Below, in pieces: positions 1-64,000 of a stretch of DNA of 64,000 nt. The position numbers and the translations under genes were made by a program. Under the pieces are notes generated by a model. The model was not told the DNA's origin, did not search any database, and saw only the letters and a list, made by a program, of their open reading frames with translations. Each line of letters opens with the position of its first letter. The stretch's first letter is position 1. The stretch comes from Candidatus Nitrosopumilus sp. Its GTDB lineage: Archaea > Thermoproteota > Nitrososphaeria > Nitrososphaerales > Nitrosopumilaceae. The stretch is from NCBI GenBank assembly GCA_013215285.1, contig JABSRD010000002.1, positions 62,001 to 126,000 of the forward strand, written 5' to 3'.

Positions 1-1
1 A

Positions 2-559
2 ATTTTAGAATTAAAACAAATAGGATTGCCAGTAAAAGCAGTAATTGAATTAGAAAGAAAAAGAATTGGGCCCAAAGCAAAGCAACACATGGGAAAACTA
101 GTAACAACATTTTCTGAAACAAATCCTGAAGAAATTATTTCAGCATTACAAAAAGTTGGAAAATATGATTTTGATATTGATGGAGAAATAATTACATTAG
201 ATAAAGAAGATTTTATTATTGATTTTGATGCAACTGAAAACTTTGCAGTATCAAAAAGAGATGATTACATTGTATTCATTTCAACATCACGAAACAAAGA
301 GATGATGGCAAAAGGATTGGTAAAAGATATTGCAAGAAGACTACAAACTCTAAGAAAAGAAAGAGGATACAATCCAACAGATGTGTTAGATGTTGCATCA
401 ATTCTAGATTTGGAACAAGAGTCACTTGAAATGATTAAAGAAAAATCAAAAGAATTAGCATTCTTAGTTAGAGTGAAACAAGTGAATTTTACAGAATCAT
501 GTAAAGAATACAAAGATGATGACATTGATGGTCAAAAAATAAGAATTTCAGTTGAATAG
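2..559 (+). CDS. ileS: Isoleucyl-tRNA synthetase, C-terminal part (5' end outside window)
   Basis: The open frame runs in from the left edge and ends at TAG 557-559, so only about the last 185 residues are present. They match the class Ia IleRS C-terminal region downstream of the anticodon-binding domain: a helical stretch with LVKDIARRLQTLRKERGY followed by a short beta-rich tail. The full enzyme charges tRNA-Ile in the cytoplasm. The catalytic HIGH and KMSKS motifs lie outside the window and cannot be checked. A TTG at position 26 is internal to the gene and is not a start. The assignment rests on the characteristic RxLQxLRKExGY segment. Confidence 0.85.
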   Translation: MLELKQIGLPVKAVIELERKRIGPKAKQHMGKLVTTFSETNPEEIISALQKVGKYDFDIDGEIITLDKEDFIIDFDATENFAVSKRDDYIVFISTSRNKEMMAKGLVKDIARRLQTLRKERGYNPTDVLDVASILDLEQESLEMIKEKSKELAFLVRVKQVNFTESCKEYKDDDIDGQKIRISVE

Positions 560-745
560 ATGTTTCAAATGTATATAACAAGTGCACTGCAGTCCAACTT
601 TTTATCTATGTTAATTAGAAAATAAAATTAATATTTCCAGAGGAGTATATTAGGTCCCCAACCGATATTTCCCCAAATCCCTCTTGAGATTAATGTTCTA
701 AATTTAATGAAATATTTTTATTACAATCATAATGTATACAAGAAA

Positions 746-1333
746 ATGTCCGAATCAAAAACACCAAATGTTGTTGGAATTAACGTTCTAAAACAAAATG
801 GCCTGGATGTCGATGAATTGTTAAAAGAGTTAATCAATAATGCTGCAGTTGAATTTACGGCATACTATTACTTTACCAATCTCAGAGCGCATTGTACAGG
901 CATGGAAGGAGAAGGACTCAAAGGAATCATTGAGGATGCAAGATTAGAAGATCTTAGCCACTTTGAATCATGTCTTGAGAGAATCTATCAATTAGGAGGT
1001 AAACTTCCAAATGATGCAACTGAATTTATCAAAATGTCAGGTTGTGAATTCTTACAGCTTCCAGCAAATCCAACAGACTACAAAGAAATCCTACAAAAAT
1101 GTCTCAAAGCCGAACAGGGGGCATTAGTTAACTGGAACAAAATTTGCCAGATGACATTAGGAAAAGATCCTACAACATACGATATTGCAAAAGATATTCT
1201 AGCAGAAGAGATCGAACATGAGTCTTGGTTCCTAGAACTAATCTATGGAAGACCATCAGGACACATGAGAAGAAAGTATGCTGGAGAAAGACCACATACC
1301 AGAAAACACTCTAGAGCACTAGATATGGCATAA
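746..1333 (+). CDS. dps: Dps-like / ferritin-like iron-storage and DNA-protection protein
   Basis: A 195-residue four-helix ferritin-like protein. Carboxylate and His residues typical of a di-iron site are visible in EFTAYYYF, the LEDLSHFESCLERI helix and ILAEEIEHESWFLELI, the last giving an ExxxH-like second half-site. Two additional Cys residues (CEFL, KICQ) resemble the Dps-like (DpsL) branch of archaea. Known relatives use peroxide to oxidise Fe(II) and store it, which protects DNA. I chose the ATG at 746 because the sequence becomes protein-like there (MSESKT). An upstream in-frame ATG at 707 would add 13 aromatic, Asn-rich residues. The gene stands alone, with a T-rich run downstream. 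Confidence 0.8.
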   Translation: MSESKTPNVVGINVLKQNGLDVDELLKELINNAAVEFTAYYYFTNLRAHCTGMEGEGLKGIIEDARLEDLSHFESCLERIYQLGGKLPNDATEFIKMSGCEFLQLPANPTDYKEILQKCLKAEQGALVNWNKICQMTLGKDPTTYDIAKDILAEEIEHESWFLELIYGRPSGHMRRKYAGERPHTRKHSRALDMA

Positions 1334-1343
1334 ATGCCAAATC

Positions 1344-1356
1344 ATTTTTTTCTTTT
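1344..1356 (+). terminator. T-rich run after the Dps-like gene
   Basis: An eight-T stretch followed by C and four more Ts begins about ten bases past the Dps-like stop codon. Archaeal RNA polymerase terminates intrinsically at U-rich tracts, so this is a plausible terminator. No stem is visible before it. Confidence 0.4.
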
Positions 1357-1446
1357 AGATTCATTACTAGTGTTACTTTATTGATGACAAATAGTGAAGA
1401 TGAATTGTTTTATCAGGGTTAAATAGAAAAATGTCGTATTGAAAAC

Positions 1447-1785
1447 ATGGTTAAACAAATCAGTCTTGATGCCTGGCAAATACAACAATTAACTGATTTG
1501 TTAAAAAAAGGTTCAAACATTGTTACAAAAACAAATAGACCTATTGTTTTGTACAGACAAACCTTAGAAGAAGAGGATGAATCTTATGAAGAAATAGTAT
1601 GCACTCTTACCAAAGGATATGTGATTGAACAAATGGTGACATCGGGAGGAATTCTAGTTCCAAGCTTTCAACAACAATTTGTATTTACAATTGAAGAGTA
1701 TCCACAAGAATTATTGAGAAAAAGTAAAGATCGCTTTTTAGAAATGATTGATTTTCTTGAAGAACAAATTAAGATAGCATCATAG
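1447..1785 (+). CDS. Small hypothetical protein (112 aa)
   Basis: A soluble protein beginning MVKQISLDAWQIQQL. It alternates a helical start, a beta-rich middle (PIVLYRQTLEEEDESYEEIVCTLTKGYVIEQMV) and a helical, acidic end (LEMIDFLEEQIKIAS). I see no signal peptide, membrane segment or metal motif. The ATG at 1447 is the only good start. It is 31 bases upstream of sucC in the same direction and could share its transcript, although nothing in the sequence links the functions. I do not recognise the family. Confidence 0.6.
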   Translation: MVKQISLDAWQIQQLTDLLKKGSNIVTKTNRPIVLYRQTLEEEDESYEEIVCTLTKGYVIEQMVTSGGILVPSFQQQFVFTIEEYPQELLRKSKDRFLEMIDFLEEQIKIAS

Positions 1786-1816
1786 TTAATAAAACCGTAA
1801 AATTCATGAGTTTTGC

Positions 1817-2923
1817 ATGCAATTACTAGAGTTTCAGACTAAAGAATTATTTCGAGAATATGGAATTAATTTACTGGATAGTATAGCATCTACAAATATT
1901 GAACAGGGACGAAAAGATGCGAAAAAATTAGGTTATCCATTTGTGATTAAAATTCAGGTACCAGTTGGCGGTAGAGGAAAAGCTGGAGGTATTCAAATGT
2001 GCCATAATGATGATGAATTTGAGCTAAAATATCCCCAAGTAATGGATTTAACAATAAAAGGTGAAAAAGCAAGAGCAATTTTACTTGAAAAAATGGCAGA
2101 TATCAAAAAAGAATTGTATCTATCATTATTCTTGAATCGTTCAAAGAGATGCTATACAATTATTGCATCAGCTGAAGGTGGAGTTGAAATTGAATCAGTG
2201 AAAAATCAGATTATCAAAGAAGTTGGATTAGGAGAAGTTTCAGACGAACTTGCAAATGAAGTTGCAAAAGAGATTGGACTAGAAGGTAACACTGCAGAAC
2301 AATTTGCAGATATTTTGAAAAAATTATCAAAGATTACAATTGAAAAAGAAGCAGAACTTGCAGAAATTAATCCACTTGCAATCATGAATGATGGAACAGT
2401 AATAGCACTTGATGGTAAATTTGTAACAGATGACAATAGTAACTTTAGACATGATGAATTACAAAAGTATCAAGAGAAAACAGAAATTGAAGAAAGGGCA
2501 GAAAAAAGTGGTTTCTCATTAGTTGAATTAGATGGAAATATTGCAGTGGTTGGAAATGGTGCAGGACTTGTAATGTCTACACTAGATATGTTGTCAGATA
2601 ATGGAGGAAAGCCTGCATGCTTTTTAGATGTTGGTGGTGGTGCAACTACAGAATCAGTTTATGAAGCATTAACTTTGATTAACAAATTAAACGGAGTTAA
2701 AGGAATTCTAGTTAATCTGTATGGAGGGATTGTAAAAACAACAGTAGTTGCCAAAGCATTTTTGTTAGCATATGAGAACAATCTAATTGACATTCCAGTA
2801 TTTTGTAGACTAAAGGGAACTGAATCAGAAAAAGCAAAAGAGATGCTTCAAGGTTCTAAAACTAAAATTTATGGTACAGTTGAAGATGCAATTAATGCTG
2901 CTGTGATGGGAATAAAAAAATGA
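1817..2923 (+). CDS. sucC: Succinyl-CoA synthetase (ADP-forming) beta subunit
   Basis: A 368-residue ATP-grasp protein of normal SucC length. It starts MQLLEFQTKELFREYGI and has the nucleotide-binding VPVGGRGKAGGIQ segment near residue 50. The metal-site segment ELAEINPLAI lies near 185, and the C-terminal CoA-ligase domain carries GNGAGLVMSTLD, LDVGGGAT and VNLYGGIV. With SucD it interconverts succinyl-CoA and succinate with ADP/ATP, in the oxidative TCA direction or to dispose of succinyl-CoA from the hydroxypropionate/hydroxybutyrate cycle that thaumarchaea use. Its stop overlaps the start of sucD by four bases (ATGA), implying translational coupling. Confidence 0.93.
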   Translation: MQLLEFQTKELFREYGINLLDSIASTNIEQGRKDAKKLGYPFVIKIQVPVGGRGKAGGIQMCHNDDEFELKYPQVMDLTIKGEKARAILLEKMADIKKELYLSLFLNRSKRCYTIIASAEGGVEIESVKNQIIKEVGLGEVSDELANEVAKEIGLEGNTAEQFADILKKLSKITIEKEAELAEINPLAIMNDGTVIALDGKFVTDDNSNFRHDELQKYQEKTEIEERAEKSGFSLVELDGNIAVVGNGAGLVMSTLDMLSDNGGKPACFLDVGGGATTESVYEALTLINKLNGVKGILVNLYGGIVKTTVVAKAFLLAYENNLIDIPVFCRLKGTESEKAKEMLQGSKTKIYGTVEDAINAAVMGIKK

Positions 2924-3837
2924 CTGACATATTTAGACTACTAAAAGGAAACCCCGAAGATTCAGATTATGAGAAAAAAGGAGTAATTGTTCAAGGAATT
3001 ACAGGATCATATGGCTCAATTCATGCAAATAATATGTTGTCATATGGAACAAATATTGTTGCAGGAGTAACTCCAGGCAAAGGAGGCCAAACATGGAATG
3101 ATTTTGTACCAATTTACAACACCATGCAAGAAGCAGTAGATGCAACTGGTGCTAAAATTTCAATTATGTTTGTTCCAGCAAAATTCTTCTTGGCTGCTGC
3201 AAAAGATGCACTAAATTCTGGAATCAAGCTACTAGTTGCAATACCTGAGCATGTCCCAATTAGAGATACGATGGAGACAATTGAATTAGCAAAACATAGA
3301 GATGCAGTAGTCATTGGACCAAATACACCAGGAATTATGATTCCAGATTTGATCAAAATAGGAATTATGCCACCAATGCCATTTAAAGCTGGAAAGATTG
3401 CCGTTTTATCTAAAAGTGGAACTTTACTTTATGAGATTTCAGACGAATTAACTAGTGCTGGGTTTGGACAATCAATTACAATTGGAATTGGAGGAGATCC
3501 AGTAAATGGAACAAGATTAATTGACGCATTTGAAATGATTAAAGATATTCCAGACTTGGAAGGATTGGTAATTGTAGGAGAAATTGGTGGAGATTCAGAA
3601 GAAATTTTAGCTCAAAGAATTATGGATAGTGGATTTAACAAACCAACTGTTGCATATATTGCAGGAAGGGCAGCACCAAAAGAAAAGAGAATGGGTCATG
3701 CAGGTGCAATAGTTATGGGAACTTATGGTTCTGCAGAATCCAAAATATCGATGTTTAACAAAGCAAACATTCCAGTAGCAAAAAGACCTGCAGAAGTGCC
3801 AGTTTTATTAGCAGGAAAAATGGAAAAATCCGATTAG
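2920..3837 (+). CDS. sucD: Succinyl-CoA synthetase alpha subunit
   Basis: A 305-residue SucD. A Rossmann CoA-binding domain (VIVQGITGSYGSIHANNM) is followed by the ligase domain with GPNTPGIM, SKSGTLLYEI and GIGGDPVNGTRL. The phosphorylated active-site His is His260 in GHAGAIV. The protein begins at an ATG overlapping the sucC stop. It contributes the phosphohistidine and CoA site of the heterotetramer. All diagnostic motifs are intact, so the complex should be active. Confidence 0.93.
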   Translation: MTDIFRLLKGNPEDSDYEKKGVIVQGITGSYGSIHANNMLSYGTNIVAGVTPGKGGQTWNDFVPIYNTMQEAVDATGAKISIMFVPAKFFLAAAKDALNSGIKLLVAIPEHVPIRDTMETIELAKHRDAVVIGPNTPGIMIPDLIKIGIMPPMPFKAGKIAVLSKSGTLLYEISDELTSAGFGQSITIGIGGDPVNGTRLIDAFEMIKDIPDLEGLVIVGEIGGDSEEILAQRIMDSGFNKPTVAYIAGRAAPKEKRMGHAGAIVMGTYGSAESKISMFNKANIPVAKRPAEVPVLLAGKMEKSD

Positions 3838-3868
3838 AATAAAAGAGAGGAATTAAGGAGAAAACTAA

Positions 3869-4036
3869 ATGCCCATTACTGATCCTGAAAAGAAACGTAT
3901 TGCACAACAAGCACGTCTTGTAATGAAAATTTGTTTCAAATGCGGGGCTAGAAATGATATTGGAGCTACAAGATGTAGAAAATGTAGAAATCCATACTTG
4001 AGATTAAAGAATAGAAATCTCGGCGTAAAGAAATAG
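3869..4036 (+). CDS. rpl40e: Ribosomal protein L40e
   Basis: A 55-residue basic protein starting MPITDPEKKRIAQQ, with two CxxC pairs (CFKC and CRKC) forming one zinc site. It ends in the basic tail RLKNRNLGVKK. Length and layout match archaeal L40e of the large ribosomal subunit. A strong Shine-Dalgarno match (AAGGAG, 3855-3860) sits eight bases before the ATG. It lies 31 bases after sucD and may be cotranscribed with it. Confidence 0.93.
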   Translation: MPITDPEKKRIAQQARLVMKICFKCGARNDIGATRCRKCRNPYLRLKNRNLGVKK

Positions 4037-4038
4037 AA

Positions 4039-4251
4039 TTAAAAATCCATTAATCTTTGTCTGTAATCTACAATTGCAAATTTTATCTCAGAAAAATATT
4101 GTGCCGTAAATAATTTTGCAGAGTCAGCATCTTCTAGTTCTTCAAGAGGTAGTTGAAGGTCATCAGGAAGTTGCTCATTCATCTGAAAAAGAACTTTAGC
4201 TGCATCAATGTATTGTCCAAGATTTTCTGCATATCCATATGCTAATTTCAT
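4039..4251 (-). CDS. Small hypothetical protein (70 aa), start uncertain
   Basis: A helical, acidic, soluble protein beginning MKLAYGYAENLGQYI. It has no membrane segment or Cys. The reading frame stays open for about 14 more codons upstream, in a protein-like way (TSLQEFDALIDR), but no ATG, GTG or TTG occurs there. The true start may be an ATT near 4296, or the original start has been lost. It is convergent with L40e, with only two bases between the stops. Function unknown. Confidence 0.5.
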   Translation of the reverse strand: MKLAYGYAENLGQYIDAAKVLFQMNEQLPDDLQLPLEELEDADSAKLFTAQYFSEIKFAIVDYRQRLMDF

Positions 4252-4383
4252 TCGATCAATTAATGCATCAAATTCTTGTAGAGACGTAATTATAATTTTT
4301 AAAATTAATAGAAAAGGTCAAGGTAATTACAATATATTCAGATAATCTAAAGGTAGAAAAGATAGAATTATAGTAAAATTGTT

Positions 4384-4480
4384 GGACCGGTCGTCTAGTT
4401 TGGTTTGGATGACGCACTCACACTGCGTAAGGAAGTAATTCCCGCAAAGGTCGTGGGTTCAAATCCCATTCGGTCCACCA
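4384..4480 (+). tRNA. tRNA-Val (anticodon CAC) with an ~18-nt insertion in the variable region
   Basis: The acceptor stem pairs 4384-4390 (GGACCGG) with 4470-4476 (TCGGTCC), with discriminator A4477 and encoded CCA at 4478-4480. The anticodon stem is ACGCA 4412-4416 / TGCGT 4424-4428 with loop CTCACAC, giving anticodon CAC (4419-4421). The T arm is GTGGG / CCCAT around loop TTCAAAT. Between the anticodon and T stems there are 24 bases (4429-4452) instead of about 5-6. AAGG is repeated at both ends of the surplus, and an internal GGAA / TTCC pairing is visible. The simplest reading is a non-canonical archaeal tRNA intron. Val tRNAs are not type II, so a genuine long variable arm is unlikely. 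Confidence 0.85.
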
Positions 4481-4544
4481 CTCTAGTGTCCTTTTTTAAG
4501 TTCCACGACGATAAAGAGTGAAAACATGAAAATAAAAAAAGAGA

Positions 4545-5000
4545 TTATGGTGTAATAATCACCAAATCATCTAAAGCATCTAATGGATCTGTTCCATCAA
4601 CATTTACTTCATCACCATCAGATATTCCTCCACCATCAGTGTCGGAGTTTAATGGATCAGTACCATGAATGTTAACCTCATCGCCATCAGTTAATCCATC
4701 TGAATCAGTATCTACAGGCTCTGGTTCAATGACTGGACAACCATCCTCGGGTGCTGGAATGATATCCATGTCATGATTTTTCTCATGAGCTCTTACTGCC
4801 TTTTCAGGAATACTGATTAGAACATATTGGATTTCCTCATCATCAAAATGACAAATGTCAATTTTGTTGTGTCCCGGAGCTGTGGCTCTATCGGCCATTG
4901 CAGGGGCAATTGCGGAAATTCCCATCATGATTGCAAACATTGCGATTGCAGTTATTGCTAATCTTTTTGTCATTGTGGATTTAATTATTGGATTTTTCAT
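4545..5000 (-). CDS. Secreted protein with calcium-binding thrombospondin type 3-like repeats
   Basis: A 151-residue protein. It has an N-terminal signal peptide (hydrophobic ITAIAMFAIMMGISAIAPAMA), a middle segment with ICHFDDEE, and a C-terminal half with two DxDxDGxxDGDE-type loops (DTDSDGLTDGDEV, DTDGGGISDGDEV). In thrombospondin type 3 repeats such loops bind Ca2+. The ATG at 4998-5000 was chosen because GGAGG lies just upstream, correctly spaced. An upstream in-frame extension to 5096 would bury the signal peptide. It is probably exported to the cell surface. Partner unknown. Confidence 0.75.
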   Translation of the reverse strand: MKNPIIKSTMTKRLAITAIAMFAIMMGISAIAPAMADRATAPGHNKIDICHFDDEEIQYVLISIPEKAVRAHEKNHDMDIIPAPEDGCPVIEPEPVDTDSDGLTDGDEVNIHGTDPLNSDTDGGGISDGDEVNVDGTDPLDALDDLVIITP

Positions 5001-5092
5001 AAAACCTCCGCTGTATTTTTGAACAAAAAAAAATTGTTGAAAGTGAATTAGAATGAATAGAGTTGAACAAAAATGAAAAAAAAGAAAAATTT

Positions 5093-5314
5093 TCACATTA
5101 AAAATTCTTTAGGATGAATCTTTGACATTTTTGAGTCAATAGAGATTCTTTTATTGATTCTTGCCAATGAACGATCTGCTATTTCTTTTCCATATTTTTC
5201 TCTTAATTGAGACATCATCTTTGAGCGAACTCGTCCAAACCTATATTTTTCAGAAATAATTTTTTCCTCACATTCTAGTTCAATATCGAGTTTATCCCTA
5301 CTATTTTTAACCAC
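5093..5314 (-). CDS. Small charged hypothetical protein (73 aa)
   Basis: A GTG-started reading frame beginning MVKNSRDKLD. It is rich in Lys, Arg and Glu and predicted helical (SKMMSQLREKYGKEIADRSLARI). No signal, membrane segment or metal ligands are visible. It lies upstream of the secreted repeat protein on the same strand, with a gap of about 90 bases, so they may share a transcript. Function unknown. Confidence 0.5.
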   Translation of the reverse strand: MVKNSRDKLDIELECEEKIISEKYRFGRVRSKMMSQLREKYGKEIADRSLARINKRISIDSKMSKIHPKEFLM

Positions 5315-5594
5315 AAATGTTAGTCATAAAAACATCTCAAAAAGTAAATTGTGTTCAAAAAATACAACATAGAAGAAATCATCAGTAATGCTTAGAACTT
5401 TATCAAGAATGGTTGAAAGATTTAGAGCTTTTTATTCTTGAGAGATAAAATGGATGATTAAATCTTGACAGATTTGAAATGGTAGAGATTTGAACCAAAC
5501 ATACAGTTCCCCTTAAGAGAATTAATTATATTTTGAAAACTTGTAAGAGACATCACAGTATCAAACCATAGAAAATTCGTAATCTTGTATAGGG

Positions 5595-5987
5595 TTATGA
5601 AAAATTGAAATTATAATCTTGAATAATTCCAAGTATTTTTTCAGGTAATTCTTTGTAATCTGCATCAGGTTCTGCATAGACATACAAGATATAATTTCCA
5701 ATTGGAAAACTCATTGCAAGTGCTCTGTTTCTTAAAGACATTGAAAATTTCACTTGTCCCAATTGACTATCAAATTCCTTACGTTTTTTGACTCGTAGTG
5801 CAAGTTCTGTAAATAATGTTTCCTCATACTTGTCTGATTTGAACGATTGAATTCCTTCTTTCATTCCTCCTGACACTAGTTTTCCTCTCTCATTTAGTAC
5901 GCCGACAAATCTAATTTTTGAATCTAAATTTTGGACTTGATTACAAATTTTAGCATAATCATAAATTGTGGATTCCAGAAATTTAAT
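5595..5987 (-). CDS. Thaumarchaeal DUF6659-like protein, start codon apparently ATT or lost
   Basis: The clear coding frame reads FLESTIYDYAKICNQ, then KIRFVGVLNERGKLVSGG, then ALAMSFPIGNYILYVYAEPD, about 130 residues. It resembles a small thaumarchaeal family, probably DUF6659, that I recall from ammonia oxidisers. An internal GTG at 5876 would cut off the conserved KIRFVGVLNERGKL strand, so it is not the start. Upstream of 5987 an in-frame TAA closes the frame. Only ATT (5985-5987) or CTG (5976-5978) could initiate, so either a rare start is used or the ATG has mutated. Function unknown. Confidence 0.6.
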   Translation of the reverse strand: MKFLESTIYDYAKICNQVQNLDSKIRFVGVLNERGKLVSGGMKEGIQSFKSDKYEETLFTELALRVKKRKEFDSQLGQVKFSMSLRNRALAMSFPIGNYILYVYAEPDADYKELPEKILGIIQDYNFNFS

Positions 5988-6136
5988 AAATTAAAAGTAC
6001 TATAAAAAAATTATCAAAAGCCTAGTGTTTATTTTAACTCCATTAAATGCAAATAATGATGTTCATAAAATATTCTATTATTTCATAATCCATAGTAAGA
6101 TTACGTAATGTTAGATAATCCTGTATAGATCATAGA

Positions 6137-6298
6137 TTAATCTCTGGCAAGTTTTTCAGTATGTCCAGGATCATCATCTACTGCCTCACGTATCCTTTTT
6201 GCAAGTTCAGATATATGAGAATCCTTACAAGCTTGAGAACAAAATTTGTTCTTATCGCCATCAAAAGTTTTACCACAATGCATACAGATTAGACTCAA
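6137..6298 (-). CDS. Short zinc-binding protein (CxxC...CxxxC), 53 aa
   Basis: A TTG-started reading frame beginning MSLICMHCGKTF, with CMHC followed thirteen residues later by CSQAC. This is a four-Cys zinc site like those of small MYM/treble-clef fingers. A helical KRIREAVDDDPGHTEKLARD tail follows. The frame is open further upstream with plausible residues (EHTKAYDHRIGEKT) but has no standard start there, so the N-terminus may be longer. It is one of three tiny Cys-containing genes in a row on this strand. Function unknown. Confidence 0.6.
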   Translation of the reverse strand: MSLICMHCGKTFDGDKNKFCSQACKDSHISELAKRIREAVDDDPGHTEKLARD

Positions 6299-6419
6299 TG
6301 TTTTCTCTCCAATTCTATGATCATATGCTTTTGTGTGTTCATGATGTTACATGTTAATCAAATTTTCATTAATTCATGATCCTGTATCGATTATCTAAAA
6401 TCCTTTGAGAAAACCTTGA

Positions 6420-6545
6420 TTATTTTTTATGAAAATGATCCCAACAGCAACAGTAATTCCATGTACAGTTTTTACATGTTAAAGGGGACAATGAATCATT
6501 GCAGTCTTTAGAAGTACAACCACATTCAGCACAATTCATCGACAT
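6420..6545 (-). CDS. Tiny Cys-rich protein (41 aa)
   Basis: An ATG-started reading frame, MSMNCAECGCTSKDC..., with ten Cys in 41 residues arranged as CxxCxC, CKNC and a CCCW cluster near the end, then DHFHKK. This many Cys suggests a zinc knuckle or other metal-binding miniprotein, cytoplasmic because no signal is present. Neighbouring reading frames also encode small Cys-bearing proteins in the same direction. The regular Cys spacing argues against a chance frame. Function unknown. Confidence 0.55.
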   Translation of the reverse strand: MSMNCAECGCTSKDCNDSLSPLTCKNCTWNYCCCWDHFHKK

Positions 6546-6662
6546 GACTCTCAAATATATGATGTTCATATTATTGTATTAAGTATATCTAACTATATTT
6601 TGAAATTGTTGAATTTTACATAATTTTGTATAGGATTTATGGTAGGGAGATTTGTTTAATGA

Positions 6663-6848
6663 TTAATTTCTCACTTTTAATTCATCAAGTCTTATTTTGG
6701 CATCATCCATTAAAATCATTTTTACAGCTTCTGCATGAAACCAACAAATATTTCGATTTGACAAGCACCTGTAACATCTATGAATATCAATTATAGAAAT
6801 TTGCAATTCTGACTGCTGAACTGAGTTTTTATCAAATGAGCGTTTCAA
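6663..6848 (-). CDS. Small hypothetical protein with Cys/His cluster (61 aa)
   Basis: A TTG-started frame with CYRCLSNRNICWFH in the middle, a plausible CxxC...CxxH metal site, followed by a helix ending LDELKVRN. The frame is open for another ~40 codons upstream (to about 6974) with His-rich but protein-like sequence and no standard start codon. This may be a gene that has lost its start or a longer N-terminus using a rare start. Third of a run of small Cys-containing genes. Function unknown. Confidence 0.45.
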   Translation of the reverse strand: MKRSFDKNSVQQSELQISIIDIHRCYRCLSNRNICWFHAEAVKMILMDDAKIRLDELKVRN

Positions 6849-7066
6849 TGAATATGTTATAAATTCATGAAACTTATCTAGATGTAATTTAAATTTATGA
6901 CAGTTATTTTTCAGATGCCTAAAATGATGTCTAGGTAATTTGGCTGATTTATGATAAATTTGAATGTGTTTTCAGAGAAAACCATCAACTAAAAGTTTTT
7001 GACAATGCAAATATGTACCAATTTGTAACAAATTTTTTAAATGACTTTGAAAATACAAAAAATGAA

Positions 7067-7495
7067 ATGAATTCAAAGTCAAATCTAATTCTAATTGCAT
7101 CAATAATGACAGTATTTGGAGTTATGATGATTCCAGGGGGAATTTTAGCTGAAACCAGTGAAAATTCAGTTACAATATCTCCAATTAATGAAAAATTAAG
7201 TTTAGAGAAAACTGTCACTACAATGACTGTACCTCAAGATAATAAACTTCCATGGGGAGCAGTAAAAGGTGCAGCTTCAGACTATGTTGAAAGGTATCCA
7301 GTAATAATTCAATTTTACAAAAATGGAGACCCAGTTCATGTTGCTCAAGTAGATGTAAAAGGTGATGGGTCTTATGAATACAAATTCAGAATTAGAAACA
7401 TAGACAACAATACAGGTGAAGTAACAAATATCTTTGAAGGACAATATACCGTAAAGATTTTCAAAGTAATTCACAATCAAAATGAGTTAATCTAA
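7067..7495 (+). CDS. Secreted hypothetical protein (142 aa)
   Basis: The N-terminal sequence MNSKSNLILIASIMTVFGVMM with GGILAE is a clear signal peptide. The mature part is beta-rich (PVIIQFYKNGDPVHVAQVDVKGDGSYEYKFRI ... IFEGQYTVKIFKVI) and looks like a single Ig/FN-type sandwich, as in many thaumarchaeal surface proteins. I placed the start at ATG 7067, directly before the signal peptide, rather than the in-frame ATG at 7013. Exported, probably cell-surface. Role unknown. Confidence 0.65.
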   Translation: MNSKSNLILIASIMTVFGVMMIPGGILAETSENSVTISPINEKLSLEKTVTTMTVPQDNKLPWGAVKGAASDYVERYPVIIQFYKNGDPVHVAQVDVKGDGSYEYKFRIRNIDNNTGEVTNIFEGQYTVKIFKVIHNQNELI

Positions 7496-7544
7496 TCAGA
7501 TTTTTCACAGAATTCATATATCATAAAATTGTCAAATCAATAAA

Positions 7545-8075
7545 ATGAGTAAGAATTTTTGGCACGATATTGAATCTGGTACAGATATTCCAAAAATTAT
7601 TAATGTGATTGTAGAAATACCAAAAGGTTCTATGAACAAATACGAATATGATAAAAAACATAATATGATAAAACTAGATAGAGTATTATTTTCACCATTT
7701 CACTATCCAGTAGATTATGGATTGGTCCCCCAAACAATATCAGAAGATGGGGATCCACTGGATGCACTAGTTCTTGTTACAAATCCAACATATCCAGGAA
7801 TTTTAATTGAAGCAAGACCAATAGGGCTACTTCAGATGAATGATGATGGTGAATCAGATGACAAAATTATTTGTGTCTCAACTAATGATCCCAGATATCT
7901 CCATACTACAGATATTACAAATGTGGAAGATCATTATCGCTCAGAGATTGCTCATTTTTTCCAAGTCTACAAAGATTTGGAAGGAAAAAAAGTTGAAATT
8001 TTAGGTTGGAAATCAGCAAAAGTGGCAATTGTTGAATCAATAAAGAGATACAAAGATACTCTGAAAAAATACTAG
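7545..8075 (+). CDS. ppa: Inorganic pyrophosphatase (soluble, family I)
   Basis: A 176-residue family I pyrophosphatase hydrolysing PPi to two phosphates with Mg2+ in the cytoplasm. The signature EDGDPLDAL is at residues 67-75, preceded by the FHYPVDYGLVP strand and followed by a C-terminal LEGKKVEILGW segment. Length is normal. The next gene begins one base after the stop, so the two are likely cotranscribed. A membrane pyrophosphatase is also encoded in this window. Confidence 0.95.
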   Translation: MSKNFWHDIESGTDIPKIINVIVEIPKGSMNKYEYDKKHNMIKLDRVLFSPFHYPVDYGLVPQTISEDGDPLDALVLVTNPTYPGILIEARPIGLLQMNDDGESDDKIICVSTNDPRYLHTTDITNVEDHYRSEIAHFFQVYKDLEGKKVEILGWKSAKVAIVESIKRYKDTLKKY

Positions 8076-8076
8076 T

Positions 8077-8334
8077 ATGTCAAAAGAATGTGAACATTTC
8101 TCACATGAAAATAACAACATCACTCCAAACACAAAAAATTGTGAAGAGTGTGAAAAAGAGCATTTACCAGTAGTAGCTATCAGAATGTGTTTAACATGTG
8201 GACATGTAGGTTGTTGTGATTCATCTATTGGAAAACATGCCACAAAACATTTTGAAGAAACTGGTCATCCAGTAATGAAAGCAATTCCAGGAGATATTTG
8301 GAAATGGTGCTACCATCATGAAGAATACTATTGA
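8077..8334 (+). CDS. UBP-type zinc-finger protein
   Basis: An 85-residue protein consisting almost entirely of a UBP/Znf domain: CEHF, NCEEC, RMCLTCGHVGCCDSSIGKHATKHF, then GHPVMKAI and WKWCYHHEEYY. The ordered Cys/His ligands (C..C..CxxC..C..H..H..H) match the ZnF-UBP fold, which in eukaryotes binds ubiquitin C-termini. In archaea solo copies are common but their partner is unknown. It follows ppa by one base. Confidence 0.85.
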   Translation: MSKECEHFSHENNNITPNTKNCEECEKEHLPVVAIRMCLTCGHVGCCDSSIGKHATKHFEETGHPVMKAIPGDIWKWCYHHEEYY

Positions 8335-8434
8335 TTGCTAGACATATTTCTTGTTTCTAGATTTGGTTGGTAAGAATTTGGATAAAATAAGATTCACTAT
8401 TAGTTTTTTAATAGTTACAAAAAGGGAAAAATAG

Positions 8435-10207
8435 ATGTTAAAGTATCAAGCGGGGGAATGGGATCTAACAGAATTAGCAAAAAATCCAAAGAGTGTAGCA
8501 TTTCAAAAACAGATTTTAGAACTTGAAAAACAAGCAAAAAAATTTGAGAAAATAAAATCAAAATTGGAGCCTAAAATAACATCTAAAAAATTTATGAGTA
8601 TTTTAAAAGAAATTGAAGAAATTTCTGAGAAAATGAGTAAAATTGGAGGATATGCATCATTATCATATTCTTCAGATACACAGTCAGATGAAGCAACATC
8701 ATTAATGACAAAAATGTCAAAATTGGGTTCTGAAATTTCAAACAAGATTTTATTTTTTGATTTATGGTGGAAAACTCAAGTAGATGATAAAAATGCAAAA
8801 AGACTCATGAAAAATACAGGGGAATTAAATGAATATTTATCTCACAAAAGATTATTTGCAAAATATTCTCTGAGTGAACCAGAAGAGCGAATAATTAACA
8901 CATTAGATGTTACAGGAATTTCTGCACTTGTGAAACTGTATGATAAAATAACCAACGCCTATGAATACAAAATGAAAGTAGGAAATAAAACTAAAATTTT
9001 GACAAGAGAAGAACTTACAAATTATGTACGAAGTACTAATTCAAAAATTCGTGAGACAGCGTACAAAACCATTCTAACAAAATATACTCAAAACAAAGGA
9101 GTGACAGGTGAAATATATCAAAATATTGTTCTCAATTGGAGAGATGAGGGTATCGAAATTAGAGGATACAAGAGTCCAATATCAATGAGAAATATTGGAA
9201 ATGATGTAGATGATAAAACTATAGATTCACTTCTTTCAGTGTGTAGAAAAAATTCGTCTGTTTTTCAAAAATTCTTTATTCAAAAAGCAAAGATGTTGAA
9301 AATGAAAAAATTAAGGAGGTATGATTTGTATGCTCCTGCAGCTGCCAACATAAAAGAAAAAAATTATTCATACAATGCATCAGTGAAATTAGTTTTTGAG
9401 TCACTTGGGAAATTCAGTGAGACATTAGAGGGATTTGCAAGAAAAGTTTTTGATGAAAACCATGTTGATTCATCCATAAGACAAGGAAAACGAGATGGTG
9501 CATTTTGCAGTACTTTGACACCAAAAATTACACCATATGTACTAGTGAATTTTACAGGTAAATCAAGAGATGTTTTTACTCTAGCTCATGAACTAGGTCA
9601 TGCAGTGCATAGTCAAGCAGCACAAGATAGATCAATTCTTGTTCAAGATGCACCATTACCACTGGCAGAAACAGCATCAACATTTTCAGAGTTATTGTTA
9701 TACGATAATCTATCTAGCAAAATTTCTGATGATGAAAAGAAGATCATATTATCAGAAAAAATTGATGATTTGTATGCAACAATTCTTAGACAATCATTTT
9801 TTACAATATTTGAAATTGACGCTCATAAACAAATTGGCAATGGAACTACAGTAGAGGGAATTTCAAAAATATATCTACAAAATCTAAAAGAACAATTTGG
9901 TAATTCAGTTAATATTTCTGAAGACTTTGCAATAGAATGGAGTTGTATTCCTCACTTTCACCATACACCATTTTACTGCTATGCATATTCTTTTGGGAAC
10001 TTACTTGCATTGTCTCTATTTCAGAGATATAAAAAAGAGGGAAAAGATTTTGTTCCAGCCTATATTGACATCCTTGCTGCAGGTGGCTCTAAAAAACCAG
10101 AAGATCTCCTCTCAGAATATGGATTCAATATTAGATCACCAAAGTTTTGGCAAGAAGGATTTGATTATGTTAATGAACAAGTTAAAGCACTTTCATCATT
10201 AAATTAA
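8435..10207 (+). CDS. pepF: M3 family oligoendopeptidase F
   Basis: A 590-residue zinc metallopeptidase of normal PepF length, degrading short peptides in the cytoplasm. The zinc site HELGH is at residues 385-389 (LAHELGHAVH), with the downstream glutamate ligand in LAETASTFSELLL. The C-terminal HFHHTPFYCYAYSFGNLLAL and GFNIRSPKFWQEGFDYV segments are typical of the family. The N-terminal half is the helical M3 lid. ATG 8435 follows a GGG-containing purine stretch (AAAAAGGGAAAAATAG). Its own transcription unit, ending at a hairpin-rich intergenic segment. Confidence 0.92.
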   Translation: MLKYQAGEWDLTELAKNPKSVAFQKQILELEKQAKKFEKIKSKLEPKITSKKFMSILKEIEEISEKMSKIGGYASLSYSSDTQSDEATSLMTKMSKLGSEISNKILFFDLWWKTQVDDKNAKRLMKNTGELNEYLSHKRLFAKYSLSEPEERIINTLDVTGISALVKLYDKITNAYEYKMKVGNKTKILTREELTNYVRSTNSKIRETAYKTILTKYTQNKGVTGEIYQNIVLNWRDEGIEIRGYKSPISMRNIGNDVDDKTIDSLLSVCRKNSSVFQKFFIQKAKMLKMKKLRRYDLYAPAAANIKEKNYSYNASVKLVFESLGKFSETLEGFARKVFDENHVDSSIRQGKRDGAFCSTLTPKITPYVLVNFTGKSRDVFTLAHELGHAVHSQAAQDRSILVQDAPLPLAETASTFSELLLYDNLSSKISDDEKKIILSEKIDDLYATILRQSFFTIFEIDAHKQIGNGTTVEGISKIYLQNLKEQFGNSVNISEDFAIEWSCIPHFHHTPFYCYAYSFGNLLALSLFQRYKKEGKDFVPAYIDILAAGGSKKPEDLLSEYGFNIRSPKFWQEGFDYVNEQVKALSSLN

Positions 10208-10220
10208 TTTTTTAATAAAT

Positions 10221-10261
10221 GGGGCTGACAGTCCAACGCATGGACTGCCAGCTTGTTCCCC
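10221..10261. other. Strong GC-rich hairpin between convergent genes
   Basis: GGGGCTG (10221-10227) and CAGTCCA (10229-10235) face TGGACTG (10241-10247), CAGC (10249-10252) and CCCC (10258-10261). The core is a perfect seven-pair stem with a five-base loop, extended by a second and third helix. A second small hairpin GTTC-CCC-GAAC follows at 10255-10265. The surroundings are very AT-rich. It may be a bidirectional transcription barrier or a structured RNA. No known RNA family is recognised. Confidence 0.5.
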
Positions 10262-10320
10262 GAACGGTTTGAATTCGATGTCATAGGAAATCAAAAATAA
10301 TCTGATTTAAATGTTTGAGA

Positions 10321-10893
10321 TTATTTCAAATCTAATTTTTTGGGTTTTATCTTTCTAAGGGTGCCAGCTAAAATACCAATTGTGAATCCTAGCTGATAAA
10401 GAAAATACAGAAGAACCTCAAAGGAGCTAGGAGTGAGTTCTGTAAATCGACTTATGGCAGTTAAAATGAGTAAAAGAGCACTAGAAAATAAAACAAATGA
10501 TTTTACAATTCCACGAATATTTGTAAATTTTAAAAAAACAAAAGTCATTACAATTACAGAAATAGCTAATATTGTGAGAAACCCAGTATTCATTCCAAAA
10601 ATCAAAAAAAGTCCAGAAAGGATGTCACCTAAACTCGCGGCAGATAAATTTGAGAGTTCAATTTTTTCTGGAGATGCAAAACGAGGTACGCTCAAAATAG
10701 CATTTATCAAAAATACAATAAACAATGAGATTGATACAGTCTTAACATGGTTTTGTAAACGTGGAAATCTTACAAGAATAGATCGGCCCAAAATGATTCC
10801 CTGAAATAAGCCAATTCCAAAAGCTCCTAAAACTGAAACCAATGAAAAAATTGGATCTTGAAAAATATCAACAAGAAATGAGAGTAGTGCCAT
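10321..10893 (-). CDS. Polytopic membrane protein (190 aa), paralogue of a gene at 25.2 kb
   Basis: About five hydrophobic helices alternate with short charged loops, with a basic C-terminal tail (RKIKPKKLDLK). No transporter signature is visible. The C-terminal half shares a pattern with the 228-residue membrane protein at 25240-25926: a GMN(T/S)GFL motif, then FT, then a final helix of the form FLY-FYQ-G. Function unknown. Convergent with pepF. Confidence 0.65.
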   Translation of the reverse strand: MALLSFLVDIFQDPIFSLVSVLGAFGIGLFQGIILGRSILVRFPRLQNHVKTVSISLFIVFLINAILSVPRFASPEKIELSNLSAASLGDILSGLFLIFGMNTGFLTILAISVIVMTFVFLKFTNIRGIVKSFVLFSSALLLILTAISRFTELTPSSFEVLLYFLYQLGFTIGILAGTLRKIKPKKLDLK

Positions 10894-11024
10894 TATTAAC
10901 TAGACATTAGTTTATGAGAATATTAGCTAGTCGATAACAGGATTTTATAAAAAATTATTTAATCACATTGTTTCAGAATTCATGAAGAGTAAATTTAATA
11001 ATTTCAATATTAGAGTGACAATCT

Positions 11025-12167
11025 ATGCAAAAAAGTTTGTTTTTAATTGGATTAATTACATTGATTATAATTTCATCAAATTATGCATATTCACAAGAAG
11101 TACGTCTTTCAACTTTTCAAGAAACTGCACAAATAATTATAGACAAAAGCTTATCTCAAAATGTCACAGCGTCAATAACACTACAAAGTACTAGCATTCA
11201 AGAAATTAAAATTCCAGCAGAGTTAGAACAAAAAATTAGAGAAAATGATAGAATTAAAGCGATAATTTTGACTAATCAAAATCAGTGTATTCTTGGAGTA
11301 GTGGATAAATCATGTATCATGATAAATGTGGAAAGAAATCGAGATGATAAAGGAATTCGTGCCATTCAAGATGCAACAAAAGAGATTGCAGAATCATACA
11401 TTGATGAAATAAACCAAGCATTTGACACGAATGCTAAATTCCATTCAATTTTCATTCATAGTGTTGGTGAGTCAAATGAAGCACTTGATACTTCAGGAGT
11501 AATTTCAGGCAAAGGTATGATTTCAGCAGTATACACAATGCCCATGGAAGATACTAATTCAATGTATGAAAAAATCTCAGCAATATTGATTCCCAAAGTA
11601 ATTAGAGAAAGTGGGGGATTTTATGATGTTGCAAGAAATTTATCATTTGAAAAAAATGCAAAAATGACATTTTCATTAATTTCATTAGAATCAAAATCAC
11701 TTTTACAGTTAAAACTATCAGTAGATTATCCAAATAAAGCAACAACAATTTCTAAAATCAGTCCATTAGAATTTCTCAAGACTGAAAATCTTAAAAGATC
11801 AGATTATTTTTCAACTGGATTCTATCCACTAAATTCTATAATTCAGGTAGTAATTTTATCACCTGAAAATACAAGTATTTCAAATATCAAAGGTAATGTA
11901 ATTCCAACACAAATAATTGATAATGAAAAAATTCCCACAAATATTACAAAGGAAGGATGGATTTTTGATCCAGACGAAGGACAACGAATTCAAGGAAAAT
12001 ACATTTTTGGTGAAGAAAAATTAGTAAACAAAGAAAAATTAGAATTCTCTCTTGGAGATGAACAATATCAAGAAATAGAATTCGATGAATCAATTGTAGT
12101 TGTAATCATAATATCAATAGTTGCAATTGCAGCAGCATTATTTTATCTTAAAGGATATAAAAAATAA
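11025..12167 (+). CDS. Secreted/membrane-anchored hypothetical protein (380 aa)
   Basis: It starts with a signal peptide (SLFLIGLITLIIISSNYAYS) and ends with one transmembrane helix (VVVIIISIVAIAAALFYL) plus a short basic tail. This gives a type I membrane protein with about 320 residues outside the cell. The ectodomain contains two Cys (QNQCILGVVDKSCIM) that could form a disulfide. I recognise no enzyme motif. Signal-ectodomain-anchor architecture is common among thaumarchaeal conserved surface proteins. Convergent with the arginine decarboxylase gene. Confidence 0.65.
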   Translation: MQKSLFLIGLITLIIISSNYAYSQEVRLSTFQETAQIIIDKSLSQNVTASITLQSTSIQEIKIPAELEQKIRENDRIKAIILTNQNQCILGVVDKSCIMINVERNRDDKGIRAIQDATKEIAESYIDEINQAFDTNAKFHSIFIHSVGESNEALDTSGVISGKGMISAVYTMPMEDTNSMYEKISAILIPKVIRESGGFYDVARNLSFEKNAKMTFSLISLESKSLLQLKLSVDYPNKATTISKISPLEFLKTENLKRSDYFSTGFYPLNSIIQVVILSPENTSISNIKGNVIPTQIIDNEKIPTNITKEGWIFDPDEGQRIQGKYIFGEEKLVNKEKLEFSLGDEQYQEIEFDESIVVVIIISIVAIAAALFYLKGYKK

Positions 12168-12719
12168 TTATAGCAATAACACTGCAGCTGCAAACACTGT
12201 TGTCCATTTACCATCCTTGTTTCCTCGTGTTGATTGAGTGACATTATGTGTGTTGTAAATTTCACCAGAAATCGACCACTGTTGACGTTTCTCATCCCAG
12301 TTTTTATCAACATCAAATGGAATGCCTAAGGAAGATGCCAACATTTGAGCTGCGATATCTTCAGCATAATCACCTGCCTGAGTTTCATTTTGGCCAAAAG
12401 ATTCGTATTCAGATAGATACCCATACCTGCTCACATCTTTGGGTTGTGCAATACCTACAGATGCAGCACACATTCTATGTGGTTCATTGGTCTGATTTTT
12501 AGAATAAATTGTAAACAGGATCTGCCCAGGTTTGATTTGTTTCAGACCTTCTTTCCTAGAAATTAATTTTGCTTTAGGTGGAAATATACTTGAGATTAAC
12601 ACAAGGTTAGTTCCGGCAATTCCAGCATCCCTTAAAGCATATTCAAAACTAGTTAATCTATCTTCATGAATTCCTTTTCCTTTTGTAAGAAATAATTTTT
12701 TGGCTACTAAGTCTAACAT
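12168..12719 (-). CDS. pdaD: Pyruvoyl-dependent arginine decarboxylase
   Basis: A 183-residue PdaD that converts arginine to agmatine, the first step of archaeal polyamine synthesis. The self-cleavage site is the Ser43-Ser44 pair in NLVLISSIFPP; the second Ser becomes the pyruvoyl cofactor. The downstream CAASVGIA and GDYAEDIAAQM segments also match the family. Length fits the Methanocaldococcus enzyme. The stop directly abuts that of the surface protein gene on the other strand. Confidence 0.9.
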   Translation of the reverse strand: MLDLVAKKLFLTKGKGIHEDRLTSFEYALRDAGIAGTNLVLISSIFPPKAKLISRKEGLKQIKPGQILFTIYSKNQTNEPHRMCAASVGIAQPKDVSRYGYLSEYESFGQNETQAGDYAEDIAAQMLASSLGIPFDVDKNWDEKRQQWSISGEIYNTHNVTQSTRGNKDGKWTTVFAAAVLLL

Positions 12720-12822
12720 TTCTGAATTGATGAAAGAGGTTTATTATTTATATTTTAAGGGATAAAGTTTTTTCATAAATAATTTCAAACAACACTAGTC
12801 AAAATATCATCTAATAATATTA

Positions 12823-13053
12823 TTAGTCATGATTTCTTTTTTTCTTTCTTTTATCAGGTTCCTGTCTAATTTGAGTCAAAAAGAGAAATGCAAAGAATGC
12901 ACCCAATCCAATATTTATCACACCCATGAAAGTAATCATAATTCCTTGTTGTCCTGCAGCAATAGGAGATAATCCAACAATTATTCCAAATGAACCAGTT
13001 GCAAAAAAGAATATCATCAAAACCTTAACCTTAATTGGTTCGATATATCGCAT
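12823..13053 (-). CDS. Small membrane protein with two hydrophobic helices (76 aa)
   Basis: Two predicted helices (VLMIFFFATGSFGIIVGL and IMITFMGVINIGLGAFFAFLFL) are joined by a short loop and followed by a highly basic tail (RKKKRNHD), which suggests the C-terminus is cytoplasmic. I chose ATG 13053. A TTG four codons upstream is the alternative. No family recognised. Confidence 0.5.
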   Translation of the reverse strand: MRYIEPIKVKVLMIFFFATGSFGIIVGLSPIAAGQQGIMITFMGVINIGLGAFFAFLFLTQIRQEPDKRKKKRNHD

Positions 13054-13175
13054 TACAGGTATCAAAAATTGACATTATTATAAACTGACGGTTAATTTGA
13101 ATATTTTTTGATATAGATCTTGTAGATTAATTACCAAGTAACATTTTAAACCTGAAAAATTTCATTTGAATTTGT

Positions 13176-13249
13176 GCCAATGTAGCTCAGCCTGGTAGAG
13201 CAACTGATTTGTAATCAGTAGGTCATGGGTTCAGATCCCGTCATTGGCT
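13176..13249 (+). tRNA. tRNA-Thr (anticodon TGT)
   Basis: GCCAATG (13176-13182) pairs with CATTGGC (13242-13248). The D arm is GCTC...GAGC, and the anticodon stem ACTGA/TCAGT encloses loop TTTGTAA, so the anticodon is TGT. The T arm is ATGGG/CCCGT around TTCAGAT. Discriminator T13249 fits archaeal tRNA-Thr. CCA is not encoded, unlike the tRNA-Val in this window. A TTTTAAA box (13144-13150) lies 26 bases upstream of the 5' end, at the expected TATA distance. No intron. Confidence 0.95.
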
Positions 13250-13314
13250 TTCAAATTAATTAATCAATAATTTAGCAATACGAATAAGTATACTAAATTT
13301 TGGAACAAAATTAA

Positions 13315-14121
13315 ATGAGTGATGAAAATAGAGAATTTAATCAAAACAATACCTCAAAAATATTTATAAAAAAATCAACATTTAATCAGTTAATTCTAGG
13401 GCTTGTTTTAGTAATAGGAATTGCAGCATTTTTTGCAGGATCATATGTGACAAATCTAAACTCTAATCAAATTTCTGAAAAAGATCTAGAGGATGCAATT
13501 GCTAAATTAGAACTAAAAATATTACAAAATCAATTACCTACAAAACAACCTCAAGTTACAGTAAAAATTTCAGCAGATAATGACCCAATTATTGGAAATC
13601 CAGATGCACCAATTACAATAATTGAATTTTCAGATTTTCAATGTCCATTTTGTGCTAGATTTCACATTCAAACACTTCCATTAATTCTTGAGGAGTATAT
13701 AGAACAAGGAAAAGTAAAACTAGTTTTTAGAGATTTCCCAATTCAGAGCATACATCCTAATGCTCTACCAGCAGCAATTGCAGCTGAATGTGCAAATGAG
13801 CAAGGAAAGTTCAAAGAGATGCATGATATGTTATTTGATAATCAAAATGAATGGAACAAACAAGATACAGTTGATGCATTATCTTCATTTAGTAAATATG
13901 CTACAAATATCAAATTAGAACAAGTGACATTTGATTCCTGCCTTACAAATGGAAAATACATCGAAGAAATCAAAAAAGATCTAGATGATGGAAGAGATTA
14001 CGGAGTTTCAGGCACACCAGGATTTTTTGTAGGGAATGATCAAATAGGATATGTTGAATTAAAGGGAGCACAACCTTTTGAAAGTTTTAAAAAAATAATT
14101 GATGCACAGTTAGATATCTAA
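13315..14121 (+). CDS. Membrane-anchored DsbA-like thiol-disulfide oxidoreductase
   Basis: A 268-residue protein. It has a short basic N-terminus, one transmembrane helix (residues ~25-45), a coiled linker and an extracytoplasmic thioredoxin fold with active site CPFC at 110-113 (FSDFQCPFCARFH). The cis-Pro loop is VSGTPGFFV. It has the DSBA/BdbD domain arrangement of thioredoxin_4 proteins. It probably forms or isomerises disulfides of exported proteins, of which this window encodes several. Start ATG 13315. Monocistronic, between tRNA-Thr and the DEAD-box helicase. Confidence 0.88.
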   Translation: MSDENREFNQNNTSKIFIKKSTFNQLILGLVLVIGIAAFFAGSYVTNLNSNQISEKDLEDAIAKLELKILQNQLPTKQPQVTVKISADNDPIIGNPDAPITIIEFSDFQCPFCARFHIQTLPLILEEYIEQGKVKLVFRDFPIQSIHPNALPAAIAAECANEQGKFKEMHDMLFDNQNEWNKQDTVDALSSFSKYATNIKLEQVTFDSCLTNGKYIEEIKKDLDDGRDYGVSGTPGFFVGNDQIGYVELKGAQPFESFKKIIDAQLDI

Positions 14122-14171
14122 AAAATAACAAGCGTTTATTAGACCATTTTAGGCATCGTGGATATCGGAAT

Positions 14172-14206
14172 AATGACGAGCAGGCAATGAAGCTTTTCGT
14201 CATTGC
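14172..14206 (+). promoter_or_regulatory. Leader of the DEAD-box helicase with two mutually exclusive hairpins
   Basis: AATGACGA (14172-14179) can pair with TCGTCATT (14197-14204) in eight pairs. GCAATGA (14184-14190) can pair with TCATTGC (14200-14206) in seven pairs with a nine-base loop. Both use the TCATT segment, so only one can form at a time. The second ends 17 bases before the ATG at 14224. This arrangement would suit temperature- or protein-dependent control of translation, as known for cold-induced RNA helicase leaders. The regulatory role is inferred. Confidence 0.45.
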
Positions 14207-14223
14207 TTAAGAGAAAAAATAAA

Positions 14224-15537
14224 ATGACACAATTTGAAGATTTAGGATTAAACGAGGACATCCAAAAAGGAATTCGTGAGCTTGGATTCAAGGAAGCATT
14301 TCCAATTCAAGAAGCAGTTATTCCAGTATTACTTACAGGAAGGGATGTAATAGGACAAGCCCATACAGGTTCTGGTAAAACTGCAGCTTTTGCATTAGCA
14401 ATGCTACAAAAAATCCAACCAAGACAGGGAATTCAAGGGTTGATCATGGCACCAACAAGGGAGCTTGCAATGCAAATTAGTGGTGAAATAAAGAAATTTG
14501 CAAAATATACCAAAATCAGAGTTGTAACAGTTTATGGAGGACAAGGAATGGGAATACAATTAGATGCTTTAGATAGAGGAGTAGAAATTGTTGTAGCAAC
14601 TCCAGGTAGACTAATAGATCATCTCAAAAGAGGATCTATAGAACTAAGAGACATTACCCATATTGTTCTAGATGAGGCAGATACAATGTTAGATATGGGA
14701 TTCGTTGATGATATTTCATTTATTTTAGATTTAGCACCAGAAGACAGAGTAATGTCATTGTATTCAGCAACAATGCCAACTGAAATTCTAAGACTCGCTG
14801 AAGAATATCTAAATAATCCAAAACAGTTTCTGTTAAGTGCAGATGATCTTAGCGGAGATGGAATAGATCAATCATTTTTAGTAATTAAAGATAGGGACAA
14901 ATTCAAGTATCTTATTGATTTCATCAAACCAATCAAACGTCAATGTATTGTATTTTGTTCAACAAAATATAGAACAAGAGATGTCGCAAAATTTCTTCAT
15001 CAGGAAAAATACAACGCAGTAGCAATTGAAGGCGATATGTCGCAACATAGAAGAGAACAAACAATGGGAAAGTTCCGAAGTGGAAAAGCTGACATTCTTG
15101 TTGCAACAGATGTAGCCTCAAGAGGCATAGATGTTCCAACAGTAGAACTAGTAATCAATTATGATGTTCCAAATCAAGATATGGTATACTTTCATAGAAT
15201 TGGAAGAACAGCTAGAGCAGGTGCAAAAGGTAAAGCAATTACATTTGTGTCATATTCATCTGTTGGAGATTGGAATATTATCAAACGTCAAATTAAAGTT
15301 CCACTAGAAGATTTGAATCAAAAAATGGGAATACAAATTTCAATTCCTGATCCTCTAAAAAGACAAATGCCATCAAGAAGATATGGTGGACAATCAAGAT
15401 CTAATTATTCCAGAGGTGGTCGTTCTGGCGGATATGGAAAGTCTTACAGAGGTGGCGATTCAAGAGATGATAGAGGTGGAAGAAAAAGAGATGATAGAGG
15501 TGGAAAAAATAGCTACGGTGGACGTAGTAGATGGTAA
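14224..15537 (+). CDS. DEAD-box ATP-dependent RNA helicase
   Basis: A 437-residue two-RecA-domain helicase. The Q-motif region is FEDLGLNEDI...PIQEAVIP, motif I AHTGSGKT is at 46-53, motif Ia is APTRELA, motif II DEAD is at 150-153, motif III is SAT, and motif VI is HRIGRTARAG. From about residue 380 a Gly/Arg/Ser-rich tail (RGGRSGGYGKSY and similar) follows, typical of RNA-annealing extensions. It unwinds structured RNA, probably in ribosome assembly or cold adaptation. A TTG at 14203 lies inside the leader hairpin and is unlikely to be the start; ATG 14224 matches the family N-terminus. Confidence 0.93.
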   Translation: MTQFEDLGLNEDIQKGIRELGFKEAFPIQEAVIPVLLTGRDVIGQAHTGSGKTAAFALAMLQKIQPRQGIQGLIMAPTRELAMQISGEIKKFAKYTKIRVVTVYGGQGMGIQLDALDRGVEIVVATPGRLIDHLKRGSIELRDITHIVLDEADTMLDMGFVDDISFILDLAPEDRVMSLYSATMPTEILRLAEEYLNNPKQFLLSADDLSGDGIDQSFLVIKDRDKFKYLIDFIKPIKRQCIVFCSTKYRTRDVAKFLHQEKYNAVAIEGDMSQHRREQTMGKFRSGKADILVATDVASRGIDVPTVELVINYDVPNQDMVYFHRIGRTARAGAKGKAITFVSYSSVGDWNIIKRQIKVPLEDLNQKMGIQISIPDPLKRQMPSRRYGGQSRSNYSRGGRSGGYGKSYRGGDSRDDRGGRKRDDRGGKNSYGGRSRW

Positions 15538-15589
15538 TAGATGTAAAACTTAAAGACTTTAACTTTGTAAAGTATTCTAAGGTAAAGTA

Positions 15590-15823
15590 ATGCACAAAGG
15601 GTTTATTTTATTAAATTGTGATTTAGGTGCAGAAGAATACATTGTAGATGAATTAAAACAAATGCAGAACATTAGAAATGCATATCTAACTTTTGGGGCA
15701 TATGATGTAATTGCAGAAATTCAAACAGAAGATCAAGTGGGATTTGAAAAAGCAATTGCAATAATTAGAAAACTCTCAAGAGTTGTAAGTACAATGACAC
15801 TGAATGTGGTTACTCCCGAATAA
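15590..15823 (+). CDS. Solo Lrp/AsnC ligand-binding (RAM) domain protein
   Basis: A 77-residue protein consisting of one RAM domain: FILLNCDLGAEEYIVDELKQM, then the GAYDVIAEIQT strand, then IAIIRKLSRVVSTMTLNVV. No DNA-binding HTH is present. Stand-alone RAM proteins bind amino acids or modulate full-length Lrp regulators by mixed oligomerisation. Start ATG 15590, 52 bases after the helicase stop, same strand. A frameshifted paralogue occurs at 26.2-26.5 kb. Confidence 0.82.
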   Translation: MHKGFILLNCDLGAEEYIVDELKQMQNIRNAYLTFGAYDVIAEIQTEDQVGFEKAIAIIRKLSRVVSTMTLNVVTPE

Positions 15824-15969
15824 TTGTTCTAAGCTAGATTGTCAACCATTCTTTTGTAAAAACTATCAAAAATTATAGAATAATCATACTAGAAGTTTAT
15901 AATCCTGAAACTATTTTCAATAAAACATATTCAATCTATGAACATACCTGATAATTTCATAAAAATTAC

Positions 15970-16260
15970 TCAAAATCCTTCAGGTGGCTTTTGAACAAAA
16001 ATATTACAAACTAGTGCATCTATTTTTTTATCTTTATATTGAACATTACATGAAATGAATTTTCCTTTTAGTGCACGTTCTAGATCTTCGGGAGTTTTTT
16101 CTTCATATTGTGGCTCTTCTGGATTATCAATTTTTGCAATAATTATTTTTTCAGTTTTACCATACTCTTCTTTATTGTCTTTTCTTGTATGGCTAACAAG
16201 TATCTCAAATGCATTGTTTGTTAGAACCCTAATAACTGGACCACCAATCCCATCTCCCAT
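15970..16260 (-). CDS. Small hypothetical protein (96 aa)
   Basis: A soluble protein starting MGDGIGGPVIRVLTNNAFEILVSHTRKD. Its beta-rich first half is followed by a charged linker (NPEEPQYEEKTPEDLERALKGK) and a beta tail with two Cys. The frame ends QKPPEGF. I recognise no family and see no signal peptide. It is divergent from the truncated hsdM gene to the right. Confidence 0.55.
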   Translation of the reverse strand: MGDGIGGPVIRVLTNNAFEILVSHTRKDNKEEYGKTEKIIIAKIDNPEEPQYEEKTPEDLERALKGKFISCNVQYKDKKIDALVCNIFVQKPPEGF

Positions 16261-16386
16261 AATTTCTTAATTTTTTTTACTCTATAATTATTTGGTGATA
16301 TTTCTAATTTTAAATTATGATGTGTTATTTTTTGTAGAATTATTATAAGAATATCTATAAGTCTAATTAAATATCATCTTTTAAAT

Positions 16387-17233
16387 TTGCCTGAAAAAGT
16401 TACTCTGGAAGCGCTAAAATCACACCTGTGGAAGGCTGCTGACATTCTTCGTGGTAGTTTGGATGCATCAGAGTATAGAGAACCTGTTATGATCATTTTA
16501 TTTCTCAAGCGACTAAATGATAGATTTGAAGAAAATATTGAGAAACTAATTGCAGAGGGAAAAACAGAGAAAGAAGCTAATCAAGATTTTAGACATGACT
16601 TTTTTGTTCCAAAGGATGCAAGATGGGATAAATTATCAACAGTACGAAATAGAGTTGGTGAAAAAATTGATGAGGTTTGTAAATTAATTGAAAAATCAAA
16701 TGAAAAACTTGAAGGAGTTCTAACTAATACAAAATACTCTGATCCTAGAAAGTACCCTGATGATAATTTAGCCAATTTAATTTCTCACTTTAATTCCCCA
16801 CGATTAAGAAATTCTGATTTGGAAAAAGAGGATATTTTTGGTGATGCATATGAGTATCTCTTAGAACAGTTTGCTGATGCGACAAAGAAGAAAGGTGGAG
16901 AATTTTTTACACCACGAGAAGTTGTAAATTTACTTGTTAATTTAGTAGACCCAAAAGAGGGAATGAGAATTTCTGATCCTACATGTGGTTCAGGTGGTAT
17001 GTTAATTATGTCACGACATCATGTAGAGATTAACAAAGGAAACCCACGTGATTTGGTTTTAGATGGCCAAGAATCAAACTATGGGAACTTGGCAATGTGT
17101 AAAATGAATATGGTATTACATGGAATGATGGAATTCATGGAATGATGGAATTCATGGAATGATGGAATTCATGGAATGATGGAATTCATGGAATGATGGA
17201 ATTCATGGAATGATGGAATTCATGGAATGATGG
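16387..17233 (+). pseudogene. hsdM: Truncated type I restriction-modification methyltransferase subunit (HsdM)
   Basis: The TTG-started frame encodes the HsdM N-terminal helical domain (LEALKSHLWKAADILRG, LKRLNDRFEENIEKL), then GEFFTPREVVNLLVNLV and SAM motif I DPTCGSGGMLI. Catalytic motif IV (NPPF/NPPY) and the rest of the ~500-residue protein are missing. The reading frame stops at 17143-17145 within a 17-bp tandem repeat directly after the conserved MNMVLHG, and nothing like HsdM follows the repeat. No hsdS or hsdR is nearby. The product could bind neither target nor partner normally, so it is a remnant. Confidence 0.88.
17120..17233 (+). repeat. 17-bp tandem repeat, 6.7 copies
   Basis: The unit ATGGAATGATGGAATTC is repeated perfectly at 17120, 17137, 17154, 17171, 17188 and 17205, with a 12-base partial copy from 17222. 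It begins inside hsdM where that gene breaks off. Because 17 is not a multiple of three, each copy changes frame, and a stop (TGA) appears in the array. The perfect identity implies recent expansion by slippage. Confidence 0.97.
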
Positions 17234-17332
17234 TTTGACCAAGACTGACATAATCACTCTCTTTGTAGGCGTCATTTGGCAGTAAAAGTGACATCATTGT
17301 ATTTTTTTTTCTGATCAGAAGGGTTTAGGTGA

Positions 17333-17506
17333 TCAAGGATATACATCGTAATTTAGACGTCTAAGATCATACACAGTAACATCAACATCATAGTCAAGAT
17401 GATCTATTTTAAACTCCAACTCTTCACAGTAAGAAGTTTTACAAGTCACACACTTATGATAACTACAATCTTTTTTTATTATAAAAAACACTTTATGAAT
17501 TGTCAT
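17333..17506 (-). CDS. Small Cys-containing hypothetical protein (57 aa)
   Basis: The ATG-started frame MTIHKVFFIIKKDCSYHKCVTCKTSYCEEL has CxxxHxCxxC plus a further Cys, compatible with a metal site. The rest is Asp/Tyr-rich (KIDHLDYDVDVTVYDLRRLNYDVYP). Its ATG overlaps the stop of the upstream open frame by four bases (ATGA), which may indicate coupling or may be chance. It sits in a decayed patch. Function unknown, coding status uncertain. Confidence 0.42.
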   Translation of the reverse strand: MTIHKVFFIIKKDCSYHKCVTCKTSYCEELEFKIDHLDYDVDVTVYDLRRLNYDVYP

Positions 17507-17993
17507 ATTATAATATCAGGGAATATTTGAATTTGGTTAAAAGGTAAAGAGTGAAAAAATAAATTTAAAAAATTAATTAAATTTACAGTAAATAAACGTA
17601 TAATGTATAGAAAATATGGTTTTTGAGTAGGACTCAGATTATTAACATCCCATTTGGTGTTTTTTCTCTTATCTTGACGTAGTTGCTCTGTGAAATAGTG
17701 TATGGTCTCCAAACTTGTGAAATCTCTAAAGGTGATTGGATATTCAGAATAATCTTTGATGACTCCAATCTTTTTGCCAATAGACATTGCCTGGTAAAAA
17801 ATATCCTTTTTTTGCTTGAGTGGGGTTTCTTTTTTTCCTATTTTCTCATAATTTGTGTTGAGGAAATCTTTAGGAGTAAGAAGTTGATTATTAGCTAAAA
17901 GAGTGAGCATTTTTTGTGTCTAGGCCTAATTGAGAATCCATAATCTTTTTGTTCATCAAACTCTGAAATGACTTGATAGGTTTTGGGTTCCAT
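17503..17993 (-). pseudogene. Frameshifted hypothetical gene, possibly integrase N-terminal region
   Basis: Two adjacent frames join into one plausible protein: MEPKTYQVISEFDEQKDYGF... from ATG 17993, then MLTLLANNQLLTPKDFLNTNY from 17910. They are separated by a frame change in a run of six A (coding strand) just before 17910; one additional A would restore the frame. The segment LSPTQKPYFLYIIRLF near the end resembles the core-binding region of tyrosine recombinases, but this is weak, and the tail becomes low-complexity. A catalytic domain is absent. It lies beside the truncated hsdM, consistent with a decayed mobile-element edge. Confidence 0.5.
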
Positions 17994-18079
17994 GATTATA
18001 CTTGATAGTTAGTATAAAAAAGCCAAGTAAAATAACCAAGAGAATAATTGTTATATGAGTAATTTAGAATTGTTTTAAA

Positions 18080-18370
18080 TTGCAAAAAATTGATTATGAA
18101 GGTACAGTTTGGGTGTTAAATTACAACAATCCAAAACCGCTATTAGATCATGCCATCTACATGTTAGAAAAGCATGGGATTAAACGTGAAGATATGACAA
18201 TTACAGAAACACCAAAAGCAACAGTAGGCTCAATAGTAGTTGAAATTTGGCCATATGAGTTAGTTATAGCAAGAGTTAGAACAACTCGTAATGATTCATT
18301 TATCAGCGGTACTGAGCTAACGATTGAATTGAAATTAGACGAAAATGGGAATTATTTTGATTATCTTTGA
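18080..18370 (+). CDS. Small hypothetical protein (96 aa)
   Basis: A TTG-started soluble protein, alpha/beta: YEGTVWVLNYNNPKPLLDHAIYMLEKHGIKREDM then beta strands SIVVEIWPYELVIARVRTT and ELTIELKLDENGNYF. No motif recognised. Its stop overlaps the TTG start of the next gene (TTGA), so the two form an operon with a membrane-anchored protein. Confidence 0.6.
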   Translation: MQKIDYEGTVWVLNYNNPKPLLDHAIYMLEKHGIKREDMTITETPKATVGSIVVEIWPYELVIARVRTTRNDSFISGTELTIELKLDENGNYFDYL

Positions 18371-19056
18371 AGAAAAAGAAAATTCAAAATATCATAATCC
18401 TTGCAATAATAATTCTCATTATTGGTTCAATTATAGCATACAATTATTCAGTTGATCAGAATAAACAAAAAGGACTAGAATTTGGGAATAAGTTAAAACA
18501 AATTCAAGAAGATGTAACACAGTTACAAATACAATTCTATTCAGAAAAAACCAAATGGGATGAAGGAGATATTTCAAAAGAGGAATTATTAGAATTCTAT
18601 AAAGTACATTTAGATAAATTTAAAGAAATAATTTCCAGATATGATAAACTATCACCGCCAGAATTATTCCAAAGTTCTGTTGATTTGTTTAAAATTTCAT
18701 CTGAAACTCAATTAGAAAGTGATTCACAATTTATAGAATGGATAAAAACTGGAGATGAATTAGCAAAGATTAGATCAGATACACAAATTCAAGAAGCTTA
18801 TGAATATGAAAATTTAGGATTAGTTGAATTTCAATTAGCTAAAAAAGGTATAAAAAGTTATGATGAATCAGAACCATTTTCAGCACCACAAAAAGGTTTG
18901 ACATAAAAAGTCATTGAAATTTCTGAGAATATGAAAAATGAATGCAATAATGAATTTAAAAATGAAATAGATGAATTTGATTCAAATGAAATAGAAATTA
19001 ATTGGTTCAATTGTGTAAATGAGGCTAAAAAATGGAAAACAGATCATATGCCATAA
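18367..19056 (+). pseudogene. Membrane-anchored coiled-coil protein interrupted by in-frame TAA
   Basis: A TTG start overlaps the previous stop. A basic start (KKKKIQ) leads into one transmembrane helix (IIILAIIILIIGSIIAYNY), then helical coiled-coil-like sequence to ...SAPQKGLT at TAA 18904-18906. The same frame continues beyond the stop in clearly protein-like form (KVIEISENMKNECNNEFKNEID... to DHMP, TAA 19054-19056). It therefore looks like one ~229-residue protein with a nonsense codon at position 180. Alternatives are a genuinely 179-residue protein plus a 41-residue reading frame from ATG 18931. Function unknown. Confidence 0.5.
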
Positions 19057-19117
19057 GTATAAAAAAATAAATCTAAAACATCATCACATATAGAAATAAC
19101 AAGATATTCAAATAAAA

Positions 19118-19573
19118 TCAAGATAAACCTGAATTGTATAATAAATTTAAAGTAGGAAAAAGTTCTTCAGATAATTTTGTTTTTTCAAGTGGAGTTGGTT
19201 TTGAAAATTTTATTTCAAAAGTAATCGTTAACATATCTTGATCAGTATGTGAAATTCTAATTGAATGAGTATTATGGTTAGTTTGTGACAAAAAGTTTTT
19301 CCACTTTTCTAAATGCTGTGTTACTCGCATTACATTTTGTTCCACTTTGGATAAAGTGGTATCTAAATCAACATCAAACAAACCAAACTTTACAAAAGGA
19401 ACCATAATCATTCCACCCATAATTTTGTCATGATTTTTTAACATTGATAAAATAATTTCTTCTGAATTTTCTTTAGGATAAATATCACCATAGTCAGGAT
19501 CAAAATATCCTGCAATCAGTTTTTTGGAATCATATATACGAAAAAACTCTTCGTCAAGTTCTAATTTCCACAA
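19118..19573 (-). CDS. Hypothetical protein (151 aa)
   Basis: A TTG-started soluble protein (MWKLELDEEFFRIYDSKKLIAGYF...), mixed alpha/beta, with a Met/Phe-rich core (MGGMIMVPFVKFGLFDVDLDTTL), a helix (NVMRVTQHLEKWKNFL) and a beta strand DMLTITFEIKF. No catalytic or metal motif. The coding sequence is coherent over its length and no other frame competes. Function unknown. Confidence 0.55.
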   Translation of the reverse strand: MWKLELDEEFFRIYDSKKLIAGYFDPDYGDIYPKENSEEIILSMLKNHDKIMGGMIMVPFVKFGLFDVDLDTTLSKVEQNVMRVTQHLEKWKNFLSQTNHNTHSIRISHTDQDMLTITFEIKFSKPTPLEKTKLSEELFPTLNLLYNSGLS

Positions 19574-19637
19574 TATCTAAAGAATAATTTATGAATAAAT
19601 AAACGATGTAAAAAAGACAATTAAATAAACTAGGAAA

Positions 19638-19997
19638 ATGAGAAAAGTTATGGTGATTTCTAAAGAGAATAAAGATTTCATTGATAGTTTAGTAGACTAT
19701 TACATTAGTGAATCAGAATCATATAGACAAATAGCCGAGAATTTTGTTCCAGAAGTTGAATCTGTCCCAGATACTGCATTTGGGATAATTACAGGATGTG
19801 TATATTCGGGATTTTTGCAAGCATATCAAAACCAGCAACAAGCACCAAGTTTAGAAGATATCAGAGAATTTAATCAAATTATAAAAAATAGAGCCCCTTT
19901 AATCAAAAAAGCAATCCTTGATCCAGCCAGCATTCAAAATGATAAAAAAGAATTAGATGATAAACCTAATCAAGATTTAACAGAGAAAAAGTCATAA
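19638..19997 (+). CDS. Hypothetical helical protein (119 aa)
   Basis: It starts MRKVMVISKENKDFIDSLVDYYISESESYRQI. It is largely helical, with a central IITGCVYSGFLQAY segment and a polar, lysine- and aspartate-rich tail (KKELDDKPNQDLTEKKS). It is soluble with no signal. An in-frame ATG four codons in is an alternative start. No family recognised. Confidence 0.55.
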   Translation: MRKVMVISKENKDFIDSLVDYYISESESYRQIAENFVPEVESVPDTAFGIITGCVYSGFLQAYQNQQQAPSLEDIREFNQIIKNRAPLIKKAILDPASIQNDKKELDDKPNQDLTEKKS

Positions 19998-20085
19998 AAA
20001 AATTCACGAATTATAGTCCAATAAGATATATTTTAAAAAATATCAAATCAGTACAGTTTAATTCCAATAATTATAATTAAAAATT

Positions 20086-20530
20086 ATGAAAATAGATGGC
20101 AGTAAAATTATTTTTTTGTTAGGGGTTACTTCAGCAGTAGTAACAGCAATAGTAGCAGTGTTTTTTGCAATTCGTTAAAGATAAATCATCATTAGAATAC
20201 TATAAAATATTGTCAGCCCCAAACGAATTTAAAATTACACAGATTGTAGATAATGGTCAAATGATTCAATTAACATTAATTGAAAATGTCTCGACTGAAC
20301 CAATTTCACAAAAACAAATGATCATAGATAATGTCTCAAAAAAACTTGATTCAGAAACCAAAGAACAAGTAATGCCATTATTAGAAGCAATTTTACAATC
20401 TCAGCCAACAGTTAATATCAAAACATATCAACAAACACAAATTACAATGGCAATGCCAAAATCTAGATATAGCAACATGGGAAGTCCTCAAGTTGGAAAC
20501 ATTCTTTCAATAGATTTTAAAAAACTCTAG
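20086..20530 (+). pseudogene. Membrane-anchored hypothetical protein with frameshift in a T6 run
   Basis: ATG 20086 opens MKIDGSKIIFLLGVTSAVVTAIVAVFF, an ideal N-terminal membrane anchor, but the frame closes at TAA 20176-20178. The +1 frame (from TTG 20165) continues as LQFVKDKSSLEYYKILSAPNEFKITQ to KKL, TAG 20530. Removing one T from the six-T run at 20161-20166 joins them into one ~147-residue anchored protein. The ectodomain is beta-rich with a Gln-rich middle. Convergent with the DUF255 gene, overlapping it by four bases. Sequencing error in the homopolymer is the alternative. Confidence 0.55.
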
Positions 20531-22554
20531 AGGTTAGAATCTATCTCATCAAGTGTATGTAATGGTAATGAGCATGAAAAATCTTTACATACAAAAACTG
20601 TAGTTTTTGATTCAAATGTTTTTCCAGCAAAAAAAGGATATTCGGATAACTTTTCTAATTGAGTGGAATCATTAATTGTAACTCTAAAAGAATTTGGTAA
20701 ATATTTTATTAATAGAGATTTAGAAATATTAGAATTTTCTTGATTGATTATAGTAATCTCCAAAGGTTTTTCCAAGTAGATTGCAAGTGTATTGAGTAAA
20801 TATCCAAATCCAAAAGGATTTTCTGCAGCCATTTGTGCCTGAGATTCTAAAATTTTCATAGTAATATCAAGGAATTTTTGTTCATGCAAAAGATGATACA
20901 ATCTAAGCATTATGAAAGCAGAAACTGAATTTCCAGAAGGTAGTGACAAGTCATAGTTACTTTTTGGTCTGATGATTAATTTTTCATGGTCATCTGATGT
21001 CATAAAGAAGTTATTATTTTCAGAATCCCAAAAGTGATCAATTAAATGATTTCCAAGTTTTGATGCTAATTTAAGATATTTTAATTCAGGTTCAATTTCA
21101 AATACATCAAGTAATGCATTTATGAAATAGGAGTAATCCTCAAGATATCCATCAATTTTTGCAATCTTATTTTTGTAAGTTCGTAATAGTTTATCGCCAT
21201 CAAAAAGATTTTCTTCAATAAATAAAATACAAGTTTTTGCAGCATCAAGATATTTTGCATCGCCAGTAACACGATACCCCTTTGCAAATGCTGTAATCAT
21301 TAATGAATTCCATGAAACTAGAACCTTATCATCTAATCCTGGAGAAATTCTATTTGAGCGAACCTTTAATAATTTTTCAGAAGAAATTTTCAGAATTTCT
21401 CGTATTTTTTCTTCGGTAATTCCAAAATTAAAAGCAACAGTTGAGAGGTTTAGATTATTACATAAAATGGTATTTCCCTCCCAATTACCATCATCAGTTA
21501 CATCATAAAATAAACAAAAGATATCAGTATCATCGCCTAAAATTTCTTTAATTTCATGTCTAGTCCAGACATAAAATTTACCCTCAACTCCTTCTGAATC
21601 TGCATCATATGCAGAATAGAAGCCACCTTCAGGTGAAGTCATTTCACGTAAAACAAAATCAAGTGTTTTTTGCAAAACTTCAAGATAGAAAGGATCATTT
21701 GTTATTTGATATGCCTCAGCATAATTTACTGGAATCAATGCATTATCATAAAGCATTTTTTCAAAATGAGGAACAAGCCATTTTGCATCAGTGGAGTATC
21801 TATGAAATCCACCTCCAATTTGATCAAATATTCCACCTTTCGCCATTTTTTTGAGAGTTTTGAGCCCAAATTCTGTGAATTTTGGATGTCCTGAAAGTTT
21901 TGCATAATTAAACAAAAATGAAATATTTGCAGCATTGGGAAATTTTGGGGCAGAACCAAATCCACCATATGCTGAATCACCTAATTGAAATAGATTCAAT
22001 GCAGCCTCATCAAGTAGTATACGTTCTAATTTTGATGGAACTGTGATTGCTTCTGCTTTTTGTAAAGTGGTCAGAAATTTTTCTGCAGATTTTTCAATGT
22101 CTTTTGGTTTTTCATTCCATGCTTGTGAGAGTTGTCTGCAAATACTTCCAAAACCAGGACGACCATAAGAATCCAATACTGGAAAGTATGTTCCAGCATA
22201 GAATGGTTTTTGATCAGGAGTAAGAAAAATACTCAAAGGCCAACCACCCTGACCTGTTGCTATTTGACAAACTTTTTGATAAATATCATCAATGTCAGGT
22301 CTTTCTTCTCGGTCAACTTTTATGTTTACAAAATTCTCATTCATAAATTCTGCAACATCATTATTTTCAAATGATTCATGTGCCATCACATGACACCAAT
22401 GACATGCACTATACCCAATACTAAGAAAAATTGGTTTGTTTTCATCTTTAGCTTTTTTTAATGCCTCATCATTCCAACCATACCAATCAACAGGATTGTT
22501 TTTGTGTTGAAGTAAGTAGGGACTTGTTTCATGAATAAGATGATTTTCAACCAT
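20527..22554 (-). CDS. DUF255 thioredoxin-like / glycosidase-fold protein (YyaL/SPATA20 family)
   Basis: A 675-residue protein, normal length for the family. The N-terminal thioredoxin-like domain includes [11 protein letters not shown] and the CHWCHVM motif near residue 51, then DREERPDID and [12 protein letters not shown]. The remaining ~500 residues form the (alpha/alpha)6 barrel typical of N-acylglucosamine epimerase/cellobiose-type enzymes ([44 protein letters not shown]). The biochemical role is not established. Cytoplasmic. Start ATG 22554. Confidence 0.92.
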
Positions 22555-22593
22555 GATTAGTCAGATTTCTTATAATATTTGTACCTAGTTGGT

Positions 22594-22827
22594 TTAACCC
22601 CAAATTCCTCGTCCTTCGGTTAATTCATAAATTTGGACATTAATTTTTCTTAATAACTTTACTTTAGATTTGTGAGCTTTTTTATCATGACTGTAATCTT
22701 TTTTTTCAACTAATTCTTGTAATCTACTTAATTGTTTTAATGAGAGATTTTTAAACTCATTTTTAGAATTTGTGATAAGTTGTAATAATTTTACTCTTTC
22801 ACGATCTTCATCTGTAATTTCACCCAT
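22594..22827 (-). CDS. Small charged helical protein (77 aa)
   Basis: MGEITDEDRERVKLLQLITNS followed by lysine-rich helices (LKQLSRLQELVEKKDYSHDKKAHKSKVKLLRKINVQIYEL) and the end TEGRGIWG. The basic surface could bind nucleic acid, but no motif supports that. It sits just upstream of the DUF255 gene on the same strand, with a gap of 39 bases. Confidence 0.55.
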   Translation of the reverse strand: MGEITDEDRERVKLLQLITNSKNEFKNLSLKQLSRLQELVEKKDYSHDKKAHKSKVKLLRKINVQIYELTEGRGIWG

Positions 22828-22900
22828 AATTAAACATAGAATTAGTCCTTTATTTTTCTAATGAGCGAATCTTAAAATTTCGGGGTTTATTTTTTGAATT

Positions 22901-23926
22901 ATGGAAAAAATGCGTGCAATGGTACTTGAAAAATGCGCAAAAATTGAAACGAATCCATTAAAACTGACTGAGGTAGATAGGCATGAAATTAAACGACCAA
23001 ATGAAATTTTGCTAAAAATTGAAGCCTGTGGAGTTTGTCATTCACAACTTCATGGAATAGAAGGGGATTGGCAAGATATTGGAATCCCACCATCACTCCC
23101 AACAATTCCAGGTCATGAAGTAGTTGGAAAAATAGTTGAGATTGGAGAAAATGTAACAAAATTCAAAGTAGGAGATAGAGCAGGAATTACGCCGCTACTA
23201 GAAGCATGTCAAAAATGTCAATACTGTAAAGAAGGTAAAGAGTATCTTTGTGAATCATCAATTATTTTAGGAGAATCACTCAAGGGAGGATACACCGAAT
23301 ACGTTACAGTTACAGAAGATTTTGCAACTAAAGTTCCAGATAATATGAAACCAGAATATGCAGCACCATTATTTTGTGCAGGAATAACAGCATACAAAGC
23401 AGTAAAAGCTGCAGAACCAAAACAAAATAAAAAAATTGGGATTTTTGGAATTGGTGGAGTAGGACATATGGTAGTGCAATTTGCAAAAATTGAGAATTGT
23501 GATGTCATTGCATTTTCTCGAACCCAAAATCATCTTGATGTTGCAAAAAGATTAGGTGCAATAGATACAATGGTATTTTCTGAAAACCAAAAAGAATTCT
23601 TAACTAGACTAAAAGAAAAACATGGAACACTTGATGCTGCAATTGTTTTTGCACCAGCAGATATTGTAACAGACACCGCAATAAAATCAGTAAAAAAAGG
23701 AGGGTTAATTGTGATTGCAACTGTTGGAGAAAATCCAGCATTCATGGCATTTGAAGAAAAAACAATTAGAGGCACACTAATTGGATCTACAAAAGACATG
23801 GAGCAGGTAATCAAAATATGTAATGAAAAAAATATTGAAGTGATTACCCAAACATTTCCTTTAGAAAATGCAAATGAAGCACTCAAAAAATTAAAAGATC
23901 AAAAATTGAGGCAAGAGGAGTGTTAA
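22901..23926 (+). CDS. Zinc-dependent alcohol dehydrogenase (MDR superfamily)
   Basis: A 341-residue protein with a catalytic zinc site (CGVCHSQLHG and PGHEVVGKIVEIG). Structural zinc Cys lie in CQKCQYCKEGKEYLC, and the NAD(P)-binding Rossmann motif is GIGGVGH. It oxidises alcohols or reduces aldehydes; the substrate cannot be read from sequence. The end (KKLKDQKLRQEEC) is slightly short compared with many relatives, which end in a GRxV-type segment, so the last few residues may have been altered. ATG 22901 is used; MRAM at 22910 is an alternative. Confidence 0.88.
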   Translation: MEKMRAMVLEKCAKIETNPLKLTEVDRHEIKRPNEILLKIEACGVCHSQLHGIEGDWQDIGIPPSLPTIPGHEVVGKIVEIGENVTKFKVGDRAGITPLLEACQKCQYCKEGKEYLCESSIILGESLKGGYTEYVTVTEDFATKVPDNMKPEYAAPLFCAGITAYKAVKAAEPKQNKKIGIFGIGGVGHMVVQFAKIENCDVIAFSRTQNHLDVAKRLGAIDTMVFSENQKEFLTRLKEKHGTLDAAIVFAPADIVTDTAIKSVKKGGLIVIATVGENPAFMAFEEKTIRGTLIGSTKDMEQVIKICNEKNIEVITQTFPLENANEALKKLKDQKLRQEEC

Positions 23927-23971
23927 TTCCTTAATTTTTGGCTTAAATAATAGAGTATAGAAATTTTCATT

Positions 23972-24124
23972 ATGAATTGTAAGAGATGTCATCATACAGA
24001 TGAGATACATATTACAAATGAAGAGAGTAGTTCAATTATCAAGGTTGGAAAATGCCAAATACCAAATTGTACATGTCAACAATATGTAGATCCTATTCAT
24101 GTAATTGACGAAGATTTGCTGTAA
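23972..24124 (+). CDS. Tiny zinc-ribbon-like protein (50 aa)
   Basis: The ATG-started frame MNCKRCHHTDEIH ... KVGKCQIPNCTCQQYVDPIHVIDEDLL has a CxxC pair and a CxxxxCxC group, enough for one zinc site. It is coding-like and short. Function unknown. It lies 45 bases after the alcohol dehydrogenase on the same strand and 32 bases before the next small gene. Confidence 0.6.
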   Translation: MNCKRCHHTDEIHITNEESSSIIKVGKCQIPNCTCQQYVDPIHVIDEDLL

Positions 24125-24156
24125 CGATTCATATATCAAAATATTATTAGAGGAAT

Positions 24157-24390
24157 ATGGACAAACACAAACCATCAGATGAAATGATAAAAGATTTAGA
24201 TGATATTTTATCAAAACTCAATGCAATGGAGATTGTTGCATCAGATGATTATCAAAAAAGTTCAATTAAAGTAATGAGGACCCTGGTTGAAGAACAAATG
24301 CATTCAATCAATGAATTTAGTCATTTAAAAAAAGGAATGGATTTGTTAATGTTACAGATCTTTGATGTTCAAAACAAATCTAAGAGTTAA
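24157..24390 (+). CDS. Small helical protein (77 aa)
   Basis: Soluble, all-helical (DEMIKDLDDILSKLNAMEIV, SSIKVMRTLVEEQMHSINEF), with no Cys or membrane segment. It could be an oligomerising or adaptor protein. The 3' end overlaps the convergent zinc-ribbon gene by eleven bases. Function unknown. Confidence 0.55.
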   Translation: MDKHKPSDEMIKDLDDILSKLNAMEIVASDDYQKSSIKVMRTLVEEQMHSINEFSHLKKGMDLLMLQIFDVQNKSKS

Positions 24391-24916
24391 GTTTGGTATC
24401 ACTAATTCCACAACCAGTACAACGATAAAGCGTGGATTTTTCAAGAATTTTTTCTGATTTCATTTCTGCACCACAACATGGACAAGAAAATTTTTCTGAT
24501 ACTTTAGTAGATCTTACAACATAATCAGGTTTGGGTTTAATGGTTTCATCAGAATTACAAATAGGTTTGTAACGATTTTTTATTTTATTGACAATATTTT
24601 GTCGGTATTCTTTACCTGATTCAAATAAAGGCAATATTGCAAGGTACAGGGATTGTTCTGAAATTGAATTCTGTATCCAACATTTGAAATGTGTATTTTG
24701 GGTAAAAAATGATACGTCCTCTGTTTTTTCACAATCGCCAACATACACAATGTCAAATTTATCACGGTCCCTAGACATTATCAAATATACCAATTTTTCC
24801 ATTGGAGGTCCCCATTCGTCAAGAGGAATAGGTCCAAGAAACTCATACTGAAGAATTTGAATACTCAATGAATGTATTTTTGAGTACTTTCTTTTCTTTT
24901 TTTCCCAAATTAGCAC
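24380..24916 (-). CDS. Hypothetical protein with C-terminal zinc ribbon (178 aa)
   Basis: The C-terminal zinc ribbon SCPCCGAEM ... YRCTGCGISD gives two CxxC pairs, like those of transcription or translation factors. The N-terminal ~130 residues (QYEFLGPIPLDEWGPPMEKLVYLIMSRDRDKFDIVYVGDCEKTED) form an unrecognised alpha/beta domain. A GTG at 24916 is the only standard start, but the frame is open with convincing residues for about 20 codons upstream (NLLKLRFCDQIDDTG), so the original start may be lost or rare. Confidence 0.6.
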   Translation of the reverse strand: MLIWEKKKRKYSKIHSLSIQILQYEFLGPIPLDEWGPPMEKLVYLIMSRDRDKFDIVYVGDCEKTEDVSFFTQNTHFKCWIQNSISEQSLYLAILPLFESGKEYRQNIVNKIKNRYKPICNSDETIKPKPDYVVRSTKVSEKFSCPCCGAEMKSEKILEKSTLYRCTGCGISDTKLNS

Positions 24917-24989
24917 ACCAGTATCATCTATTTGATCGCAAAATCTCAGCTTTAAAAGATTAAATTTAAGAGATTAAAATTTCTCGTAA

Positions 24990-25238
24990 ATGAGAAACCC
25001 TCGCAATCATGCAAAAGTAGGATATTCTATGATTTTAGTTGCAGCATCACTTGCAATAATTGGTATCATGGCATTATTTTTGGCAGAGGATGTGTTATTT
25101 GCTGATAATATGCAAAGAGATAGTTCTGCTCATTTCAATGAATGTAAGGCAAATGATTTTTCAACTGAAGATTGTCAAAGATACTGTTCTAGAATAAATA
25201 CTGAAATTTCAGGTGTGTATACAGATTCGTGTGAATAA
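24990..25238 (+). CDS. Small membrane-anchored Cys-containing protein (82 aa)
   Basis: A short basic start is followed by one hydrophobic helix (SMILVAASLAIIGIMALFLA). The outside part of about 45 residues has four Cys (ECKANDFSTEDCQRYCSR and a terminal CE), probably paired in disulfides. Either a cleaved signal peptide or an anchor. Convergent with the membrane protein to the right, one base between the stops. Confidence 0.6.
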   Translation: MRNPRNHAKVGYSMILVAASLAIIGIMALFLAEDVLFADNMQRDSSAHFNECKANDFSTEDCQRYCSRINTEISGVYTDSCE

Positions 25239-25239
25239 T

Positions 25240-25926
25240 CTAATATCCATTAGAGAAGTCTTCCAACATATTTTGATTTTTTGTTAGTCTATTCATTGCA
25301 TAAAATGCACCACCAACAATTCCTGCTTGATAAAATGTATACAAGAAAACACCTGATGAGGTGGGATCAGATTTTGTAAAGCTTAAGACAAGAATTGTGA
25401 CAAATACAAATGTACCAACAGATGTTACGACCCGATTTAAAAATCCAGAATTCATCCCTACAATTCTTTTAGTTGCTGCTGCCATCAATGCAATACTAGT
25501 AATTATTAGAAAAGTTGCACCACCATTTGCTATAACAAATTCATTTAACCACATCAAAAGTCCATCTTCTAAAATTAAAACATCGGGCATCATACTACCA
25601 CCATTAATGGCAAAATTAACAGAACTAAACATACCACCAATAACAAAAAAGAACAAGAATAATTTTACAATTGATCTTTTAATGGGACTACGAATTTCTG
25701 AGGGTTTAACAGCTCTCTCAGTAATTCTGACACCATAAAGAAATCCTACTGCCATTGCAGGAAGAAACATAATGTTGATCAAAATTGGAGATTCTTTGTT
25801 AATAGCTTCAATTTGAGGATGGAAAATTAAAAATAAAATTATAGCAATAGATGCAGATGTGGCAAATAATATCAAACCCAAGTGTCTATGTTCATTTGAT
25901 TCATAGGCACTATTCCAATTGTACAT
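25240..25926 (-). CDS. Polytopic membrane protein (228 aa), paralogue of the 10.3-kb gene
   Basis: Six or so hydrophobic helices. The N-terminal part carries LGLILFATSASIAIILFLIF and a loop with EINKES-like charges; the C-terminal part has GMNSGFL, a helix, then FTKSDP and FLYTFYQAGIVGGAFY. These last elements correspond in order to GMNTGFL, FTELTP and FLYQLG of the membrane protein at 10321-10893, suggesting a small paralogous family. No transporter motif recognised. Confidence 0.65.
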   Translation of the reverse strand: MYNWNSAYESNEHRHLGLILFATSASIAIILFLIFHPQIEAINKESPILINIMFLPAMAVGFLYGVRITERAVKPSEIRSPIKRSIVKLFLFFFVIGGMFSSVNFAINGGSMMPDVLILEDGLLMWLNEFVIANGGATFLIITSIALMAAATKRIVGMNSGFLNRVVTSVGTFVFVTILVLSFTKSDPTSSGVFLYTFYQAGIVGGAFYAMNRLTKNQNMLEDFSNGY

Positions 25927-26029
25927 TTTATGATATCAAAAGAAAATCATTAAAGATCAAATCAAAAAATCATTTGGTCAAATAATCAATTCTGTTTACC
26001 CTTTTTAGTGCAAATAAAGTAAATCAGTC

Positions 26030-26239
26030 ATGAAAATAAGAAAGGTTTTACTTGTAATAGGTATCATAACTTCAATTTCGGGTTTAATCTTTCATCTTCA
26101 AGGACAGTCAATAGTAGGACCAGAATCTTCGTTCATGTATTCAAATCCAGATTGGGTTACATTTGGAATTCAAATTGTGATTATGGGGATAATCATAGTT
26201 GCAATAGGATTTGGAATTAATTTTATAAAAAAAGATTAG
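26030..26239 (+). CDS. Small membrane protein (69 aa)
   Basis: Two hydrophobic helices: VLLVIGIITSISGLIFHL near the start and FGIQIVIMGIIIVAIGFGINF near the end. The loop between carries GPESSFMYSNPDW and probably faces outside. The basic ends suggest both termini are cytoplasmic. The 3' end overlaps the convergent Lrp-type pseudogene by four bases. Function unknown. Confidence 0.55.
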   Translation: MKIRKVLLVIGIITSISGLIFHLQGQSIVGPESSFMYSNPDWVTFGIQIVIMGIIIVAIGFGINFIKKD

Positions 26240-26457
26240 TTCATTGTACGAAGAGTAATAGTACTACGAATCTTTTCTAATTTTAGATGAAATTATTTCA
26301 TTCATTTGTGCAGAAGTATCAGTGATAAATTCTGCAACTATATCATAATTTCCATAAGTAATCAAACAATTTTTGATCTCAGGAATTTCTTTTAATTTTG
26401 AATATAATATTGTTCCTCACCAATTTCACAACTGATTAGCATGTATGCTTTTTCCAT
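26236..26457 (-). pseudogene. Lrp/AsnC RAM-domain pseudogene with two frameshifts
   Basis: From ATG 26457: MEKAYMLISCEIGEE, then a first frame change near 26400-26412. The second frame reads KLKEIPEIKNCLITYGNYDIVAEFITDTSAQMNEIISSKIRK. A second frame change follows near 26265-26275, restoring RSTITLRTMN to TAA 26236. Joined, this is a complete ~74-residue RAM domain matching the intact solo RAM gene at 15590 in layout (LISC-EIGEE, YGNYDIVAEF, RSTITL). Two indels in a gene this short make it a pseudogene unless the sequence is wrong. Confidence 0.7.
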
Positions 26458-26526
26458 TTAGAACATTTTTTCTAAAAAATACATCAACTTAAAAACATCT
26501 AAGAAATTATTCTTCTAAAATAGATC

Positions 26527-27723
26527 TCAAAAACCAGCAATCATTGGATCTGAAGGTTTCATTATTTCCCTTAACAAAATAGTTGCAAAAGATCCTCGAG
26601 ATAATGAAAATTCCACCATGTTATCGTGTGATGAATAATCAGAACAATGAATTGCAGCTTGTCTAAAGCCACCCTCACTGCTCACCTCTTGCATTTCTTT
26701 AATGAAGAAATCTTTGGGTGTGATCTCTTCTTGTTCTAAAATTTTTGATATTTGATAATCAAATCTTGTTTTTTTATAATATGAATAACCAACAAAAGGT
26801 AATGCCAAATATTGATCTAAACCTTTCAGATATTTTCCAATAATTCCTTTAAAATCAAAACAAACATCACTTGGTTGCGCTTCAAATAGATTTTCACCAT
26901 CCAAATATGCAGAGCTTAGAGATTGATTAAAAATAAAAGATTGATATGCTGAAATGTAAAATCTTCGTAAGGAGATCGGTATAGTACGAATTGCACGAAG
27001 TGGATCACCATGTTCAATCATTTCTTTTAGAACTATTCTTTCAATATCCATTTGAAATGGGACTTGATCAAAATATTTTTCATAGTTTTGAGGGTCAGAA
27101 AGTTTGTCACGGATTTCAGTATTTTCTTTAGAATCATACGTAGATGTAAACAATAGAATCAATTCAACTGCCTTTGAAAAATCTCTTTGTAAAATTGCCT
27201 TTCCAATGAGATGGGTTACAGGTCTTTTTGAGCCAAACCTCTGGTAACCATAAAAATTTAGAATTTTTTCATATTCAGTAAAAGCGGATAATCCATCAGA
27301 GCAATCAGATATTTTTATTTTAAAATGATTTCCAATCATGTCTTTTTTTGTTAGTGGTTTTTTAACATAACCGATTTTTTCAAGAGAGTATTTTTCAGTT
27401 GAGAAATTCTCAATTGCATGTCCTTTATTTCCAGAGCAAACAAATTGTTCTGTAATTGCAGATGTATCTTTTAGTCCTAGAGACTTTAAACGAATTCCTT
27501 TCTTTCTAAAAATGTTAGATAGTGCATGGTTAGTGTCAATTTTTTTCTTTTTTAATTTGTATACAGCATATCCATCTTGCTTGTTAATTGATTTTTGAGA
27601 TCTTTCAGAAATTATTTCAGTTACTTGAAAATCTTCAGGCTCAACTCTAATTTTTCCTCCAATTCCATTAAAGTCTGTACTGTAAACAGAAATTCCAATT
27701 TGAGAATCTAAATTGGGTATCAC
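26527..27723 (-). CDS. truD: tRNA pseudouridine(13) synthase TruD
   Basis: A 398-residue TruD family enzyme that makes pseudouridine 13 in tRNA (or position 35 in some archaea). The catalytic Asp is Asp86 in GLKDTSA. NFYGYQRFGSKRPVTHLIGKAI is the conserved family block, and the TRUD insertion domain precedes the C-terminal SRGSFATILLREIMKP. Start ATG 27723 overlaps the stop of the upstream beta-propeller gene by four bases, so the two are translationally coupled although functionally unrelated. Confidence 0.93.
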   Translation of the reverse strand: MIPNLDSQIGISVYSTDFNGIGGKIRVEPEDFQVTEIISERSQKSINKQDGYAVYKLKKKKIDTNHALSNIFRKKGIRLKSLGLKDTSAITEQFVCSGNKGHAIENFSTEKYSLEKIGYVKKPLTKKDMIGNHFKIKISDCSDGLSAFTEYEKILNFYGYQRFGSKRPVTHLIGKAILQRDFSKAVELILLFTSTYDSKENTEIRDKLSDPQNYEKYFDQVPFQMDIERIVLKEMIEHGDPLRAIRTIPISLRRFYISAYQSFIFNQSLSSAYLDGENLFEAQPSDVCFDFKGIIGKYLKGLDQYLALPFVGYSYYKKTRFDYQISKILEQEEITPKDFFIKEMQEVSSEGGFRQAAIHCSDYSSHDNMVEFSLSRGSFATILLREIMKPSDPMIAGF

Positions 27724-29318
27724 TCTATGGTCACTGTAACAAATTTGCTAATTGCAACATCGGAAGATTGTGCTCCCAGTAAAATTTTGTATGTTCCAGG
27801 TATAGCGTCTTCTGATGCAGAGATGGTTGTATGAATTGGATTAGGAGCATCAAGATATGCAATTATACTCTTAGAATTATCAACAGGGTTGACATTCAAA
27901 AACTCATGAGTTGTAGATAGAACTAGTGAAATATTGAACATGTCTTTTTGTGAGTTAGGGGAGACAATAAAGTTAAGATTCTTTGTTTCTCCAGGAGTAA
28001 GAATCAAGGTATCAGCATCTAATTGAATTTCAAATGGTAATGGGACAGATGTATCAACAACTCCAATGTTATTTTCTACCCATTCAGTAAACCAAATTTT
28101 TTCACCATCAATAGTAAAATCAAAGATTTGAGCTAAACCACAATCATTTAACATTACACCAGTCCCAGGATCACAATCAGCCCAGTGAGGATTCTTTGAA
28201 GGAACATGATACTCCACAAGAGATTGCGATGTTGGATCCATTACAGAAATATTATTTGCAGTTTGTGAATTAAAAATAATACGTCCAGCATCATCAGATT
28301 CAATCCAATAAGGTCTAGAAATTGGAGATTTAACAATTCCAGTTTGATTCCCATATGCACTAAGCATTGGATCAGCAGTCACATACTGAATGAATTGTTC
28401 AGTTAAAGGATCAAAACTAAAGAAAGAAGATGAAGTGGTATCAGCTAACCAAATAGTACCATCATTTGACACTACAGAACCATTTGGAGTAAGTAATTCT
28501 CTAGGTAATTCATAGACTTCAATAAAGTCTAACAAGGGCTGGAATTTTTCATCTGGATTTTCAGCAATGTTACGATATGCATTTTGATCAAATTTTACTA
28601 AAACTCCACCTTGTTGGAATAACCAATTTGTAAACCAGACATTATCATTTCCATCTATTGCAAAATCTGCAGTAACTGAATCATCTATAGGTGAAGGGAT
28701 ACTTAGGTAATTTACATCATCTCCAGATTGAGCAAAATCTAAGAATGTTAGTTTGTTTCCAGTGAAATCATTAATAATAATTTGAGACCCATCAACTTGA
28801 AGTCTTTGTGGTAAAGAATTTCCATCAGAAGGAAATGATAATCGGTCATATTTTTCAGTAATGGTTGAGAATTTCCATACAGAATCATATGCCTCATCAG
28901 TAAACCATACAGAACCATCTGGCGAATAGTCTATTCCCCACATCATAGAACGACCACCTTTAGGCCATGAAGGATTATCATATTCAGTAAATTTTTCAGT
29001 TATAGGATCAAATTTTGCTATCTTTCCAGTGTTAGTTTGAGTGAACCAAACATTTCCATCATAATCAGTTACAATTGCCAAGGGGTTTGTACATAGTGTT
29101 GGAATAGAGAATTCACGTACATAATTAGTAGACTTGGCATTACTAGAACCACAAAATTGTGCACGCTGTTCATCAGGGAAATTGTCAGCAGGAGTTCCAG
29201 TAATTGTTATTTCAGGATTATCATTTTCAGCAGGCAACATCATACTTTGTAATCCAAAACCAGATGTTACCATAATTCCACCAAAAAATAAAACCACTAA
29301 AAGTCCTTTTTTCTTCAC
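27720..29318 (-). CDS. Secreted beta-propeller protein (virginiamycin B lyase-like / SMP-30 type)
   Basis: A 532-residue exported protein. A signal peptide (LLVVLFFGGIMVTSGFGL) precedes about seven repeats with the WFT signature (GNVWFTQTNTGKIAKFDP, GSVWFTDEAYDSVWKF, NVWFTNWLF, IWFTEWVENNIGVVD). These are the Vgb/SMP-30-like propeller blades. The C-terminal ~110 residues are an Ig/NEW3-like beta domain (LILTPGETKNLNFIVSP). The catalytic His/Glu of true Vgb lyases cannot be confirmed. Probably a surface-bound binding or sensing protein. It ends overlapping truD. Confidence 0.85.
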   Translation of the reverse strand: MKKKGLLVVLFFGGIMVTSGFGLQSMMLPAENDNPEITITGTPADNFPDEQRAQFCGSSNAKSTNYVREFSIPTLCTNPLAIVTDYDGNVWFTQTNTGKIAKFDPITEKFTEYDNPSWPKGGRSMMWGIDYSPDGSVWFTDEAYDSVWKFSTITEKYDRLSFPSDGNSLPQRLQVDGSQIIINDFTGNKLTFLDFAQSGDDVNYLSIPSPIDDSVTADFAIDGNDNVWFTNWLFQQGGVLVKFDQNAYRNIAENPDEKFQPLLDFIEVYELPRELLTPNGSVVSNDGTIWLADTTSSSFFSFDPLTEQFIQYVTADPMLSAYGNQTGIVKSPISRPYWIESDDAGRIIFNSQTANNISVMDPTSQSLVEYHVPSKNPHWADCDPGTGVMLNDCGLAQIFDFTIDGEKIWFTEWVENNIGVVDTSVPLPFEIQLDADTLILTPGETKNLNFIVSPNSQKDMFNISLVLSTTHEFLNVNPVDNSKSIIAYLDAPNPIHTTISASEDAIPGTYKILLGAQSSDVAISKFVTVTIE

Positions 29319-29362
29319 AACTCAAAAAATATCTAGCCGTGTTATATCTTATTCCAAGATAA

Positions 29363-29716
29363 TTACAATAATGTTAAATCACCAGTAACTCTATCAATCA
29401 AATTTTCAGGGGCAGGTCCAATGGAGATGCATGTTGTAGTCCCAGGAGCAATTTGCGTATGCCCAGCATCAGTAACTTCAGACCAAGGAAGATTCAAATC
29501 AATTGCATGTTTTTTAATTTCTTGTAAATCCTTGATACCTATAACTTTGAGAACAACTTTTTCTTGTCCACCCCACCATTCTCGATACCACTCAGGATGT
29601 GATTTTCGTACATGTTCAGCACCAAGAACACAAGCATGCCCCACTTGTGCTGCAATTTTTCCTTTTCCCATTTTAAGATCAGTTCTAATTACAATCACTT
29701 GTTTGATGTCACCCAT
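29363..29716 (-). CDS. pth2: Peptidyl-tRNA hydrolase, Pth2 type
   Basis: A 117-residue archaeal/eukaryotic-type Pth2 that frees tRNA from stalled peptidyl-tRNA. The hallmark N-terminus is QVIVIRTDLKMGKGKIAAQVGHACV, followed by KVVLKVIGIKDLQEI and the active-site segment VTDAGHTQIAPGTTTCISIGP. Length is exact for the family. Start ATG 29716. Confidence 0.95.
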   Translation of the reverse strand: MGDIKQVIVIRTDLKMGKGKIAAQVGHACVLGAEHVRKSHPEWYREWWGGQEKVVLKVIGIKDLQEIKKHAIDLNLPWSEVTDAGHTQIAPGTTTCISIGPAPENLIDRVTGDLTLL

Positions 29717-30007
29717 ACAATAATCAAATACAGGCTTAATGAAAAACTTTTGAATTAAATAGTTAGGGTTTGCGAGCTTATTTTTTCTGCGATCACGATC
29801 AAATATCCATAATCAGAACTTTAGACCAAAACCGAATAGGTACTTGGTGAGAGTCCAATTGAATAATATTTTGAAATAAAACCTCAATCAGATTAAGTTT
29901 AAAATTTGATTGAGTGTTTGGATAAAATATACAACATTCAGTTTTTGTACTGGATGTTCTACGCATGAAGTAATGACATTACAGTATCAAATCAATGAAG
30001 ATTTGTT

Positions 30008-32150
30008 TTATTGTTGAGGATCTAATACTTGTTTGAGATATGAACGCTCATCTGCTAGTAATTTTTTCATGTATCGCTCTTCTGCTAGAATAACTGAGAT
30101 TGGTCTATCATCTGAATCAATAATATAATCAGGATATGTTATGTTTAGTTCTGCATCAATTAGAACTTGATGTTGCAATAAATTTTATTTTGAATTGTGT
30201 TGAGGTATAATTTGTAAGACTATATTCTTGCAAATGCCATGTGTTATCATCCTCTGAGCTATCTGCAGTAAAACTATCAAGGATGGTAAAAGTTGTACCA
30301 CCATCAGTTGAAACACTAACGTCTAGTCCTTCACCACTATCCAGAGATGTTGATAGATATCTGTAAAAGCTAAGTTTTGGTTCAGTCATTGCAGATGTAT
30401 TTACTGTATGTATCATAATTAATTCACATTGATCATCACAGTCTTCTGTTCCTGCCACCTTATTGCCAGTCGTTGAACCAGGTACAGTTACAGTAGGGGT
30501 TCGGATATCCCAATACTCGTCATCCCCTGTGGTTCTATGCCAATTAGAAGCTATGTTTGACTCAAAGTTATCCTCAAATGAGGATAGGTTTTGAGATGTT
30601 GGCGTATTCTTTGTAAAGCTGACTGATGTACTTCCAACATAGCCATCGCCGTTTGTTGCTCTGACTGTTAGTGTACGCTGACCATTATCAACTTCAGTGA
30701 TTTCAGATGTGGCAGTTGCAGTGATAATTCCTATACGCGAAACAGATATGGGATCTGTAGTAAGGACATGATCCATTGTCATTTGTATATTTTCAATTCC
30801 AGTATTTTGATTCTCGAATATATTTGAGATAACATGTATGTTTTGAGTATTAACTACTTGGTTAGTTGTAGGTGTACTAATTGTGATTGTAGGAGGAGTA
30901 GTATCGGTAATGTATGGTTGTACGATATTAGATGATCCAGATTGGCCATGTGCATTATTGACTAGTATTCTATAATATGTAATAGAGCCAGGACTGGATG
31001 TTACATCATAACTGGTAAGAGTTTCAGATATTGTATTAACTAGACTCCAAGTGTTTGTATTAATGGATCTCTCTATCCTGTATGATGTAATTTCAGAACC
31101 GCCATCAGATGGATGTGTCCAAGATAAAGTGATAGTGTTACCATTTATGGTATATGACAAATCATCAACTGCATCAGATATGGTCGGTCCAGGAGTTGGA
31201 CCTACAATAGAAATTAATGCTTCTCTTGTGTGGCCATCTCTTTTGTCAGTTACACTTACTCTAAATGAATCAGAGACAGGAGGATTTGGTGGATCATATG
31301 GTACCTGTGAAGTTTTACCATCAGTGTTTGTTGTTAATGGCGCATTGTTACCAAGTCCAGTTACACCATAAGTTGGTTGTGATGCTAGTTTGTATGTAAG
31401 ATAATCTTTGTCTGTATCTACTGCTGCCAAAGGAATTGAAATTTTGGTACCTGTGGAAATTATTTTTACAATATTGCCAAATATTGGAACTTGATGTCTT
31501 ACTGCAACATGGTTACAATCGCTTGAAGTAAGTTCTGTTACAGTTCCAGCTACAAATGAATTGTTTGTACACTCTACAATCTTATATCCTTCATTTGCCA
31601 CTTTAACTATAGGTGCAGCAGAAGATGGTAGGTTTATCCAAGAACCAGCAGTATTTTTTATCTGGAGATTTGTGAACTTGCTTATTGGTATTGATTAATA
31701 TTCATCAGTTGCAGAAATTGTTCCTTCTATTCCAAAGTCAGCAAGATATGCATTTCTAGCATTCATTTCAACACTAGCTGAAGCAAACTCATCAGTTCTA
31801 TCAGGAGTATTGACAAAGAATTTGATTTGATTATTTCCAAACTTCTCTATCTTTACATTAACATTATCTCTAGTATCTACTCTGCCATCAGGAACTAGAA
31901 TTTCTCTGTATGTGTTAACATTATACGCCTAATTATTGCCATTTTTTATTATATTTTATAATAATGTAAAAATATTACATGATAATAATAATTATACCAA
32001 TGAAGACACATTCGTTGGAAGTTCTAGTAATCCTTTTATCATTTTTGAATTGTTTTATCAAAACTTGCTATTGACGAAGTTACCTTTGGCATAACAAATG
32101 CATCTACGTTTTGGGTGAAAGCAGGAACATTGATGAATAATTTAATTAAA
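30008..32150 (-). pseudogene. Decayed gene for a large secreted multidomain surface protein (Ig-like, FN3, jelly-roll)
   Basis: A minus-strand frame reads from about 31928 (YREILVPDGRVDTRDNV...ISATDEY), meets in-frame TAA at 31695-31697, and continues in the same frame to TGA 30156-30158. A shifted frame then continues VLIDAELNITYPDYIID to TAA 30008. The parts include a cadherin-like/Ig domain (DTDKDYLTYKLASQP), a fibronectin III domain (GNTITLSWTHPSDGGSEITSYRIERS), a further Ig-like domain, and a MAM/jelly-roll-like segment with paired Cys (TEDCDDQCELIMIH). Another fragment (KLFINVPAFTQNVDAF) lies at 32045-32150. Start and signal peptide are missing. Such proteins act in adhesion or S-layer decoration. 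Confidence 0.72.
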
Positions 32151-32205
32151 AATAAAATTATACACAATGGTTATGTAGTAGATTATTATCATATATGATA
32201 ATAAC

Positions 32206-33131
32206 ATGAAAAACAAAATAAACACAAAAACAATTCTAATGACTTCATTGATTATAGCTATGATCGTACCACTAAGTATGATTCCTGAAGCAGATGCGAA
32301 GAATAGGCTTCAAATTTCTTTACATCAAATCTAACCTTTAGCAGTAACAGATGGGGACAGTGTCACCATATCTGGTTCATATACCAACCCTGATAATTAT
32401 GATCCCTTTGTTGTAGAGATAAGAGATACGACAAGTACACTAGTTTATGCTGAAGCCATAGCATATGATGACAGTGGAACAATAAACATCAACATTGTAG
32501 CTGGAACCAGTTCAGGTGAAGGAGTTGATAGCACTCACATTTGGAGAGATGATAAATATACAATAAGTTTATTCACAAGTGACGGATTTTTAAGATCTTC
32601 AACAGTGTTTGCATATACTGTTCCAACCAGTGTAGAACCTACAATATCTAATCCACCTCAGAGTTATCGACTATTCTTATCATATGGTGATGTGTACACT
32701 CCAACAGAAACCCTTTACACTAATTTTCACGTGCAAGGAGTTGATGCAAGAGATCCTTCAACATTTATTGATGTGAGTGTCGAGATTAGAGATCCTAATG
32801 CTGTCTTAGTATACCAAAATACTCTAACTGAACCAGAAACTTACAGTTTGTGATGGAAGGATTACATAACAGTAGGTACATCTATGCAGGCGATGGTGAT
32901 GACTTTATCCAAGGATTTAATGGAAAAGATACCATATATGATGGAAACGGGAATGATGTCATTAGAACTGGAAACGGTAATGACATGATATTTGGTGAGG
33001 CAGGAGACGATATCCTTCAAAGTGTAGGTCTAGGATTAAAGACTCTCGATGGTGGAGAAGGTATAGACTTGTGTGTTCCAGAATACAAATCTGTGAAAAC
33101 AACATCAATTAACTGTGAAATAACTTCATAA
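32206..33131 (+). pseudogene. Broken gene for a secreted protein with RTX-type calcium repeats
   Basis: ATG 32206 gives a signal peptide (ILMTSLIIAMIVPLSMIPEADA). In-frame TAA at 32332-32334 interrupts, and the same frame then continues LAVTDGDSVTISGSYTNPDNYDPFVVEIRD ... TEPETYSL to TGA 32853. A different frame from 32850 supplies hemolysin-type repeats (YAGDGDDFIQGFNGKDTIYDGNGNDVIRTGNGNDMIFGEAGDD) and a CxxC-less tail ending NCEITS. So at least one nonsense codon and one frameshift separate signal, beta-sandwich and RTX domains. The RTX part would bind Ca2+ outside the cell. Divergent from the other broken surface gene. Confidence 0.68.
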
Positions 33132-33145
33132 ACTACAAAACCAAT

Positions 33146-33163
33146 CTTTTTCTTTTTTTATTT
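33146..33163 (+). terminator. T-rich tract after the RTX-type pseudogene
   Basis: A pyrimidine tract with runs of four and seven T begins 15 bases after the stop codon. This is the usual form of archaeal intrinsic termination. No stem is evident. Confidence 0.4.
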
Positions 33164-33366
33164 ATGCTAGAATACTTTCTTTATTGGAATAATCAGGGTC
33201 ATAATCTTTAAAGTTACATAATTAAACTTCAAAAATTTTCTCGATGGTTCATTTTATTTCTCTGCAAATACACATTCATACTTTCTTAAATCAAATTTAT
33301 GTGTGGAATTTGCCATAGGGGTCAGGTATTGGTACAAAAAACAGGGCCCATGCCATTTCTTGGTGT

Positions 33367-33819
33367 TTAATCTAGATTCTTTGTAAATGAAATAGCAGAC
33401 TGTTCAAATCCCAAACTCTTATAGAACTGATGAGAATTTTTTCGTTGATTTCCAGATTCTAGTCTGATTCTATGACATTTTTTCTTTTTTGCAAGAACAA
33501 TACAAGAATTGATTAATTTTTTTCCCATTCCTTTGTTTTGATATTTTTCAAGAACAATTAATTCTGGAATATACATCTCCAAAGTAGATCGGTTTAGTCT
33601 TGACAAATACATCACACTTACCATTCCGATAATTTTCATACCCTCAAGTTCTGCAACAAGGATTGTTTTGTCTGAATCTCTAACATATTTTGTAACTAAT
33701 TTTCGAAATATTTCCACATCAGAATCTTTTTGAGGTTTTGGACGTCCAAGATCATAAAGTAATCCAAGAATAATAGAAATATCATTGTTAGAAGCTATTC
33801 TAATTGTTATATTATCCAT
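33367..33819 (-). CDS. GNAT family N-acetyltransferase
   Basis: A 150-residue protein with the GNAT fold. The N-terminal ITIRIASNNDISIILGLL is followed by the central strand ILVAELEGMKIIGMVSVMYL. The acetyl-CoA-binding motif A is YQNKGMGKKLINSCIVLAKKKKC, and the end RIRLESGNQRKNSHQFYKSLGFEQ is typical. It acetylates a small molecule or protein N-terminus; the substrate is not predictable. Start ATG 33819. Confidence 0.9.
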   Translation of the reverse strand: MDNITIRIASNNDISIILGLLYDLGRPKPQKDSDVEIFRKLVTKYVRDSDKTILVAELEGMKIIGMVSVMYLSRLNRSTLEMYIPELIVLEKYQNKGMGKKLINSCIVLAKKKKCHRIRLESGNQRKNSHQFYKSLGFEQSAISFTKNLD

Positions 33820-33918
33820 GGCTAGATAACATTATCATGATTTAAGAATTGACCCCTAAGAGGTTTGAACCGTTTAGGTGGAATGAAGTGAATGTAGTTA
33901 GGCAGAAAATAAAAAAAA

Positions 33919-34806
33919 TTATTGAGCCCAACCATAACTCACTAATTTTTGAACACTAGTGGATTTTACACACGCTGGATCTCCAGAATGTTTGAAGATT
34001 AGTTTCATGGATGATTTACACTGAACATCTTTTGGTTCAACTCCCTCTTTGAGTTGCTTCAAAGGAGCTAAACTTGCAAGATACACCTCTTCATGTTCTG
34101 ATGTGACGGATTGAATTCCAGATAATTCTTCGAATTCATAAATTACTGCATCTATGGAATTTGTTACATCTGTAGGATCTGCTTGAATGTCAAAATCAGC
34201 CCAGACTTTTTCATAGTAATTATTTATTCGTTCTGAATCAATTGGGTCTACACCTTCAATAGTGTTGAAGATTTGTTGAGACTGCCAAATGAATGCAGAA
34301 CCATCTTGGAATTCTGCTATCTCTTCGATGATCCCATTAACTATTGCTTCTTTGTATTCAACTTTTGAAGTCTCAAGAAGTTGGTTAATTAATTGCATTT
34401 TAAATTCAGATTCGTCACTTAATTTATGACCAATTACAATTTCTCGTGCTTCTTGAATAATCTTCTTTGCATCATTAATTGCTAGTTGAGTTTGCTCTCG
34501 ATTTACATCCGTACTTACTTTGTCTTTTAACCCCAATAACGTACTTTGAAGTTTTTGAGCAAAGTCAGGATTACTTTCAAGATGTTCACTCATCGTTTCA
34601 TACAATTCAGAGATTGGATGTGTTGCATGAACTAGAGCTAATTCTGCATTATTTTCATCAAGATTCATCTCTAATGCCCAAAAATGTCCTAATGTTTCTT
34701 CCAAGGTACCTGCAAATTCTAGTTTTTCATTTCTTTCTGAATCTGCAAAAGCGATTGGAGTACTAAGAACAATCATGGACAAAATTCCTATTGTGATTTT
34801 ATTCAT
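33919..34806 (-). CDS. Secreted helical protein with C-terminal GDPACV...GWA motif (295 aa)
   Basis: Signal peptide KITIGILSMIVLSTPIAFADS, then a mostly helical exported domain rich in Glu and Gln (EFAGTLEETLGHFWALEMNLDENNAELALVHATHP). The C-terminus CKSSMKLIFKHSGDPACVKSTSVQKLVSYGWAQ holds the pattern GxPACVxxxTxxKLxxxGWA, which I recall as a recurring C-terminal segment of thaumarchaeal secreted proteins. His and acidic residues in the helical part could bind metal. ATG 34806 is preferred to the TTG four codons upstream. Function unknown. Confidence 0.68.
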   Translation of the reverse strand: MNKITIGILSMIVLSTPIAFADSERNEKLEFAGTLEETLGHFWALEMNLDENNAELALVHATHPISELYETMSEHLESNPDFAQKLQSTLLGLKDKVSTDVNREQTQLAINDAKKIIQEAREIVIGHKLSDESEFKMQLINQLLETSKVEYKEAIVNGIIEEIAEFQDGSAFIWQSQQIFNTIEGVDPIDSERINNYYEKVWADFDIQADPTDVTNSIDAVIYEFEELSGIQSVTSEHEEVYLASLAPLKQLKEGVEPKDVQCKSSMKLIFKHSGDPACVKSTSVQKLVSYGWAQ

Positions 34807-34818
34807 TATTTGGAACAA

Positions 34819-35347
34819 TTTTTGCGGTTGTTTAAAACCTCAAATGACTCTGAGATTAGAGAATACAATTCTAGAATGAATTAAACGTGAATCCACAAAG
34901 GCTTGAACCAATCTTATGGATAATTTGAAACACAGATATTTATGAGAAATATTTCCTAAATGTTTGCATATTTCATACAGGATTGATACAAAAAGTTACT
35001 TTTGAAAAAGTCTCCAGAGGACTGAACATATCTGTGAGCAGGATTTATTGAATTAGTTTGACACTCTAAACTCATTTACGGTGTTGAAGTTTTAGTTTGA
35101 TGCCTTTATTTTTAATAAAATAAGTGCAAGTTAGAGCATTGAGCTGATTCAACAAATCTCCATGAGAGAATTAATTCGATAAATTATGTAATTTTAAAAT
35201 TTCCCATCACATAGTTTTAACACCTACAATCATAAATGGTGAGGCTAGGATAGAGACATTTAGGAATAACTCTTTTGCAATTTGTTAAAATTTAAATAAA
35301 TTCATAGAATATGATAATTTTAATAGTTATCAGATTGTAGTTTCAAG
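34819..35347. other. Gene-free segment at the left edge of the accessory island
   Basis: No convincing open frame, tRNA or strong hairpin is visible over ~530 bases. It is very AT-rich and probably holds the divergent promoters of the secreted-protein gene on the left and the two-gene nuclease unit on the right. No att-like repeat matching sequence near the integrase was found by eye. Confidence 0.5.
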
Positions 35348-36520
35348 ATGAAAGTGTATGCACCAGAAAAACCAGAGAAGGATTTTTGGGGAGAGTTAGA
35401 CATATCTGTAGATGATGCATTGGAGTTCGAACAATCTAAGAAAAGAACTTGGCTCACATTACATAGTAAAATGAGTAAATTTCCAGGATGGTTTGAGGTC
35501 ATAAATCGTGAAGAATCTAAAAAACGTAATTTTAAAGAATATTTTAAACATCAATTCAAAAAATATAAAATTAATTTTTATAGAAATTATTTCTTATGTC
35601 AATTTGCATCTGTTGTAGATACCATTGCAATCAAAGAACGCTTACCTGATGAAATAAGATCTAAATATTCACAGGAATTAGAAAATGGGATTTTTTCTTA
35701 TCAATCAATGCTATATCCTATTTACAAGTTAAACAAAGAACTTCTTGTTGGGATATTTTATGATTCATTGATAAATAAAGCATCCATGAAAATGTTTGAA
35801 TTTAATTCAACAGTACAATTAGATTTTATAGAAAAATTAAATAATAAAATAATTCAAAAACATCTTCAAACTTTACAAGATGATGGAACCATTAGAAGAA
35901 ATTTTCAATTGTGGTGGTTTGACAAAAAAGAAGATAGAACAAAAGTATTGATTAGAACTGAAAGTAAAAGAAGAAGTTCAATCCATCAGGTTGCACAGAA
36001 TACATTTTTAAAAACAGCAGGTGATAAAATAATGGTATTTTCTGACAATGGAAAAAAGTTAGAAGTGTTATCCAAAGAAGCACCTACTGTGGCAAAATGG
36101 GCAAGTATGATTGTTAGTAAAGTAATTCAAAAGGAAGTTAAGTACATTCCAATTCCAAATCAACATGAATCAGATAAAATTTTCAAATTTTTAATTGATA
36201 TTCAGCAAGGAAAAATTGATAATGTGTCACTTATTGGAATAGAGGTGAAAAATACAATTCTCATAAATTCACCTACCATATCCCTAGATTCATCAGAATC
36301 AATATCCGAATCACTAACAGAATTACAAAACAAACACAAGATAACCTTGTTAAATTCAATTGAAGACATTAATCATGTGATTTTAATTTATGATGATATT
36401 ACCTACAAATTACTATTAAACACAGAAAATGGCATAACTACAATCTCCTTTGATAATAGAAACTTACATGAACCTGAGAAAAATAAATTTTATGAAATAT
36501 TAAATGCTAATTTAGGATGA
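35348..36520 (+). CDS. Unknown protein (390 aa), first gene of a unit with an Mrr-like nuclease
   Basis: A soluble, Lys-rich protein beginning MKVYAPEKPEKDFWGELDI. An N-terminal helical region (KRNFKEYFKHQFKKYKINFYRNYFLC) is followed by a central basic segment (WWFDKKEDRTKVLIRTESKRRSSIHQVAQNTF) and a C-terminal alpha/beta domain (IGIEVKNTILINSP, INHVILIYDDITYKLLL). No catalytic motif is recognised. Its stop overlaps the ATG of the next gene (ATGA), so the two proteins are made together. The intact reading frame contrasts with its damaged neighbours. It might be the recognition or effector partner of the nuclease; this is inference from the overlap only. Confidence 0.65.
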   Translation: MKVYAPEKPEKDFWGELDISVDDALEFEQSKKRTWLTLHSKMSKFPGWFEVINREESKKRNFKEYFKHQFKKYKINFYRNYFLCQFASVVDTIAIKERLPDEIRSKYSQELENGIFSYQSMLYPIYKLNKELLVGIFYDSLINKASMKMFEFNSTVQLDFIEKLNNKIIQKHLQTLQDDGTIRRNFQLWWFDKKEDRTKVLIRTESKRRSSIHQVAQNTFLKTAGDKIMVFSDNGKKLEVLSKEAPTVAKWASMIVSKVIQKEVKYIPIPNQHESDKIFKFLIDIQQGKIDNVSLIGIEVKNTILINSPTISLDSSESISESLTELQNKHKITLLNSIEDINHVILIYDDITYKLLLNTENGITTISFDNRNLHEPEKNKFYEILNANLG

Positions 36521-37617
36521 TTGTGTTGAGCATTCCGATTAGAAAAGGTTATGCAGTAAAATCTCATGATCAAGAAAAAGTTTCAGAAATAAAATTTCTA
36601 GAATTAAATAAATTCATTACTACTTCTAATAGAAAATTAGTCACATGTAACAGATGTAGTAGTATTAATTTGATTACTTCAAATAATATTGAAAATTATT
36701 TGATATGTAAAAAATGTCGTAAAAAAATAAGTATTCATAAAACTGAAACAGATATACAAATCTCATCTGTCAATTACAAGAAAATTATTAATCATCTCAA
36801 TAATTTAATAGAATCACTCGAAGTACCATCCAATTTTGATAAATATAGAAATTGTTGGACTGTAGAAATAAATTCCAAGATCATACCAGTGTTAATTCCA
36901 GATATATCAAGTTCTAATTCAATTTTAACTCAAACAGAAAAAGAAGGTACACTGTATGTAATGTTAGATAGAGAAAAAATCTCCCCAAATATTAATTCAA
37001 TTAATAAATCACAATTTATTGAATTTTATGAAATTCTTCATTCATCTGATCAACTAAAAGAAAAAATTAAAGAGGTTTCAGAAAAATTTTTACAAAACAC
37101 ATCAATTAAAATCGAATGCAAATTAGACAAGTTACTATTTAATCTAGACCCATATCAATTTGAAGAATTTTGTACAGTATTTCTCAACTCAATTAAGGAA
37201 AAACAGGACAAATTAGTCTCATTTTACAGATATCTAAGTAATAAAAAAAGTACTTTGATCAACTCAAAGATTATTCCGCTAGGAGGACCATCAAATCCAG
37301 ATTTTTACATTATTGATTTGTTAGATTATCTAGAATCTGCGATACAGCCAGGACAATTTGGAGAAATTAAACGATATATAAAAACAACACGATTTACGTT
37401 TGAAGATTTTTCAAAAGCTGTTATGCATTGAAATAACGAACCAACACTATTCATTGTTTCAACCAACAATATCCAAATTGAAGTATGGTCCAAGATAATT
37501 GAAAATAATAACTGTGGGAAATTTTTACATGTGTTATTAGATAAAGATCTTATTTTATTGTTAATAAAATGTCTTGAATTAGAAAATTTGTTGGAATTTG
37601 AACCCAAAGAAAAGTAA
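36517..37617 (+). pseudogene. Zinc-ribbon plus Mrr-like PD-(D/E)xK nuclease, interrupted by in-frame TGA
   Basis: The N-terminus has a zinc ribbon (CNRC at 44-47, CKKC near 64-67). The C-terminal region follows the Mrr-type restriction nuclease pattern: LDPYQFEEFCTVFL, then GGPSNPDFYII with Asp262, then GEIKRY with Glu283 and Lys285 as the ExK pair. TGA at 37429-37431 (codon 305) stops translation, but the same frame continues convincingly (NNEPTLFIVSTNN...VWSKII...LLDKDLILLLIKCLELEN) to TAA 37617, supplying the expected end of the fold. A single TGG-to-TGA change would explain it. Coupled to the preceding 390-residue protein. Probably a DNA-targeting defence nuclease, perhaps now inactive. 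Confidence 0.6.
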
Positions 37618-37685
37618 GACGATTGAAAATAATCATAATATTTTAGATTAGATATAATAATAAATCAAAACAAATTAGAGAACAC

Positions 37686-38153
37686 ATGAGCTTAGACGAA
37701 AAACGTGGAGAACTAATAAAGCAAGCATTAAAACTAGGTGGATTTAATCCAAGAAATTCACCAATGGTAGGAGATAGTTACAGATATTTTATTCAGTAAA
37801 TAAAAAATAATGAAAAAGAAACTATGGAAATTTATAAAAAAAGAGATTCCGACTTCATAATTTTTATTGGGACAGTATTTCTTTCACAAGAACATTATGA
37901 AAAGTATAGAAATCTTGATGGAAATATACGAGAAAAATTTGATAGTAAATTAGAGGGGATATTAAGTTCTAGAGATCTCAATCATGATGTTACAGATGAT
38001 GAACAAGGATTTGGAATATGGATTAATGATAAGGTGGATCACAATGAATTAAACAATGAATCATTGAACAAATGTCTAGATAATGTCATAGATATTCAAG
38101 TTAATACGTACAATTTTTTTATGGATTTTTTCTATGATAAAATTACCTTATGA
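37686..38153 (+). pseudogene. Hypothetical gene interrupted by in-frame TAA
   Basis: ATG 37686 begins MSLDEKRGELIKQALKLGGFNPRNSPMVGDSYRYFIQ, then TAA at 37797-37799. The same frame continues IKNNEKETMEIYKKRDSDFIIFIGTVFLSQEHYEKYRNLDGN ... to TTA TGA 38153. Joined, it is a 155-residue soluble protein with a nonsense codon at position 38. ATG 37824 could still start a 109-residue product. No family recognised. It follows the nuclease gene on the same strand within the island. Confidence 0.5.
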
Positions 38154-38258
38154 TAATAATGCGTTGATGGTTTTCAAATATGATTCTGTAAGTTTTTCTA
38201 GCAACTTATCATACAGATTTTCAAAATTTTTGTAGTCTTTTGTGACTCATTTTTGTAA

Positions 38259-38717
38259 TTATTCTAAAATAGGGAAAAATATCAAAGGGTATTTTATGAA
38301 AATTATTATCTGAACTAAAACAAAGGATGCTAAAATACCATCTAGTATTCCATGGCTGTTTCCAAAGAAATTTAGATTTGAGAATACAGCTATGAATTTA
38401 AACAAAGCAAAAACCACCGTAAACGACGCATAGATTATCACTGGATAAATCTGAAGAAACGGTAAAAACCAAGAATTATCTCCACCAAGAATGGCATTAA
38501 AGTGAGGAGCAAAAACTAGAATTCCAAGTGCCAAACCTATTGGAATACCTTTTAGAAAATGTCTCTTTTCTAGAGGAGAATAATGTGGTGTAAATTTCGG
38601 TTTAGGGTTTTTCGTTCTAGGAGAAAGTCTGAATTTTCTCAGTCCATAAAGAAGCACCATAAAATATAATCCAACTATTGCAGGAATAATATATGCATTG
38701 ATGTCAGCTTCTGCCAA
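38259..38717 (-). CDS. Membrane protein paired with the KAP NTPase (152 aa)
   Basis: About four hydrophobic helices: INAYIIPAIVGLYFMVLLYGL near the start, then GIPIGLALGILVFA, FLQIYPVIIYASFTVVFALFKF, and FVLVQIIIFIKYPLIFF at the end. A basic Pro-rich loop (RLSPRTKNPKPKFTPHY) probably lies on the cytoplasmic side. It begins one base after the stop of the large KAP-type gene, so the two are an operon. It may help anchor that NTPase at the membrane. Function unknown. Confidence 0.6.
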   Translation of the reverse strand: MAEADINAYIIPAIVGLYFMVLLYGLRKFRLSPRTKNPKPKFTPHYSPLEKRHFLKGIPIGLALGILVFAPHFNAILGGDNSWFLPFLQIYPVIIYASFTVVFALFKFIAVFSNLNFFGNSHGILDGILASFVLVQIIIFIKYPLIFFPILE

Positions 38718-38718
38718 T

Positions 38719-41700
38719 TCATTTTTCCATAATTTTTTTTACTTTATTTTTAACATCATTATTAGGAGAATCTCCTAAATCAGATATGAGGCTATAGATT
38801 TGATCTTTTTTATTTCCTAATTTTATTTTCTCTAATGAATTCAAAATAGCAAGTGTATGTTGAATATCTTTACCATCCGATAATACTTCAAGTATCAAAT
38901 CAATAAATGATTTTTCTTCTTCAGAATTCATTTGATCATTATGTTGTAATAAAAAATTAAATGCAAGGGTTCTTAGATTAAGATTGGGAGAAAGACTGTC
39001 TTTAAATCTCAAAAGAATCAATCTAAAAATATCTCTCATCATATCTGGAGATGTATACATAAAACAATTAGTCAGGTAAGTCATACCCTGTTGAAAAGGA
39101 GTTATTTCACTTGATTTGATTGATGGAATAAACATATCAATAAATTTATCAGTTATATTTTCTGGAATTTCTTCAAATGTTATAGAGAGATTAGTGTAGA
39201 CAGATAGATTTTGATCTGCATTAAACTGTCTAGAAGAAGATAATAATTGTTCAAGAATTTTTGTTCTAAATTCTAATGGAATTTTTAAAAAATGATTTTT
39301 GTATGAAGATGAAAAAACTTGTAATTTTCCGAGATCATTTAATTTAACCAATTGAAGTAATTTGTCACTTACTTTACTCCATTTTTCTTTTGGAGTACAG
39401 AGAAGAACAAAATCAATAGAAGATTCACTAGGATTATTTTGTAAAATTGGGAAAATATTGTCTATGACTGTATCATATTCCAAAATTTGGGCATCTTCTT
39501 TTCGAGCATATTCTAAAACACTAGGTAGATTTTGAGGGGGTTGCTGAGTAATATGAGGTAAAAATACCTGATTAATAAAATCCGTTTGAATTTCTTGTGA
39601 ATAGTGTAAATATGGTTTGAGAAGCATTTCAACGACAATATTTTTGTGAGTTGGATCAGCATATTGTTGAGACAAGCGTTTAATTGATGAATATAACAAA
39701 TCTGCAGATTCTTGAGAAAAATCATTGTGGTTTAATTCTCTTAAAATATTGAAAATATTTTCCGATGGTGCAGCCATAGCAGGTGCCTTATCTGCTTTTA
39801 ATGGATTTGAAATCCGTTTGATAAATTCTGTTTGATTATTTTCATTTGCCAGATGTTTTAATTCAAAATATAGATTCATCACTCTATCTTTCTTATCAGA
39901 TTGAGTTTGATCAATTAATGCATTAAGTGCTTTTTCTTTAACAAATTTTTTTGCTGCTTTTTCATTTATTTTTAGAACATCAAGACAATTTAGGAAAATC
40001 TCGTGGTTTTGTTGTCCCAATAGTTGTAAATTATAATCTACTTCCACACAAATTGTTTCAGGAATATTATCAATACATTCAATAAATTTTTGAATTAATG
40101 ATATCGACATATTGTTATAGTTATTTATTGCTTCAGCATATCGTTGCAGAAGAACTTCTTTTTGTTTTTGTTCCATTAGTAGAATTAATGGGAATAATAA
40201 ATTCATATCAAATTTATATGCATTGTCTAAAATTTCTTTTCTCGGCATATATGTACTCAAAGATTTGATAATTTGTTTTTGAGATTTTTCAGATACAATA
40301 TCATAAATTTTTGTCAGAATATCAATGGAATTAAATGCAACTTGAATTCTTTTATCCCGAATATATTGTGCACATAATTTTGTAATCTCTAATATGTAGT
40401 GATATTGTTGCTCGGGTTTAGTTTCAGATAATATCTGAACAACATAATCATAATCATTTTGTTTTACTTTGAGAATTAATTTTTCTATATCAGAAATCGT
40501 ACTTTCATAAGATTCTTGATGTAGTTCAATAAATGGTAAAATTTGTGCAAGGGGTGTAAGGCTTGTTTCTTTTAGGAAATGCTCCAATCCCGGATTATTA
40601 TCTAAAATTCCGTTCATAGATTCTTCATTTGAAGAATCATAATTTCCAGTATCGATATAATGTTGCATTAATTCTAATAATGAAGGATTCTCTTCTAATC
40701 GTCTAAAAAATTCAGGCCATTCTTCTCTTAGAACTATGATTTTTGCTAGAAATCTAGGATTTCTAGTGATTACTTTTCCATAAAGTAAGTTATTTTTTTC
40801 CTTAATTGATGCTAATTTGTGGGAAATTACAAAATTATACACAAATTGTTTTATTTTTCTAGGATTTCGTGTAATTCCTGCAACGAATACATCTACTACC
40901 TCAGGATCAAATGTAATTTCATTAGAAAATATTTCTAATTGTTTTTTTGCATACAAATGTAGTTGTCCTTTGATTTGGGATGGAATATGTAATGTAAGTT
41001 GAAAGAATTTTGTAAGAAATTCTAATGCATCTCTTTCTGTATCAAATTGACCTTTATGTCTTTTCAAATGTTTGATTATTGCTTCCTTATCACAAGAGAT
41101 TATGAAAATGCAATTTGGTTCATTAAGAAATGTCTTAATCATATTTAGAATATTTACTACTGATTCATCATCATATCTGTCTAGATTATCAATTGCAATT
41201 ATTAATTTTTTATTTTCATATTTTTTTATTATTTTTTTAAATAATTCTTGAAACTTGAAAGAGGATTCAACTCTTGGAATAATTTTTTTGCCACTCTTTG
41301 CAGCATTTTTTGATATTTCTTTAAGAGTAGTTACCATCGCCAAAAAAATAGGAATAGCGATTGCAAGTATAATTGTAGGAGTTATCAAATCGTATTCAAT
41401 TAATGGGTTTAGTAAGAAGCCAGCTGACAGAGGAATTGCAAAAAGCAATCCATAAAATAAAAGCCATTTCCATGTTTCCCATATTCTGAAATCTATTTTT
41501 GGAATTGAAGAAAAATCTTCTTCTTTAAAATGCCAAAGTTCAGATTCTATCTTTTCGTTAGAAATTGATTTTAATTTATTATTTAGTTCTTCAAGAAATT
41601 CTTGTTTCAATAATTGTGGGGAAAGTCTCCACACATCTACAATGGCTAATTTGAATTTTTTATCATATTCTAGGTTTATTCGCTCATCAAGAAAATTTAG

Positions 41701-41879
41701 AATTGTTGATTTTCCAAACCCCATTTTCCATATAATGCAATATTGATAGGAGTTGTACAGTTTGTCATGATATACACTAAAACGTTAACAAAATACTTGT
41801 GACCAAAAACATCTTTTTTTGAATCAGTGATTGGTTCATCCGGAGAAAACAGAATTTTTGGTTTTTCTTGCGTTCTAGA
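38719..41879 (-). pseudogene. KAP-family P-loop NTPase with long helical-repeat C-terminus; frameshift in Walker A
   Basis: A long frame (38719-41724) starts inside the P-loop (FGKSTILNFLDERI). A second frame just upstream (from about 41879) supplies the KAP start: KPKILFSPDEPITDSKKDVFGHKYFVNVL, then PINIALYGKWG. They join exactly at the Walker A GKWGFGKST if one base is added in the GGGGTTT stretch, and the upstream part also needs a rare start. Within the NTPase domain two transmembrane helices (WLLFYGLLFAIPLSAGFLL, PTIILAIAIPIFLAMVTTL) precede Walker B LIIAIDNLDRYDDE. The C-terminal ~650 residues are helical repeats. KAP ATPases occur in phage exclusion (PifA-like) systems. Confidence 0.72.
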
Positions 41880-42318
41880 TCAGCACAATATTCTTCTAGT
41901 TCTTCTATGGCAACATTAGAATTAGATTGTACAATTGAAATTTTTTTGCATAGATTTACTAATTTTTCTGCTGACAGTTCATTTTGTTTTGCAAATGTTA
42001 ATACGGATTCCATAAATGGATTGATTTGATTTACATCAAGTTTGTATTTGATACTATAGAGAATACAGCATACCCAGAAAATGCATCCTTTGGATTAAGA
42101 TTGGTTTTTCTTATTATTTTGTAAAAGTCATGTATTGCATCAATGGTTGTTTTTTCTAACTTTAATGAAAAGTTTTCAATACAATTTGATACATAACCAG
42201 TACTTACTCCAAGAGCAGCACTTATTTCTCGTACAGATTCACCAGATAGATATTTTTACAAATTATATAAAATATCAAATGATTGTATTTTTAATTTGGA
42301 ATCAAGCGTATGAAACAT
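41777..42318 (-). pseudogene. HTH-domain protein gene with nonsense codon and frameshift
   Basis: ATG 42318 reads MFHTLDSKLKIQSFDILYNL, then in-frame TAA 42256-42258. The frame continues KYLSGESVREISAALGVSTGYVSNCIENF, a clear helix-turn-helix. It ends at TAA near 42034, where a frame change leads into KLDVNQINPFMESVLTFAKQNELSAEKLVNLCKKI and a coiled coil (EELEEYCADLERKKN). Joined, it is a ~170-residue DNA-binding protein of a type I associate with thaumarchaeal mobile elements. Its 3' end overlaps the N-terminal frame of the KAP gene, so they were probably one transcription unit. Confidence 0.62.
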
Positions 42319-42835
42319 CAATTAGAAAAATAAGAAAATTTAATTGGCATATAGAAGATTTTTGTAATTTACATAATGAGTTTATCCATCAAGAGTTTCC
42401 GGTAATGCTTAACAAAAAAGAAGAGGATAGATACAGACAGATTTTAAGAAAATATTTCTATTATTCAAAGTGTCTTCATTCATTAATGCAATTAGAAGGA
42501 AATGATTCAGAGACCAAAAAAATTAAGTATAATCTAAATATGAACAATGCATTTGTATACAAATGGTATTTGTATTTTGATCAATTACAAATGCAAAATC
42601 CAATTGGGCCGAATACAACGCATTGGGAATTAAATCACAAGTCATATCAAGACCTGAATATGGAATAGATATAGAATATGAAGGGGGTTTTGGAAACAAG
42701 AAAATAATTCAACCAGATATTAAAAATGAAACCAAAAATAAGATAGAACAAATTTTGAGGAAGAAAACTTCAATTAATCATGTTTGGAATAAAGTGTTAG
42801 ATAGAAAAATTATCAATAATGAATTTCTCCACTAG
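42279..42835 (+). pseudogene. Frameshifted hypothetical gene next to the integrase
   Basis: The first frame (ATG 42279 to TAG 42668) encodes a helical, aromatic-rich protein (FNWHIEDFCNLHNEFIHQEFPVML, EDRYRQILRKYFYYSKCLHSLMQLEG). A second frame takes over near 42620 (GIKSQVISRPEYGIDIEYEGGFGNKKIIQPDIKN...NNEFLH) to TAG 42835. One indel would unite them into ~185 residues. The start overlaps the 5' end of the antisense HTH gene by 40 bases, so the real start may be further in. It converges on the integrase, sharing four bases. Function unknown. Confidence 0.5.
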
Positions 42836-43884
42836 ATATTCATCTGGATATGTTCCATTCTCATCTTATCCATCCATAATTCGTTGACTTTGATTCGATA
42901 TTGCTCTAATTCGGAGTTATCACGCTCAAGTTGTTCAATTTTGAGTTTTTGACGTTCTGAATCATCAATCATTAGATCAATGATTGCCTTGCGAAATTCG
43001 GCAAAACATTGTTCCCGTGTGGGTCTTAGATACACTCCATCAAGACCATTCTTGTGACCAAGTAGTTTCTCTGCAACATTAGAGTTTACGTTGTTTTTTA
43101 GTTTCAAAATGGTGTTGAATCGTTTTCTAAACCCGTGGTCCATCTGTATATCAAAATGATGATTCACCTTTGTTCGCTCAAGTTCTGCAACATGAATTAC
43201 CCTAAACATAATTGAGATGATACCGCTACGTCTCATTGGAATTACTTTTTTTCCTGTAGAATAGTCACGTCGAAATATTGGGGAATGTTCATCAATGATT
43301 TCGCCTCGTTTTCTCCGCTCTTCATGGTATTCATCAAGTGAATCAGATGCTTCAGGAGTGAGAAACTCCCAATACTCTTCATTCTCATTTGGATATAGTA
43401 GTACGGCTTTGCATCCCTCAGAGATATTCTCCAAATATTTCATGGTAAAATTCTCATCAATTACTCCAACTCTTGCCCCAGTTGATGAAAGGAAATGAAT
43501 TAGTGCACGATTTCTCTTTGAAGTAGTTGCCAAAAGCATCTTTTGTATCTGTTCTGTGGTCCATGGCTTGAATTCTGCAGACTTTTTCTTTGGCGGATAC
43601 ATTTTTCTGATAATCTCCCAGTATAGTGGAATTCTATTCATCACAAAAAAGTGCCTTACACCAAGCATCAAGATTGGAACTGAGTTTGGGTGACGATTCT
43701 CTTTGATGTGAATTAGATAATCCTCAACTAGAGTTTGTATTTGCTCAACTGATTTTTTTATCAGAGAATCGTAATCATCAAAATTTGCAAATGCTTTAAA
43801 GTTTTTTAAGTGGTCACGATAATTGTTTAATGTCTGTCTTGATTTGATTCCCTGCTCAAAGCGGATGATGGACCTTTCTTTCAT
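42832..43884 (-). CDS. Tyrosine recombinase / integrase
   Basis: A 350-residue phage-type integrase. The N-terminal core-binding region (SRQTLNNYRDHLKNFKAF) is followed by the catalytic domain with the first Arg in SSTGARVGV, the HxxR motif HGFRKRF, LLGHKNG and a candidate nucleophile Tyr in DGVYLRPT. A coiled-coil tail (KIEQLERDNSELEQYRIKV) follows, typical of thaumarchaeal integrases. It catalyses site-specific insertion and excision. All catalytic residues are present, unlike the decayed genes beside it. It marks the right edge of the accessory island. No tRNA adjoins it, so the attachment site is not identified. Confidence 0.88.
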   Translation of the reverse strand: MKERSIIRFEQGIKSRQTLNNYRDHLKNFKAFANFDDYDSLIKKSVEQIQTLVEDYLIHIKENRHPNSVPILMLGVRHFFVMNRIPLYWEIIRKMYPPKKKSAEFKPWTTEQIQKMLLATTSKRNRALIHFLSSTGARVGVIDENFTMKYLENISEGCKAVLLYPNENEEYWEFLTPEASDSLDEYHEERRKRGEIIDEHSPIFRRDYSTGKKVIPMRRSGIISIMFRVIHVAELERTKVNHHFDIQMDHGFRKRFNTILKLKNNVNSNVAEKLLGHKNGLDGVYLRPTREQCFAEFRKAIIDLMIDDSERQKLKIEQLERDNSELEQYRIKVNELWMDKMRMEHIQMNI

Positions 43885-43965
43885 GTATAGTGTAGAGGTA
43901 AATCAACTGTATCTTTGGCGTGCACTAAATAATTGAATTAAATAATTGACAAAGAAACAAAATCT

Positions 43966-45102
43966 ATGGACTTTGATGTAGTAGTTGCTGGAGGAAGTAT
44001 TGCAGGATTATTATGTGCAAGAGAAATTGCTTCAGAAGGATTTTCAGTTCTTGTGATTGAGGAAGATTATGAAATTGGAACCCCTGAACACTGTGGAGGG
44101 TTAGTTAGCTTTGCAGGATTAGAAGAATTGGGGATAATTCCATTTAGAAAAACTTTTGATCACATGATAGAATCAGCAAAAATTACATCTCCAAATGGAA
44201 AAAGTTTTACAATTAATTCAAAAAAACAAAAAGTTGTCGAAATTAGTAGAAGAGAATTAGATAAGCAAATAGCATTTCAAGCTCAAAAAAATGGGGCCGT
44301 TATTAAAGTAAAAACAAGTTTTCAAGAAATTACGGATACAGGAATTAGAACTAATGAAGAGGAAATCAACTGTAAGATTTTTGTGGATGCTAGAGGAGTA
44401 TCATCACTCATACATAAAGACAGAACTGGAATTTTATCATCAGCACAATATGAAATTTATGCAGATTGGATTAAAAAAGGAAAAGTAGAAGTAATTTTTG
44501 ATCAAGAAAAATATCCAGGATTTTTTGCATGGATAATTCCATCTAGTGAAGGTAAAGGTAAGGTCGGAGTTGCGGGAAGAGGAATTAATGTAGCTGAAAC
44601 ACTGGATAAAATTTTGGAAGAAAGAGGAAATCATTCAACAATTAGAAAAATCTTTGCGCCAATCTGGATTAAAGGGCCCATTGAAAAATTCGTAGAAGGG
44701 AAAACGGTAATCATAGGTGATGCCGCAGGACAAGCAAAACCAACAACGGCAGGGGGAATTTTTACTAGTGGAATGGGTGGAATTTATGCAGGTCAAGCAA
44801 TATCAAAATTTTTAGAAACAGATGATAAAATAGAACTAGAACAATATCAAAAAAAATGGATAGAGCGATTTGGTAAAGAATTTGAAAAGCAGTCTTTAGC
44901 AAGAAAAATTTTGGAAAGAATAGATAACAAAACAATCAATAAATTATTTGAATCAATTACACCTGAAATTATAAAAGAGATTTCAGAAAAAGATGATTTT
45001 GATTTGCATACCAGTTCAATCATAAAATTATTAGGAATAAAAGGTTCGATTAAAACTGCTCAAGCCTTACTTGGCGGAGAGTTAAAAAAATTACTAAGCT
45101 AA
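43966..45102 (+). CDS. Geranylgeranyl reductase family FAD-dependent oxidoreductase
   Basis: A 378-residue flavoprotein. The N-terminal dinucleotide-binding VVVAGGSIAGLLCAREIA is followed by the substrate-domain motif EHCGGLVS, with its conserved Cys after the first strand as in archaeal GGR. The second FAD motif is GKTVIIGDAAGQAKPTTAGGI, with the PxxxGG-type loop typical of GGR. It hydrogenates the isoprenoid chains of archaeal membrane lipids. It appears to head a cluster with the zinc ribbon, aEF1B and Cdc48 genes, all on the same strand. Confidence 0.9.
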   Translation: MDFDVVVAGGSIAGLLCAREIASEGFSVLVIEEDYEIGTPEHCGGLVSFAGLEELGIIPFRKTFDHMIESAKITSPNGKSFTINSKKQKVVEISRRELDKQIAFQAQKNGAVIKVKTSFQEITDTGIRTNEEEINCKIFVDARGVSSLIHKDRTGILSSAQYEIYADWIKKGKVEVIFDQEKYPGFFAWIIPSSEGKGKVGVAGRGINVAETLDKILEERGNHSTIRKIFAPIWIKGPIEKFVEGKTVIIGDAAGQAKPTTAGGIFTSGMGGIYAGQAISKFLETDDKIELEQYQKKWIERFGKEFEKQSLARKILERIDNKTINKLFESITPEIIKEISEKDDFDLHTSSIIKLLGIKGSIKTAQALLGGELKKLLS

Positions 45103-45124
45103 ATTGCGCTTAATTTTCTAGGAA

Positions 45125-45133
45125 GATATAAAT
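45125..45133 (+). promoter_or_regulatory. TATA box for the zinc-ribbon / aEF1B / Cdc48 transcript
   Basis: GATATAAAT lies 23-31 bases upstream of ATG 45156, the distance expected between an archaeal box A and the start of a leaderless transcript. It supports choosing ATG 45156 over ATG 45132 for the zinc-ribbon gene. The role is inferred from spacing. Confidence 0.5.
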
Positions 45134-45155
45134 GATGTTTACAGAAAATCGAGTC

Positions 45156-45335
45156 ATGTCGTCTACTATATCCTTACCAACATGTAGTTGTTGTCACAGA
45201 CATATTATGCCTAATGATAAATGTGTAAAATTCAATTGTCCAGAATGTGGAACTGATTTAATTTGGAGATGTCAAAGTTGCAGAGAAGCAGCAAGAAATT
45301 ACACTTGTTCTTCATGTAATTTTCAAGGACCTTAA
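45156..45335 (+). CDS. Zinc-ribbon protein (HVO_2753-like) upstream of aEF1B
   Basis: A 59-residue protein made of two zinc sites: [28 protein letters not shown], then [22 protein letters not shown]. This CxxC-CxxC/CxxC-CxxC layout matches the archaeal DUF1610/Zn-ribbon RNA-binding protein that commonly precedes the EF1-beta gene. It probably binds RNA or ribosomes. I chose the ATG at 45156 because a TATA box lies ~25 bases before it; an in-frame ATG at 45132 would overlap that box. Confidence 0.85.
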
Positions 45336-45339
45336 AAAA

Positions 45340-45621
45340 ATGCCACAGTTACTATTAATCACAAAAATTCTTCCAAAAGATACAGATGTTGATCTTGACA
45401 AGTTAGCAGAATCTATCAAGACATCATTACCAGAAGGAATTTCAATGAAAAGACATTTGAAAGAACCACTAGCATTTGGAATAGAATTCATTAAAGCAGA
45501 ATTTGTTTTAGAAGATAAAGAAGGTCAAAGCGACGCATTGGAAAATGCAGTAAAAGGTACAGAGGGCGTTAGTGAATTTGAAGTTCTCAATATGAGTCGA
45601 ATGTCAGTTGACATGAAATAG
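45340..45621 (+). CDS. ef1b: Translation elongation factor 1-beta (nucleotide exchange factor)
   Basis: A 93-residue aEF1B of exact family length, which exchanges GDP for GTP on aEF1A. It starts [26 protein letters not shown], continues IKRH-like [23 protein letters not shown] and ends with [14 protein letters not shown]. It begins five bases after the zinc-ribbon stop, a pairing conserved in archaea. Confidence 0.92.
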
Positions 45622-45629
45622 GTGATTTT

Positions 45630-47798
45630 TTGGTACGCAAAGAAGAACCTTTGCAGATGCGAATTGGTGAAGCAAAACAAAGAGACGTAGGTAAAAAACG
45701 TGCCAGAATTGGACCAGAAGCAATGGATTTTCTCAAAGTTACTCCAGGAGACATTATTGAAGTAATGGGTTCAAGAACTAGTTGTGCAGTAGTTTGGCCA
45801 GTAGATGAAGATGAAAAATTTCCAGACATCATAAGAGTAGATGGACAAACAAGAAAAAATGTTGGTGCCTCATTAAATGATATTGTAAAAATTAGAAAAG
45901 TAACAACAAAATTTGCAAAAACAGTTTCTCTAATACCAGTAAATGATTCAGTTACAGTTGACAAAGAATTTACAGATTTTGTTAAAACCAGATTGAAGGG
46001 ATTGCCAATTGTTCACGGTGATGAGATTTCTGTAATGATTTTAGGGAATTCAATGGACTTTAAAATTACAAAAACAACTCCAAAAGGAGTAGTCAAAATA
46101 GACCGTTCTACAAATCTTAACATTTCAACAGATACAGCAGTTGATAGAAAAGTTAGAGTAACATATGAAGAAGTAGGAGGATTAAAGCGAGAAGTTAAAG
46201 CAATGAGGGAAATTGTTGAACTCCCATTAAAACATCCTGAATTATTTATAAGATTAGGAGTTGAGCCACACAGTGGAATTTTACTTTATGGTCCACCAGG
46301 ATGCGGTAAGACATTACTAGCAAAAGTCATGGCCAGTGAATCAGAAGCTAATATGTTTCCAATTAACGGTCCAGAAATAATGAACAAATACTATGGTGAA
46401 TCAGAAGCAAAGTTAAGAGATATTTTCAAGGAAGCTAAAGATAATTCTCCAAGTATTATTTTCATAGATGAGATTGATGCAATAGCTCCAAAAAGAGAAG
46501 AGGTTTATGGAGATGTTGAAAAAAGAGTTGTTGCTCAATTATTAGCATTAATGGATGGTCTTAATGACAGAGGGAATGTTATTGTACTGGGTGCAACAAA
46601 TAGACCAGACAGCATAGATCCAGCTCTTAGAAGGCCTGGAAGATTTGATAGGGAATTTGAGATATCAGTACCTAATGAAGATGGTAGATTGGAAATTTTG
46701 TTTATCCATACAAGAGGTATGCCATTAAGTGATGATATTGATCTAAAAGATTTGTCGTCAGAATTACATGGATACACAGGTGCAGACATTAAATCATTAT
46801 GTAGAGAAGCTGCAATGAAATCAATTAGAAGATATCTTCCAGAAATAGATTTAGAAACAGAAAAAATTTCTTCTGAGGTATTACAATCAATGCAAATCAA
46901 ACTAATTGATTTCTATGATGCTATGCATGAAGTAGTTCCTACTGCAATGAGGGAGTTTTATGTTGAAAGACCAAAAGTATGGTGGAAAGATGTTGGTGGG
47001 TTAGATGAAATCAAAAAATCATTAACAGATAATTTAATCATGGCAATGAAAGAACCCAGTAAATTTACAAAGATGGGAATAAAACCACCAAGAGGAGCTT
47101 TAATTTATGGTCCACCAGGATGCGGTAAGACACTTCTAGGACGAGCACTTGCTACTGAAATTGGTGCAAATATGATTTTAGTTAGAGGGCCTGAAATTTT
47201 ATCAAAATGGATGGGGGAATCTGAAAAAGCAATTAGAGAGATATTTCGAAAAGCAAAGGCCGCAGCACCATGTGTGGTAATTTTTGATGAATTGGACTCA
47301 CTGGCACGTTACAAATCAGGTGAAGGTGGAGCAAGTGAAACCATTCTCAGTCAACTATTAACAGAAATTGAAGATGGGACATCTGCATGTGTAGTAGTAA
47401 TTGGGATTACAAACAGACCAGATATTTTAGATAATTCCTTGCTAAGAACAGGTAGATTAGATTTAGTTCTATATGTGTCACCTCCAGATGAAAAAGGACG
47501 ATTAGAAATTATCAAGATTTTAACAAAGAAAATGCCTCTGGCAAATGACATAAAATTACAAGAGATTGCAGTAGCAACACAAAACTATAGTGGTGCAGAT
47601 TTAGCAGCACTTTGTAGAGAAGCAGCAGTTCTTGCCATGAAAAATAATTCAACAAAAATTTCAAGTCAAGACTTTGCAAATAGTTTGAAACAAGTTAAAC
47701 CATCAATTACTAAAGAAGTTGATCAGTGGTATAACACAATAAGAGAAAGTATATCTAACGTTGTACCCAAAAAAGGAGATATAACATTTTACGGATAA
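45630..47798 (+). CDS. cdc48: Cdc48/VCP-type AAA+ ATPase
   Basis: A 722-residue protein. The N-terminal double-psi barrel domain (LQMRIGEAKQRDVGKKRARIGPEAM) is followed by D1 with Walker A GPPGCGKT at 221 and FIDEIDAIAPKR, and D2 with Walker A GPPGCGKT at 494 and VIFDELDSLA. Both second-region-of-homology blocks (ATNRPDSIDPALRRPGRFD and ITNRPDILDNSLLRTGRLD) are intact. It forms hexamers that unfold proteins. TTG start at 45630, eight bases after the aEF1B stop, so it is cotranscribed with it. Confidence 0.93.
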   Translation: MVRKEEPLQMRIGEAKQRDVGKKRARIGPEAMDFLKVTPGDIIEVMGSRTSCAVVWPVDEDEKFPDIIRVDGQTRKNVGASLNDIVKIRKVTTKFAKTVSLIPVNDSVTVDKEFTDFVKTRLKGLPIVHGDEISVMILGNSMDFKITKTTPKGVVKIDRSTNLNISTDTAVDRKVRVTYEEVGGLKREVKAMREIVELPLKHPELFIRLGVEPHSGILLYGPPGCGKTLLAKVMASESEANMFPINGPEIMNKYYGESEAKLRDIFKEAKDNSPSIIFIDEIDAIAPKREEVYGDVEKRVVAQLLALMDGLNDRGNVIVLGATNRPDSIDPALRRPGRFDREFEISVPNEDGRLEILFIHTRGMPLSDDIDLKDLSSELHGYTGADIKSLCREAAMKSIRRYLPEIDLETEKISSEVLQSMQIKLIDFYDAMHEVVPTAMREFYVERPKVWWKDVGGLDEIKKSLTDNLIMAMKEPSKFTKMGIKPPRGALIYGPPGCGKTLLGRALATEIGANMILVRGPEILSKWMGESEKAIREIFRKAKAAAPCVVIFDELDSLARYKSGEGGASETILSQLLTEIEDGTSACVVVIGITNRPDILDNSLLRTGRLDLVLYVSPPDEKGRLEIIKILTKKMPLANDIKLQEIAVATQNYSGADLAALCREAAVLAMKNNSTKISSQDFANSLKQVKPSITKEVDQWYNTIRESISNVVPKKGDITFYG

Positions 47799-47800
47799 AA

Positions 47801-48097
47801 ATGGCAATTCCATTACGAAATACAATATTTGACAAGGTTAAGGAAGCAAAATCTCTAACAGACCTTGAGCTCTACAAACTTTTAACAAAAGATGATATCA
47901 TAATTCCTGAAGATAAATTCAATAAATTACTATTAGATTTAGAAATACTAGGCGTTATCAAAGTATCATGGATTACAAAAGAAGAACGTAGAGTGGAAGC
48001 CATAATTGTAGAGGAAAAAATTGATAAAGTTGAAGAACAAAATAAGGCAACAATGGAAAAAGACTATGAAGCAAGTTTTCCAGGTTTTGAAAAATAA
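47801..48097 (+). CDS. Small protein in the Cdc48 operon (98 aa)
   Basis: It starts two bases after the cdc48 stop. MAIPLRNTIFDKVKEAKSLTDLELYKLLTKDDIIIPEDKFNKLLLDLEILGVIKVSWI reads as a winged-helix-like domain, followed by a charged Glu/Lys helix (EEKIDKVEEQNKATMEKDYEASF). By position it could be an adaptor or regulator of Cdc48, but no motif proves this. Convergent with ctaB. Confidence 0.7.
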   Translation: MAIPLRNTIFDKVKEAKSLTDLELYKLLTKDDIIIPEDKFNKLLLDLEILGVIKVSWITKEERRVEAIIVEEKIDKVEEQNKATMEKDYEASFPGFEK

Positions 48098-48101
48098 TTA
48101 A

Positions 48102-49016
48102 TTAAAACAGTGGCACATGAAATGCAGCATCTAATGCAACTGCTACAAAAATTATTGTGAGATACGGAGCAGTGACTTTGTATGCTTTCCAAGCAAATTC
48201 AGATGTAGGATTTTTTGTTAGTTTGTAGTGATATACAAGCATCAAAGTACCAGAAATAATTGCAATAACAGTGTAAACAACGCCCATTCCATCTGGAATA
48301 AATGAAAGAATTAAAGAAAATGGAATTAAAATTATTGTATTTCCTAAAATATATTTTGATGTTCTTTGCATACCAATTACAACTGGCAACATAGGAATTC
48401 CAGCTTGTGTATATTCGTCTTTCAGCTTCATTGCAAGACACCAAAAATGAGATGGCGTCCAAACAAATACTAAAAATCCAACTAAAAATCCTAACAAATC
48501 CATACTACCAGTAGCTGCGGACCATCCAGCCCAAGCTGCTGCACTACCAGCAATTCCCCCAATTACAATATTTGATGAATTTTTACGTTTTAGCCAAACA
48601 GTGTAAATTATAACATAAGAGAAGATTCCAACTGCAATAAAGAAAGCAGATACTGCATTTAGTGCAAAGTATCCATAGATTACAGATATGCAGCTAACTA
48701 CCACACCATAAATCAAAACATGTGACGCTGCCATTCTTCCAGATGGGATAGGTCTAGTACTAGTTCTAGTCATTTTTGGATCAATATCTTTATCATAATA
48801 GTGATTCAATGCACTAGACCCAGCTGATGCCAATGCTCCAGCAACAATTATGTGTAAATAAAACCAATAATCAAGATCTGGGACACCATCAACTAGTTTA
48901 CTTGCAGCATACATGGAAGTTACTGCAGTAATAACTAAAAGAACAACAATTCGAGGTTTGGATATCTCTACTATTTCTTTAAATCCCAATCTCATTCTAT
49001 CCCATTCCGAAGCCAT
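48102..49016 (-). CDS. ctaB: Protoheme IX farnesyltransferase (heme O synthase)
   Basis: A 304-residue UbiA-family membrane enzyme with about eight helices. The first prenyl-diphosphate site is NHYYDKDIDPKMTRTSTRPIPSG, and the second aspartate-containing region is KDEYTQAGIPMLPVV. It attaches farnesyl to heme b to make heme O for the terminal oxidase. Start ATG 49016. It is divergent from a membrane-bound cupredoxin gene 72 bases away, fitting a respiratory context. Confidence 0.93.
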   Translation of the reverse strand: MASEWDRMRLGFKEIVEISKPRIVVLLVITAVTSMYAASKLVDGVPDLDYWFYLHIIVAGALASAGSSALNHYYDKDIDPKMTRTSTRPIPSGRMAASHVLIYGVVVSCISVIYGYFALNAVSAFFIAVGIFSYVIIYTVWLKRKNSSNIVIGGIAGSAAAWAGWSAATGSMDLLGFLVGFLVFVWTPSHFWCLAMKLKDEYTQAGIPMLPVVIGMQRTSKYILGNTIILIPFSLILSFIPDGMGVVYTVIAIISGTLMLVYHYKLTKNPTSEFAWKAYKVTAPYLTIIFVAVALDAAFHVPLF

Positions 49017-49088
49017 TTAATTTCTTCGTCTACTGAAATTACATTATTTCAAAAGGAATAAGTATCTCAGTCCTATCAGCTATCTTAA

Positions 49089-50183
49089 ATGAGTAACTGG
49101 GACCTCATGATGCCGGGAATGGGACTAACAGCTATAGGGTTGGCTGGCGTTACAATATCCTATTCCGGAATTGCACATACATTCATCGATGGAATGCACG
49201 CCTTAACTGGTCTCACCATGTTTATTGGATTAATTTTCTTAGCAGCAGGTATCTTAGATGGAGGTGTTTCAACTAGTAAAAGAGCCAAAGTAACAGTTTT
49301 GGTAATTTTGTTAATATCATTGGGATTTGGAATGTTTGCACTTGTAACTATGAATATATCAGACTATACAGCAGCTCTTGCAGGAGTTTTATTGGCAATA
49401 ACAATCCCAGCAATAATTATTGCATACTTGGCAATGAAGCATCCAGAATCTGTCAAACAGTTCGGAGGTATTACAATATTGGTATCAATTACTGTGATTA
49501 TTGTTTTAGTAGTACTTGGATTAGAAGGTCTTGATACCGACATGCTATCTGAACAAGTTGGAATAGAAGAACCATCTGAAGGTATTACACCAGCAGGACC
49601 AATATTTGCAATTGAGATTCTTAAAGATTCAACTGAAGAAGGAAATCCAGATTATAGTCCAGACATTGCAATAGTTACACAGGGATATATTGTGGAATGG
49701 ACAAATGCAGATTCAGTTGTACATACAGTAATTAGTGCAGTGGACTTTGGAGAAACATTTGATTCTAGTATGATGAATGAAGGTGATGTATTTACATTAG
49801 ATACAACTAATTTAGAAATTGGGGAATACGAGTATTTGTGTATTGTACATCCATGGATGGTTGCAACATTAATTATTGAAGAACCAAAAGAACCAGTTAC
49901 AGTAATAATTCCAGAAGGTGCAGCACTTCTAGAAGATGGTCAAATCTATTATGATCCTCAAGTAATTGATGTTACAGCAGGTACTACAGTTGCATGGGAT
50001 AATGCAGATAGTGCAGTACATACAGTGACATCAGGTGAAGCACCTGTAGATGCAGATGGGATGTTTGACTCAGAAATGATGATGGCAGGAGATGTTTTTG
50101 AATTTACATTTACAGAAGTTGGAAATTATGATTATTACTGTGCATTCCATCCATGGATGGTAGGAACTGTTAACGTAGAATAG
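49089..50183 (+). CDS. Membrane protein with two plastocyanin-like copper domains
   Basis: A 364-residue protein. Four N-terminal transmembrane helices span roughly residues 10-150, then come two extracytoplasmic cupredoxin domains. Each carries a type 1 copper site: VVHTVIS...YLCIVHPWM in the first and AVHTVTS...YYCAFHPWM in the second, giving His, Cys, His and Met ligands. In ammonia-oxidising archaea such proteins are proposed electron carriers replacing cytochrome c. It is followed by the JAMM gene after two bases and shares the upstream region with ctaB. Confidence 0.9.
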   Translation: MSNWDLMMPGMGLTAIGLAGVTISYSGIAHTFIDGMHALTGLTMFIGLIFLAAGILDGGVSTSKRAKVTVLVILLISLGFGMFALVTMNISDYTAALAGVLLAITIPAIIIAYLAMKHPESVKQFGGITILVSITVIIVLVVLGLEGLDTDMLSEQVGIEEPSEGITPAGPIFAIEILKDSTEEGNPDYSPDIAIVTQGYIVEWTNADSVVHTVISAVDFGETFDSSMMNEGDVFTLDTTNLEIGEYEYLCIVHPWMVATLIIEEPKEPVTVIIPEGAALLEDGQIYYDPQVIDVTAGTTVAWDNADSAVHTVTSGEAPVDADGMFDSEMMMAGDVFEFTFTEVGNYDYYCAFHPWMVGTVNVE

Positions 50184-50185
50184 GT

Positions 50186-50578
50186 TTGCAGGAAATCATA
50201 TTATCACAAACAGATAAAAAAATTCTATCAGAATATTCAGAGAATCAAAAACCTAACGAATCATGTGCAATACTATTTGGTAAAAACAATCAAGTTTTAG
50301 ATTTATTTTTAACAGAAAATATTGAGGAATCACCAGTAAACTTTACAATTTCAAATAAACAATTAATTGAAGGATACAAAGTTGCAGAAGAAAAAAAGAT
50401 GGATGTGATAGGCATATTTCACTCACATCCAGATTCAGACGCATACCCATCAAATACAGATAAAAAATTTATGCAGAGTAATCCAGTAGTATGGATAATT
50501 TACTCAGGAATTAACAAAAACTTCAAAGCATATCTCCTGGAATCAGACATCATAGAAATTACAATCAAAGAAAAATAA
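50186..50578 (+). CDS. JAMM/MPN+ family metallopeptidase
   Basis: A 130-residue protein with the complete JAMM motif: an upstream Glu in PNESCAILFGK and HSHPDSDAYPSNTD (HxH plus Asp ligands around zinc, with catalytic Ser). Archaeal JAMM proteins cleave ubiquitin-like SAMP conjugates. A UBP zinc finger elsewhere in the window hints at a related modifier system. TTG start at 50186, two bases after the cupredoxin stop. Confidence 0.88.
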   Translation: MQEIILSQTDKKILSEYSENQKPNESCAILFGKNNQVLDLFLTENIEESPVNFTISNKQLIEGYKVAEEKKMDVIGIFHSHPDSDAYPSNTDKKFMQSNPVVWIIYSGINKNFKAYLLESDIIEITIKEK

Positions 50579-50579
50579 T

Positions 50580-50969
50580 TTAAGACTGTAAACTAAATGT
50601 TGCATGTTTTCCATCTGAATTGACTAGAATAGTTTTGTCAGGTGAAATAATTTTTCCAAGAATATTTACAGGTGATGCGGGAGTTATTTCTCCAGATTTC
50701 CCAATAGGTGTAGGACCATAAAACAAACATATTGCTTTTCCAGTAGGCCAATATGCAACATCATTTAATTGAACTGGAGATATTGCATTTTCTTCAGGTT
50801 GACTAATTGGAGATTCAGAAGTATAGATTTCATCACCCCAAACATTTAGATCAACTGAAAATGGTAATTGTTTAACAAAATCATTGACGGTTTTTGGCGA
50901 ATTTGCATCATCTAATTCTAAAATAATTGGAGTAGTGTTGGGAATTTTGATTTGAACTGTGTATTTCAT
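50580..50969 (-). CDS. Cyclophilin-like fold protein (DUF369/TM1367 type)
   Basis: A 129-residue beta-rich protein beginning MKYTVQIKIPNTTPIILELDDANSPKTVNDFVKQLPF. The middle segment NDVAYWPTGKAICLFYGPTPIGKSGEITPASPVNILGKI matches the cyclophilin-like family found in archaea, in which the YWPxGxAIxIFFGPTP block is diagnostic. No peptidyl-prolyl isomerase activity is known for this family. Cytoplasmic. One base separates its stop from that of the JAMM gene. Confidence 0.85.
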   Translation of the reverse strand: MKYTVQIKIPNTTPIILELDDANSPKTVNDFVKQLPFSVDLNVWGDEIYTSESPISQPEENAISPVQLNDVAYWPTGKAICLFYGPTPIGKSGEITPASPVNILGKIISPDKTILVNSDGKHATFSLQS

Positions 50970-51018
50970 AGATTAGGATGATCTTTGAATTAAATATCCC
51001 TTTTTTTAATTAAGAATA

Positions 51019-51276
51019 ATGGAAATTCACGTATACGACACTTATGTCAAAGCAGCAGATGGTCATACCATGCACTTTGATGTAATTACTGGTGAAAAAG
51101 ATCACGATAAAGCCCTCACATATGGCAAAGAGTGGTTAGAATCCGTTGGGGAAAGAAAAGCAGAAATGACTACAAACGAATGTCAATTCTGTCACTCACA
51201 AGGAGCACCAGAGCCGGTAGAGACGGCAATTAAGGAAAAAGGCTACTTCATCCAAAAAATGGAAGGCTGTCCTTAA
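51019..51276 (+). CDS. DUF2024 family protein
   Basis: An 85-residue protein: MEIHVYDTYVKAADGHTMHFDVITGEKDHDKALTYGKEWL and then ECQFCHSQGAPEPVETAIKEKGYFIQKMEGCP. The VYDTYVKAxDGHTMHFDV start and the CxFCHSQ motif are characteristic of DUF2024. The CxxCH-like cluster may bind metal. Function not established. It stands alone, followed by a T-rich tract. Confidence 0.88.
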   Translation: MEIHVYDTYVKAADGHTMHFDVITGEKDHDKALTYGKEWLESVGERKAEMTTNECQFCHSQGAPEPVETAIKEKGYFIQKMEGCP

Positions 51277-51279
51277 ACA

Positions 51280-51293
51280 TTTTTTTCCTTTTT
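51280..51293 (+). terminator. T-rich tract after DUF2024
   Basis: Runs of seven and five T separated by two C begin within a few bases of the stop codon, typical of archaeal intrinsic termination. Confidence 0.45.
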
Positions 51294-51335
51294 ACGTAAA
51301 AGTATATTTTTTAGATTAATCAATATAGAAATTAC

Positions 51336-51518
51336 ATGTCAGAACACAAGTATTCAAAGTGTACAGTAGAAGGGGATAAAAAAACAAAATGGATTTGTGG
51401 ATGTTTTCTAACAATAGATGGATATTTCAAATTCTGTGATGCACATGATGTAACTTTGAAAAAAGCTATTCAATCACAAATTGATGAATTAGATATGACA
51501 CTAATTGTTGAAAATTAG
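51336..51518 (+). CDS. Small hypothetical protein (60 aa)
   Basis: MSEHKYSKCTVEGDKKTKWICGCFLTIDGYFKFCDAHDVTLKKAIQSQIDELDMTLIVEN has four Cys (C, CxC, C) and a CDAH motif, suggesting a metal site. It overlaps the convergent pyrophosphatase gene by four bases. Function unknown. Confidence 0.6.
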   Translation: MSEHKYSKCTVEGDKKTKWICGCFLTIDGYFKFCDAHDVTLKKAIQSQIDELDMTLIVEN

Positions 51519-53554
51519 ATTGCAAGTATTGCAACAAATGCTGAAACAAAGACTATAGCAATTGTGTTTAGTAATTTAATCACAGTGTTTAGTGCAGGTC
51601 CTGCAGTGTCTTTGTATGGGTCACCAATAATATCACCAACTACTGCAATTTTATGCAATTCAGTACCTTTCTCTCCCCTCATCTCGATTAATTTCTTTGC
51701 ATTATCCCATGCACCACCAGTGTTTGCCAAGTGGTATGCAAGTAAAATTCCAGTGATAACTGCACCCATTAGTAATCCAGCTACTGCAGTTGGGCCTAAC
51801 AATACTCCCATAATTATTGGTGCAAGAATTGCAACAAGTGCTGGTTTCCAAAGTTCTTTAATTGATGCAGCAGTTGCAATATCTACACATTTAGCATAAT
51901 CAGGCTTGGATGTTCCTTTAAGAATTCCAGCATCAGCTTTGAATTGTCGTCTTACTTCATCAACCATCTTTCCTGCAGCCCGAGACACACCATTGATTAG
52001 TTGACCTGTAATGATAAATGGAATCAAACCACCAATTAGTAACCCAACAATAATTGCGGGATTAGTTAAACTGTAATCTAAATCCAATACACCTGCAAAG
52101 ACATGGGCTGCTTCAAATTGAAATGCTTGAATCATGGCTAGTGCAGCTAGTGCGGCACTTGCAATAGCAAATCCTTTGGTTACCGCCTTTGTAGTATTTC
52201 CAACTGCATCAATTTCATCTGTAACTTTACGATTTTCCTCACCCATTCCAGTCATCTCAACAATACCACCAGCGTTATCTGCAATGGGACCAAATGCATC
52301 AATACTTAGAACAATACCTGCAAGACTCAACATTGCCATTGCAGTCAATGCAGTTCCAAAGATTCCATAAAGTACTGGGTCTTCACCTTCAGGTGCTGCA
52401 CCAGATGCAAGACTATACGATACAATAATTGCAATAACTAGTGTAATCATAAATGGTCCAGTTGATTGCATGCCTTTGATAATTCCCATTAATGTTAATG
52501 ATGCATATCCCCATTTTGCAGATTCTGCAATTTCTATTACAGGAGGCTTTTTGTAACTGGTGTAATAGTTTGTAATTTTTTGAATCACAGGAACAAGGAT
52601 GACACCAATTACAGTAGAGCCAAACAAAGCATATGCTATATTTGAATCGCCAATGAATTGTGTAATGAATATAAAATTTAATACAATTGCAATAATGGCT
52701 GAAACATAAAATGAACGATTAAGAGGCTTCATCACATCTTTAATATTCTTAGAGCCAATAATTACAACACCAATAATTGATGCTATCATTCCAGAAGTAC
52801 CAATTAGTAGTGGGTATAAGAAGAAGTTTGGTGCACCAATTAATGCTGCAATTAGTAATGCTGCAAGTACTGTAATAATATAAGATTCATAAATATCAGA
52901 GCCCATTCCTGCTGCATCACCAACATTGTCTCCCACGTTGTCAGCTATAGTTGCAGGATTTCTTGGATCATCTTCAGGAATATTTACCTCAACTTTTCCT
53001 ACTAAATCTGCACCCATGTCAGCAGCTTTTGTAAAGATACCACCACCAATTCTAATGAATAATGCAATAAGACTAGCACCAATTCCGACACCAGCAATTG
53101 TAATTGGATCAGGGAAAATCATGTAAAGACCAGTAATTGCTAATAGTGCCATAGCAGGAACTATTAGTCCAACTGTAGCACCGCCTCTAAAGGCCATAAC
53201 AAATGTTTTTCCTAATCCGCTACCACTCAAATTTGCAGCCCTTACTGCTGCTTTTACTGTAATTTTTAATGAAACTATACCTGCAACTGCTGATAATGTT
53301 GCACCTACTGCAAATGCGATTCCGTTTGAAGGAGTCAAAAATGCACCAATAATTACAGCCATAGCAATAGAAACTGGAATTATAATTCGCATTTCACGCT
53401 TTAGAAATGCTGCTGCCCCTTCTTTGACAGCATTTGAGATATCTATCATTTCTTTTGTTCCAGGAGGTTGTTTCATTATCCACATAACCAAACCACCAGC
53501 AACCAAAAATGATGCTAGTGCTGCAACAAATGGCAGAATCTCAGGAATGTTCAT
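51515..53554 (-). CDS. hppA: Membrane-bound proton-translocating pyrophosphatase
   Basis: A 679-residue polytopic protein of normal H+-PPase length. The substrate loops include [35 protein letters not shown], and the late motif [10 protein letters not shown] carries Lys where K+-dependent enzymes have Ala. By the known rule this predicts a K+-independent, proton-pumping enzyme. It couples PPi hydrolysis to H+ export. The ends contain hydrophobic helices as expected. Own promoter with a TATA box upstream. Confidence 0.95.
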   Translation of the reverse strand: [679 protein letters not shown]

Positions 53555-53580
53555 ACTATACTCAGCCTGCCCAATTCTGG

Positions 53581-53592
53581 GAAATATAAATC
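53581..53592 (-). promoter_or_regulatory. TATA box upstream of the pyrophosphatase gene
   Basis: Read on the minus strand the segment is GATTTATATTTC, ending about 27 bases before the ATG at 53554. This is the archaeal box A position for a near-leaderless transcript. The role is inferred from sequence and spacing. Confidence 0.45.
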
Positions 53593-53977
53593 AAATAACG
53601 AGTGTTTTACTTCTTTTTTTATATGGCAAAAATGATTTTCCTCTAAGTCCTTGTCTAACTAATTTGTTGAATCTTTTTCCATGCGCAAGATATGGAAATC
53701 TCATATGAATTAATTCATGAACTATGGTATTTTCAAGGGTTTTCTCATCAGGGATTTTTCTTACATTAATGAATACTAAATTATGTTGAAGATAAGATAC
53801 ACCATAATATTTGTAAGCAGATGTGCGTCTACCTTCAGTCATTTCTTTTGGTGCATCTAAAACTTCTTTTGTGGTTAACAAAAGCAGAGGTTCAGAAATA
53901 GAAAAACGATTTGAGTATATGCCAGATTTTTCTAAAATTTGTAATCTAAGTTCTGGATCGAGTTTCACAATCATCAA
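53591..53977 (-). CDS. SprT-like / DUF45-type zinc metallopeptidase
   Basis: A 128-residue protein with the zinc motif HELIHMRFPYLAHGKRF (HExxH followed by a third His). This arrangement is found in YgjP/WLM/SprT-like peptidases. The rest is short and basic (NKLVRQGLRGKSFLPYKKRSKTLV). It probably acts on DNA-bound or small protein substrates in the cytoplasm; the substrate is unknown. Its 3' end overlaps the promoter region of hppA. Confidence 0.82.
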   Translation of the reverse strand: MMIVKLDPELRLQILEKSGIYSNRFSISEPLLLLTTKEVLDAPKEMTEGRRTSAYKYYGVSYLQHNLVFINVRKIPDEKTLENTIVHELIHMRFPYLAHGKRFNKLVRQGLRGKSFLPYKKRSKTLVI

Positions 53978-54121
53978 TCCTACAATTGATGTTTATTTGG
54001 AAATGTCAATTGTTGTCTGAAATTTGGTTTAGAATAATCTGCTAATCATGTGGGAATGAACAAAAATCATTAAAAACTAACTTGTAAATTCATAGACATG
54101 CTTAAGTTCTAAAACGTCTTA

Positions 54122-54213
54122 AGAGATGTGAGAATAAAGTTCACCTCTACCCCCTGAGTGCAATGCTCTAAAGGAACCTAACCGGGATTTTGTATGGGCT
54201 TGTTCTTTTTTTT
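54122..54213 (+). ncRNA. Candidate structured RNA with two hairpins and a U8 tail
   Basis: Hairpin 1: AGAG (54122-54125) and GTGA (54128-54131) pair with TCAC (54141-54144) and CTCT (54145-54148), with a two-base bulge and nine-base loop. Hairpin 2: AAAGGAAC (54170-54177) pairs with GTTCTTTT (54202-54209), one G-U, enclosing CCGGG/GGGC-rich sequence. An uninterrupted eight-T tract (54206-54213) ends it. The segment is clearly richer in G and C than the flanking intergenic DNA. No protein frame or known RNA family is recognised. Expression is not shown. Confidence 0.42.
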
Positions 54214-54316
54214 AATTTTATTGAGCAATAATCTTCGTAAAATTATGGATTAATAGGGTCAGAGTTTTGGTTTGTGCAATCATTAATCATACAGCCACCG
54301 TCTCATCACTCCCCGA

Positions 54317-54811
54317 TTATTCCATTAAATCAAGTAATGATTGTGCTTTATTTCTAATTTCTGGAGTGATTTTAACTATAACTAATCCTTCGTTTGGTTG
54401 CCCGTACAAAACTATAGCATTTTCAGGTGCAAAAATACATGCAGGAAGTACCAAAAGATCCTCCTCACCATTCACCATAATCCGTACTGGACTAGTCAGG
54501 GTAAATGATTTTTTAATCATCTCAATGCTGGGAGTAGTAATTTCTGCTGGAGGATTATCTACTGTTAATTCTATACAATTTTCTAGTTTGATTGATTCTC
54601 GTTTTTCTCTTTTCTCTATACCATCAATGATGTGCAGAGAGGGAATAATTCCAAACTCTATCATTTTTTCTGTGGTACGATCCCCTACTGTAACAATGTA
54701 AGAATCATCAGAGAGATGCTCTAGAATGTGTTTCTTATCAGCTATTTCCTCTGGCACCAATACACCCAGAGGGTTCTTGAATTGTTCTCTTTTAGAATCA
54801 GGTAATTTCAA
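54317..54811 (-). CDS. GTP-dependent dephospho-CoA kinase (DUF359)
   Basis: A 164-residue protein: LPDSKREQFKNPLGVLVP, VTVGDRTTEKMIEFGIIPSLHIIDG and VRIMVNGEEDLLVLPACIFAPENAIVLYGQPNEGLVIV. These are the conserved blocks of DUF359, shown in Thermococcus to phosphorylate dephospho-CoA with GTP, the last step of CoA synthesis in many archaea. Start at 54811. It follows the Mrp-type gene on the same strand by five bases, so the pair is an operon. Confidence 0.9.
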   Translation of the reverse strand: MKLPDSKREQFKNPLGVLVPEEIADKKHILEHLSDDSYIVTVGDRTTEKMIEFGIIPSLHIIDGIEKREKRESIKLENCIELTVDNPPAEITTPSIEMIKKSFTLTSPVRIMVNGEEDLLVLPACIFAPENAIVLYGQPNEGLVIVKITPEIRNKAQSLLDLME

Positions 54812-54816
54812 AAATA

Positions 54817-55986
54817 TCAGTTCTGGGTTGTACTTTCTGGAGTTGGTTTTGCAGCTGCATCAGCAGTTGTCTCTGTAGTTTTATCATCAGTTCCCTCTGA
54901 AGAATCACCAGACTTTTCTACTGCCATCTCTTCTTGTAGTTTTAATGCTTGAATACTACATTGTGCTGCAATGTTATTTGCACTAATTCTAAATGCTTCA
55001 GCACTTGGGGAATCAGTACTTGAAATCATAATTGGTTTTCCTAAATCAGAGCCAGCCATAATATTAGGATGTAGTGGAATCTCACCCAAAAATGGAATCT
55101 TAAATTGATCACTAATTTTTAATCCACCACCTTCACCAAAGATGTAATGTTTGTCATCACATTTTGGACAAATAAAATGACTCATGTTCTCAACTACTCC
55201 AAGGATTGGTACATTTAGTTTCTCAAACATTGCTACAGCCTTAACTGCAACATGACTTGCAACGTCTTGCGGTGTTGTAACAACAAGAATACCTGTAATT
55301 GGAATAGTTTGTGCAAGTGTTAATGGTATATCACCAGTACCAGGAGGTAAATCTACAATAAGATAATCTAAGTCAGACCAATTAGTATCTACCAAAAATT
55401 GTTTTAGTATTCCTGAAATTATAGGACCACGATAAATTGCTGCTTGGTTTGATTGTTCTGCAAAGAAACCAAATGAAACAACTTTTAGTCCATGGGATTC
55501 TGCTGGTTGAAGTTTATTCTCTTCTACTTCCATGAATGCATCTTTCATTCCAAGCATTAGTGGAATACTAGGACCGTAAATATCAGCATCAAGTAATCCA
55601 ACTTTTGCACCTGTTTGTTGTAGTGCAATAGCTAAATTCAATGAAACCGTAGACTTTCCAACTCCACCTTTACCACTTGCAACACCGATAATATTTTTGA
55701 CAGTTTTCATACTGGTGTCATCATCAAGTGAACGACCCTCCATTACTTTGGCAGTAACTTTTAACTCAAAATTTTTGAGGTCTGAGATATCAGCAATTGC
55801 TTTTCTAACATCATCCTCAATTTCGATATTAAATGGACATGCAGGAGTTGTTAATTCTAAAGTAAATTTTAGATTGCCATCATTGAGTTCTAGGTTTTTA
55901 ATCATGCCCATAGATACAATATCTTTTTTCAAATCAGGGTCAATGACTGTACTTAGTTTTTCAAGAACTTGATCGATTCCAACCAT
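54817..55986 (-). CDS. Mrp/NBP35-type iron-sulfur carrier ATPase with N-terminal MIP18 domain
   Basis: A 389-residue protein. An N-terminal DUF59/MIP18 domain (IDQVLEKLSTVIDPDLKKDIVSMGMI, TPACPF) precedes a deviant Walker A GKGGVGKST at 105-113 and the switch region DLPPGTGD. The Cys pair is CPKC in HFICPKCDDKHYIFG, which holds the transferable Fe-S cluster. A polar Thr/Glu-rich tail ends it. I chose ATG 55986 (MVGIDQ) because it matches the family start; an upstream ATG at 56034 would add an unrelated Cys-rich stretch. Confidence 0.93.
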   Translation of the reverse strand: MVGIDQVLEKLSTVIDPDLKKDIVSMGMIKNLELNDGNLKFTLELTTPACPFNIEIEDDVRKAIADISDLKNFELKVTAKVMEGRSLDDDTSMKTVKNIIGVASGKGGVGKSTVSLNLAIALQQTGAKVGLLDADIYGPSIPLMLGMKDAFMEVEENKLQPAESHGLKVVSFGFFAEQSNQAAIYRGPIISGILKQFLVDTNWSDLDYLIVDLPPGTGDIPLTLAQTIPITGILVVTTPQDVASHVAVKAVAMFEKLNVPILGVVENMSHFICPKCDDKHYIFGEGGGLKISDQFKIPFLGEIPLHPNIMAGSDLGKPIMISSTDSPSAEAFRISANNIAAQCSIQALKLQEEMAVEKSGDSSEGTDDKTTETTADAAAKPTPESTTQN

Positions 55987-56130
55987 TGTGTAAAAAAACC
56001 AATTTACTTTATTTAAACATAAGTCGCATATCAAAAAAAATTGTCAATTATTTGGAAATTTGGTAAAATCTTTAGAAATTAAGCGTAAATCATCCAAAGA
56101 TTCATAAATTGAAATTCAAGAAATACAACA

Positions 56131-56727
56131 TTGTTTTCCATATCTACTCTAGTTGATGTTGTCAGAATTCCTCCAAGTTTGTTTGGAACTACGCTCAAAA
56201 AAGCTGGAATGAATATTCTCAAAGAAAAGTATGAGAGTATGATTAATGCAGAGTTAGGTTATATCATTATGATTTTAGATGCTAAAGTTGAAGAATTGGG
56301 AAAAATGATTGCAGGTGATGGTGGTACATTCCACAAAGTAGAATTTGAAGCATTAACATTTTATCCAAAATTACAAGAAATTGTTCAAGGTGAAATTGTA
56401 GATATTACAGACTTTGGTGCATTTGTAAGAATTGGTCCTACTGATGCTTTACTTCACTTATCACAAGTTATGGATGATTATCTAAAAAGTGATGTAAAAT
56501 CTGGAATGATTCTAGCTAATCAAAGTGGTAGAACACTTAAAGTTGGATCTACACTTCGTGCAAGAATTACTGCAGTTTCATTAGGAAAAGCAGCTGCAAT
56601 GGGTAAAATTGGAATTACATGTAGACAACCATTCCTTGGTGCAAATAGCTGGATTGAAGAAGAAATTAAAAAAGCTGAAGGTGGAAAAGATAAACCAGCA
56701 AAGGAAGCAGAAGTAGAGGCAAGTTAA
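56131..56727 (+). CDS. rpo7: DNA-directed RNA polymerase subunit Rpo7 (RpoE')
   Basis: A 198-residue stalk subunit of archaeal RNA polymerase. The N-terminal RNP-like domain (DVVRIPPSLFGTTLKKAGMNILKEKYE) is followed by an S1 domain (VQGEIVDITDFGAFVRIGPTDALLHLSQ) and a charged tail (EEEIKKAEGGKDKPAKEAEVEAS). TTG start at 56131. The gene is followed after one base by spt4, the standard archaeal pairing. Confidence 0.93.
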   Translation: MFSISTLVDVVRIPPSLFGTTLKKAGMNILKEKYESMINAELGYIIMILDAKVEELGKMIAGDGGTFHKVEFEALTFYPKLQEIVQGEIVDITDFGAFVRIGPTDALLHLSQVMDDYLKSDVKSGMILANQSGRTLKVGSTLRARITAVSLGKAAAMGKIGITCRQPFLGANSWIEEEIKKAEGGKDKPAKEAEVEAS

Positions 56728-56728
56728 G

Positions 56729-56917
56729 ATGGGTAGAGAAATGGCATGCAGGAAATGTAAATTTGTAACGATAGGTAAAGTTTGTCCAAATTGTAAGTCA
56801 TCAGATTTAACACCAGATTGGAATGGGGTAGTACTTGTAGTTGATCCAACAAATTCAGAAATTTCAAAAACTTTAGGCATCACTCAAAAAGGCAAATACG
56901 CAATTAAAGTAACATAA
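56729..56917 (+). CDS. spt4: Transcription elongation factor Spt4 (RpoE'')
   Basis: A 62-residue zinc-ribbon protein: CRKCKFVTIGKVCPNCKSSDLTPDWNGVVLVVDP, with two CxxC pairs, and the end SKTLGITQKGKYAIKVT. Exact Spt4 size. It binds Spt5 and aids processive transcription. One base after rpo7, 42 bases before nadC. Confidence 0.93.
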   Translation: MGREMACRKCKFVTIGKVCPNCKSSDLTPDWNGVVLVVDPTNSEISKTLGITQKGKYAIKVT

Positions 56918-56959
56918 AATATTTCTAAATCTTTAAAATCGCATTAACATTTTATCACA

Positions 56960-57778
56960 ATGTTGTCATTCAATTCAAAAAAACAATTACAACAATTTCT
57001 TGCTGAAGATATAGGTAAAGGAGATATTACAAGTGATCTTTTACCTAAGAAAATAATTACAGTAAAAATTATTTCAAGAGAAAATGCAATTGTTGCAGGT
57101 GTGAGGCATGCTAAAGAAATTTTCAAGATTAAGGGATGTAATGTCAAGATTATGAAAAAAGATGGTTCTAAAATCAAACCAAATCAAACAATTATGACAA
57201 TCACAGGAAATGCAGGTAAAATTTTGACATGTGAGAGAACGGCATTAAATATACTTACACGGATGAGTGGAATTGCAACACAAACAAATGAAATGGTAAA
57301 AAAAATTCCAAAGAAAACAAAATTGTATGCCACACGAAAAACAGCACCAGGGCTTAGATATTTTGACAAAGAAGCAGTCGAAATAGGCGGAGGAAACAAA
57401 CACAGATTCAGATTAGATGAAATGGTAATGATAAAAGATAATCATATAGCTATAGCAGATTCGTTACAATCATTAATTAAAAAAGCAAAAATAAAATATA
57501 AAAAATTTGAAGTTGAGGTTGAAAGTATTTCTGATGCAGTTCTTGCAGCTAAACAAGGAGCATCAATAATCATGCTAGATAATTTTACTCCAACACAAAT
57601 AAAAAAAGCAATTCAAGTTCTCAAAAATCAAAAATTACGAAACAAAGTATTACTAGAAGCATCAGGAGGAATTAATTTAAAAAATATTACAACATATGGA
57701 AAAACAGGGGTAGATATAATTTCAGTAGGAAGCATTACAAATTCTGTTAAAGGAATTGATATGAGTTTAGAAATTTAA
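56960..57778 (+). CDS. nadC: Nicotinate-nucleotide pyrophosphorylase (carboxylating)
   Basis: A 272-residue NadC that converts quinolinate and PRPP to nicotinate mononucleotide. Motifs present: EDIGKGDITSDLL, CERTALNILTRMSGIAT, TRKTAPGLRYFDKEAVEIGGGNKHR, EVEVES and the end DIISVGSITNSVKGIDMSLEI. A TTTAAA element about 25 bases before the ATG suggests its own leaderless promoter. With nadA and nadX nearby it completes de novo NAD synthesis. Confidence 0.95.
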   Translation: MLSFNSKKQLQQFLAEDIGKGDITSDLLPKKIITVKIISRENAIVAGVRHAKEIFKIKGCNVKIMKKDGSKIKPNQTIMTITGNAGKILTCERTALNILTRMSGIATQTNEMVKKIPKKTKLYATRKTAPGLRYFDKEAVEIGGGNKHRFRLDEMVMIKDNHIAIADSLQSLIKKAKIKYKKFEVEVESISDAVLAAKQGASIIMLDNFTPTQIKKAIQVLKNQKLRNKVLLEASGGINLKNITTYGKTGVDIISVGSITNSVKGIDMSLEI

Positions 57779-58176
57779 GAATTTATTTGGTCTAATAGCT
57801 CTGTAACTGATTTATTTTTTGGATCAATCTCCATAATTGTTTCACAGCATTGTATCGCTTGTTTGTTTTCACCTAATTTTTGATGAGAATATGCTTTCAA
57901 AAGTAAAACATCAATATCATGAGAACCAATTTCAAGAGATCTTTCAAAATAAGGAATTGCAGTTTTGTACTTGTCTTTTAGATAGTAAATTCCACCAACC
58001 ATAAACAAAGCATCGTGATGATATGGGACTGTTTTTAGAAGTTCTATGCCTGATTTTAGAGCATCTTCATATTTTTTTGCTTTAAGTAATTTTTTAAATT
58101 CTTTAAATTTTTTAATATTGTTTTTTAACTCAGAATCTTTTTGAATTCTACTAAACAATCCAACCAAAACAATCAT
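57775..58176 (-). CDS. TPR-repeat protein (133 aa)
   Basis: Three tetratricopeptide-type helix pairs are visible: YEDALKSGIELLKTVPYHHDALFMVGGIYYL, YKTAIPYFERSLEIGSHDIDVLLLKAYSHQKL and KQAIQCCETIMEIDPKNKSVTEL. These mediate protein-protein contacts. The N-terminus (MIVLVGLFSRIQKDSELKNN) has a mildly hydrophobic start, but no clear anchor. Its stop overlaps that of nadC by four bases in convergent orientation, and nadA begins upstream on the same strand. Confidence 0.82.
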   Translation of the reverse strand: MIVLVGLFSRIQKDSELKNNIKKFKEFKKLLKAKKYEDALKSGIELLKTVPYHHDALFMVGGIYYLKDKYKTAIPYFERSLEIGSHDIDVLLLKAYSHQKLGENKQAIQCCETIMEIDPKNKSVTELLDQINS

Positions 58177-58181
58177 GTATC

Positions 58182-59138
58182 CTAGCTAATTGCAAGCATT
58201 CTGTCTATTGCTAAACGTGCTTTGTCAGCAATTTCTTTTGGAACAGTAACTACATTTTTTTCATTTACCAATGTATCATATACTTTTTCAAGTGTAATCA
58301 TTTTCATGTATTGACATTCAGCTTTCTCTGATGCAGGAATGAATGTTTTACCAGGGTTATCTTTTCGCATTCTATATAAAATTCCAGTTTCTGTAGCAAC
58401 AACAAAGTTTTTTGCATTTGACTTACTAACATGATTTAACATTCCTTCAGTAGAGAGAATAGATACTTTTTGATTATCAAAACTTCCATTTGCAACATCA
58501 TACATCATAGGAGTAGTACAACTACATTCAGGATGAATTACAAATTCTGTATCTTTCATAGATTCCAATTTCTTTGTTATATCCTCAGGAGTGATTCCTG
58601 CATGAACATGACATTCACCTGCCCAGATATGCATATTTTTTCGTCCAGTCATTTTTGCAACATAGGATCCTAAAAACATATCAGGTAAAAATAAAATATC
58701 TTTATCTTTAGGAATTGCATTTACAACGTTTACAGCATTAGATGAAGTACAACAATAATCAAGTTCTGCTTTAATCTCTGCAGTAGTGTTAACATAACCT
58801 ACTGTGATAGATTCTGGATGTTGTTTCTTCCAATTTCGTAATTCATCAACAGTAATAGAATCAGATAATGAACAACCAGCTTCTAAATCAGGAAGTAAAA
58901 CCTTTTTGTGAGGACTAATAATTGCTGCAGTTTCAGCCATAAAATTTACACCACAAAACAGAATTGTTTTTTGTGGAACTGTTGCAGCTTGTCTTGAGAG
59001 TCCTAGGGAATCACCAGTAAAATCTGCAACATCTTGTACATCAGGAATTTGATAATTATGTGCTAAAATTACTATATCTTTTTCTTTTTTGAGTCTAAGA
59101 ATTTCTTCTTTTAATTTTGAGGATTGTTGTACGAGCAT
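58182..59138 (-). CDS. nadA: Quinolinate synthase
   Basis: A 318-residue [4Fe-4S] enzyme condensing iminoaspartate with dihydroxyacetone phosphate. Diagnostic blocks: VILAHNYQIPDVQDVADFTGDSLGLSRQAA, LFCGVNFMAETA with the first cluster Cys, CEHVH-like WAGECHVHAGI, HPECSC and SEKAECQYMKM with the last cluster Cys. Length normal for archaeal NadA. It lies five bases upstream of the TPR gene. Confidence 0.95.
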   Translation of the reverse strand: MLVQQSSKLKEEILRLKKEKDIVILAHNYQIPDVQDVADFTGDSLGLSRQAATVPQKTILFCGVNFMAETAAIISPHKKVLLPDLEAGCSLSDSITVDELRNWKKQHPESITVGYVNTTAEIKAELDYCCTSSNAVNVVNAIPKDKDILFLPDMFLGSYVAKMTGRKNMHIWAGECHVHAGITPEDITKKLESMKDTEFVIHPECSCTTPMMYDVANGSFDNQKVSILSTEGMLNHVSKSNAKNFVVATETGILYRMRKDNPGKTFIPASEKAECQYMKMITLEKVYDTLVNEKNVVTVPKEIADKARLAIDRMLAIS

Positions 59139-59231
59139 GAATCGTTAAAATTTGAGATTATGTGAATTTAAAGAATAGGGAATAGTCAATAATTTTCTTA
59201 AAATCTATCAAATGTGACAATTATTGCCATA

Positions 59232-60050
59232 TTACGTTCCAATCTGAATATCATTTGAACAGTATTTTCTCAAAGTTTCAATAGCTGATAGAATTGCCAA
59301 CCTACTTGTTTTAGGATTATTAACATCAGGAAAATTCTCAATTGTAAAAGTCATTTTCCCAAATGTCCCTGCAGCTTCAATGTGATGAGTGTTTTTGTCA
59401 GTGTTAGGATCTGCCACTATTTTGACATTTGTTTTTTCACTACCAATTCCTGTTAATGATAAAAGTGCTGCAACATTGATGTTTGCAGGAAATAAAGAGA
59501 CAGCTTCTTTTGCAGTTCCTTCAAAAATTGTTGTGATAGAATTAATTTCATCTAAATTAATTTGAGAATTTTCAAAAAACTTTGCACCTTTAAGAGACCG
59601 AGGATGTTTTGTTGTAGTTAGAGATAATGATTCTAATTCATCTTTGAGGGATTTTATTCCATCCAATCCTGCAATTGCACCCGAAGGAAGATAAATTGTT
59701 TTTTTGAAATCTCTACAAGCATCAGATAAAATATCATAAATTGATTCATCAAGTAATGCACCTACACTCATAATCATTAAATCACATTTATTTTGTAAAA
59801 CACTCAAAGCTACATCTTTAACTGCATCTTGAGATGCAGCTTCAACTATAATATCAATAGGATTTGAGGAAAGTAGATGTGAATTTTCTACAATGATTGG
59901 TTTGTTTTTTAATTTTTTAACTAGTGATGCTGATGCATCCTTTGAATTATCATATACATGGGTAAGAGTTGCAGGAATTTTTCCAGAATCAATTGCTAAT
60001 GCAATTTGAGTACCAATAGCACCACATCCAAGCAAGCCTATTTTTTTCAA
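59232..60050 (-). CDS. nadX: L-aspartate dehydrogenase
   Basis: A 272-residue NAD(P)-dependent enzyme. It has GLLGCGAIGTQIALAID at the N-terminus, VEAASQDAVKDVA, LPSGAIAGLDGIKSL, and the C-terminal ADPNTDKNTHHIEAAGTFGKMTFTIENFPDVNNPKTSRLAILSAIETLR. It produces iminoaspartate for NadA, replacing the bacterial L-aspartate oxidase, as in many archaea and Thermotoga. Start ATG 60050. Divergent from nurA. Confidence 0.93.
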   Translation of the reverse strand: MKKIGLLGCGAIGTQIALAIDSGKIPATLTHVYDNSKDASASLVKKLKNKPIIVENSHLLSSNPIDIIVEAASQDAVKDVALSVLQNKCDLMIMSVGALLDESIYDILSDACRDFKKTIYLPSGAIAGLDGIKSLKDELESLSLTTTKHPRSLKGAKFFENSQINLDEINSITTIFEGTAKEAVSLFPANINVAALLSLTGIGSEKTNVKIVADPNTDKNTHHIEAAGTFGKMTFTIENFPDVNNPKTSRLAILSAIETLRKYCSNDIQIGT

Positions 60051-60181
60051 TCAGTATTACTAAGAAAGTTCTATTAATTAATCCTAATTACAGTGAAACG
60101 AAAAAAAGAGGGTTTGATGGATCAGTTTGGTCAATGCTCATTATAACCTAAAGATTTTATTCAAACCTACGAACTATTGTT

Positions 60182-61018
60182 GTGCTCAATACTGTATACA
60201 AAGATGCCATTATCAATAGAGACAAGATGCTTTCAATTTTGAGAGGTCCAAAATTTGAGCAAATATTACAAAAAGCTAGAGAGAATTGGGTAGTGTTTAC
60301 ACCAACTAAAGAAGAAGTAGTAACTGCAGGAATTGATTCTAGTTTCAACAATACTAAATTTCAAGGAATTGAACTTTGGGCAACTACTGCAGTTTCAGTC
60401 AAATCTGACGGTGAGATATTAGTGGATTTGCATGATTCAGGATTAGGTTCTGATACGGACTTGTCAAGAATCGCAAGTAAAATGGAAATTGATGCATGTG
60501 AGAAAACAGTTGAGCAAGTTGACCTTGTGTTGATGGATGGTTCACTGCATTCCCAGCTAATGACAAGGCAGGCAAATTTAGGTGCATCAATTGTAAGAAT
60601 AATGAAAAAGAAAAACAATGTAATATTTATTGCAAAAACTTCAAACACAAAAAAGCAATTTGAAGATTTAGGTTCTCTAGCTGGAGATATTTTTTACTAT
60701 AATCATGTAACAAACTCTCCAGGATTTAGTAAAATTTTTGTAGAAAAAAAATATGGAGCAGACAAAGTAATTTCATCAACATTTATCAGATTGAGTGATT
60801 CAACTCCAATAATCAAACTGGAATTTTTAGGAGAAGGGTATGGGGATAATGAAGTAAAATCCGCCATGAATAAATTATTCAAAACTAGTGTGGGAGGATA
60901 TCCATACGCATTAAAGCTTGCACACAACAACTGTAAAATATCTGATAAAGAACTTGGTAAAATGGTTAGTTTGCTTGGATTAAGTAATGAGATCGGTTCA
61001 CGGGAGGTATTAGGTTGA
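60182..61018 (+). CDS. nurA: NurA 5'-3' nuclease
   Basis: A 278-residue NurA-domain protein. The first metal ligand is in GIDSSFNNTKFQGIELWATTAVSV, the second in VDLVLMDGSLHSQL. A C-terminal GGYPYALKLAHNNCKIS block follows. It is the nuclease partner of HerA in resecting double-strand breaks. GTG start at 60182. Its stop overlaps the TTG start of herA by four bases (TTGA), ensuring coupled synthesis of the complex. Confidence 0.92.
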   Translation: MLNTVYKDAIINRDKMLSILRGPKFEQILQKARENWVVFTPTKEEVVTAGIDSSFNNTKFQGIELWATTAVSVKSDGEILVDLHDSGLGSDTDLSRIASKMEIDACEKTVEQVDLVLMDGSLHSQLMTRQANLGASIVRIMKKKNNVIFIAKTSNTKKQFEDLGSLAGDIFYYNHVTNSPGFSKIFVEKKYGADKVISSTFIRLSDSTPIIKLEFLGEGYGDNEVKSAMNKLFKTSVGGYPYALKLAHNNCKISDKELGKMVSLLGLSNEIGSREVLG

Positions 61019-62547
61019 GTTTAGGTTTTGTAATTGGGGAATCAAAACCAACATCAGTGAGGGCTATTACATCAAGGGCACTATCAGTTGGTGAATATAT
61101 CAAAATAGGGACAGATGAGGGAGAAATTTTAGGACTAGTTGAAAAATCATCAATATCTAGTGCAGCATTTACAGATGTAAGGAATTTTGATGAAGCATCA
61201 GAAAGTACAGAGATTGCAGAACTAAACAAGAGAGATAAAACATTCATTGCTCATATTGGGATTTTAGGGTTTTTAGAGAATTTGAGAAAAGGAAAATCAA
61301 TAATTCCTGCAATTCCACCAATTCCAGGCACAGAAATCACCCCTCCAAGTAAACAAGACCTAGAAGAAATTTTCAGTCCAAAAAATAAAGGATGGGTAAA
61401 GATTGGAAGTTTATTACGAAACAAAACAGTTGATGCAAAAATAAATTTGGATAAAATTGTTTCAAGACATTTAGGAATTTTAGCAATGACTGGAATGGGT
61501 AAAAGTAATCTTGTGTCACTAATTACAAAACAAATTTCCAAACTAAATGGAACTGTAATAATTTTTGATTACCATAATGATTACACCAATCTTAACATTC
61601 CACGAATTAATGTGATTGATGCAAAAATTAATCCCAGATTACTTGATGCAGATCAATTATCAGACGTATTAGAGATTAGAGAAAGTGCTACAGTTCAACA
61701 ACGAGTATTAAGAATGGCATTTACAGAAACTGTCAAAAAGTCAAAAGAGTTTTGGAAAAAATTAGAAACCGAAGTAGCATATATTGTAGATTCAGAGGAT
61801 AAAAAAATCAAGGAAATTAGATCATCAGCATATAGAGTTCAAGATATTATTGAGGAATCTCAAAGAAGGTTTGAAGATATACTAGACCCAGACATGGGAG
61901 ACCCAATAAGCTTCATAAAAGAAGGACGTGCAAATATCCTCAACATTTCAGAGCTATCAGAAAAACAAGCAAATGTAGCTTTAGCATTTTATTTACAACA
62001 ATTACTAAAAGATAGAAAAGATGCAAGCATTGCAAAACATGGAAGATCAAAGAGACAAAGAAATTACAAATTTAATTCGCCAATTTTTGTAATCATTGAG
62101 GAAGCTCATGTTTTCATTCCAAAAGATCATGACACTAGTGCAAAGTATTGGGCTGCAAAAATTGCAAGAGAAGGAAGAAAGTTTGGATTGGGATTAGGTA
62201 TCGTATCCCAGAGACCAAGAAGTGTGGATCTTAATGTGCTCAGTCAGATGGGCTCTTTTGCCATTATGAAAATTATTCAAGAAGATGATCAGCGTCAAAT
62301 AGCATCTGCAACAGAGTCTACTAGTCGTGAATTGATTGCTCAATTGACCTCACTTAACGTGGGGGATGCAGTCCTTGTAGGTCAATGGACTAATTTGCCA
62401 TCAATGGTACATGTTGATGAAGTTAAAGAAAAGATAATGGGCTCTGATCAAAGTGCAGTAGATGCTTGGGCCAAAGCTGAAACTATGAAAGAAATTGCAG
62501 TAGAGTCAACGCAAGGATTAGTTCAAAAAGATTTGTTATTAGAGTAA
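61015..62547 (+). CDS. herA: HerA hexameric DNA helicase/translocase
   Basis: A 510-residue protein. An N-terminal HAS barrel (YIKIGTDEGEILGLVEKSS) precedes Walker A GMGKS at 160-164 (AMTGMGKSNLV), Walker B IFVIIEEAHVFIP and the sensor/arginine region REGRKFGLGLGIVSQRPRSVD. It pumps DNA for NurA during end resection. TTG start inside the nurA stop. The next gene starts at the base after its stop, so nurA-herA-mre11-rad50 is one operon. Confidence 0.94.
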   Translation: MSLGFVIGESKPTSVRAITSRALSVGEYIKIGTDEGEILGLVEKSSISSAAFTDVRNFDEASESTEIAELNKRDKTFIAHIGILGFLENLRKGKSIIPAIPPIPGTEITPPSKQDLEEIFSPKNKGWVKIGSLLRNKTVDAKINLDKIVSRHLGILAMTGMGKSNLVSLITKQISKLNGTVIIFDYHNDYTNLNIPRINVIDAKINPRLLDADQLSDVLEIRESATVQQRVLRMAFTETVKKSKEFWKKLETEVAYIVDSEDKKIKEIRSSAYRVQDIIEESQRRFEDILDPDMGDPISFIKEGRANILNISELSEKQANVALAFYLQQLLKDRKDASIAKHGRSKRQRNYKFNSPIFVIIEEAHVFIPKDHDTSAKYWAAKIAREGRKFGLGLGIVSQRPRSVDLNVLSQMGSFAIMKIIQEDDQRQIASATESTSRELIAQLTSLNVGDAVLVGQWTNLPSMVHVDEVKEKIMGSDQSAVDAWAKAETMKEIAVESTQGLVQKDLLLE

Positions 62548-63687
62548 ATGTTATTTTCACATATCTCAGATATGCATTTAGGGTTAGTGCAGTATGGTTC
62601 AGAAGAACGTGCACAGGACGTATATGATTCATTTAATCAATCAATTGATACATCAATTAAAGACCATGTAGATTTTGTAATTTTTGCAGGAGATATTTTT
62701 CATGTTCCTAATCCAAATGGAACAGCAATTGTTCAGATGGGAAATGGGTTAAAGAGATTAAAACAAAATAACATTGATTCATTTTTTATTTTAGGAGAGC
62801 ATGACATTAGTAGGATTAGAACAACACCAATTCCATACGTATATCATAATTTAGAATTCTCAAAATATATCGGTCAAGGAACCCCATTTGAATACAAAGG
62901 AGTGCTCATTGCAGGATTTGATAAAATTAGAAAGCCAGAAATTCCACAATACGAAGAAAAATTTTCAGCAATAGACAAAGCTGCACAAGAACATTCAGGA
63001 CATAAAATTTTAGTATTACATCAAGGAGTAACAGAGTTTAACAAATTTGCAGGAGAGATTCAATCAACTGACTTGCCAAAGAATTTTACATATTATGCAA
63101 TGGGACATCTTCATGACAAAGACATTAAACAGTTTAATCACCTAAATGGACCAATTGTATATCCTGGTTCAATTGAATCAACTACAAGTGAAGGAATCAA
63201 AGAGACACACAAAGGATTTTTTGAGGTGGATATTTCAGGGAATGAAGCTAACACAAATTGGATTGAATTAGAAACAAGACCACAGTTTTCATTTAAAACA
63301 GATTATGAAGAATTATCAAAAACAATAGATGAGATTTCTCAAAAAATTATAGATTCAAGAAAAAAGCCAATAGTGGAGGTAAAGATTCAAGGCGAAAAGA
63401 TAGAAACTGACCACATTCAAGCACAAATTGCACGACTAAATTCGCTAGTTCTTAGATGTTTTTGGAGAATAAGTACAAAACAAGTTTCTGATTCATCAGT
63501 ATTCTTAGATAGACCAAATGTGATTGATGATGAAATGTTTAGACTCTCAGTTGATGCGTTAGGATCAGAAGAATCTGCAAAATTTGCAATTAAAGAATTA
63601 CTTCCAATTCTAGTATCAGGTGAAATCAAAGAAGCATCTCAAATGATTTATGAAAATTTTGAAAAATTTAAAAAGGAGAAAAAATAA
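62548..63687 (+). CDS. mre11: Mre11 DNA double-strand break repair nuclease
   Basis: A 379-residue calcineurin-type phosphoesterase. Metal-binding motifs appear in order: SDMHLG (Asp8, His10), FAGDIFH, LGEHD, LVLHQG and MGHLHDK. The capping domain follows with FEVDISGN. The C-terminal Rad50-binding helices are present. ATG directly follows the herA stop. Its own stop overlaps the rad50 ATG by one base. Confidence 0.93.
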   Translation: MLFSHISDMHLGLVQYGSEERAQDVYDSFNQSIDTSIKDHVDFVIFAGDIFHVPNPNGTAIVQMGNGLKRLKQNNIDSFFILGEHDISRIRTTPIPYVYHNLEFSKYIGQGTPFEYKGVLIAGFDKIRKPEIPQYEEKFSAIDKAAQEHSGHKILVLHQGVTEFNKFAGEIQSTDLPKNFTYYAMGHLHDKDIKQFNHLNGPIVYPGSIESTTSEGIKETHKGFFEVDISGNEANTNWIELETRPQFSFKTDYEELSKTIDEISQKIIDSRKKPIVEVKIQGEKIETDHIQAQIARLNSLVLRCFWRISTKQVSDSSVFLDRPNVIDDEMFRLSVDALGSEESAKFAIKELLPILVSGEIKEASQMIYENFEKFKKEKK

Positions 63688-64000
63688 TGATCACATCAAT
63701 AGAATTGGGAGACTTTTTATCACATTCAAATACAAAACTAGAATTTCAAAATGGTGTTACAGTTTTTGTAGGAGATAACGGTGCAGGAAAATCAAGTATC
63801 ATTGATGCAATAACATTTTCATTATTTGGTCAACATACAAGAAAATCAAATAAAGGATTGATTAAACGTGGTTCTAATCAAGGTTTTGCAAAAATTAGTT
63901 TTTCAATTAATGATAAACAGTATGAAGCAGTAAGAAAAATAGATAATAAAGGAACACTGTCTGCAAAGTTTTCAGAAATTACCAATGATGGTAAAATAGA
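63687..64000 (+). CDS. rad50: Rad50 ATPase, N-terminal part (continues beyond window)
   Basis: The first ~104 residues of an SMC-like ATPase are present. MITSIELGDFLSHSNTKLEF leads to Walker A GDNGAGKSS at 29-37, then SIIDAITFSLFGQHTRKSNKGLIKRG, as in archaeal Rad50. The coiled coil, zinc hook and Walker B lie outside the window. It starts one base into the mre11 stop codon and follows a purine-rich AAAGGAGA ribosome binding site. Confidence 0.92.
   Translation, partial: MITSIELGDFLSHSNTKLEFQNGVTVFVGDNGAGKSSIIDAITFSLFGQHTRKSNKGLIKRGSNQGFAKISFSINDKQYEAVRKIDNKGTLSAKFSEITNDGKI

Follow-up and report, generated by a model that had tools for sequence, protein, structure and literature searches.

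Slippage-born minisatellites in pseudogenes consist of perfect head-to-tail copies of the local sequence, a sequence in which a short direct repeat is already built in. Type I restriction-modification (R-M) systems whose hsdM contains a repeat tract, for example in Haemophilus influenzae, are known to phase-vary (PMC7394358). Thaumarchaeal integrated elements, described by Krupovic et al. in 2019, insert into the 3' ends of protein-coding genes, including that of an AsnC family regulator; their attachment (att) sites can be as short as 8 bp, and they encode an integrase and carry type I R-M genes among their cargo (PMC6563490).

Here we analyze a 17-bp tandem array that lies within a broken hsdM gene of the marine, ammonia-oxidizing archaeon Candidatus Nitrosopumilus sp., in a DNA stretch of 64,000 nucleotides (hereafter the window). 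With the phase-variable type I R-M systems (PMC7394358), the array shares the property of being a non-triplet repeat tract inside hsdM; however, it does not open a longer reading frame at any copy number, and the locus possesses neither the C-terminal half of the gene nor an hsdS or hsdR that could be switched. The DNA surrounding the array resembles the thaumarchaeal integrated and cryptic integrated elements (PMC6563490) in its short att repeats, its AsnC-type target 3' end, its integrase and its type I R-M cargo, and the locus fits this class by its sequence, although it is only about 2.2 kb long and both its integrase and its hsdM are broken. Slippage-born minisatellites show the same head-to-tail arrangement of local copies as the window array, and nothing notable distinguishes the two. 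We consider it highly probable that the array is real, but that it is an ordinary and inert minisatellite within the remnant of a mobile element.

Table 1. Features of the locus within the window (., no strand assigned).
Feature	Position	Strand	Characteristics
Lrp/AsnC-ligand-binding-like gene, 77 aa	15590-15823	+	PF01037, E 4e-7; integration target
Left attachment site GAATAATTGTT	15818-15828	.	11-bp direct repeat, second copy at 18042-18052; empty sites have one copy
Left arm of element	15829-15876	.	CTAAGCTAGATTGTCAA..TTTTGTAAAAACTATCA, largely common to same-site elements in G010 and G051
332-bp duplicate of core gene (96-aa ORF, 15970-16260)	15966-16297	-	96% nucleotide identity to G000:C23 copy
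5' half of hsdM	16387-17136	+	PF12161, E 2e-28; PF02384 positions 2-102 of 311; 89% amino acid identity to G044 HsdM
Tandem array of 17-bp units (6 perfect, then 12 nt)	17120-17233	+	Unit 1 is probable hsdM coding sequence (..HG-MMEF)
57-aa ORF with cysteine/histidine pairs, cargo	17333-17506	-	Open frame
Integrase N-terminal quarter, probably tyrosine type, frameshifted, catalytic domain missing	17614-17993	-	Homologous to first ~126 of 505 aa of intact G010 integrase
Right attachment site GAATAATTGTT	18042-18052	.	11-bp direct repeat with 15818-15828

The Integrated-Element Remnant and Its Relatives

The homology of the window to related genomes stops at position 15831 and resumes at position 18042. 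Nine relatives, among them G077, the closest relative at the element locus, possess an empty site in which the two flanks are adjacent and GAATAATTGTT is present in a single copy (with one mismatch in one of the nine); in these genomes, the Lrp/AsnC-like gene adjoins the sequence found at 18080-18370, a conserved arrangement. In the window, the left att site overlaps the stop codon of the 77-aa Lrp/AsnC-like gene, i.e., its 3' end, and the integrase remnant adjoins the right att copy. The locus hence combines direct-repeat att sites with an empty site in relatives, as expected of an integrated element, and has an integrase gene beside one of these att sites. The segment from about 15818 to 18052 (2.2 kb) is what remains of a mobile element that had integrated here. 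The preliminary description of this DNA had not recognized this main context of the array, the element remnant with its att repeats and integrase remnant.

The same site is occupied in G010 and G051 by elements that have similar arms and the same type of integrase, and all three elements can be aligned with one another in both their left and their right arms. The insertion in G010 is about 25 kb in size and carries an intact 505-aa integrase gene at the matching place, while that in G051 measures 2.2 kb and contains a truncated integrase. Three other ORFs that were checked in the G010 insertion (L120/L104; G010:C1, about 1107500-1133030), which sits at the same Lrp/AsnC-like gene, gave no Pfam match; the G051 insertion (L105:4653-6865) contains ORFs that, judged by eye, are UspA-like and cyclase-like. 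A tandem array of 15 copies of an 18-bp unit is present in G035 (L110:4520-4785) within a 5-kb insertion at a site shared with the window element.

The integrase fragment of the window has no match in Pfam, and the C-terminal part of the G010 integrase scores 21 bits (E 3e-4) against PF00589, below the curated cut-off of 27.1; judging from these sequences, the integrase is likely to belong to the tyrosine recombinase family. As to the other contents of the element, the C23 copy of the duplicated core gene has neighbours that match those of the gene in other species of the genus. This copy (G000:C23:88075-88362) is the counterpart of 15966-16297, and almost every other genome of the genus that possesses the gene has one close copy of it. 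Between 17234 and 17613, DNA matches are limited to short AT-rich stretches, and the 57-aa ORF in this interval found a single, very weak match in the 250 genomes searched.

The Truncated hsdM Gene

The open frame of hsdM extends from 16387 to a stop at 17145 and comprises HsdM_N in full and the initial third of N6_Mtase. It retains motif I (DPTCGSGG) but has lost the NFPF motif, which is positioned past the break in relatives; the part of PF02384 that remains (Table 1) falls short of the complete N6_Mtase domain with an NPPF-type catalytic motif that characterizes a functional type I HsdM. None of the six frames downstream of the array contains a continuation of HsdM. On this point the preliminary description was correct, and it was right, too, to suspect a deletion at the break of hsdM.

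A genome-wide search for the missing catalytic half returned none besides a separate hsdM on contig C22. A continuation of the window gene elsewhere in the genome was rejected, as the matches obtained were this C22 hsdM (69% identical) and, on C1, a weak match to N6_Mtase. The C22 locus harbors the sole hsdS and hsdR of the genome, along with its sole other N6_Mtase C-terminal sequence of the HsdM kind; a partner hsdS is absent from the array locus. In this only type I R-M locus of the genome with hsdM, hsdS and hsdR (L134, around position 127437 of C22), hsdM itself lacks one base (GGGGAC versus GGGGAAC in G017) and is thereby split into two frames, the result of either a mutation or a sequencing error.

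Compared with the G044 gene, the hsdM half of the window shows 89% amino acid and 76% nucleotide identity, with a dN of 0.07 and a saturated dS; the differences are mostly synonymous, and 250 codons are traversed by no internal stop. These two properties point either to selection until recently or to a fragment that is still made. Hence, the damage to hsdM may be recent, or the fragment may still be expressed, and we count this against our best explanation. That the 252-aa N-terminal HsdM fragment is kept and expressed, for instance to act as partner or inhibitor of the type I R-M system encoded on C22, with the array merely setting its end, is nevertheless very unlikely in our judgement.

Composition and Origin of the Tandem Array

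Six perfect units of ATGGAATGATGGAATTC occupy positions 17120-17221, and a partial unit of 12 nt, ATGGAATGATGG, closes the array at 17222-17233, just as the preliminary description had counted. The chance expectation for unit matches with up to two mismatches in the window is a mean of 0.08, against the six observed, and not one of 100 shuffled sequences reached six. Other tandem arrays exist in the approximately 349 kb scanned (the window and related DNA), none of them with the ATGGAATGATGGAATTC unit. When up to three mismatches were allowed, the array was found in none of the other 249 genomes of the family (250 were searched, and the source genome alone contains it), and the viral contigs searched gave no match.

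A perfect repeat of 114 bp comes near the length of a short sequencing read, and the one-base frameshift in the C22 hsdM might reflect an error of sequencing; an assembly artefact could accordingly have produced the array or altered its copy number. This is unlikely, given that the array is located within a contig of 133 kb from an assembly that is 99% complete and is flanked by unique sequence on both sides.

The first unit (17120-17136) encodes HG-MMEF, in register with the HG-ITDF, HG-IVDF and HG-MEDF of full-length HsdM proteins. After MNMVLHG, full-length relatives continue with ITDFNVEFGDTL (G044) and IVDFNITYGDTL (G053), the second hsdM of the source genome continues with MEDFTIEHGDTL, and the window hsdM reads MMEF before it enters the second unit. 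As the acidic residue and the F of MMEF sit in conserved columns, unit 1 most likely belongs to the true coding sequence of hsdM; a rough estimate based on codon counts puts the probability of a chance match at a few in ten thousand. The homology to HsdM consequently extends through unit 1 to about 17136 instead of stopping at 17119, so that the preliminary description erred in letting the array start exactly where the homology stops, after MNMVLHG. An end of homology behind unit 1 indicates that the array was built from hsdM sequence, and the repeat appears to be an amplified piece of the gene's own DNA. The short repeat inside the unit, ATGGAAT-G-ATGGAAT, would be a natural seed for slippage, and the identity of all units to one another suggests a recent expansion.

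Plasmid iterons have a similar length and a direct orientation. The array recalls them in both respects and might therefore be a functional cis element, such as a set of iteron-like binding sites of the mobile element. We regard this as extremely unlikely: the unit is hsdM coding sequence, no copy is present at the other occupied sites or in the 249 family genomes, and single-strand folding at the array is not unusual (z 0.35 and 0.62). By these same z values, a role of the array in DNA hairpin formation or folding was rejected.

Copy Number and Phase Variation

The unit length of 17 bp is not a multiple of three, as had been pointed out before, and Haemophilus influenzae is one organism in which short repeats are known to switch hsdM (PMC7394358). 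The array could hence be imagined to turn HsdM on and off through changes in its copy number. Yet, simulated copy numbers from 1 to 12 all yielded the identical 252-aa ORF, because the unit carries a TGA in the frame by which hsdM enters the array, a stop that is met in the second unit; furthermore, neither the C-terminal half of HsdM nor hsdS or hsdR is found nearby. Phase variation was rejected for the assembled sequence on the basis of this simulation, and a phase-variable hsdM is scarcely credible; the doubt already voiced in the preliminary description can now be put more firmly. Changes in the copy number should at present be without effect on the hsdM product.

Order of Events

In the sequence of events that we envision from this one sequence, slipped-strand replication at ATGGAAT-G-ATGGAAT would have first doubled the 17-bp stretch of hsdM and later amplified it, thereby placing the TGA in frame and inactivating the gene. 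Then a deletion, or else a jump of replication during that event, would have fused the terminal partial unit to foreign DNA, with loss of the remaining hsdM and of further pieces of the element. This partial unit ends with ATGG, after which the foreign sequence begins, whereas every earlier unit continues ATGG-AATTC. Since AATTC is hsdM sequence beyond the ATGG joint, at least one 17-bp duplication should have preceded or accompanied the deletion. An expansion that came first, or simultaneously with the deletion, is thus the order that we regard as probable. No intermediate, in which a complete hsdM would contain at least two units, was found.

The reverse order, with a deletion that fused hsdM to foreign DNA first and an expansion of that junction afterwards, is what the preliminary description had favoured. 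The array does directly adjoin the hsdM remnant on one side and sequence other than hsdM on the other, and a templated insertion in the same repair event is possible. However, slippage at a simple junction would not be expected to leave AATTC between the copies, except where the foreign DNA happened to start with ATGGAATGATGG. Of that earlier proposal, the deletion is supported; a deletion that came first is doubtful, the opposite order being the likelier one. We are highly confident in the account as a whole, in which slippage and then deletion left an inert minisatellite in the remnant of an element. The array and the broken hsdM are ordinary genome decay.

Implications

A non-triplet repeat in hsdM can mimic a phase-variable switch and needs to be judged with caution; at this locus, the in-frame stop, the missing half of the gene and the mobile-element context point to decay. 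The 3' end of the Lrp/AsnC-like gene adds an integration site that has been used repeatedly in the genus, with full, remnant and empty states present among the relatives.
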